Source: a virus
Virus record (IMG/VR): IMGVR_UViG_3300009085_000065
Coordinates: 1 to 32,217 of that record
Length of the DNA: 32,217 bases
Direction: 5' to 3' (one strand)
Shown here piece after piece: positions 1-32,217 of the stretch. The first letter of the stretch is position 1. Each line of letters begins with the position of its first letter. A program made the position numbers and the translations under genes. Under the pieces are notes generated by a model, which had not been told where the DNA came from, ran no database searches, and saw only the letters and a program-made list of their open reading frames with translations.

Positions 1-2
1 AC

Positions 3-233
3 ATCAGCGGCCCGATGCACCAGCACACGATTGATCCGCTATGGTCCCAGCAGCTGATACAACCAGTACAGGCTCCGGAGTACTACACGACAACTACAAC
101 TCAGGCGTCCGTGTGGCCCGCAGCGGTTAGCAAGGAGGACATAAAGGCGGCCTTGAAAGACGCCATTAAAGAGCTGCTGGCTGAGGATACGAGCTTCAAC
201 GGATGGTTGGTAAGAAGGCACGGTGTACGATGA
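3..233 (+). CDS. Hypothetical protein, 5' end probably outside window
   Basis: The frame is open from the left edge, and the first ATG (base 15) has no visible ribosome binding site, so the gene probably starts upstream. The visible part is about 76 residues. The N-terminal half is rich in Pro, Gln and Thr, with a run of five Thr. The C-terminal half has a short Lys/Glu/Ala stretch likely to form an amphipathic helix. I do not recognise a family. Its stop overlaps the ATG of the next gene (ATGA at 230-233), a coupling pattern used throughout the window, which supports it being real. Confidence 0.55.
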   Translation: MSGPMHQHTIDPLWSQQLIQPVQAPEYYTTTTTQASVWPAAVSKEDIKAALKDAIKELLAEDTSFNGWLVRRHGVR

Positions 234-493
234 AAGCCAACGAGATAGTGCTTACGATAGTGCAGATAGCGGCCCCGGTCTTCTGCTTTGCGGTAGGGCT
301 GCCCACGCAGGGATGGTTCCTGGTGGCGTGGATTGTGTTCTTTGGGGTTACGGAGCTAGTACTGAAGAAGATGACTGGAAAGACTCTGAGCCAATGGGTC
401 TGGACTAAACCGACGTGGGTTAGAGTCGTGCTGTCCGCTTTAATGATAGGAGGAATGCTAGCGCTCGGATGGCACTTCATATGGGGAGCGTAA
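230..493 (+). CDS. Small membrane protein with two or three hydrophobic segments
   Basis: An 87-residue protein. I chose the ATG at 230, overlapping the previous stop, rather than the upstream GTG-type start at 203, because the 230 start fits the coupling seen elsewhere. Hydrophobic stretches at about residues 7-24 and 28-42 are followed by a Lys-rich loop, and a further hydrophobic segment lies near residues 66-85. It probably sits in the host inner membrane or was captured from the early or middle region of the phage. No catalytic motif is visible. A holin-like role is possible from size and topology alone, but nothing specific supports it. Confidence 0.6.
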   Translation: MKANEIVLTIVQIAAPVFCFAVGLPTQGWFLVAWIVFFGVTELVLKKMTGKTLSQWVWTKPTWVRVVLSALMIGGMLALGWHFIWGA

Positions 494-531
494 GGGCTGC
501 TAGAAGACCGTGCCCAAGGGTAGGGCCGAAC

Positions 532-774
532 ATGCTCATCAAGACGCGATACGTGCGCAAGTACAAGAACAAGTGCGCCGTGTGCGGGCACACGCTGAGC
601 GTGTACAACAAGAACAAGTACTGCTTCGTCCACATGATGAAGGGCTTCGATATCGAGTGGTCGAATATGCAGCGGAAGCAGTACACGGCTAACAGGAGCC
701 ATAGGCTGGAGCTGCAAGCGGCCTATAGGCGCAGCAAAGGAGCGAAGAAACGATGCCTAACATCTTCCCGGTGA
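532..774 (+). CDS. Small basic zinc-finger protein
   Basis: An 80-residue protein with a C15-x2-C18-G ... C31-x2-H34 zinc-binding pattern, in the context LSxYNxxxxC. That arrangement is common in small bacterial and phage DNA-binding or regulatory proteins. The rest is strongly basic (many Lys and Arg), consistent with nucleic-acid binding. The ATG at 532 is preferred because the residues upstream (ATG at 481) look unlike a protein N-terminus and 532 has purine-rich sequence ahead of it. The C-terminus overlaps the start of the next gene. It could be a small transcription factor placed just before the terminase promoter. Zinc binding follows from the motif; the regulatory role is a guess. Confidence 0.55.
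   Translation: MLIKTRYVRKYKNKCAVCGHTLSVYNKNKYCFVHMMKGFDIEWSNMQRKQYTANRSHRLELQAAYRRSKGAKKRCLTSSR
736..742 (+). promoter_or_regulatory. Ribosome binding site of the 48-residue membrane protein
   Basis: AAAGGAG lies 10 bases before the ATG at 753, inside the end of the preceding gene. It fixes the start of a gene too short to be found by length filters. Confidence 0.6.
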
Positions 775-899
775 TCGTGATCGGCATGAGCTTCTGGGCG
801 GGGATCGTGTACGCCGTACAGCGCATGCCGCTGCACGCAGCGTACTGGTTCCTAGCCGGATCACTGAACGTGTGCGTGCTGTTCATGAAAGAAATATAA
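753..899 (+). CDS. 48-residue two-segment membrane protein
   Basis: A 48-codon gene starting MPNIFPVIVIG and ending at TAA (897-899). It has a good AAAGGAG ribosome binding site and overlaps the preceding zinc-finger gene by 22 bases. Two hydrophobic segments (about residues 4-21 and 29-45) are separated by a short turn containing Gln, Arg, Met and Pro, which gives a hairpin-like membrane protein. No family is recognised. It is the last gene before the terminase promoter, so it probably closes a separate transcription unit. Confidence 0.5.
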   Translation: MPNIFPVIVIGMSFWAGIVYAVQRMPLHAAYWFLAGSLNVCVLFMKEI

Positions 900-907
900 G
901 AAAAACG

Positions 908-936
908 TTGACTGTTCCGCCACAGCAGTGTAGTAT
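908..936 (+). promoter_or_regulatory. Sigma70-type promoter for the late genes
   Basis: A -35 box TTGACT (908-913), a 17-base spacer and a -10 box TAGTAT (931-936) preceded by TG. This is a near-consensus housekeeping promoter with the optimal spacing. Seven bases past the -10 box is base 943, the A of the terminase small subunit ATG, and no ribosome binding site lies between. It is the only strong promoter I noticed by eye, and it sits where a late operon would begin. Whether it is used was not tested. Confidence 0.65.
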
Positions 937-942
937 CAAATC

Positions 943-1323
943 ATGGAACGGTCACTTATAGAAACCTATATATTGTACCGTATAAACCCGGACAACGACG
1001 ACAAAGCGGATAGCTTCTTTGCGTCGTCGTTCGGGTTTTCTATTGATGAGCTCAAGAAAGCCAAGAGACAGAACAAGGACTGGGCCAAGAAGGTCCTCGA
1101 GGGACGACGTAAGCAGTATGCAGAGCATATCCTCGGAGTAGATAAAGCGCTATTCCAAGCCGCCAAAGCAGGAGACACCAAGGCGGCTGATTTATTATAT
1201 AGGAGGTTTGATGGATGGGATCCCCGTACCGTCGAGCAGACGAACAACTTCTATAACTTCTCGGATATCGTTAAGGAGATGAAGGGGAAGCAGAACGTTC
1301 GGATCATCAAAAGGGATTTATGA
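943..1323 (+). CDS. Terminase small subunit (probable)
   Basis: A 126-residue protein directly upstream of, and overlapping, the terminase large subunit (ATGA at 1320-1323). The C-terminal half contains the stretch AAKAGDTKAADLLYRRFDGW, which resembles small terminase subunits where a GD-x-x-AA-x-LL segment recurs. Such proteins form rings that bind the packaging site and feed DNA to the motor. The N-terminal half is charged and helical. The ATG at 943 has no ribosome binding site and coincides with the predicted transcription start, so the message may be leaderless. The identification rests on position and the short motif. Confidence 0.7.
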   Translation: MERSLIETYILYRINPDNDDKADSFFASSFGFSIDELKKAKRQNKDWAKKVLEGRRKQYAEHILGVDKALFQAAKAGDTKAADLLYRRFDGWDPRTVEQTNNFYNFSDIVKEMKGKQNVRIIKRDL

Positions 1324-2741
1324 CGGATAAGATATCTTCCGACGACGCCAAGCTATTGCTTGAGAGATGCAGCGAAGATCCAGTGTATTTCTTGACGGAG
1401 ATACTGGGAGTAGAGCCGTGGGAAAAGCAAAAACAGATCATCGAAAGTGTAAGGGACAATCAATACACTGTAGTAGCAAGTGGTCACGGGGTTGGCAAAA
1501 CGTTTGTGTCAGCCTGTACAGCGCTGTGGTTCCTGTTCACGCACTACCAGAGCCGAGTAATTACAACCGCTCCTACGAACCGACAGGTGGAGAGCATACT
1601 GTGGGCGGAGATTTGGAATTTATACAACAACAGTCGAGTCCCCTTGGGTGGACGGCTGCTGAAGACAGCATTGAACATCGAGGAAAAGTGGTTCGCTTTA
1701 GGGCTGTCCACTGACGATCCGGATAGATTTCAAGGGCACCATGCCCAGCACTTGCTTTTAATTATGGATGAAGCGCCGGGCGTCGATCCGAAGATTTACG
1801 AAGCGTCGCAGGGTATTTTGACGCAGGCGCACAGCAAATGTTTACTGATTGGAAACCCGACGAGTTCTTCGGGGCCGTTCTTTGATAAGTTCAGCAATTC
1901 CAGATGGACGAAATTTCATATTTCATGCTATGATTCTCCGGCGATAGAAGAGCCAGAGAAGTATCCAGCGTTGACGACGATGAACTGGATCCTCGAGAGG
2001 AAAGAGGAGTGGGGCGAGCACTCACCGATGTTCCAATCCCGCGTTCTCGGACAGTTCCCAGTGGAAGGTGAGGACACGTTGATCCCTTTAGCGTGGTGCG
2101 AGCGGGCTGTGACACGGGGGCAGAAGAAACCTATCGTGGCCTCGGATAAAATATATTTAGGACTTGACGTTGCGCGGTACGGCACGAACAAGACAGTGTT
2201 GACGACGTATCAGCCGGATAATGTGAAGAGCATCTCGTCCATTCAGAATAGGTCGACGATGGATGCAGTGAACCTCGTCGTGAGAGAAGCCATAGCAGCA
2301 GGCGCCAAACTGATGCAGGTTACCGTCGACGATACAGGGTTAGGCGGCGGTGTGGTGGATAGGTTGAGAGAGCTTGGGTACCCGGTGCTTGCAGTGAACT
2401 TTAGCCAGAAGCCAACGGATCAGATGCACTTTAGGGCGATCCGTGATGAGATCTTCTGGAACCTGAGGGAGATGTTCAGGTCAGATGAGATTTCTATTCC
2501 GCAGAACGACACGTTGATGGCACAGTTGTCGTCGATAAAGTACAAGATCAATCCTAGAAATGGACGGATAGAGATAGAGAACAAGGATGAGATGAAGAAA
2601 CGGGGCATGGTGAGTCCCGACGAGGCGGATAGCTTAGCGATTGCGGTGTGGGGAGCGAGAAGGATGAATGGATCAATACGGTTTCGTAGGCAAACTTCTT
2701 CAAAAGATTATACTTATTTAAACGATAAGGTGTATTATTAG
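1320..2741 (+). CDS. terL: Terminase large subunit (packaging ATPase and nuclease)
   Basis: A 473-residue motor that translocates DNA into the prohead and cuts concatemers. The ATPase domain has Walker A SGHGVGKT at 54-61, Walker B LLIMDE at 146-151 and a coupling motif GNPT at 178-181. The C-terminal RNase H-like nuclease has its acidic residues in GLDVARYG (D283), VTVDDTG (D337/D338) and DEADSLAIA (D437), the usual three-site pattern. Length is normal for the family. It starts at an ATG overlapping the small subunit stop, so the two are translationally coupled. This is the most secure assignment in the window, and it would be a good marker for placing the phage in a tree. Confidence 0.97.
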   Translation: MTDKISSDDAKLLLERCSEDPVYFLTEILGVEPWEKQKQIIESVRDNQYTVVASGHGVGKTFVSACTALWFLFTHYQSRVITTAPTNRQVESILWAEIWNLYNNSRVPLGGRLLKTALNIEEKWFALGLSTDDPDRFQGHHAQHLLLIMDEAPGVDPKIYEASQGILTQAHSKCLLIGNPTSSSGPFFDKFSNSRWTKFHISCYDSPAIEEPEKYPALTTMNWILERKEEWGEHSPMFQSRVLGQFPVEGEDTLIPLAWCERAVTRGQKKPIVASDKIYLGLDVARYGTNKTVLTTYQPDNVKSISSIQNRSTMDAVNLVVREAIAAGAKLMQVTVDDTGLGGGVVDRLRELGYPVLAVNFSQKPTDQMHFRAIRDEIFWNLREMFRSDEISIPQNDTLMAQLSSIKYKINPRNGRIEIENKDEMKKRGMVSPDEADSLAIAVWGARRMNGSIRFRRQTSSKDYTYLNDKVYY

Positions 2742-2885
2742 ATGAGTCCTTTTAAGTCAGAGAAACAACGTAAATATCTTTGGGCAAATGAGCCGGCTAT
2801 TGCAAAGCGTTGGACGAAGAAGTACGGAAGCAAACCTGTCGGTAAAAAGACAGTTATGGATAAATTTAAGACAAAGGAAAAGTGA
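2742..2885 (+). CDS. 47-residue basic protein between terminase and portal
   Basis: A short gene that fills the gap between terL and portal exactly. Its ATG follows the terL TAG directly, and its TGA shares a base with the portal ATG. The product begins MSPFKSEKQRKYLWANEP, then IAKRW, and ends in a Lys-rich tail (about one third Lys or Arg). The pattern K-S-x-K-Q-R-x-x-x-A-N-x-P-x-I-A-x-x-W is one I recognise as recurrent in tiny phage proteins near packaging and portal genes. Function is unknown. A DNA- or head-associated role is only inferred from charge and place. Confidence 0.75.
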   Translation: MSPFKSEKQRKYLWANEPAIAKRWTKKYGSKPVGKKTVMDKFKTKEK

Positions 2886-5116
2886 TGGCCAGAGAGCTTA
2901 AAGACGAACGAGAAGGGTCTCCTGATGTAGAAGATTCAACGTCTTCTACACCTTTGAATCCTCTGCTTCTAAAGGTAGATGAGGATAAGCAGAAAGAACT
3001 TGTTGCGGTTATCATGGAGGATTACAGAAACGCTAAAGAGGCGCGAGAGCAGACGGATTGGGGAACGGATAAGGCAGGTAAGGGAATAGATTTCGATACG
3101 AAGTATGCGGATCTTGTTGCGTTGTACGAAGGAGCTGATGTTATTCGTCCGGAGTCTTGGATGTGCGGACGGAGCCTTAAACTTGCCCAGGGAATTGTTG
3201 AGATGTTGGTGGCTAGGTTGTTCCCGGCGATATGGAATGAAGATACGATTCGATGGAAGCCAGTCGAGTACACGGACAAGAAGAGAACTGAAGACGTTAA
3301 CAAAATTATGAAGTGGGTGTTTGAAGTCTGGATGAAGATCCGAAGAGATGTCCTAGACTTGGTGCGAATTTGCATCAGTATGGGGACGTCATTCACAGAA
3401 ATATATTGGTATGTTAAGAAGCACGACTTAGGAGACATTAAAAAAGAACCAGTGCTTGATCCAGCAACTGGTGCTCCGGTCCTGGATGAGATGGGAAGTC
3501 CGCAGACCATCGAAACAAAGATGTTGCAAGTCGAAGAACGTCCTGCCATAAAACACATCGCGTTGACTCATGTTCTCACCCAACCAGGTGCTACAGATAT
3601 TCAAAAAGAACCTATCATTAAATTGGAAAATTATTATTACTATGAACTGGAACAGGAACAGCTTGAGGGCACTGTACAGAATATCACTGATAAACTTAAA
3701 GATTCTATTGATAAGACTATCTTTACGAAGTTCGGTGCTGAACTTGAGAAGGCAGAGAAGATCCAAGATTTAAATGCCAAGCGAAGAAACTCAGTGGTTG
3801 AGTGTATCACTTGGTACGGGCCGTATGATGTCAATGAGGACGGGTTCCCGGAGGAGATTGCTGTACGCGTCGCTGTTAAGGATGAGATTTATCTTCAAGG
3901 ATACGAGCTTTCCAAGATATCCCGTAAGGGAGAACGGCCTATCGTTCAAACAAACTTCTTAAATCGCATGTTTAAGTTACTGGGCATAGGAGTTCTTGAG
4001 CAAGTGAAACCTTTGGCCGAGGAGATAGACGCTTGTTTCAGACAACTTCAAGATGCGAATACACTAGGGATTATGAAGTGGGGATTCTATGATCCTAATA
4101 GTGACTATGATCCCGAGGAGCATGTGGCGAAACCTCGAGCTATGTACCCAGTAACTAATCCTCAACAGAACGTGTATTTTCCTGATATGAATATTCCAAT
4201 CGAACGGTTGATTAACGCTGTTCGATTGCTTATGGAATTTGTAGAAAGACTGACAGCAGCCTCCTCTTATATTATGGGAAAGGAGTCTGACGTCGTGGGA
4301 GGATCAGGTACGGCCACACGCACTCAAGCAATCGTATCTTCTGCGGACGCACGTTTCAATCTTCCGGCTATGAACATACGTGATGGAATAGCTGATATAT
4401 GCACGCAGATATTTGATCTTTGCTTCCTTAATATGCCCGATGGGTTGGAGAAGCGTATTCTTGGGGAGAGCCACGAGCCTATCTTCGAGAGTGGAGAGGC
4501 CATCAAACAAGCATTCTACACGAGAATGGACTGCTATCTTGAGCCAAATGCTGCGTTTGGTGACGTGAATACCATGCGTGAACTGGCAACTATACTTTAT
4601 GACAAGTTCGTTCTAGGAGGAAACCCTCTAGTAATCGGATCTGTAGACCGTCTTTATCACGCATCTGCAAATGTTTTTAGAGCATATGGAGAGGAGCCGA
4701 AAGAATGGCTTGGTACTGCTCCAGTAACGAAAGAAACGAGTGACCCTATTGAGGAACACACTATTATAAGAGAAGGACGTGTGATTTCTCCGGAACCTCA
4801 AGAGAATCATCTTGAGCACATCATGACTCATACACAAATGCTACAGACTCCAGAAATTATTACTTGGCCAAAAGAAGCTGTCCAAGTTCTTACGGCTCAT
4901 GTAGAGCAGCACAAGAGTGCCATGATGATGATAATGCAGTTCCAAAACCAGGGTAAAAAGGGGGAGAGTGGTGGACAGGGAGGAAACGATAAAAAGGCAG
5001 GAGGATCTAAGTCAGCTGCAGGAAAACCGGGTGTTTCAGGAAATGCTGACCCAGCTTCAAGTGCGGCTGAAAACCAAACGCAAGGAACAACGCTCGGCTC
5101 TGCTGCAATCGGATAG
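2885..5116 (+). CDS. Portal protein, large P22-like type
   Basis: A 743-residue protein following terL. It forms the dodecameric ring at the head vertex through which DNA passes. Supporting features are length (P22-type portals are about 700-770 residues), position, an early segment around RPESWMCGR (about residue 85-95), a central alpha/beta body, and a glycine-, lysine- and glutamine-rich C-terminus (about 680-743) that is low-complexity. I chose the ATG at 2885, one codon after a GTG at 2882. AAGGAAAAG precedes it and TGATG overlaps the previous gene. The tail of the coding region also encodes the start of another gene in a different frame. Confidence 0.85.
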   Translation: MARELKDEREGSPDVEDSTSSTPLNPLLLKVDEDKQKELVAVIMEDYRNAKEAREQTDWGTDKAGKGIDFDTKYADLVALYEGADVIRPESWMCGRSLKLAQGIVEMLVARLFPAIWNEDTIRWKPVEYTDKKRTEDVNKIMKWVFEVWMKIRRDVLDLVRICISMGTSFTEIYWYVKKHDLGDIKKEPVLDPATGAPVLDEMGSPQTIETKMLQVEERPAIKHIALTHVLTQPGATDIQKEPIIKLENYYYYELEQEQLEGTVQNITDKLKDSIDKTIFTKFGAELEKAEKIQDLNAKRRNSVVECITWYGPYDVNEDGFPEEIAVRVAVKDEIYLQGYELSKISRKGERPIVQTNFLNRMFKLLGIGVLEQVKPLAEEIDACFRQLQDANTLGIMKWGFYDPNSDYDPEEHVAKPRAMYPVTNPQQNVYFPDMNIPIERLINAVRLLMEFVERLTAASSYIMGKESDVVGGSGTATRTQAIVSSADARFNLPAMNIRDGIADICTQIFDLCFLNMPDGLEKRILGESHEPIFESGEAIKQAFYTRMDCYLEPNAAFGDVNTMRELATILYDKFVLGGNPLVIGSVDRLYHASANVFRAYGEEPKEWLGTAPVTKETSDPIEEHTIIREGRVISPEPQENHLEHIMTHTQMLQTPEIITWPKEAVQVLTAHVEQHKSAMMMIMQFQNQGKKGESGGQGGNDKKAGGSKSAAGKPGVSGNADPASSAAENQTQGTTLGSAAIG

Positions 5117-5225
5117 TTTGTTAGTTTTCCGTATCGAGGGGGAGATAGCAGGAGTCGAAGAGGCATTGAAGATTTATGATTCTTTAATGTCTAGTAAAAA
5201 GGAGATTCCCACCGTAACTTACTAA
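4971..5225 (+). CDS. Coiled-coil protein overlapping the portal gene
   Basis: A protein of about 84 residues whose first 48 codons lie inside the portal gene in another frame and whose last part extends alone to 5225. Without it, 5117-5236 would be empty. GTG starts at 4968 and 4971 follow AAGGGGGAG (4959-4966); 4971 has the better spacing, and an ATG at 5043 is a fallback. The sequence is charged and helical. Near the end is R-I-E-G-E-I-A-G-V-E-E-A-L, resembling the short RGEIxGLxxAL helices of small proteins often found after portals in short-tailed phages. It may be a minor head or scaffold cofactor. Function unknown. Confidence 0.55.
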   Translation: MDREETIKRQEDLSQLQENRVFQEMLTQLQVRLKTKRKEQRSALLQSDSLLVFRIEGEIAGVEEALKIYDSLMSSKKEIPTVTY

Positions 5226-5236
5226 GTGGAGGATGT

Positions 5237-6052
5237 ATGCCCAAACCGAATGATGAAGAAAAAAACGAAGGGGAGAAGGACGAAATTGAACTCGAAATAG
5301 ATGAAGGAAATATAAATCTAGACGAGGGGATGGAAGTAGATTTAGAGGAAGATAAGGAAAAAGAAGAAAGAGAAGAGAAGGAAAGAAACAAAGCGTTTGC
5401 CAGCATGAGGATTGAGAACAAGCGTCTTCAGGAGCAACTTGATAAGATACAAGCACAGTTAGAAACACCAAAGCCGCAACAGGACTATACTCCAGTTAAT
5501 GACGGAGTTCCTAGGACCGATGCAGAGTGGGACGCTCTAGCAGATAAGGACTGGAAAAAAGCAGTAGACATTAGAGCCAATATGAATGCACAGAATGTAT
5601 TGGCCGCTAATCAACAGGCGTCAAGAGTTCAAGAGGAGTTGGAGAAAGCAAAAGCAAAAGTGCTTGAGCGACATCCTGAACTTAATGATAATTCTAGTGA
5701 AAAGGCCAGGATATTTCTTCAAGTTCTTAATAATAACCCCGATTATGTAAATCATCCAAAGGGTCCCATCTATGCTATGCGGGATATGGAAGATCACATG
5801 GAAACGGTACTGGGGTATAAACGCGAAGATATTGTATCCGCGGAGCGCAATGGGGCTCAGCGAGAGGCTAGTAGGCAGCACCGGATTGTGCTTAACAAGG
5901 GAGGCGGCAAGACGCCGGCGAGTGAGGGGAACAAGGTCACTATCTCGAAAGAGGAAGCCGAGTTTTGCAAGATTCAAGGATTGGATCCTAAGGAGTTCGC
6001 CAAAACTAAACAGAAGTTAGCTAAATCCGGTAAAGAAGGAGTTACAATATGA
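5237..6052 (+). CDS. Scaffolding protein (putative)
   Basis: A 271-residue protein between portal and capsid, the usual place for a scaffold. Residues 1-55 are extremely acidic (Asp/Glu runs) and are followed by a helical, coiled-coil-like stretch at about 55-75 and 125-145. The C-terminal 45 residues are Lys-rich with a helical hairpin-like ending. This acidic-helical-basic layout matches scaffolds, whose basic C-terminus binds the coat protein. A GGAGG site precedes the ATG. No protease motif is visible, so the scaffold is probably released or degraded without a linked protease. Confidence 0.7.
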   Translation: MPKPNDEEKNEGEKDEIELEIDEGNINLDEGMEVDLEEDKEKEEREEKERNKAFASMRIENKRLQEQLDKIQAQLETPKPQQDYTPVNDGVPRTDAEWDALADKDWKKAVDIRANMNAQNVLAANQQASRVQEELEKAKAKVLERHPELNDNSSEKARIFLQVLNNNPDYVNHPKGPIYAMRDMEDHMETVLGYKREDIVSAERNGAQREASRQHRIVLNKGGGKTPASEGNKVTISKEEAEFCKIQGLDPKEFAKTKQKLAKSGKEGVTI

Positions 6053-6621
6053 GCCCTACTAAAAAGACAGACACAGATTTTCAAGAAGCACCTTTAGTGG
6101 TGGAGGAACCCACGGCAGGTCCTCGTACGGTAGAAGTGTTATCCACACAAGATTCAGCGGTGGCTGATCTTGTAAAAGAGGCTCCAAGCACGGCAGAGGT
6201 TGAGCGTGCAATAGAGTCTATGAGAGATAACAAGCTGCCAAATATTCTTGAGTTGCCAGAGGAATGCAAACCGCTTTATAAGGTTAAATATCGGTTTCGC
6301 TGGTTAGCGAAGGATAAGAACCTTGAAGCCAAACTCCGTAGCAGCATATGGACGCTGTGTACGAGAAATAATTCGCCTTACATTAAAAAGCATCGCTTTA
6401 AATCCCATGGCGCTGTTGAACAGGCTGGGATGCTTCTGGCATTTGCATCGGAAGATGTGGCCAAGATTCGTGAAGAGGCTCCGGCAAAACGTAGTGCTGC
6501 GTTGGTTAAGCACTATACGGAGGATCTTGCTAAATCAGGAAGCAAGGAGAAGGGTGGATTTTATCAGCCCGACACCAGTGGTGAGGAAGGCGAATCGGAC
6601 GAAGGCTTAGTAATGGAATAA
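6049..6621 (+). CDS. Unknown head-region protein
   Basis: A 190-residue protein coupled to the scaffold by an ATGA overlap. The first 70 residues are Pro/Glu/Ala-rich and probably disordered. A compact, basic central part (about 75-160) contains YKVKYRFRWLAKD and a conserved-looking segment YIKKHRFKSHGAVEQAGMLL. The C-terminal 25 residues are acidic. I do not recognise the family. Its place between scaffold and decoration protein suggests a head assembly or minor capsid role. The basic core between acidic ends could bind DNA or the coat, but this is inference. Confidence 0.65.
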   Translation: MSPTKKTDTDFQEAPLVVEEPTAGPRTVEVLSTQDSAVADLVKEAPSTAEVERAIESMRDNKLPNILELPEECKPLYKVKYRFRWLAKDKNLEAKLRSSIWTLCTRNNSPYIKKHRFKSHGAVEQAGMLLAFASEDVAKIREEAPAKRSAALVKHYTEDLAKSGSKEKGGFYQPDTSGEEGESDEGLVME

Positions 6622-6637
6622 ACTTAAAGGAGTAACG

Positions 6638-7198
6638 ATGGCCAATTTAAACTTCCCACGAGGTTTACAGCCATACGGTAATCTTCTTAGAGTGACTGAA
6701 TATAAACTTTCTGCCGGTTATGCACAGGATCTTTTCATCTATGATCCTGTCATTGCCATCGCTACTGGACGTGATGTTAATATCGCCACGGCTGGTACGG
6801 GAAATCCCATAACAGGGTCCATTCTTGCTATCTATGATAGCAATAAGGTTCCTCTGGCATATTGGGACAGTGGGCATTCCGGTGAAGGATATGTTCTTGT
6901 GGCCGATGATCCTCAGCAGCTTTTTGTCTGCCAAGGTGATGGCGCTGTGTCATTCTTAGACGAAGATGACTGTAGTGGAAACTTGAATCTCGTCAGTGCA
7001 GCAGGTAGCACTGTAAATTACCTGAGTGGCTGGCAATTAGACGACTCTCAGACAGCTGGAAACGTGGCAGCTGACCAAGTTCGTTTGATTCGTCCAGTAG
7101 ATCGAGTAGACAACACAGTCGGTATCGCAAATGCCGATTGGATTGTTAGAATCAATAACCATACGCAATCCGTCGGCATTGTCGGCGTAGGCGTCTAA
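6638..7198 (+). CDS. Head decoration-like protein
   Basis: A 186-residue protein directly ahead of the major capsid gene, preceded by AAAGGAG. It is rich in Gly, Val, Asp and Thr with alternating hydrophobic residues, which suggests an all-beta fold. The N-terminus is MANLNFPRGLQPYG, a start style I know from small phage structural proteins beside capsid genes. Cement or decoration proteins bind the capsid surface and stabilise it against DNA pressure. The assignment comes from neighbourhood and composition, with no diagnostic motif. Confidence 0.6.
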   Translation: MANLNFPRGLQPYGNLLRVTEYKLSAGYAQDLFIYDPVIAIATGRDVNIATAGTGNPITGSILAIYDSNKVPLAYWDSGHSGEGYVLVADDPQQLFVCQGDGAVSFLDEDDCSGNLNLVSAAGSTVNYLSGWQLDDSQTAGNVAADQVRLIRPVDRVDNTVGIANADWIVRINNHTQSVGIVGVGV

Positions 7199-7209
7199 GG
7201 AGATAACCA

Positions 7210-8100
7210 ATGAATAGATCACAATTCAGCAAATCAGTAGTTCCTGGTTTGTTCTCCTTCATGTCTACATCCTTTCGGGAGAGAGCTCCGTTTTATTCGC
7301 AGATCTCAACCGTTAAGACATCACGGAGGGCGTACGAGGAATCTGCATATTATGCAGGGTTAGGGCTTTTACCTGAAAAGCCAGAAGGTGAAGCTATCAG
7401 TTATGATGACTTCATCCAAGGTCCGACCAAACGCTGGGTCCATAGGACTTATGCGCTTGGTGTTCGTATCACAGAGGAAATGATCGAAGACTCTTTGTAT
7501 CCTGATATCCCAACAGAGATGTCGGATATGACTAAAGAGCTCGGTCGCTCTGCTCGTGAGACCATTGAAATTCTCGTCCATGACGCGTACAATGGAAACA
7601 CGAAAACCGCTGGCGATGGCCTGGCTATCTTCAGCAATGTCCACACCAAACTCGGTGGGGGCACCTGGTCGAACTTGATGACTCCTGGTGCTGACTTGCC
7701 TGCTTCTTCGTTGAGGCAAGCAATTCAGAACTTCGAGAACACCACGGATGACCGGAGCAAACAACAGGTGTTGATCCCGAAAATCTTAATGGTCACACCT
7801 TCGGACGAGTGGAAAGCTCGTGAGTTGTTAAACTCGGCTTACGATCCGGAAAGCGCTGAAAACGCAATCAACCCAATTCAATCCCGGAACCTAAAGATGC
7901 TTGTGAATCCGTATCTTACGGACGCAGACACCTGGTTCTTGCTTGGAGAGAAGAATCCGTTGACCACGTTCATGCGCAGACAAGTACGGTTCGCAAAGGA
8001 TGGGGATTTTGAAACTGGCGATGCCAAGTTCAAAACCAGCTTCCGTATTTCTACGGAAGTCAACTATCCGATGGGACTTTACAAAGTCGCCGGAGTGTAG
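7210..8100 (+). CDS. Major capsid protein
   Basis: A 296-residue protein that should build the icosahedral shell with the HK97 fold. The region YDDFIQGPTKRWVHRTYALG followed by VRITEEMIEDS, and later DGLAIFSNVHTKLGGGTWSN, resembles the Mu gpT-like branch of capsid proteins. Length is typical. The gene lies after scaffold and decoration genes, has GGAGAT before its ATG, and is followed by the strongest hairpin in the window, as expected for the most heavily expressed gene. No long N-terminal pro-region or protease is evident. Confidence 0.85.
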   Translation: MNRSQFSKSVVPGLFSFMSTSFRERAPFYSQISTVKTSRRAYEESAYYAGLGLLPEKPEGEAISYDDFIQGPTKRWVHRTYALGVRITEEMIEDSLYPDIPTEMSDMTKELGRSARETIEILVHDAYNGNTKTAGDGLAIFSNVHTKLGGGTWSNLMTPGADLPASSLRQAIQNFENTTDDRSKQQVLIPKILMVTPSDEWKARELLNSAYDPESAENAINPIQSRNLKMLVNPYLTDADTWFLLGEKNPLTTFMRRQVRFAKDGDFETGDAKFKTSFRISTEVNYPMGLYKVAGV

Positions 8101-8108
8101 TTAATATA

Positions 8109-8151
8109 GGGAAAAGGGGGGCTTCGCTAAAGTTGTCGCTCCCCTTTTCCC
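8109..8151 (+). terminator. Strong hairpin after the capsid gene (terminator-like or processing signal)
   Basis: GGGAAAAGGGG (8109-8119) pairs perfectly with CCCCTTTTCCC (8141-8151), an 11-bp stem with a 21-base loop, nine bases after the capsid stop. There is no T-run downstream, so it is not a classical intrinsic terminator. It may partly stop transcription, protect the 3' end of capsid mRNA or be a processing site. Confidence 0.55.
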
Positions 8152-8174
8152 CAACCTTGTCCCCGTCGGGTAAG

Positions 8175-8193
8175 TCTCGGTTAAACTCCGAGA
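8175..8193 (+). promoter_or_regulatory. Small hairpin ahead of the next gene's ribosome binding site
   Basis: TCTCGG (8175-8180) pairs with CCGAGA (8188-8193) around a 7-base loop, six bases before AGGAAGG and the ATG at 8212. It could modulate access to that ribosome binding site. Its effect is unknown. Confidence 0.35.
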
Positions 8194-8211
8194 GGCAGGA
8201 AGGATGATAAA

Positions 8212-8718
8212 ATGAGCACGACGAAATTTCCTCATGGAGTAGGAGCGGATGATAGTAATAAGCTAACTACCAGTGGACTAACACTTGGAGGCACACTTGT
8301 TACAGCGACTGCAGCAGAAATCAATGCCATCTCAGGTGGCGGGCTCGATGCAGCTGAGCTTGGTATCCTGAATGGTGCCACAGTCACTACAGCAGAGTTA
8401 AATACTCTCGATGCTTCTGCAAACGTTGAGACGCTTATAGCGGCTGGTGCTGTCAGCGTAACTCTTACGAACTCAAAATTAGCTCTCGTTGGTGCTGGAG
8501 CGGTGACGCTCGCGGCTCCGGGTGCAGCTATGCTCGGTAGGACTAAAACTATCGAGATGACTGTCGACAATGGAGATGTAACGCTGGCTTTGACCAACGT
8601 CCTTGGCGGAACAGCCGGAACAACGGCGACGTTTTCAGCCATCGGGCAGATGTTGGTTTTGGTTGGTGGAGCAACAGCTTGGCATGTCATTGCCGAATCA
8701 GGCGTAGCGCTAACGTAA
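8212..8718 (+). CDS. Structural protein with ELN-type repeats (head fibre or tail appendage)
   Basis: A 168-residue protein rich in Ala, Thr, Gly, Val and Leu, with few charges. Residues about 30-72 carry repeated turns of the form TATAAEINAI, DAAELGILNGATVTTAELN and LD. This ELN-x-LDG-type pattern is frequent in phage fibres and other virion surface proteins. The rest alternates hydrophobic and small residues and should be a beta structure, perhaps trimeric. The place right after the capsid hairpin suggests a head fibre or decoration, but an appendage role is equally possible. Confidence 0.65.
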   Translation: MSTTKFPHGVGADDSNKLTTSGLTLGGTLVTATAAEINAISGGGLDAAELGILNGATVTTAELNTLDASANVETLIAAGAVSVTLTNSKLALVGAGAVTLAAPGAAMLGRTKTIEMTVDNGDVTLALTNVLGGTAGTTATFSAIGQMLVLVGGATAWHVIAESGVALT

Positions 8719-8769
8719 CCTAGGGACCAATGGGGCTGATGTCTTTAAAAGCTGCCTCATCTATCTATA

Positions 8770-9378
8770 ATGAAGAGCACACGATTACAGATTTATGACT
8801 GTGATCGCTGTGGCCTTACTTATAAGAAACATGAGTTACGCCGGCAACGCGGCATGATGCTTTGTGAGAGTTGTAGAGATGACTACTCTAAAATAAATCA
8901 TCCAAGACCGCGGTTCTTTACGCCGAGATCAAACAGTACTTCCGTTACGTCAGTTAACGAGCCTACAATATTTCCGATAAGTGCTGCTACAGGGATCGAC
9001 CGGATTACTCAATCACGAGTATATACCCGTGAGGGAGGAAGATCTGTTTACCACATGTACATTGTCGGTAACGGCGGTCCTATTAACATTACTGCAGACC
9101 CACAAATCATAGACGGCCTTCAAGGCGACGTCCTTACCCTTACTGGCACATCCAATACAAACACGGTTACGATTGAAGACGCTGGCGATCTTGCGCTTAC
9201 TCATGGGTCTATGATTTTGGGAGATGGAGACTCTATAACTTTTGTTTACAATAAAGATTATACGATTATTATGGGCGGACTTGGCTGGGGACTTAGTGAG
9301 TGGGGATCTACAGGATACGGATGGGGAAGTACTAACGAGGCGTGGGTTGAAACTTCACGTACTAAGGGAGGCTTTTAA
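8770..9378 (+). CDS. Zinc-ribbon virion protein with beta C-terminal domain
   Basis: A 202-residue protein with a zinc-binding N-terminus, C11-x2-C14 and C32-x2-C35 separated by a basic stretch (KKHELRRQRG). A region of about 55 residues rich in Ser, Thr and Pro follows. The C-terminal beta domain ends with a Gly/Trp-rich run (GGLGWGLSEWGSTGYGWGS) and WVETSRTKGGF. This combination occurs in phage structural genes beside fibres. There is no ribosome binding site at ATG 8770; the sequence just before it contains TATAAT instead. The stop overlaps the fibre ATG (TAATG), so it may be a connector needed in ratio with the fibre. Confidence 0.65.
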   Translation: MKSTRLQIYDCDRCGLTYKKHELRRQRGMMLCESCRDDYSKINHPRPRFFTPRSNSTSVTSVNEPTIFPISAATGIDRITQSRVYTREGGRSVYHMYIVGNGGPINITADPQIIDGLQGDVLTLTGTSNTNTVTIEDAGDLALTHGSMILGDGDSITFVYNKDYTIIMGGLGWGLSEWGSTGYGWGSTNEAWVETSRTKGGF

Positions 9379-12293
9379 TGGGATCTTATACACCGAATAA
9401 TCATTTATATAAACCCGACGTGGGAGAGACTGGTTGGGGAGATGAAGTAAATATATCTACAGACGCCATTGACGTTCTGTTACATCCAGCAGCCACAGCC
9501 GGAGTGGGTATTAGTGTTGATGCCGCACAGGTGATTACCAATACATCTCCAGATCAAACAGTCGCTATAGCCAGTGGGGCTTCAATATCGGTGACTGGTA
9601 CGTACCCATCTTTTACAGTGGCCAACACAGACCCCGATCAAGTGGTTGTTTTAACAGAAGGAACATCCATTGAAATCGTCGGGACGTATCCCAATTTCAC
9701 GATAACAAATACAGACCCAGATCAGGTTGTTACTTTTTCAGGTGGCACGAATGTCACTATCGGCGGAACGTATCCTTCTTTCTCAATCACCGACACCTCT
9801 CAAGCATCCGACGCTGGTCTTACGTCTTTGGCTGGACTTGTATACTCTGCTCCCGCATTCGTTAAGTTGACAGCAGGTGACACCTACGGATTAGACACCA
9901 CTATATATCTTCCACAAGCATTAACTGATACCTATATCTTCGTCGGTAACGGATCAGGTGTAGCAGTGGGCGTTCAGATGACCGGTGATGTTACGATCAG
10001 CAATACTGGTGTGACAGTCGTAGCGAATGACAGTCACACGCATAATAATACTACGGTGACGCTTGCACTTGATGATCTTAGTGATGTTATAGCTGCGTCT
10101 CCAAATATCGACGAATATCTACGATATAATGGTTCAAACTGGGTCAACGCTCCGGGAGGAACCGTGAGCGCAGGTCCGTCTTCAGTGTTCTTCCTTGATA
10201 ACGATGCTACGACGGGAGCATATCAAGCTCTCCTTTCCAGTCCTGATACAGTTACTCCAGAGGAGCAGGATTCAGTGGTCGTCAATAATTCTGAAGGACT
10301 TATCCAAGGATTTCTATACAATACGGCTTTAGGAAATACTACGATACCTAGCGGAGTCTGGGAGTTCAATTTCTTCGCATATGTGAGCACGGCTACTGCA
10401 GTATCTACTCTAATATATGACATCCATAAAGTAGTTACGCACGCTGGTACGGTTGCTATTACTGGAACTGGGACGTCCAGAACAGCAACTGTTACAGGAA
10501 GCACTCCGTTTGTAGCAGGTGACGCTAACGCAGATGTCCACTTAGCAAGTTATGTACAAACTCCAGATGGAACGTTTCAGATTACAGCGTACACGAGCAA
10601 CGTCGAGGTTACAATAGCTACGGATAACGCGTATGTCAATGAGTCCGGAGTCGCATTCACGGTTCATCAGAATCTAATCAGCGACGAGTCTGGAGAGATA
10701 AACAATCTTACCACTCCCGTCGAGATAGATACTATTGTTGTCCATACGTCCTTTTCTGTGAATGCCACAGATAAATTAGCATTGAGGGTTTATGGAAAGA
10801 CGACGCATACTTCTGATGTCACGATTACGATTTCTCATAATAGCACAGACCACTACAGCCATTTCCATGCTCCGTTGGCGATTACGCACAATCAGCTATC
10901 TGGTTTGCAGGGAGGAACCAGTGGAGAGTTCTATCATTTAACGAGTGCTGAGTACAGTGATCTTCACGTTCCTGCGACTGCTGGCACTGGAATTGACGTT
11001 ACCGGCCAAGCTGTTTCTTTGGATCATCTTGGAATAGAGGACTTGACCGATCCTAATGCAGACCGTCTAGCCATATGGGACGATGTTGATGGATCAATGG
11101 AGTGGGTCACGATTGGATCGAATCTTTCTTATGACCACGCAACTCACACAATATCTGCAACAGGTGGTGGTGGGGCAACGTTAACCCAATCAATAAATCA
11201 GGTCGCTCACGGGTTCGCACAATATCAATGGGTATATCATAATGGAACAGGATACGCTTTGGCGGACGCTTCGGCAGCTGCTAGTGCTGAGTCTATTGGC
11301 ATTATATCTGCTGTGGCTGGTTTGGATGATTTCACTGTGCAGTTTGGCGGTAGAATCACGGGATTATCAGGACTCACAGCTGGACAAGCCCACTTCCTAT
11401 CAGAAACAGCCGGGGCAATTACAGCGACGGCACCGGTCACTGAAGGAGCCATTGTAAAGCCGGTACTCGTAGCTGATTCAACGACATCAGGGTACATCTT
11501 TAATATGCGCGGGTTCGAGGTTACAGGAACAACAAGCTGGTATCAGGCGTTCACGAATGCCGACCTTACCGCCGGTGTATTGACCGTTAATCACAATCTT
11601 GGGCATAAGTACGCTATCGTTCAGATATATGATAATAATGACGATATGGTTATGCCTGATGGTATATCTTTGACCGATGCCAATAATCTTGATGTTGATT
11701 TAACAAGTTATGGGGCAATTACAGGAACATGGAGAGTGATTGTTCTGGATGTTGGAACGACCAATAGTAGCGTGGCTTCTGACTTATCTCTATCAGGGCA
11801 AACGAGTGGAGATAGAGTTGTATTCAATGGTTCAAATTGGGTTAGAAAACCAGCTTGCCTTTTTGCGGCGTATATGACAGGCGATACCCTGATTGCTGCA
11901 AGTGGAGTTTCTCAAGATGTGGAGTTTGATACAGAGGTGTATGATATCGGCGGAAACTTCAACACATCTAACTATACTTTCACAGCTCCGTATACAGGGT
12001 ATTATGATTTGAAAACATCTGTTATGTGGAAGTTTCTTCAAACAGATACAGGGGAGCTTGATTTAATAATTGTAACAACAGGGCAGAGTTATTATATTGG
12101 TCAATGGTTTAATTTCTTTGGTTTGACAGGAGCCATTACAAGATGGTCGCAGTTTAATAATGTTATTGCATATATGGTTGCCGGAGATACAGCAAAAGTT
12201 CAGGTTCAGTACAATGGAACAACAGGAACAACAGCGATTGACGACGGAACGGCATTAAATAGCACTTGGTTTCAAGGATATCTAATAGCATAA
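9378..12293 (+). CDS. Large tail fibre with C1q-like tip
   Basis: A 971-residue protein, the longest complete gene here, almost all beta-rich (Thr, Ser, Gly, Val). It shows three 28-residue repeats at about residues 55-138, a beta module of GTGT type at about 355-432, and a fibre-like domain at about 604-712. A segment at about 724-794 (VNHNLGHKYAIVQIYD) is typical of phage fibres. A SGQ/FNGSNWV repeat lies at about 803-823. The C-terminal part (about 826-971) has VEFDTEVYDIGGNF and FTAPYTGYYDL, the signature of a C1q/TNF-like jelly roll. It probably trimerises and binds the host surface through that tip. Confidence 0.8.
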   Translation: MGSYTPNNHLYKPDVGETGWGDEVNISTDAIDVLLHPAATAGVGISVDAAQVITNTSPDQTVAIASGASISVTGTYPSFTVANTDPDQVVVLTEGTSIEIVGTYPNFTITNTDPDQVVTFSGGTNVTIGGTYPSFSITDTSQASDAGLTSLAGLVYSAPAFVKLTAGDTYGLDTTIYLPQALTDTYIFVGNGSGVAVGVQMTGDVTISNTGVTVVANDSHTHNNTTVTLALDDLSDVIAASPNIDEYLRYNGSNWVNAPGGTVSAGPSSVFFLDNDATTGAYQALLSSPDTVTPEEQDSVVVNNSEGLIQGFLYNTALGNTTIPSGVWEFNFFAYVSTATAVSTLIYDIHKVVTHAGTVAITGTGTSRTATVTGSTPFVAGDANADVHLASYVQTPDGTFQITAYTSNVEVTIATDNAYVNESGVAFTVHQNLISDESGEINNLTTPVEIDTIVVHTSFSVNATDKLALRVYGKTTHTSDVTITISHNSTDHYSHFHAPLAITHNQLSGLQGGTSGEFYHLTSAEYSDLHVPATAGTGIDVTGQAVSLDHLGIEDLTDPNADRLAIWDDVDGSMEWVTIGSNLSYDHATHTISATGGGGATLTQSINQVAHGFAQYQWVYHNGTGYALADASAAASAESIGIISAVAGLDDFTVQFGGRITGLSGLTAGQAHFLSETAGAITATAPVTEGAIVKPVLVADSTTSGYIFNMRGFEVTGTTSWYQAFTNADLTAGVLTVNHNLGHKYAIVQIYDNNDDMVMPDGISLTDANNLDVDLTSYGAITGTWRVIVLDVGTTNSSVASDLSLSGQTSGDRVVFNGSNWVRKPACLFAAYMTGDTLIAASGVSQDVEFDTEVYDIGGNFNTSNYTFTAPYTGYYDLKTSVMWKFLQTDTGELDLIIVTTGQSYYIGQWFNFFGLTGAITRWSQFNNVIAYMVAGDTAKVQVQYNGTTGTTAIDDGTALNSTWFQGYLIA
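9540..9791 (+). repeat. Three 84-base in-frame repeats in the fibre gene
   Basis: Units start at 9540, 9624 and 9708, exactly 84 bases (28 codons) apart, with a fourth broken start at 9792. Each encodes NTxPDQxV, then a short turn with G-x-S/N-I/V, and ends with GTYPxFT/S. This is a tandem beta repeat typical of a fibre shaft. Confidence 0.85.
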
Positions 12294-12304
12294 GGAGATA
12301 AACA

Positions 12305-13051
12305 ATGAAATACGGAGATATTGCAAGCGAAGGTTCAATAACGCCTTTACCGTCGGACTTTGCAATAGCAAGCCAGGCAACTGGAAATCTTCTATACTTC
12401 AACGGTACGAACTGGGTACGTCTTGCTCAGGGCTCTGCGAATCAGCTTCTCCAGTGTAATGGAGCAGCAGCTCCTACCTGGGTAACACCAGCTGCTGGCG
12501 GTGGAGTTCCGGTAGGTATGCAATTATTTACTTCAAGTGGAACTTGGACAAAGCCCGTTGGTGTAACTAGAGTTTACATTAGAATATGGGGGGGCGGAGG
12601 TGGAACAAATGGCGGAACTAACGCTGCCGGTGGTGGCGGTGGTGGCGGGTATGCAGAAGGTATTATAGCGGTTACGGGAAATGTTAGCGTTGTTGTTGGT
12701 GCTGCTGGAACTAATGGTGGTGGCGGAAATAACGGAACGGATGGTGGAAATAGTAGTTTTCCGGGAACAACAACTATTCAAGCAAATGGTGGAGTTGCAA
12801 ATAGTGGAACAAGCGGCGGTGCAGGTGGAACTGCTAGTGGCGGGTCAATAAATGTTACAGCAATTGCCGGAAGAAGTGCGAGTCAAGGGGCACATGGTGG
12901 ATATAATCTAGGAAATGTTATGCAATATGGCTCAACGCTTTCTATACCCGCCGGGAACGGAATATGGTATGGAGAGGGCGCCGGTGGTAATACTGTATTA
13001 GGCGGAACTGCGGGAACAGCAAAGAGCGGTTGTGTTATCGTAATGTATTAA
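12305..13051 (+). CDS. Glycine-rich putative adhesin 1
   Basis: A 248-residue protein preceded by AAGGAG. Residues about 20-60 form a SQATGN/FNGTNWVR repeat found in other genes here. A short beta segment follows (FTSSGTWTKPVGVTRVYIRIWG), which usually introduces glycine-rich phage tip domains. The remainder (about 95-248) is dominated by GGGGGG runs and ends in VIVMY. Such Gly-rich segments can fold as stacked polyglycine helices, as in T-even gp38-type adhesins, with loops that touch the receptor. Its place right behind the fibre supports a host-recognition role. Confidence 0.7.
   Translation: MKYGDIASEGSITPLPSDFAIASQATGNLLYFNGTNWVRLAQGSANQLLQCNGAAAPTWVTPAAGGGVPVGMQLFTSSGTWTKPVGVTRVYIRIWGGGGGTNGGTNAAGGGGGGGYAEGIIAVTGNVSVVVGAAGTNGGGGNNGTDGGNSSFPGTTTIQANGGVANSGTSGGAGGTASGGSINVTAIAGRSASQGAHGGYNLGNVMQYGSTLSIPAGNGIWYGEGAGGNTVLGGTAGTAKSGCVIVMY
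12365..12484 (+). repeat. Fibre repeat, copy in adhesin 1
   Basis: A 40-codon module (IASQATGN ... LYFNGTNWVRLAQGS ... AAPTWV). It differs from the copy at 13266-13385 by 3 residues of 40 but by 31 bases of 120, so the protein is kept while the DNA has diverged. Confidence 0.85.
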
Positions 13052-13064
13052 CAAGGAGAACATT

Positions 13065-13988
13065 ATGGGAAGTTCAGCAATAAATAAATCAAATTTCGCA
13101 GCCGTCGATCTTCAGATATCCGGACAGGTGCAGGGAGACCTCTTGTACTTTAACGGTTCTGACTGGATCCGTCTTCCCGCAGGTTCGTCTGGGCAACACC
13201 TTAGAGCGAACGGGGCTTCCGCGAATCCGTCCTGGGAGACGAGTCCTCTTCCTACAGATCTCAGCATAGCGAGTCAAGCTACGGGGAATATCTTATACTT
13301 TAATGGTACGAATTGGGTGCGGCTTGCTCAGGGATCTTCTGGGCAACTCTTACAGTGCAACGGTGCAGCGGCTCCGACTTGGGTTGCGGCTCCTAGTGGA
13401 GGGTCCCAAATACAAGTTTTTACTTCAAGTGGGACATTCACAGCGCCAGCAGGGGTCACTATGGTTTTTATTACAGCCACGGCTGGTGGCGGAGGAGGGG
13501 GGGCAAATAATACAAGTGGTGGTGTTGCCCCTGGAGGCGGAGGAGGGGCCGCTGTAATTATGCGTCCGTATACAGTTACACCCAGCAATTCTTACACCGT
13601 CACAGTTGGAGCCGGAGGAACGGCTGGTTCTCGATATTCTATAGGAGGAACAGGCGGAACGACATCTTTTGATGGTACAGGAATAAGCCTTCCAGGAGGA
13701 ACAGGCGGGATCGAATACGGCGGCCCGACCATAGGTGTAGGTGGTGGTGAAGGGCTAAATGCCGAAACAAGAATCGGAGGATATTGTATTAAGGGAGGTA
13801 ATGCTTTGGGCACAGATAAAGGTGGTGGAGGAGCTTCTGCAATAGGTAAAGCTGGATCACGTCCAAGTGGAGCTGGCGCTGGAAGCGCTGGTGTATTTGG
13901 AGGCGGAGGCGGCGGCGCTTACGGTGGTGGTGTAGGGTTCTATGCTGGCGGCGCCGGTGGAGCAGGGATAGTTATTGTAACGTATTAA
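13065..13988 (+). CDS. Glycine-rich putative adhesin 2
   Basis: A 307-residue paralogue of the preceding gene. It carries two FNGxxWxR repeats in a row (about residues 16-56 and 68-107), then a beta lead-in (FTSSGTFTAPAGVTMVFITA), then a long Gly-rich region with GGGGGG stretches ending in VIVTY. The extra repeat makes it longer than adhesin 1. Preceded by AAGGAG. It is probably another tip or side-fibre protein for the same particle, or an alternative receptor-binding protein. Receptor unknown. Confidence 0.7.
   Translation: MGSSAINKSNFAAVDLQISGQVQGDLLYFNGSDWIRLPAGSSGQHLRANGASANPSWETSPLPTDLSIASQATGNILYFNGTNWVRLAQGSSGQLLQCNGAAAPTWVAAPSGGSQIQVFTSSGTFTAPAGVTMVFITATAGGGGGGANNTSGGVAPGGGGGAAVIMRPYTVTPSNSYTVTVGAGGTAGSRYSIGGTGGTTSFDGTGISLPGGTGGIEYGGPTIGVGGGEGLNAETRIGGYCIKGGNALGTDKGGGGASAIGKAGSRPSGAGAGSAGVFGGGGGGAYGGGVGFYAGGAGGAGIVIVTY
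13266..13385 (+). repeat. Fibre repeat, copy in adhesin 2
   Basis: The counterpart of 12365-12484. Of 26 differing codons, 23 are synonymous, a sign that selection has kept the protein motif. A more distant copy precedes it in the same gene, and further relatives lie in the genes at 9378 and 23899. Confidence 0.85.
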
Positions 13989-14009
13989 CATATAATCAAG
14001 GAGGAAGTA

Positions 14010-14360
14010 ATGGGCGCAACTATGGGGAATTATTTACTAACAAGCGCGCAGATCGCGGCTGGAGGAACGTTCACGTCTGCTCCAATCAACATTGAGAAGG
14101 CTAATGCACTGGCTGTGCATCTTACCTCTATTGTTGGGGCCGCTCCGAGCTTGACGTTCACGTACTCACTGAGCTCTAGTGCCGATGGGACGTTTGTAAC
14201 GCCATCTGCACCGGCCACAATCGGAGCAGTGGTGGGTGCTGCTGATGTACTGGACTTCGCACCGGAATGTGCAAGCTTCATCAAGATCATTGTAACCAAT
14301 AACAATGGGGCAGCTGTTGTAACGCCGACAGTTATCCTGGCTATTCAAGAGTCTGATTAA
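14010..14360 (+). CDS. Small beta-sandwich-like virion protein
   Basis: A 116-residue protein preceded by AAGGAGG. It is made of alternating Val/Ile/Leu and Thr/Ser stretches (LTFTYSLSSSADGTF ... FIKIIVTNNNGAAVVTPTVILAI). This is the layout of small jelly-roll or beta-sandwich phage proteins that sit on heads or tails. There is no Cys and little charge. It begins the run of small beta proteins that extends to 18727. No exact family or role can be given. Confidence 0.6.
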   Translation: MGATMGNYLLTSAQIAAGGTFTSAPINIEKANALAVHLTSIVGAAPSLTFTYSLSSSADGTFVTPSAPATIGAVVGAADVLDFAPECASFIKIIVTNNNGAAVVTPTVILAIQESD

Positions 14361-14370
14361 GGAGGCTGAT

Positions 14371-14877
14371 ATGGGTTTTGCAACTGGTCCTAAGGATAAG
14401 ACCGAAACAATCGTCCATACGATTGTTGAAAAACAGGTGGAACGTCCAAAGTTTATTGACGTTGAGATCACACGTCCAGTGTACAAGGATGTCATCATCG
14501 AGCGCCCGATCATTGTGGAGAAGGAAGTGATCGTGGAAAAGGTCGTTATTAAAGAAGTGGAAAAGGTCGTGGAGGTGCCACGTTATGTCACGAAAGAAAT
14601 CGAGGTCATCAAGACAAAGATTGTCCCTCAGGATGTCTACTCTGCTAAGGTTATTGAACAAGTGGTTCATGTCTCACGCCCGGAAATTAAAGTCAAGTAC
14701 CTTGAAGAGGTTATCCGGGTCCCAAAGATCGTCTATGAAGAGACCATCAAAACGATTGAGATCCCGAAGATCGTCGAAAAAGAACTAATCATTAGTAGGC
14801 CGAAGTTTGTGGACAAGGAAGTTACGGTCATTAAACCGAAGTACGTTTGTCAAAATTGTGGACACGAGGTTAGATGA
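14371..14877 (+). CDS. Val/Lys/Glu/Pro repeat protein resembling alveolins, with C-terminal CxxC
   Basis: A 168-residue protein built almost entirely of short, irregular repeats of about 10-14 residues mixing VEK, VxVP, RPxxxDKE and IPKIVEKE units, for example EKVVEVPRYVTKEIEV. The last residues hold a single C160-x2-C163-GHE knuckle. Repeats of the EKIVEVP type define alveolins, filament-forming proteins of the protist cortex. Similar V/K/E/P repeats recur in some phage structural proteins. Such repeats favour long, charged beta-ribbon filaments. It lies inside the appendage cluster, behind an AAGGAGG site, and overlaps the next gene by ATGA. A filament or whisker role is inference. Confidence 0.75.
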   Translation: MGFATGPKDKTETIVHTIVEKQVERPKFIDVEITRPVYKDVIIERPIIVEKEVIVEKVVIKEVEKVVEVPRYVTKEIEVIKTKIVPQDVYSAKVIEQVVHVSRPEIKVKYLEEVIRVPKIVYEETIKTIEIPKIVEKELIISRPKFVDKEVTVIKPKYVCQNCGHEVR

Positions 14878-15476
14878 GAGCACTTCAGCACGTAAAACAG
14901 ATTGGTGATTTTGATTACTACCAGGCGTATACATTAACGAACCTGTACGTCGAGCAGACGTTTGGAGAGCATATCTCCACGATCAATCTTACTAATGATT
15001 CGACAACAGACGTGGCACAGTTTAGTTTTGACGGCGCCACGCTTGCTGGTGAGGTTCGTCCGGGAGAGTCGCTTACGCTAAACGTCGATCAGAAGAGCAG
15101 CATCTATGTTAAGGGATCAGCAGGAGGCGACGTACTCAGGATATGGAGTTACGCTAACGTGAGCGCGTCTGCAGTAACGACATCGTTTCAACCATTGAGT
15201 GTAGTTAATAAGTCCTATGAAGACGCAGCGTTCGTCGTTGGGGAGTCTCCAAAGATTATAGACTTCAACGCCGACGCCGGAAGAAATGCACGTCAAGGTT
15301 GGGTTACGTGTGATGGATTGGGGGATATTAAGGTAGCCTTCTCTAGAGACGGGTTAACGTTTGGAGACGACTGGACGATGAAGGCAGGGGAAGGAACGAA
15401 CTTAGAGAACTTTGATATTGATACGTTAAGAATTACCTGGGTCGCAGACTCAGCTTACAGGGTGGTACTAATATAG
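14874..15476 (+). CDS. Beta-rich virion protein, unknown
   Basis: A 200-residue protein coupled to the previous gene by an ATGA overlap and to the next by TAGTG. It is rich in Asp, Thr, Val, Ser and Ala. The segment INLTNDSTTDVAQFSFDGATL ending with a Gly-Glu-Ser turn resembles a jelly-roll domain (residues about 33-85). The second half (about 125-200) contains a separate beta domain with IDFNADAGRNARQG and ITWVADSAYRVVLI. No catalytic motif. It may be a two-domain appendage or tail-tip protein. Confidence 0.6.
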   Translation: MRALQHVKQIGDFDYYQAYTLTNLYVEQTFGEHISTINLTNDSTTDVAQFSFDGATLAGEVRPGESLTLNVDQKSSIYVKGSAGGDVLRIWSYANVSASAVTTSFQPLSVVNKSYEDAAFVVGESPKIIDFNADAGRNARQGWVTCDGLGDIKVAFSRDGLTFGDDWTMKAGEGTNLENFDIDTLRITWVADSAYRVVLI

Positions 15477-15871
15477 TGGCGGATTTCAAGCCAGCACAGG
15501 TTACAGGGGATTTGGGCGTTACAGGCGCTGTGACGATTAACGGTATTTCTTTATCAACCGTTAAGTCGACAGGATCAGCGACCAATGTAGCAGCCTCTAC
15601 TTTAACGACGATTCTTTCAAAGACAGCAGATGCGTTGTTTAATAATATTACTATCGTGAGCGTCTCCGGAGAAGCATACGCGAAATACATTCTGTATCTG
15701 AATGCGACGTTACTGGATGTCCGGAGAACAGGGCCTGACCGAAATCTCCAGTTTGACTTTACTGGAAGTCCTTTAGCCCTAACAACCGGGGACGTCGTCG
15801 ATATTAAAGTAGAGCATTACAATACAGGGGATCTTCTAGATTTTGAAGCAACTATCTATGGGTATGCGTAA
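15476..15871 (+). CDS. Small beta-rich virion protein, GTG start
   Basis: A 131-residue protein starting at GTG 15476, inside the TAG of the gene before (TAGTG), and ending in TAATG with the next. A short N-terminal stretch with TGDLGVTGAVTINGIS looks like a fibre-shaft turn. The rest alternates hydrophobic and polar residues, ending in DFEATIYGYA, a C-terminus type shared with neighbours (GYDV, FGVA). Probably another surface domain that assembles with its neighbours. Not recognised at family level. Confidence 0.6.
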   Translation: MADFKPAQVTGDLGVTGAVTINGISLSTVKSTGSATNVAASTLTTILSKTADALFNNITIVSVSGEAYAKYILYLNATLLDVRRTGPDRNLQFDFTGSPLALTTGDVVDIKVEHYNTGDLLDFEATIYGYA

Positions 15872-16164
15872 TGAGTGACATAGTAGTCTATAGGCAACGA
15901 AACGACCTTGCCAAACCAAATGTAAGAGTTCAGAAGCTGTGGCTAGAGCAACAGATCGCTGAGAAGAAAGCACGGGTTCAGCGTCTGCAAACTGACGCAT
16001 TTGAGATTATGGAAGGCCGCTTAAAAGGAATACAAGCAGACATCATCATGGCTGAGAGAGATGTCCTTGCTTTAACTCAAACTCTTGATGATCTCGAGCG
16101 TCGCTATGAAGGACAAGACGATGCTGAGGTTATCGACATAAGCAAGGAGAAAAACAATGGCTGA
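15871..16164 (+). CDS. Coiled-coil small protein
   Basis: A 97-residue protein with long helical stretches rich in Leu, Glu, Gln, Arg and Lys (about residues 19-80). The heptad-like spacing gives a coiled coil, unlike its all-beta neighbours. It overlaps the previous stop (TAATG), and the next ATG lies inside its end (16157). It may clamp the beta proteins into a complex or act as an assembly factor. The function cannot be told from sequence. Confidence 0.6.
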   Translation: MSDIVVYRQRNDLAKPNVRVQKLWLEQQIAEKKARVQRLQTDAFEIMEGRLKGIQADIIMAERDVLALTQTLDDLERRYEGQDDAEVIDISKEKNNG

Positions 16165-17122
16165 TGGATTCTTTCCAAGTCTAGTTTCAAAAGATCGTGA
16201 TGTAAACGCAGTTGCAAACCCGATTTTCGTAGAGTTATCCGACGGTACCGCGGCTGTAAGTATTACCGGTGGTTCGTTAGATGTGAACGTTACAAATACC
16301 AGCGTTCCCGTAACTGGAACGTTCTACCGTGATTTGGTGGCTGGCGTTGGTGCCGGTGAGGACAATGTCCTTATCTTTGCTAACACTGTCAAGGACGGAT
16401 CAGGAACCGACTATGTTCCATTGGTAGATAGCGACGGTAATTTGCAGGTGGACGTTCTTACCATGCCAGCTATGTCTATCAATGCAGAATACCAAGTGGA
16501 CGATGCGGCTGGTGCAAGCGATTATGGTATCCCGACGCTGGCTGTGCGTGATGACACCTTATCGGCATTGACTCCTGTGGATGGAGATTATGTCGACCTT
16601 CGTGTTGATGCAAACGGAGCACTGTGGGTAAACTTTGTTAATACCACGATTGCTGTCACGGCTTCTGACCTGGACATCCGCAATCTTACCCTAGCGGACG
16701 ATGCGATTAAGATTAGCGGTAACGCAAATGCTAACACCGAGACGAATCCTATCTTCGTTCAGAACGTTAGCACAGTTATTTCTGGTGAAGAAGTTCACAA
16801 CTATGATACATCTGTCAACGTCGCTGTTGATACGGCAGATAACCATGACTACGCTGTGACAGGAACGAGCTTCTTACTAAAGTCTGTTATCGTATCGGCA
16901 AGCGGTAACGTGAAGTTTGAAGTTCAGACTGGTCCCGTGGCAACTCTTGTAACGAGGGCTGTCGGATTCTTGAACGGGCGTCAAGGAGATACGCAGCAGT
17001 TGTTCTTTGACCCGCCCATTGAAGTGCCTGTCGCTAGCACGGGAACTGTTCGTATTGCAAGGACAAACCGGCAAGGTGCGACGATGGATGTTTACAGCAC
17101 GATTATTGGGTATGATGTCTAA
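16157..17122 (+). CDS. Multi-domain beta virion protein
   Basis: A 321-residue protein with AAGGAG 13 bases before its ATG. The N-terminal half has repeated short motifs (NPIFVELSDGTAAVSI, GSLDVNVTNTSVPVTG, GNLQVDVL, NGALWVNF), like stacked strands of a phage fibre or plug domain. The C-terminal third (about 215-321) contains HNYDTSVNVAVDTADNHDYAV and a further beta sandwich. Two NPIFV segments (about residues 22 and 198) suggest an internal duplication of the strand module. Likely part of a tail-surface assembly. No enzyme motif. Confidence 0.6.
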   Translation: MADGFFPSLVSKDRDVNAVANPIFVELSDGTAAVSITGGSLDVNVTNTSVPVTGTFYRDLVAGVGAGEDNVLIFANTVKDGSGTDYVPLVDSDGNLQVDVLTMPAMSINAEYQVDDAAGASDYGIPTLAVRDDTLSALTPVDGDYVDLRVDANGALWVNFVNTTIAVTASDLDIRNLTLADDAIKISGNANANTETNPIFVQNVSTVISGEEVHNYDTSVNVAVDTADNHDYAVTGTSFLLKSVIVSASGNVKFEVQTGPVATLVTRAVGFLNGRQGDTQQLFFDPPIEVPVASTGTVRIARTNRQGATMDVYSTIIGYDV

Positions 17123-17340
17123 TGCTAAAGAGAGACCGAGGGTTGTCTAGAATGCTTAGGCAAAATAGGGCAGGCCTTCACAAAGAGGTAGGGCTCTTGG
17201 TGCTCTTGCTTTTAGCAGGATGTACAGTCGCAGAAACAGATCCATCCAGATACCGATGCAACTGGATAGACGAAGGTAAGAGTTGGAATTGCATCAAGGA
17301 TAATATTGAGTTCAACTGTGAGTATAAAGAAAGGCGTTAA
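17122..17340 (+). CDS. Small lipoprotein
   Basis: A 72-residue protein with a basic N-terminus, a hydrophobic stretch (VGLLVLLLLAG) and a lipobox LLAGC, so signal peptidase II should cut before Cys34. The mature part is about 39 residues, with three more Cys and many charges. The start at 17122 overlaps the previous stop (TAATG). An ATG at 17152 has GAGGG nine bases ahead and also leaves a good signal. A virus-encoded lipoprotein among tail genes could be an outer-membrane spanin-like lysis protein or a superinfection blocker. No partner spanin is clear, so this stays open. It implies a host that handles lipoproteins. Confidence 0.6.
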   Translation: MLKRDRGLSRMLRQNRAGLHKEVGLLVLLLLAGCTVAETDPSRYRCNWIDEGKSWNCIKDNIEFNCEYKERR

Positions 17341-17341
17341 G

Positions 17342-17518
17342 ATGAAAGAGAAATCGACTCCAAATGCTGTCCGTGATGTTAAGGCGACAGAGGTCCCAGG
17401 CAGTCCGACACAACAGGTTCAGATTCATGCTGGTAACACAACAGTATTAACGGTCCAACTCCTTGGGCAGATTGCCAAGAGCTTGGAGAAGATAGCCGCA
17501 GCGTTGGAGAAAAAGTAA
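17342..17518 (+). CDS. 58-residue small protein with helical C-terminus
   Basis: ATG 17342 is preferred over an earlier frame-open start because it follows the lipoprotein stop directly and has AAAGAAAGG ahead. The product is Thr/Val/Gln-rich in the middle (QIHAGNTTVLTVQLLGQI), then a short amphipathic helix (AKSLEKIAAALEKK). Its stop overlaps the next ATG (TAATG). Function unknown. Being small and between structural genes, it may be an assembly chaperone or a minor virion part. Confidence 0.5.
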   Translation: MKEKSTPNAVRDVKATEVPGSPTQQVQIHAGNTTVLTVQLLGQIAKSLEKIAAALEKK

Positions 17519-18030
17519 TGGGTGACATAACCGATAAGACGTTAGATATCAACATATGGAACGACGAGTATACGAAGAAGGTTAGCGTAATCACTGATGG
17601 TTCCATTGAGCGTCTTGCCATCGACGGAACGATAACTTCTGACGATTCTCCGACGAAGTACCAACTCAAGACGGACTTTGATGCAACGGGCGATACCCTC
17701 GGAACTGGTGCTGATACCACGCTCTCTACTTTTACGGGAGCAGGAGTGCTGGACTTCATTGCTGTAACAGCTCCTACGTCCTCTAACTTCCTTGTGGCTC
17801 TTGTCGTTGATGGAGTTGAGAGGTTTAGGATAAACATGGCTGAGCTTGGAACTGACCTCGGTTTGACAGCAGGAACAACTCCTATGTGGACTGAAACCGC
17901 TAACAAGGCGTTTCGTTTTTATCCGCAGGACCCAATGGGGTTTACTATGGGTTTCTCAGTCATTGGCCGGTCAACTGTTGGATCCGTCCTTGTGAAGCAC
18001 ATCACGATGTATAGAGAGAAGGTGGCGTAA
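17518..18030 (+). CDS. Beta-rich virion protein
   Basis: A 170-residue protein in the run of coupled beta genes, with TAATG overlaps at both ends. The middle alternates beta strands and Gly/Thr turns (DTLGTGADTTLSTFTG, FLVALVVDGVERFRI). There is a probable compact second sheet near the C-terminus (FRFYPQDPMGFTMGFSVIG). No Cys. I recognise no family. It resembles the plan of the neighbouring genes and probably forms part of the same appendage or collar. Confidence 0.6.
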   Translation: MGDITDKTLDINIWNDEYTKKVSVITDGSIERLAIDGTITSDDSPTKYQLKTDFDATGDTLGTGADTTLSTFTGAGVLDFIAVTAPTSSNFLVALVVDGVERFRINMAELGTDLGLTAGTTPMWTETANKAFRFYPQDPMGFTMGFSVIGRSTVGSVLVKHITMYREKVA

Positions 18031-18359
18031 TGGCAATTAACAAATCAAATCCAATAGACGCACTTGCAATCAGGGATACGTCTGCTCACAACGGAGACGT
18101 CGTATTTAACGGAGACTTCGTTATCAAGACATTGATTATTGAGAACAGTCTTAATCAAACAGTTACGCTCCAATGTCAGGGTTCTGCTAATGGAGACTTC
18201 AGCAATAGCTTTAATGTCGGCTCGTCTTTCGATGTAGCGGCTTCCACTAATACTTACATGACCTGCGATACATACCTTCCTTACTGGAGAATGGTTGCAA
18301 CTTGCTCTGTTGCTCCTGCAAGCGGAACGTTATCGGTCATAATCTTCGGGGTGGCATAA
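18030..18359 (+). CDS. Small beta-sandwich virion protein
   Basis: A 109-residue protein joined by TAATG to the genes on both sides. The N-terminal part (NPIDALAIRDTSAHNGDVVF) and the segment LIIENSLNQTVTLQCQGSAN look like a beta-sandwich with a jelly-roll style edge. It ends in LSVIIFGVA. It contains three Cys, unusual in this cluster. Family unknown, most likely one of a set of related surface domains. Confidence 0.55.
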   Translation: MAINKSNPIDALAIRDTSAHNGDVVFNGDFVIKTLIIENSLNQTVTLQCQGSANGDFSNSFNVGSSFDVAASTNTYMTCDTYLPYWRMVATCSVAPASGTLSVIIFGVA

Positions 18360-18727
18360 TGGGAACACTCGATACATTAACAAATGGGATATACACTAAG
18401 ACGGCAATCTACAGTTCAACGACAGTTGGCGATAATGCAACTCCGGTTGTTCCTGCTGTAGCTGGTAAGAAGATTCGGATATACGCTATATCAGCGACGA
18501 CGAACATTGGTGGGACAAACTTTTACCTTAGAAACGGGGCGGCTGGCACAGCACTCACAGAGACATTCTATCGTGCGATCTCTGGGTCTCCTTCAGCGGC
18601 TTACTATTCTAGGGTCGGCTACCAAGGGATCTGGTTGTATGAGACCGAGGTGGGTAAATCAATCATACTTAATTGCACGACAGCTTCCGCACAGGTAAGC
18701 GTGAGCTTAGTGTATTCTTTCGTATGA
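18359..18727 (+). CDS. Small beta-rich virion protein
   Basis: A 122-residue protein. I chose the ATG at 18359, overlapping the previous stop, because the frame-open extension to 18302 lies wholly inside the upstream gene. Hydrophobic and small residues alternate (KKIRIYAISATTNIGGTNFYL), ending in VSVSLVYSFV. It closes the cluster of small beta proteins begun at 14010. The ATG of the zinc-ribbon microprotein overlaps its stop. Confidence 0.6.
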   Translation: MGTLDTLTNGIYTKTAIYSSTTVGDNATPVVPAVAGKKIRIYAISATTNIGGTNFYLRNGAAGTALTETFYRAISGSPSAAYYSRVGYQGIWLYETEVGKSIILNCTTASAQVSVSLVYSFV

Positions 18728-18849
18728 TATTAAACTGTCCACATTGTGGGCATAATGTTCACCTGGAAGATGGGCATTCATGTTGGATATGTCCTAATTG
18801 TGGAGGGTTTATTGAATGGAACACTGGCAAGTTTACAGCATCGGAATAG
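18724..18849 (+). CDS. 41-residue zinc-ribbon microprotein
   Basis: A very short gene with an ATGA overlap with the preceding gene. The product has two CPxCG knuckles, C5-PH-C8-G and C23-PN-C26-G, with an additional Cys at 20. This is a textbook zinc ribbon and little else. The next gene begins inside it (18816) behind a GGAGG that lies in this coding region. A zinc ribbon of this size could be a virion stabiliser or a small regulator. Only the metal-binding fold is supported. Confidence 0.6.
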   Translation: MILNCPHCGHNVHLEDGHSCWICPNCGGFIEWNTGKFTASE

Positions 18850-19070
18850 GCACCGCAGTTGGAATCATAGGGATGGTGGCAGTTATGGCAGAAAACTGCA
18901 AAAAGAGCATTAACAGAGTGTACCAAAGGTTCGATGAGTATAAGCAACATATGGAAGATACTCACGTCAGCAAAGAGTTCTTTGCGTTTGTCCATAAGCA
19001 ACTTGTGGAAGACATCTTAGAAATCAAGGGAGATGTCAAAACTTTGTTAAGAAATGGACACTCTAAATGA
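18816..19070 (+). CDS. Membrane-anchored helical protein (lysis-related candidate)
   Basis: An 84-residue protein with a single N-terminal membrane segment (YSIGIGTAVGIIGMVAVMA, about residues 7-25), then a charged helical stretch likely to form a coiled coil. It overlaps the microprotein by 34 bases and has GGAGG before its ATG. One transmembrane segment plus a coiled-coil domain is the layout of inner-membrane spanins and some holin-like proteins, and genes of lysis type lie 700 bases downstream. The identity as an i-spanin is only a possibility. Confidence 0.5.
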   Translation: MEHWQVYSIGIGTAVGIIGMVAVMAENCKKSINRVYQRFDEYKQHMEDTHVSKEFFAFVHKQLVEDILEIKGDVKTLLRNGHSK

Positions 19071-19252
19071 GCGAGCATAAGTTGAACCTTGACGTGCAGG
19101 AGCTGGCACACGCTATAAAAGAGATTCGAGAAGGAGTGGATCTTATTGAGTATATCGTTCAACAAGCACTAATCGAGGATGTGAATAATGGGAATAACGT
19201 GGACAAAATCGTGGCAGGCGTCGGACGACGGAACTGTTCTGAAGGGAATTGA
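19067..19252 (+). CDS. Small acidic helical protein
   Basis: A 61-residue protein overlapping the previous stop by ATGA. The N-terminal 40 residues are helical and acidic (ELAHAIKEIREGVDLIEYIV). The last 20 residues, rich in Gly, Asn and Arg, share 65 bases with the start of the tail-collar gene in another frame and look less gene-like, so its natural end may have been overwritten. Function unknown. Confidence 0.45.
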   Translation: MSEHKLNLDVQELAHAIKEIREGVDLIEYIVQQALIEDVNNGNNVDKIVAGVGRRNCSEGN

Positions 19253-19766
19253 TCTCAAGAATATCCAGGACGATATTACGTCTGGATCGACTGGAGACGC
19301 GACTTCAATATGGGGGGTGGACATCGAGACTCCTACCGCTGCCGATGATGGTAAAGTTCTATACTATGATCACGGAGCTGCTGCGTTTGATTATCTTACA
19401 GTTTCCTCAGCACTTATACCGGCAGGAGTTATCTTGTTGTGGTCTGGTGCAATTTCTGCGATCCCTAGTGGATGGGTTCTATGTAACGGAGCCAATGGTA
19501 CGCCCAATCTTACGGATCGCTTTATCATACACGCTGACGCAGACTCAGGAGGGACAAACAATGTCGGAGCTACGGGAGGAGCCAGTACGCACACGCATAG
19601 TGGCGGAGTCACTGGTGGCCCGTCTGCTACGGTACACGTTGATGATAACTCAGGTGGGACGGACTATAACGTCGGGAGCGAGACACATACCCACACCTTG
19701 AGTACAACAGGGTCTTCGTCAAATGTTCCTAAATATTACGCCTTGGCGTATATCATGAAATCGTAA
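19188..19766 (+). CDS. Tail-collar domain protein
   Basis: A 192-residue protein with a phage tail-collar signature at about residues 75-117 (IPAGVILLWSGAI, then IPSGWVLCNGANGTPNLTDRF), as in short tail fibres that attach the particle to the cell. The C-terminal half is Gly/Thr/His-rich with THTHSGG and ETHTHTLS, patterns that bind metal ions in some fibres. The first 30 residues match those of the gene at 23899 (23 of 30 identical), which fixes the start despite a 65-base overlap with the preceding gene. Likely a short fibre or tip. Confidence 0.8.
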   Translation: MGITWTKSWQASDDGTVLKGIDLKNIQDDITSGSTGDATSIWGVDIETPTAADDGKVLYYDHGAAAFDYLTVSSALIPAGVILLWSGAISAIPSGWVLCNGANGTPNLTDRFIIHADADSGGTNNVGATGGASTHTHSGGVTGGPSATVHVDDNSGGTDYNVGSETHTHTLSTTGSSSNVPKYYALAYIMKS

Positions 19767-19775
19767 GGAGGAGAT

Positions 19776-20012
19776 ATGAATTATTGGATTACCTTAAAAA
19801 AAGCAGTACTTGGATTCTTAGCCGGATTGGCCGCTGTAGTTGTGGCCGGGGTTATTAAATCTATAACCGATTATGTTCCAGTTGCTTGTTCTTCAACAGT
19901 GACAGAGAATTGTCTTCCAGGTTATTTATTATATATTTACCAAGGGATAGTTCCTGCCGTTATTGCAGGGTTAGTTGCTTTCTCTAACTGGTTAAAACAT
20001 AGGAACGACTAA
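19776..20012 (+). CDS. Holin candidate with two membrane segments
   Basis: A 78-residue protein preceded by AAGGAGG. It has two hydrophobic segments (VLGFLAGLAAVVVAGVI at about 11-27 and GIVPAVIAGLVAFSNWL at about 57-73), a polar loop with two Cys between them, and a charged C-terminus (KHRND). This matches class II holins, which open the inner membrane at lysis. The next gene is of a type often seen beside holins. No endolysin is visible in the window, so the lysis set would be incomplete here. Confidence 0.6.
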   Translation: MNYWITLKKAVLGFLAGLAAVVVAGVIKSITDYVPVACSSTVTENCLPGYLLYIYQGIVPAVIAGLVAFSNWLKHRND

Positions 20013-20245
20013 TGCCTGATATAACTCCAGTCGGAGCCATAGCATCAGCGATCTCTGAAGGCTTTAAACTTCTAAAGACAGTTATGGATACAGCGGAAGT
20101 TCGTAAAATGCACGCCGCTATCGAGGCCGCAGAGAAGTATATTCAGGTTAATACGAAGACCGGACAGTACGAGAAGATCGACGACAAGAAGCAGAAAGAT
20201 TATCTGCTGCACTTCTCAAAACGGTTTTTTAAGTACAATAACTAG
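20012..20245 (+). CDS. Small helical protein of a type found beside phage holins
   Basis: A 77-residue protein coupled by TAATG to the holin candidate. The middle (MHAAIEAAEKYIQV ... KIDDKKQKDYLLHFSKRFFKY) resembles short conserved proteins often encoded next to phage lysis genes, whose work is unknown. Helical and basic near the end, with aromatic residues in the last ten positions. Its stop is followed by AGGAGG for the next gene. Confidence 0.55.
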   Translation: MPDITPVGAIASAISEGFKLLKTVMDTAEVRKMHAAIEAAEKYIQVNTKTGQYEKIDDKKQKDYLLHFSKRFFKYNN

Positions 20246-20253
20246 GAGGCGTG

Positions 20254-20718
20254 ATGGACGAAGTGACACTCCAGTGGATAAGCATTCTTAAAATCCTGCT
20301 CATAGCAGTGTTTGCCGGACTCTACGGATTTGGTGGAATCTCTGGCAAGTGGAAACGGCGTTATATCGCCCCGGTTGTGTGGGTCGCCGGAATATGTGGA
20401 TTCGGTCTATGGTTGGATTCCTTTACATACTGGTATTTGCTCTGTGCGCCGCTACTCTTTGGGGCCTTGAGTCTTGGATACGGGGGAGATACCGTCGCAG
20501 AAAAGATTAAGAAACGTGCAATCTATGGATTCGCGTGCGCGTGTGCTACACTTCCTATTTTCATAGTGCAGCAGGCGTATACGCTGATTCCAGCCAACAT
20601 CTTAGTGGTCGTTTGCATCTCTGTAGTTGCCGGCACCTGGAATCAAACATCATCTGCTCGTGCAGAAGAGACTTTGATAGGGGCCGCTATAGTGTTAATT
20701 CCAACGTTCGTAGTTTAA
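20254..20718 (+). CDS. Multi-pass membrane protein
   Basis: A 154-residue protein with five or six hydrophobic segments (at about 6-30, 42-57, 61-80, 92-114, 118-135 and 143-154). ATG 20254 is preferred to GTG 20251 because AGGAGG sits only one base from the GTG. A basic loop GKWKRRY follows the first segment. I do not recognise a family. The place in the putative lysis cluster suggests a role at the host membrane, such as a holin modulator or an exclusion protein. This is speculative. Confidence 0.55.
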   Translation: MDEVTLQWISILKILLIAVFAGLYGFGGISGKWKRRYIAPVVWVAGICGFGLWLDSFTYWYLLCAPLLFGALSLGYGGDTVAEKIKKRAIYGFACACATLPIFIVQQAYTLIPANILVVVCISVVAGTWNQTSSARAEETLIGAAIVLIPTFVV

Positions 20719-20727
20719 GGAGATAAA

Positions 20728-21852
20728 ATGGGAAACCTTTCAAATACTATACCGTTCACAGAATTGTGGGAACGTCTTCTGACGATGGGACGTATTGACT
20801 CTCCTAACAACGTCGACTATGCCAAGGGCATTATCAACGATGTGTATGTCAGGACGCTTCCTCGTATAGCTGATTGGAATCCCATTATCGTAGAATCAAA
20901 TCTGTCAATGTCAGCATCATATAACACAGGGTCCGCTACTATCACTGCCGGATCTACTTCAGTCACTGGGACCGGAACTGTGTGGACTACGGCGATGCTG
21001 GCAGTTGATGGATATAAGATCAGTTTCGCAGGGAACGACAACATTTATTCATTCACACGTACCGCTGACACCACTGGAACGATCTCTCCGGCACTGTCGG
21101 GGGACCAGTCGTTAACTAATGTTAACTACAGAATCTATAGGGACGAATACCCCTTAGCTGCAGATTTCGACAGATTGTTGAGGAATGGGTCGATCTATGT
21201 ATACTCTGGTGGACGCGTTAGCGATATTATAGAGGAAGTTCCGCGTGATGAATTTCGTGAGTATTTCTCCCCAGAAGCCACAGACCCCCTGAGGCGTGTT
21301 ATGCTGTCTGGTACACATAACACAACTGGTTACCGGCTCATAAGGGTAAATCCACCGCCGTTAAAAGCAGTGGTTTACCCTTATGAGTATGTCAAGAAGA
21401 TAACTCCGATGACAGAGTACTCTGTAGGAACTGTGTCAGTTACCAATAGCAGCACTACAGTAAACGGATCTGGGACAACCTGGACGGCAAGTATGGTAGG
21501 ACAGTATTTAAGAGTAGATGCCAATGGAATCGGGGACAGCTCGAAGTGGTATCGAATCGCCACACGAGTCAGCAACACACAGATTACTCTGGAGACGGCG
21601 TATGAAGAAGCTACAGAGGCGTCTCTAGATTACCACATCTCCGGATCTCCGACAATGTTCCCGTCGGAGTTCCATGAGTTCATTCTGTACGAAGCGCTTA
21701 CTCTAGTAATGGGAGAGCAGACAGACCCAACGATACAGAACGTCCAAGCACAGAAGACGTTCATTCTGTCCGATCTCAAAAAGAACTATAAGAACAGGAG
21801 AACCAACGTGCAGTTCTCCGCTGATGATGACGGGTATCGCTCATGGCAGTAG
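20728..21852 (+). CDS. Neck adaptor or tail-tube protein with two inserted beta modules
   Basis: A 374-residue protein with helical ends (residues 1-55 and 310-374; FPSEFHEFILYEALTL) and two beta modules between. Modules at about 70-145 and 230-310 both follow the pattern S/T-T-x-V-x-G-x-GT-x-W-x-x-x-M-x-x-x-Y. Position and shape recall P22 gp4 or tail-tube adaptors below the portal. It overlaps the next gene by ten bases. Here the gene lies 12 kb past the capsid gene instead of beside the portal. AAGGAG precedes the ATG. Confidence 0.65.
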   Translation: MGNLSNTIPFTELWERLLTMGRIDSPNNVDYAKGIINDVYVRTLPRIADWNPIIVESNLSMSASYNTGSATITAGSTSVTGTGTVWTTAMLAVDGYKISFAGNDNIYSFTRTADTTGTISPALSGDQSLTNVNYRIYRDEYPLAADFDRLLRNGSIYVYSGGRVSDIIEEVPRDEFREYFSPEATDPLRRVMLSGTHNTTGYRLIRVNPPPLKAVVYPYEYVKKITPMTEYSVGTVSVTNSSTTVNGSGTTWTASMVGQYLRVDANGIGDSSKWYRIATRVSNTQITLETAYEEATEASLDYHISGSPTMFPSEFHEFILYEALTLVMGEQTDPTIQNVQAQKTFILSDLKKNYKNRRTNVQFSADDDGYRSWQ

Positions 21853-23651
21853 GACGAAGATTAACTACTCTTAATATGGATGAGTACTCCGGCGGTTGCA
21901 ACTACGACCGGGATCTGACTTCTCTAAAAGAGAAGGAATCTCCTAACGCAATCAACGTTGTGTTCGATAACACAGTGATCCGAAAACGCACTGGGTACAA
22001 GGAGATGGCGGATACGGGAGTCACAACAGCTATAGGGTATGCTTTGTTTGACTATGGAGTGTCTGGAGTTGGGCGTAGGCTAGTATCTCATATAGGAACT
22101 AGCGTCTACAAGATGTCTAATCTAGATGGTATTCTTTCAGCGATCCGTACAGTCACACCTCAGTGCATCTCCTATATGACCGAGGTCAAGCAGCTATTGA
22201 TCCATACATTCAGTGATTACTCTGCGCCTTACTACTGGAACGGAACTGATCCTGCTATGATGTTGTTGTCGTTGTCTTCTCCAGGGTTCAAGCACGCTAT
22301 AGAAACACAAGGATATCTTCTAGGAGGGAACACACAGGCTGAGCCACTCCGCATTTACTACGAAGACATCAACACAATGGTCGGGGGGAGTTACCTTGAT
22401 TATTTCACACTCACTGGTGCTAAGAACGACGAGATCACAGGCTGGTTCATTATCAATGGCAGAACGTATGCGTCTACTAAAACAGGTATCTTCCGTGTCA
22501 GCTTTATAGGTGGAGTCGCTGTATTTGAGTACAAGCAGGTAGTGTCTGATGTAGGAGTTATACCTAGAACAGCGAAGGTCGTCATCTCTAAGGAGTATGG
22601 CCAGGTCGTTATTTTCCTAGGGTATGATCTTAATATCTATTTATTCGACGGAACTTTCATCAGAGTGATTTCAGAGAAGTACAGAAATGCAAACAACGAC
22701 ACGCCTATCGCTCCGAGCTACGTAGAGTGGAATAAGCTCGACAACTGCAACGCAACATACGATCCGATATCACAGGTCTACAGTGTGTACATCACGGCTA
22801 AGGGAGACGATACAAACTATTTCTCCTTTAACGTGGACATACGGGACCTCTCCTATTACCCCTTCGATAATATGCCCTTCCACTCTACTACAGTAGCCGA
22901 GGACGCGATAGGACGGAAGTTCAGACTAGGGGCTGATTACAGTGGAAAAATCCACAAGATGTTCGGGAACTATAACAACGATAATGGTGTGGTCATCATA
23001 GAGAACTATGAGAGCCCGATGCTTATGCAGAGGCCAGCACAACGAAGCAAGAGCACGACGCTAGACCTGTACTTCAAACCAGTGGCCTTTTACGAGATTC
23101 AACTTGATGACAGAACAGACTTTGATAAGACCTGGAAGCCGAGGACTGTTCTAAAGATGCACCATGTTCGAGACCGATTTCTAGGATACAACACAATGCT
23201 AGGTAACACGGCAGTGCTTGGAAGCGACGTTGAAATCACAGCACCTCGTCCGAATATTCCAGTTACCAGCAATACGTACCGCTTTCGTCTTCATACTCAA
23301 GACCTGTCGGATGCAGGGACCATCGTTCAGTGGGAAGAGGGGACAGTGAGTGGGACCGGAGAAACGACATCTATCACTGGAACAGGAACGGCGTGGCAGT
23401 CTTATATGACGAGTGAAAACGGATATAAGATTCATATCAAGTCAGGGCTACATGCAAACACTGTATACGATTTTACCTATACATCCCCGACGACAGCGAC
23501 GGTAGGCACAATGCTTGCAGGAGACTTTGCAGGAGTTTCGTATGAGGTGTTCCGTACAAACTACGCAGGAGCAGGGCCGGCCTGGGAACTCCTCAAAGTT
23601 GACTTCTTATCTCAAGCACTCGGGGCCGGTAAAGAGGAGCCGTTAAGATGA
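21843..23651 (+). CDS. Tail nozzle protein (P22 gp10-like, putative)
   Basis: A 602-residue protein right after the adaptor, with repeated beta-blade-like segments (RLVSHIGTSVYKMSNLDG, then YYWNGTDPAMML, later FIINGRTYASTKTGIFRV) typical of the propeller-based nozzles of short-tailed phages. The closing part (about 498-575) carries a GTGTAW beta module like those of the neighbouring adaptor. The pair of adaptor plus nozzle is the best evidence for a podovirus-like tail. The C-terminus overlaps the next gene by ATGA. Confidence 0.7.
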   Translation: MAVGRRLTTLNMDEYSGGCNYDRDLTSLKEKESPNAINVVFDNTVIRKRTGYKEMADTGVTTAIGYALFDYGVSGVGRRLVSHIGTSVYKMSNLDGILSAIRTVTPQCISYMTEVKQLLIHTFSDYSAPYYWNGTDPAMMLLSLSSPGFKHAIETQGYLLGGNTQAEPLRIYYEDINTMVGGSYLDYFTLTGAKNDEITGWFIINGRTYASTKTGIFRVSFIGGVAVFEYKQVVSDVGVIPRTAKVVISKEYGQVVIFLGYDLNIYLFDGTFIRVISEKYRNANNDTPIAPSYVEWNKLDNCNATYDPISQVYSVYITAKGDDTNYFSFNVDIRDLSYYPFDNMPFHSTTVAEDAIGRKFRLGADYSGKIHKMFGNYNNDNGVVIIENYESPMLMQRPAQRSKSTTLDLYFKPVAFYEIQLDDRTDFDKTWKPRTVLKMHHVRDRFLGYNTMLGNTAVLGSDVEITAPRPNIPVTSNTYRFRLHTQDLSDAGTIVQWEEGTVSGTGETTSITGTGTAWQSYMTSENGYKIHIKSGLHANTVYDFTYTSPTTATVGTMLAGDFAGVSYEVFRTNYAGAGPAWELLKVDFLSQALGAGKEEPLR

Positions 23652-23890
23652 GCCGATTACCTGACTACGACTTGACCAAGGACTCGATACAGGTGCAGGA
23701 GTTCTCCGACGATGTTCGTAGAATAATTAACAATGGACTCTACGAGGTACAGGTTACAGCGACGTCGTCTCCTAACTTTGATGCTCCTAATGAGCCTGTG
23801 ATTGTGCTCTCGATATTCGGAGCTCAGTATAGATTGTATGTCAGTTATCTAGGGCAGTGGTATTATGTTAACCTTACTGCATTACCATAG
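23648..23890 (+). CDS. Small tail-associated protein
   Basis: An 80-residue protein overlapping the nozzle stop by ATGA. The C-terminal half is beta-rich with many aromatics (FGAQYRLYVSYLGQWYYVNL). It is acidic near the start and lacks Cys. It probably forms a small structural part of the tail and is translationally linked to the nozzle. Family not recognised. Confidence 0.6.
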   Translation: MSRLPDYDLTKDSIQVQEFSDDVRRIINNGLYEVQVTATSSPNFDAPNEPVIVLSIFGAQYRLYVSYLGQWYYVNLTALP

Positions 23891-23898
23891 GAGATAGA

Positions 23899-24831
23899 AT
23901 GGCTATTACATGGACAAAATATTGGTCAGGATCAGATGATGGAACGGTTCTAAAAGGAATTGATATTAGAAATATTCAAGACGACCTTTCTGTTGTCCAG
24001 ACTGTTGATGATGTTTTAGATATTCCAGGACAAACGCAGGGTGATCTTCTCTATTATAATGGAGTTGATTGGACGAGGATCGGAGCAGGGACGGACGGCC
24101 AAGTACTGATGACAAAAGGCCTTGGGTTTGATCCTGAGTGGGGGCTACCTGAAGATTTGGTTATCTCAGGACAGACAACTGGAGACGTCTTACAGTTTGA
24201 CGGGACTAACTGGGTTTCAGTAGCCGCATCTACAATCACAGAGGGAAGGATCCAGCTATTCACGGCAGACGGGACGTTTACAGCTCCTGCCGGAGTGACG
24301 ACGGTATATCTAACAATGGTCGGTGCAGGCGGCGGTGGTGGCGGAGATAATAACTCTGGAGGTGGCGGCGGTGGTGGCGGTGGAGAATCTATCATCAACT
24401 ATCCGTATACAGTGACACCAGCTTCAAACTATGCTGTTATCGCCGGGACTGGTGGAACTGCCGGGACTAACAGCATAAATGGAGGAGGGGCAGGTACGGG
24501 AGAAGCCAGTTCATTCGACGGGACTATTATCGCTGCTGGTGGTATAGGTGGTCAGGGTAACTGGAGCGGAGGAGATGAAGGGCTCGGAGGAGCTGGCGCT
24601 GGTGGCATAGACGCTTCTGGTTCTACTGCGGCTAATGGAACTGGAATAAAAGGTGGGAATGGTGGAAATGCCACAGCAAATGTCGGTGGAGCAGGTGGTG
24701 GGTCATGTTTTGGTAAAGGTGGAGTTATGGCAACAGCTCCTAGTGGATACGGGTCAGGTGGGAATGGTTCATCAAGTGCTTCTAGTGGTAACAGAGATGG
24801 TGCAAATGGGTTTGTAATTGTAATGTATTAA
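23899..24831 (+). CDS. Glycine-rich putative adhesin 3
   Basis: A 310-residue protein. The first 30 residues nearly match those of the tail-collar gene at 19188. Two SGQ/TQGD-type repeats follow (about 42-80 and 86-115, with WTRIG and FDGTNWV), then the beta lead-in FTADGTFTAPAGVTTVYLTM, then a Gly-rich region with repeated GGGGGG to the end (FVIVMY). AGGAG precedes the ATG. Its layout makes it a third member of the adhesin set, joined to the particle by the same N-terminal tag as the collar protein. Confidence 0.7.
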   Translation: MAITWTKYWSGSDDGTVLKGIDIRNIQDDLSVVQTVDDVLDIPGQTQGDLLYYNGVDWTRIGAGTDGQVLMTKGLGFDPEWGLPEDLVISGQTTGDVLQFDGTNWVSVAASTITEGRIQLFTADGTFTAPAGVTTVYLTMVGAGGGGGGDNNSGGGGGGGGGESIINYPYTVTPASNYAVIAGTGGTAGTNSINGGGAGTGEASSFDGTIIAAGGIGGQGNWSGGDEGLGGAGAGGIDASGSTAANGTGIKGGNGGNATANVGGAGGGSCFGKGGVMATAPSGYGSGGNGSSSASSGNRDGANGFVIVMY

Positions 24832-24840
24832 GGAGATTCT

Positions 24841-26202
24841 ATGTACGAGATACGTGTATTGGAAAATGAAGACTTCGACGAGCTCCCATACAAGAAGGCT
24901 AGGAGCTCTCTAGGGCTAGCCGATGCTAAGACAGGCGTGGCCTACGTTCGACGGACGGGGATCAACGGACTCGACGCTACCACCATACGCCATGAGTTCG
25001 ACGAGCTTCTGCAGAAGGTGTCTCCGCACGAGGAGGACGGGATACGGTACAAGAGTGGGGCAAGCTTAGGAAGTTGGCTAGGGCCGGTTATCGGTACAGC
25101 CATATCCGTTCTGTCCGGCGGAACGCTTACTCCTTTAGGAGTAGCCGTAGGCGGTGGAATTAGCGGAGGAACAAAGTACCATACACAAGCAACCAAGCCT
25201 GAGAAGTACGGTTCTCCTACATTTGGATCTGTGGCAACGTCTACTGGGATGGGCGCTCTTGGGTCGTACGCAGGCGGCTCTTTAGCCAATGCTGGTATAT
25301 CAGGATTCAAGGCAGCGGGCCCCGGGTTCATGAGCAAGCTCGGAGGAACGCTTAGCGGAATGACAGGTGGTGCTATAGGGGCAGGTCCAGGTGCCGCTCC
25401 GACATCTATAGCAACGCCTTCTGGGTACACAGGTACAGTGACTGTTCCTGGCATCGGATCGTCTATTCCTATATCACAAGCTTCTACAGCAGCGTCGGGA
25501 GGAGGGGCTAGTTTAGGGTCAGCGATATCAAGTGGGATCAACAAAGCCTCTAAAGGTTTTACCCCAACATCTATATCGTCAGCCGGGTCTAAGGCAATAG
25601 AGGCTGCTCCGTCATTGTTGTCAAAGACTGGTGGGCTGGCTAAGAAGGCCGCTACAGGGCTGGCCACAGACACTCTAGTTAATTCTCTATCCCCGACACA
25701 GAATAGAGCGGTGGCGAACTTAGGCCAGAGTGGTGGAGAGAATGCCTTGTCGTTGTTTGGAGCCCCTAACAAGTTATCAAGCAGCAACCCGTCGAGTGCG
25801 TTCAAGGCTCCTTATGGCGACGAAGAAGTAAACCAAGGGCTCTTGAATATCGACCAGCAGTATCAAAAGCAGTACAGAAATATATTCGACACCTTTAGAC
25901 AGGCTGCTCCTGGAACATCTATAGAAGGAAACTCACGATTCGCAAGCCAATTAGCGAATGCGAAGAAGGGATACGGCGCTACCATAGATAGTTTCACTCA
26001 AGGAGTGGATACGGCAAACGTTCAGGCACAGAACCAGTACGTGTACAACGGAGTTAAGAACGCGAACAACCTATCGGATGCACAGATGTCTCAGTACATT
26101 CGTTTGTCGTCTCAACCAGATTCCGTGATCCGTGCTCAGTTCCCAGGAATGCAGCCGAGCGAGTTCCGGAGTATTTTTCAAGGACTAGAAGCTTTTGCAT
26201 AA
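24841..26202 (+). CDS. Putative ejection protein A with His-Glu motif domain
   Basis: A 453-residue protein. Residues 1-75 form a conserved domain with GLADAKTGVAYVR and an H51-E52-x2-E55 ... H63-E64-E65-D66 motif, shared almost intact with the gene at 26557. It continues with a long Gly/Ala/Ser-rich region containing glycine-zipper-like stretches (about 80-200) that could cross membranes, then a charged C-terminal part (about 330-453) ending like its paralogue. The layout resembles internal virion proteins that leave the head before the DNA. The His/Glu residues might bind a metal, but the HExxE form is not a known protease signature. Confidence 0.6.
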   Translation: MYEIRVLENEDFDELPYKKARSSLGLADAKTGVAYVRRTGINGLDATTIRHEFDELLQKVSPHEEDGIRYKSGASLGSWLGPVIGTAISVLSGGTLTPLGVAVGGGISGGTKYHTQATKPEKYGSPTFGSVATSTGMGALGSYAGGSLANAGISGFKAAGPGFMSKLGGTLSGMTGGAIGAGPGAAPTSIATPSGYTGTVTVPGIGSSIPISQASTAASGGGASLGSAISSGINKASKGFTPTSISSAGSKAIEAAPSLLSKTGGLAKKAATGLATDTLVNSLSPTQNRAVANLGQSGGENALSLFGAPNKLSSSNPSSAFKAPYGDEEVNQGLLNIDQQYQKQYRNIFDTFRQAAPGTSIEGNSRFASQLANAKKGYGATIDSFTQGVDTANVQAQNQYVYNGVKNANNLSDAQMSQYIRLSSQPDSVIRAQFPGMQPSEFRSIFQGLEAFA

Positions 26203-26582
26203 TGGATACAGACCAACGGCAATACTACGACAGGATGCTGGAGAAACACAGAGCCCACGTGATACTGAAGGACGGGCACGTAGCAGCGATACTAACATAT
26301 TTAATAGGCGACGATGACGACAAGTATTTACACAAAAGAATACCGTGGACCGAGATACAGGACAATGTCGACGGGACTACAGTGTATATTGACCAACTCA
26401 TTGTTCGAGAACACGCAGCCTATAAGTGCATACATAAGGAACTCAGCAACGTATTGAGTATGATTAGAAACCAGTTTCCACAGGTGAAACGGGCCAAGTG
26501 GATACGCACAGATGCCATGTTTAGAAAGCATGGGATAAAAGAAGGAGTAAAGGCATATGTACACTGTAAAGATATTAAGTGA
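26202..26582 (+). CDS. Small protein with GNAT-like tail, unknown role
   Basis: A 126-residue protein lying between the two paralogous ejection proteins, with TAATG overlap upstream and a 26-base overlap downstream. The part VYIDQLIVREH followed by a long helix and WIRTDAMFRKHGIKEGVKAYVH recalls the second half of GNAT acetyltransferases, but the usual acetyl-CoA binding signature (Q/R-x-x-G-x-G/A) is not present. It may be a degenerate or distant GNAT domain. It could act on a virion protein, which is speculation. Confidence 0.4.
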   Translation: MDTDQRQYYDRMLEKHRAHVILKDGHVAAILTYLIGDDDDKYLHKRIPWTEIQDNVDGTTVYIDQLIVREHAAYKCIHKELSNVLSMIRNQFPQVKRAKWIRTDAMFRKHGIKEGVKAYVHCKDIK

Positions 26583-27900
26583 GAAGGAGTTTGACGGGCT
26601 TCCCTACAAGCACGCTAAGACTTCACTCGGACTTGCTGACGCTAAGACGGGTGTGGCATATGTGCGTGACACGGGTTACAACGACATCACTAAACATACC
26701 ATTGACCACGAGCTCGATGAACTTATAGCAAAGACCTCTCCTCACGAGGAAGATGGCATACGATATAAGAATCTTGCTAGTCTAGCAGGTGGAGCAGGAT
26801 CTGGTATTCTTTCGAGTATGGTGCCAGCACTGAAAGGATTCGCACCCTTGATATCAGCCGGCGTAGGGGCCGCTGTCAACAAGGATAAGAATTATCTTCA
26901 GGGAGCGGCACAGGGACTTGCAGGTGGAGGGATAGGAACTGGATTGGGCGGTGGGATATTTGATTCGTTTAAGGGTGTTACTCAGCCAGGTGGGACATTT
27001 GGAAAAGCACTACAGCAGCTAGTCCCTGGAATGACTCGTGGAGTTACGGAGTATGCCGGTGCTCTTCCAGGATTCGGAGGTATAGGAACTTCTAGTCCGA
27101 CTGGTAAAATAGCGCAGTGGTTGCAAGGCACATCGAAGTCTCCTATAAGTTTGTCTACGGCTAAGCCTTTAACTGGAGGAGCCGGTACAGCCACTGAGTT
27201 TGCAAAGAGTATGGCGACACCACAAGTAGGACAAGGCGGTGGAACTACAGGCGGAGGAACGACAGGAGGCGGATTTAGTATAAATGATTCCATTAAGAAA
27301 ATGATTCCCAGTTTGGGGATTGCAGGATTGGGGGAGTTGTTCGCTCCTAAAGTAGAGACTCCGGACTTCTCTGGGATCAGGAAAGACCTAGAGTCTAAGA
27401 TAACTTCCGGAGGCGAGCCTCTCGCTAAAGAAGCCGGTATGAAAGAACTCTTAGCAGGACTTGATCCGAATAGAAACATGACAGGGTTTGCTCAAGGAGA
27501 TACGTATGCTAAAGAGCAATTAGTAAATAATCTGAGAGATTTCGATACGTACTGGAAGAGCATACGCCCTGGTGCTGATTACAAGAACGACGCAGAGTAC
27601 CAGTACCAGCGTCAAGAGATCATACGCAAGGCGACGAACGATAGAACAGAAGCACGTGACGCGCAGCAACTCCAACAAATGGCTACGTACATGCAGACAG
27701 CGTTGAATCTCGACCAGAGCCAGATGGCTCAGTACGTAACGCTAGCGCAACTTGATGTCAATCAGCTGATGTTGAAGTATGGTGTTGACGTCGAGACGGC
27801 TACTAAGTTCAAACAGATGTTCGCAGACCTCGCTAATGCTCAATATGGTGGAGTAGGTCAGAATATCACTTTGGCTGATTTGAAAAATGCAATAACATAA
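26557..27900 (+). CDS. Putative ejection protein B, paralogue of A
   Basis: A 447-residue protein. Its first 71 residues repeat the His-Glu domain of the gene at 24841 (HELDELIAKTSPHEEDGIRYK here; H51, E52, E55, H63, E64). A Gly/Ala/Ser-rich central part follows, with GGGTTGGGTTGGG at about 228-240, then a charged C-terminal domain with many Gln and Asp. The closing region (about 385-435) resembles the end of paralogue A (NLDQSQMAQY against NLSDAQMSQY). AAGGAG precedes the ATG. A tandem duplication with a gene inserted between the copies is the simplest history. Confidence 0.6.
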   Translation: MYTVKILSEKEFDGLPYKHAKTSLGLADAKTGVAYVRDTGYNDITKHTIDHELDELIAKTSPHEEDGIRYKNLASLAGGAGSGILSSMVPALKGFAPLISAGVGAAVNKDKNYLQGAAQGLAGGGIGTGLGGGIFDSFKGVTQPGGTFGKALQQLVPGMTRGVTEYAGALPGFGGIGTSSPTGKIAQWLQGTSKSPISLSTAKPLTGGAGTATEFAKSMATPQVGQGGGTTGGGTTGGGFSINDSIKKMIPSLGIAGLGELFAPKVETPDFSGIRKDLESKITSGGEPLAKEAGMKELLAGLDPNRNMTGFAQGDTYAKEQLVNNLRDFDTYWKSIRPGADYKNDAEYQYQRQEIIRKATNDRTEARDAQQLQQMATYMQTALNLDQSQMAQYVTLAQLDVNQLMLKYGVDVETATKFKQMFADLANAQYGGVGQNITLADLKNAIT

Positions 27901-27910
27901 AGGAGATAAA

Positions 27911-28516
27911 ATGTCAGTATTCGGAGATCCAATGAGCTATTTTAATGCGGGGAAAGAAGGCGGAGCCGCTAACTCTTCTGCTATTGGCATGGCCATAAAT
28001 GATATTGTTAAACGAGGAGAAGCGGTTGGCCTAGTTCAACAACAAGCGTATGCTCAAGGAATGGCGGCTATTCCTGGACAGATTCTAAGGACTCAGGAGG
28101 ACAATTCTCCGATAGATCAATGGATCTATGATCCTATTACAGGAGAGACTACGTCGTTTAAGAGAGCAAAGAGCAGTGAGTTTACCACTCTGCCTATGAC
28201 TGAAGCCGCTCTAGAACTATCAGATCAAAGGAAATGGGAGGCTAAGAAAGCAAGTGAAGCGGCTGTCTCTCCTCAGACAAATGTAGGAGCCCCTGTGTCT
28301 CCGCCTGCGTCTACCTCTGCATATTTTTCTAATTCCAATATGGGTGCCCCGGCTCCTGCCCCGGCACTTCCGTCTCCTGGAGGACTGCCTACGAAGAATT
28401 TGCAAGGGCAGATGCGTAGTCCAGAGTTCCAGAACATTGATCCTAGCGTTTTCAGAACACCAGAAGGCCAGCAGATGATAAACGATGCTATAAAAAGAAG
28501 ACTTGGAGGGATGTAA
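27911..28516 (+). CDS. Pro/Ala-rich small virion protein, unknown
   Basis: A 201-residue protein between ejection protein B and the giant gene, with AAGGAG before its ATG. The N-terminal 75 residues are helical, with many Gln and Ala (VGLVQQQAYAQGMAAIPG). Residues about 115-170 are Pro/Ala/Ser-rich and likely flexible. The end (PEFQNIDPSVFRTPEGQQMI) is structured. Probably another internal or ejection component. No family is recognised. Confidence 0.55.
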   Translation: MSVFGDPMSYFNAGKEGGAANSSAIGMAINDIVKRGEAVGLVQQQAYAQGMAAIPGQILRTQEDNSPIDQWIYDPITGETTSFKRAKSSEFTTLPMTEAALELSDQRKWEAKKASEAAVSPQTNVGAPVSPPASTSAYFSNSNMGAPAPAPALPSPGGLPTKNLQGQMRSPEFQNIDPSVFRTPEGQQMINDAIKRRLGGM

Positions 28517-31500
28517 ATGGCAATCGACCCCAATCAATTAACTATGATGCAACAGTACCTGGACTCTCTTCCGACGGAAGAGCTGCTAAAGCTCCGTTCT
28601 CCAGAACAAAAGGCATCTCCTCTAAAGTTATTCCAGCAAAAAGCAGGAGAGATCGCTTCTAATATAGGTTCTGGGATAGCAGAGGGAACAGGTAATGCGG
28701 TTAATGCTATGGGAAGGGGGTTAGTAGATACGAGTTCCAGAATAGCAGAAGGCACGGGACAAGTGTTTGATAAGATGGGGGCTGCGTATGGGAACAGCGG
28801 CCTTCAACCAATGATGGCCGATCTAGGATCCATTGTAAAAGGTGGGCTGGCGAATACAGCATATTTAGATAAAGCATTCTCTCCAGAAGGCGGTGCTCCG
28901 GATTTCATGAAGCGGTTCGGCGCACCTATGACTGCCGAAGATCTTCCTTCTAAAGTTCCTTTCACTGATGTAGGGGTTCCTGAAATAGCACGTAAAGGAG
29001 TAGCTGCGTTTGGAAACTTTAACTTAGGCCTTCCTATTACCGGGAAACTTATAGGGCAGCCCGTAGCACGTGCCGCAGGTCTAGGATTAGATGCCGTTAA
29101 CCTAGGTCTCGACGCTGCTAAAGCTATACCGTCTACGTTTGGATATGTAGAGCCGGGATTTGAAGACAGAAATAAAGCAGGAAGATTTGGTGGGAACTTT
29201 CTAGACCTTCCGCAGTATGTACAGAATGTTCGTCAAGAGCAACAGATACGAGAAGGCGGAGGTCGTGGGAATATTTATTCTGATGCCATGCAGCGGAAAT
29301 GGACTGGAGACTATATCCAGGCTAGGCTAGACAGCGGAACTCCTCCAGACGCTTTAGCGAATGAGATGAGCACTGAGATAAAAATGATGGGAGTGGCAGG
29401 GGACTGGTCTGATTTCTTAACTGATATACTGACCATGGAAGGACAAGGAAAAATAATTCCCGCAGTGCTTAGGAAGATCACTGCAAACGCGGGCAGGGTT
29501 GACGCGTATCGCCTTGCCTCTGCAAAACGTCAGACGTCTTTAGTGGAGAGGGCCAATCGTGATGCAGCATACGCTGCTTCAGATGAAGGCCGTCTTCAGA
29601 ACAAGTTAAAAGGATTCTGGGGGAAATTATCTCCTGAAGAACAAGCCGCTGTTCAGGCTCGTAGAGGGCCGTACACACCAGATGATGAGATGGCTGCCCT
29701 TAAAGAAAAATTGGCTGGAGATGTACAGAAAGCAGCTGAAGTAGATAAGCAGTTGGCTGAGTTACCTGCACTTCAAGCAGAGCAAGATGTTGCTGGAAAG
29801 ATGATGATGGAAGGCGGCGTCATGAAGAAGTTCGGGGCCAAGTTGCAAGAGAAACTTGATCCTAGACTCAAGGCTATTGAAGCAGAGAAATTACGACGTG
29901 CCCAGTTCGCAGAACAACAGGCAGCAATAGGAAAGCCGCAGCCAAGTGCCCAAAAGCCGGCTCCAAAAATATTTAAAAAGAAATCAGTGAGTGCACCAAG
30001 CACTGTGTCTCCTAGTAAGATTACCCCGTCCCAAGCGTCCCAACCAGTGGGGCAGCCGGTACCTGGGCTTCCTGTTGCTCCAGGAAATGCAATAAAGAAG
30101 GGTGGCCAAAAAGGAGTTAAGGCGGCGAAGCCGGCAGCAGTCGAAGACCCAGCTGTCGCTGCTAAGAAAGAGGCTGAGTGGCAGGCACTGAAGAAAAAAC
30201 TCTTAGCAGATGAAGCAGCTAGGAAAGCGGCTTTAAAAGAAGTATCTCCAGCAGCTCCAGTTAAACCTGCTACTGTTGCTCCAGTTAAACCTGCTATAGG
30301 ACTTCCAGTAGAACAGCCAAAAGGTAATGCGATAAAGAAAGCTGCTGGAAAAGCAGTCGCTTCTAAAGCACCAAAGGTAGGGGAAGCTAAAGCAGAAGCG
30401 ATTAAGTTAATGGAACAAGCTAAGCGTTTTGATGACGCTGTGGTAACTGGGCCAAATGCAGCTGCATTGCGTGCAGAGAACGCTGCTAAGGCAAAAGACC
30501 TCAGAGCACGTGCGTCTAAGTTATTGGATGAAGAAGCAAAGGCCATATATAAAAAGACTAAAGACGTTCTAGCAGAGCGACCGGCTGCTCCTGCTAAAGC
30601 AGTACCTGGTCTACCAGTTGAGCAGCCTAAAGGGAACGCTATAAAGAAGGCAGCGAAGGCAAAAGTAGAAAAGCCCGTTGTCGTTGAGGATCCAGCTGTA
30701 GCAGCGAAGAAGGAAGCGGAGTGGCAGGCTTTCAAAAAGAAACTTGCAAAACAAGAGGCTGCTAAAGCTGGACTACCTGCTGAGCAACCAAAAAAGAACC
30801 CCTTAAAAAAAAAAATAAAAAGTGAACCTGCAGCAGTTACCCCAGAAACTCCCTCCGTCGGAAAGGCTGAAAAAGCCATAGAAGACATGAACGAACTAGA
30901 ACTTGCAAAGTTTTTAGTGCAAGATCTAAACATCGGGTTATCCGTCAAGAAGACCGGTGACGCATCAGAAGAAGCCGCTAAGGCTGCACGAAAAGCCGCA
31001 GCATGGAAACGTCTTAAGTACCTCATGGATAATCCAAATGAGACCAAGCAGTTTCTCATGACGTCTCTTAAGATGACCGCCTCACAAGCAGACGATGTAA
31101 TTTCTAAGTACACTAAAGACCTTGCTCCTAAACCTACAAACATTATAGAAAAATCCGCAGCCGCAAGCCTCGTTCCTCAGAAGACCAAACTAGACTCTGC
31201 AGTTGAGGTTGTTAAAAGTCTTGTAGATGAGAAGGCTTCTCCTTACGTGGCCTCTCGTGTACTGACCGAGGCCTCTAGTGGAGTCAAGAGAGTTACCGCT
31301 GAGGAACTGGTGACTATGCTCAGTAAAGAAATGCAGAGCGATGATATCATTAAAGCATTCACAAAGATAAATACTGAAGCGGAATCCATGACACGTGTCG
31401 CTGGTCAACCAGTGGCTACAGACACGCTTGTTAAGCGAGTGTTAAAGATCGTCACTGGGAAACGGCAGCCGACTACCGTTATAGAAGAGCCGTTTGTTCA

Positions 31501-32217
31501 AACGAAACTTGAACCTACCGCAGGTGCGAGAGAAATAGCAAGGCCGTCAATATCAGCAGAGAGCACTGGGATGCTGAGCGAAAAGAAAAATATATTTCCT
31601 TTCTCTGGAAGGACTCCGTCTAAAGCAGAAAAAATAAAAACTTTTGAAGCCCCTGGTAAACCTGAGCCTACAGTGGCACCTGGAACAGCTGCGAAAGGAT
31701 CGAAGGACTTGCCTGTCGCACAGCCTAAAGAAATGGTGGACGCTAGGCCGAAACTTCCAAAAGGAAAATTAAGTGAAGCGCAGTTGACTAAATATAAAGC
31801 CGAGTACAAAGCGTGGCGTAAAAAAGAACTGAAGCAGCGTCTAGAGGCAAGGGAAAAGGCCGATATAGAAAAAGCCAAGAAGCGTTTGAAGTATGATGCG
31901 GACACTGTGCTGCAGACTAAGACAGCGCAGCAAGATGCAAAGTACGCCTATAACGTCACTAAACAACGTACCGCAGAGAAAGCTGTGTATGAAGCAGAGG
32001 TAGAGTATCTCGTGGAGGAAGCAACAAAGAGAGATATATCTACGCAGATACAAGTGCTCCGTCAAGATATAAGGCGGATGGAACGAGCCGGTGGTAAAGG
32101 CGTGTACATGAAGACTAAAGGGATGAAAGACGAACTCGCTAGTCTAATAGCTAAAAGAGAAGAGATAAGTGCAGGGCAAAAAGCACGTGTGAGGGAAATG
32201 TCTCCGGACGTATCTAA
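28517..32217 (+). CDS. Giant internal virion protein, 3' end beyond window
   Basis: An uninterrupted frame from ATG 28517 (right after the previous TAA) to the window edge, at least 1233 codons with no stop. The N-terminal part (about 35-75) is Gly/Ala-rich and probably amphipathic, followed by a helical domain up to about residue 500. The middle (about 480-770) is a Lys/Ala/Pro-rich linker with four GLPxxQPKxNxxKK repeats and a duplicated EDPAVAAKKEAEWQA segment. The visible C-terminal part is mainly coiled coil. Size and position suggest an ejection or DNA-pilot protein. No transglycosylase motif is seen. Confidence 0.65.
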   Translation, partial: MAIDPNQLTMMQQYLDSLPTEELLKLRSPEQKASPLKLFQQKAGEIASNIGSGIAEGTGNAVNAMGRGLVDTSSRIAEGTGQVFDKMGAAYGNSGLQPMMADLGSIVKGGLANTAYLDKAFSPEGGAPDFMKRFGAPMTAEDLPSKVPFTDVGVPEIARKGVAAFGNFNLGLPITGKLIGQPVARAAGLGLDAVNLGLDAAKAIPSTFGYVEPGFEDRNKAGRFGGNFLDLPQYVQNVRQEQQIREGGGRGNIYSDAMQRKWTGDYIQARLDSGTPPDALANEMSTEIKMMGVAGDWSDFLTDILTMEGQGKIIPAVLRKITANAGRVDAYRLASAKRQTSLVERANRDAAYAASDEGRLQNKLKGFWGKLSPEEQAAVQARRGPYTPDDEMAALKEKLAGDVQKAAEVDKQLAELPALQAEQDVAGKMMMEGGVMKKFGAKLQEKLDPRLKAIEAEKLRRAQFAEQQAAIGKPQPSAQKPAPKIFKKKSVSAPSTVSPSKITPSQASQPVGQPVPGLPVAPGNAIKKGGQKGVKAAKPAAVEDPAVAAKKEAEWQALKKKLLADEAARKAALKEVSPAAPVKPATVAPVKPAIGLPVEQPKGNAIKKAAGKAVASKAPKVGEAKAEAIKLMEQAKRFDDAVVTGPNAAALRAENAAKAKDLRARASKLLDEEAKAIYKKTKDVLAERPAAPAKAVPGLPVEQPKGNAIKKAAKAKVEKPVVVEDPAVAAKKEAEWQAFKKKLAKQEAAKAGLPAEQPKKNPLKKKIKSEPAAVTPETPSVGKAEKAIEDMNELELAKFLVQDLNIGLSVKKTGDASEEAAKAARKAAAWKRLKYLMDNPNETKQFLMTSLKMTASQADDVISKYTKDLAPKPTNIIEKSAAASLVPQKTKLDSAVEVVKSLVDEKASPYVASRVLTEASSGVKRVTAEELVTMLSKEMQSDDIIKAFTKINTEAESMTRVAGQPVATDTLVKRVLKIVTGKRQPTTVIEEPFVQTKLEPTAGAREIARPSISAESTGMLSEKKNIFPFSGRTPSKAEKIKTFEAPGKPEPTVAPGTAAKGSKDLPVAQPKEMVDARPKLPKGKLSEAQLTKYKAEYKAWRKKELKQRLEAREKADIEKAKKRLKYDADTVLQTKTAQQDAKYAYNVTKQRTAEKAVYEAEVEYLVEEATKRDISTQIQVLRQDIRRMERAGGKGVYMKTKGMKDELASLIAKREEISAGQKARVREMSPDVS
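30059..30813 (+). repeat. Dispersed repeats in the Lys/Ala/Pro-rich linker
   Basis: Four copies of a GLPVxQPKGNAIKK-type motif begin near 30065, 30299, 30608 and 30772; the last is degenerate. Two copies of EDPAVAAKKEAEWQA (near 30142 and 30687) sit in the same relation to their repeats, so a unit of about 545 bases appears partly duplicated. Confidence 0.65.
30805..30815 (+). other. A11 homopolymer in coding sequence (slippage-prone site)
   Basis: Eleven A in a row inside the Lys-rich linker, read as the end of TTA, three AAA and the first base of ATA. Adding one A gives AAT AAA AAG TGA; losing one gives TAA. Both alternative frames stop within four codons. Confidence 0.8.

Follow-up and report, generated by a model that had tools for sequence, protein, structure and literature searches.

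A register- and length-locked repeat protein with alveolin-like units in a phage structural gene block

We describe a phage protein of 168 residues whose repeats keep to a strict two-residue parity over a core of locked length, whose two ends are conserved, and whose gene is followed by the same neighbour in all 20 family members. We propose that several chains of this protein form a beta-ribbon, a strut or fibre of fixed length that would be part of the virion and would work together with the downstream protein, and we put the probability of this reading at about one half. Since the window (the whole stretch of DNA that was analysed, a linear IMG/VR virus contig of 32,217 nucleotides) encodes a phage capsid protein as well as a portal of the SU10 type (PF23899, E=5e-12), the phage is judged from its genes to be podovirus-like.

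The repeat-protein gene occupies 14371..14877 on the plus strand and translates to 168 aa plus stop, as the first-pass annotation had stated. A strong Shine-Dalgarno sequence, AAGGAGG, can be read at 14359..14365 (+), 5 bases 5' of the ATG, and most relatives have a similar purine-rich site ahead of the repeat gene. The stop codon of the gene and the start codon of the downstream gene share ATGA at 14874. Among the closer relatives with usable dS, dN/dS is ~0.09-0.14, which indicates purifying selection; synonymous sites are saturated in most pairs. This ratio and the existence of relatives rule out a chance ORF.

The family comprises ~20 distinct relatives in IMG/VR and one in a Nitrospirae MAG, none of which belongs to a named family, and its proteins are 162-169 residues long. 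Another IMG/VR contig (L002) holds a 100% identical copy; in the scans of IMG/VR and one scan of bacterial genomes, the next-closest relatives are 63-64% identical and the others lower, to ~28%, with an outlier (L069) at 20%. The Nitrospirae relative (L012) lies on a short contig that is probably a phage contig, because a large terminase-like gene is found two genes upstream, as in L006. No relatives were found in other genomes of the Nitrospirae phylum or in 50,697 sequenced isolate phages (by BLAST, whose low-complexity filter may hide matches), and three added scans, each with a single relative as query, yielded no new members. Membership in a described family was rejected, since Pfam (for the window protein), PHROGs (best E=0.045), NCBIfam (a chance match only, far under the cut-off) and PDB sequences all lacked a qualifying match. 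The papers covered by our literature search contain no description of alveolin- or articulin-like proteins in phages. Five diverged repeat proteins of 168-196 aa (L064-L066, L069 and L070) lack the C-terminal CxxC; those of L069 and L070 adjoin small beta-rich proteins and fibre genes, and those of L064-L066 stand in a different gene context.

The repeat core extends from Pro26 to Pro156 (14446..14838, +), a span of 130 residues within which all proline spacings are even. The first-pass annotation had described nearly the whole protein as EKxVEVP- and RPxxVDKE-like repeats. Its repetitive character holds, with V, I, K, E and P making up 115 of the 168 residues; the EKxVEVP heptad occurs once only, as EKVVEVP at residue 64. 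Prolines delimit units of 10, 10, 24, 16, 18, 14, 14, 12 and 12 residues, which do not form a strict tandem repeat. At the DNA level the gene contains one weak 12-bp array only, and recent tandem duplication of DNA was rejected on that ground as the origin of the repeats. At even lags the identity autocorrelation of the window protein has peaks, the strongest at 12 (z=4.1) and another at 18 (z=3.9), and at odd lags it is mostly below zero; family-wide, lag 10 is strongest (mean z=5.2). Across the family, residues divide into two faces. The face that shares the parity of proline (face B) takes E at 90%, D at 85%, Y at 89%, F at 96% and A at 88%, and the opposite face (face A) takes K at 91%, R at 91% and V at 81%. 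The in-register fraction of the window protein is 0.90, which falls to 0.54 +/- 0.03 when its residues are shuffled (z=12), and a two-state model finds no register slip across its core at a penalty of at least 4.6. Each protein is in register at 0.76-0.93 vs ~0.54 when shuffled, and the other proteins tested exceed all of their own 3000 shuffles.

The same rule governs how the family varies. In the 20 members with complete ends, 204/204 proline spacings are even, and so are 97/97 internal gap runs (of 2, 4, 8, 10, 12, 14 or 22) after alignment residue 22, at a median identity of 0.41; since the members are related these counts are non-independent, a problem from which the within-protein shuffles are free. 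Odd alignment offsets give strongly negative scores. These observations bear on an alternative in which the protein serves as a charged linker or tether, extended and for the most part unfolded, that joins two docking ends, with an alternation that arises only from the avoidance of aggregation. The charge pattern could also serve such a linker, and both the low-complexity composition and the lack of order in the monomer prediction (see below) agree with it. A linker gives no evident reason, however, for even spacings throughout, even-only indels and a constant length, and the charge-hydropathy value of the protein falls on the ordered side, so that we regard this alternative as distinctly unlikely.

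The repeat span begins at the first proline of the core and ends at that of the C-terminal KPxYxC; its length is 130 residues for 13/20 members, 128 for 6 and 126 for 1. It is constant despite widely differing proline patterns, and pairwise alignments show several compensating indels of 2-14 residues. To hold out a sample, the last scan was baited with the downstream neighbour instead of the repeat protein and returned 5 new contigs. The repeat gene was directly upstream in 5/5, with even core proline spacing; its products are in register at 0.83-0.91 and have core lengths of 130, 130, 128, 126 and 128 residues. One odd proline spacing was seen in this set (L102), and it falls within the C-terminal knuckle, outside the core.

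Both ends of the protein are conserved. The N-terminal head, MGFATGPK (14371..14394, +), is represented by MGFAxG or close variants in most relatives, and is possibly a docking peptide. The C-terminal KPKYVCQNCGHEVR (14833..14874, +) resembles half of a zinc-ribbon-like knuckle and contains the one CxxC of the protein, the single CxxC end of the earlier description; the CxxC is present in 20/20 members, and matches to zinc ribbons are weak. A test for a zinc ribbon or zinc knuckle failed, with 1 CxxC per chain vs the 4 ligands needed and a His after the CxxC that is not conserved. A full zinc site would need two chains or a partner, and a single CxxC is no proof of zinc.

Directly downstream of the repeat gene in 20/20 members, as a profile search showed, is a homologue of a 200-aa protein (14874..15476, +) with two predicted beta-sandwich (jelly-roll-like) domains, the first of which is modelled at pLDDT ~75-82 over most of its length. 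In a fold search with this protein the matches were weak overall and spread over beta-sandwich, jelly-roll and beta-barrel folds, whole-chain TM-scores being low. Normalised by target length, TM values of 0.6-0.74 occur for some viral matches to single domains, and some matches are viral capsid or spike proteins. In L058 the domain begins a 645-aa fibre-like protein, as a fusion. Directly upstream in 17/20 members is a homologue of a small beta-rich protein of 116 aa (14010..14360, +), a count that includes a diverged branch (hhalign probability 97.8%).

The wider setting had been called a phage tail cluster, which is not strictly the case: it is a head-to-neck block of a phage with an SU10 portal, in which fibre genes are plentiful. 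The repeat gene has the major head protein on one side and two genes, of 374 and 602 aa, on the other, with fibre genes and virion structural proteins nearby. These two genes probably encode neck or tail parts, a reading based on weak family matches. A small beta domain of the T(S/T)xxGTGTxWT type occurs twice in the 374-aa protein (20728-21852) and once in the 602-aa protein (21843-23651). A few genes ahead of the repeat gene, in many relatives, are homologues of a 202-aa protein (8770-9378) whose N-terminal part includes a stretch resembling a zinc finger, of the form CxxC...CxxC (CDRCGLTYKKHELRRQRGMMLCESC); L004 has a change at one ligand position (SHDC). Three proteins have glycine-rich C-terminal domains (12305-13051, 13065-13988 and 23899-24831), and the first and last of them match phrog_863 (tail fibre assembly), which suggests several fibre tips in one phage. 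The proteins of 19188-19766 and 23899-24831 have a near-identical N-terminal stretch, ITWTK.W..SDDGTVLKGID.(R/K)NIQDD, probably a particle-attachment module. Two large proteins (24841-26202 and 26557-27900) have in common a ~70-aa N-terminal domain with a conserved HE(F/L)DEL...SPHEEDGIRYK motif; the domain may be peptidase-like and the two may be ejection proteins. The ORF at 28517-32215 encodes at least 1233 aa before it is cut by the contig end; it is Ala/Lys-rich with several PAVAAKKEAEWQ-like repeats, and a 456-aa minus-strand ORF inside it is probably a shadow ORF.

That the gene is strictly paired with one for a small beta protein (20/20), that its stop codon overlaps the next start codon and that fibre genes surround it would also suit an assembly factor or chaperone, one that serves the fibre or jelly-roll-like proteins encoded nearby. 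Such a factor would be absent from the mature virion, its strand adding to the edges of partner sheets during folding. A locked length of 126-130 residues would be more natural for a building part, and no match to known chaperone families was obtained; we therefore consider a chaperone an unlikely, if credible, explanation.

Structure prediction had been suggested as a check in the first-pass annotation. The AlphaFold2 monomer has a mean pLDDT of 51 and no secondary structure, and alveolin domains are likewise disordered as monomers in published models, forming a twisted beta-ribbon only as multimers (PMC12465100). Monomer disorder thus does not refute a fibre; the disordered monomer found here, in itself a point against a strut, matches the alveolin case, and with the parity this leads us to favour a multi-chain beta-ribbon. 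From the strict parity over ~130 residues, with a proline mostly every 10-16, we infer that the core would run as one continuous two-faced beta strand with no register slip. At a copy number of two or more, chains could lie side by side with the Lys/Arg/Val face of one on the Glu/Pro/Tyr face of another, to give a beta-ribbon or multi-chain beta rod. Selection would set the length of the rod; at 0.33 nm per residue, a fully extended core of 130 residues would reach ~43 nm. Docking onto the particle would be the task of the conserved N-terminal head. The C-terminal CxxC would probably complete a zinc site, either between chains or jointly with a partner, and a knob or base would be made by the jelly-roll-like protein, whose translation directly follows that of the repeat protein. 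This strut or fibre could act as a filament, whisker or tether, any of which is in keeping with the genes around it.

The resemblance to alveolins, the cortical filament proteins of protists, was put forward earlier for the window protein; it is borne out for the family, and that protein alone fails the profile test. The alveolin profile PF12314 (IMCp; gathering cut-off 21.1 bits) matches 18/19 members at E<=10, with a best E=1.3e-8. Five relatives pass the cut-off (L011 at 35.5, L063 at 27.5, L060 at 25.3, L068 at 22.1 and L062 at 21.9 bits), most other members score 9-18 bits, and the window protein remains under it with 8.3 bits (E=3.8). The IMCp match of L011 disappeared in three residue shuffles, in three parity-preserving shuffles and on reversal of the sequence; two versions with whole proline-delimited units permuted both stayed over the cut-off. 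Neither composition nor parity alone therefore accounts for the match, which is to the unit itself and its direction. Across 19 proteins, the alveolin heptad known from the literature, EKIVEVP (PMC12465100), has 5 exact occurrences and 22 with at most one mismatch; shuffled sequences average 0.13 (full shuffles) and 1.1 (parity-preserving shuffles). Pure composition as the source of the match is ruled out by the L011 shuffles together with these counts. The heptad also fits the parity rule, with E, I, E and P on one face and K, V and V on the other, the parity of alveolins being judged here from this heptad only. At the level of the repeat unit the alveolin likeness is real.

The profile match of the relatives and the enrichment of the heptad could also point to an alveolin-like intracellular filament, made by the phage to act on the host cell cortex or to organise phage replication. 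We consider this very unlikely, since the gene lies within a late structural block and is strictly paired with a jelly-roll-like protein, and since the protein has just 168 aa, a fixed length and no di-cysteine membrane-anchor motif of the kind that some apicomplexan alveolins carry (PMC5223771). As to origin, an unrelated protein of an Obscuribacterales MAG (L013:5647-6210), which probably carries a signal peptide and has repeats of the VEKPV type, shows near-identical two-residue parity and scores 19.3 bits to IMCp. Such repeats are thus seen in at least two unrelated proteins, and this recurrence favours convergence on a common design; shared ancestry is compatible with the sequences. A search for IMCp in 194 genomes of that protein's phylum found none at E<=1e-4, a threshold at which control genomes were also silent, so that this negative result is weak. 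A bolder proposal is that the phage protein is a molecular ruler of a new, virus-encoded class: a register- and length-locked beta-ribbon whose repeat unit has common ancestry with the alveolin/articulin repeat, so that this design of the eukaryotic cytoskeleton might have its reservoir, or its source, in phages. We find this distinctly doubtful.

To our knowledge, the folding and polymerisation of alveolin/articulin domains are unsolved, partly because the proteins are insoluble. The phage version, at 162-169 residues, has a fixed length, conserved ends and a constant partner, and could for these reasons lend itself to study as a model of these domains; the parity rule (P/E/D/aromatics vs K/R/V), which the alveolin heptad obeys too, is a testable design principle. 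For phage biology, the protein would be an unannotated type of fibre or strut.

Comparison with known systems shows where the phage family stands. It shares with alveolins the Val/Pro/Glu/Lys repeats, an even unit length and a disordered monomer model. Alveolin domains are ~140 aa with 13 repeats (PMC12465100), and their repeat length is 12 aa (PMC4303705). In contrast to this 12-residue consensus, the phage units have 10, 12, 14 or 16 residues; furthermore, the phage protein has no variable head and tail domains, ends in a CxxC knuckle, is fixed in length and is encoded in a structural gene block. Epiplastins and articulins (of protists, with articulin-like proteins in Caulobacter) resemble it in their low-complexity V/E/I/K/P domain, acid-base dyads and predicted beta strands. 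In the epiplastin class this domain is medial, set between a full-complexity head and tail. The composition of the phage protein fits, its head has only ~20 residues and its tail ~12, and its monomer is predicted to have no secondary structure. Unlike that class it has no VPV enrichment, and no phage member of the class has been described. In articulins VPVPV is found and VPVVPV never (PMC6212826), in agreement with the parity rule; because the example string of the same paper, EKVVIDRIPVIPQVREPK, has odd proline spacings, strict parity is not established for epiplastins. Among phage proteins a parallel is the T4 gp5 spike, whose beta-helix repeat is also even, at 8 residues. Like the rod that we propose, gp5 is a phage rod of short repeats with two-faced strands, in its case a triple-stranded beta-helix in which the strands have an inside and an outside face (PMC4576200). 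Unlike gp5, which is built of VxG repeats, the core of the repeat protein has 0-1 glycine in the 20 members, and proline instead.
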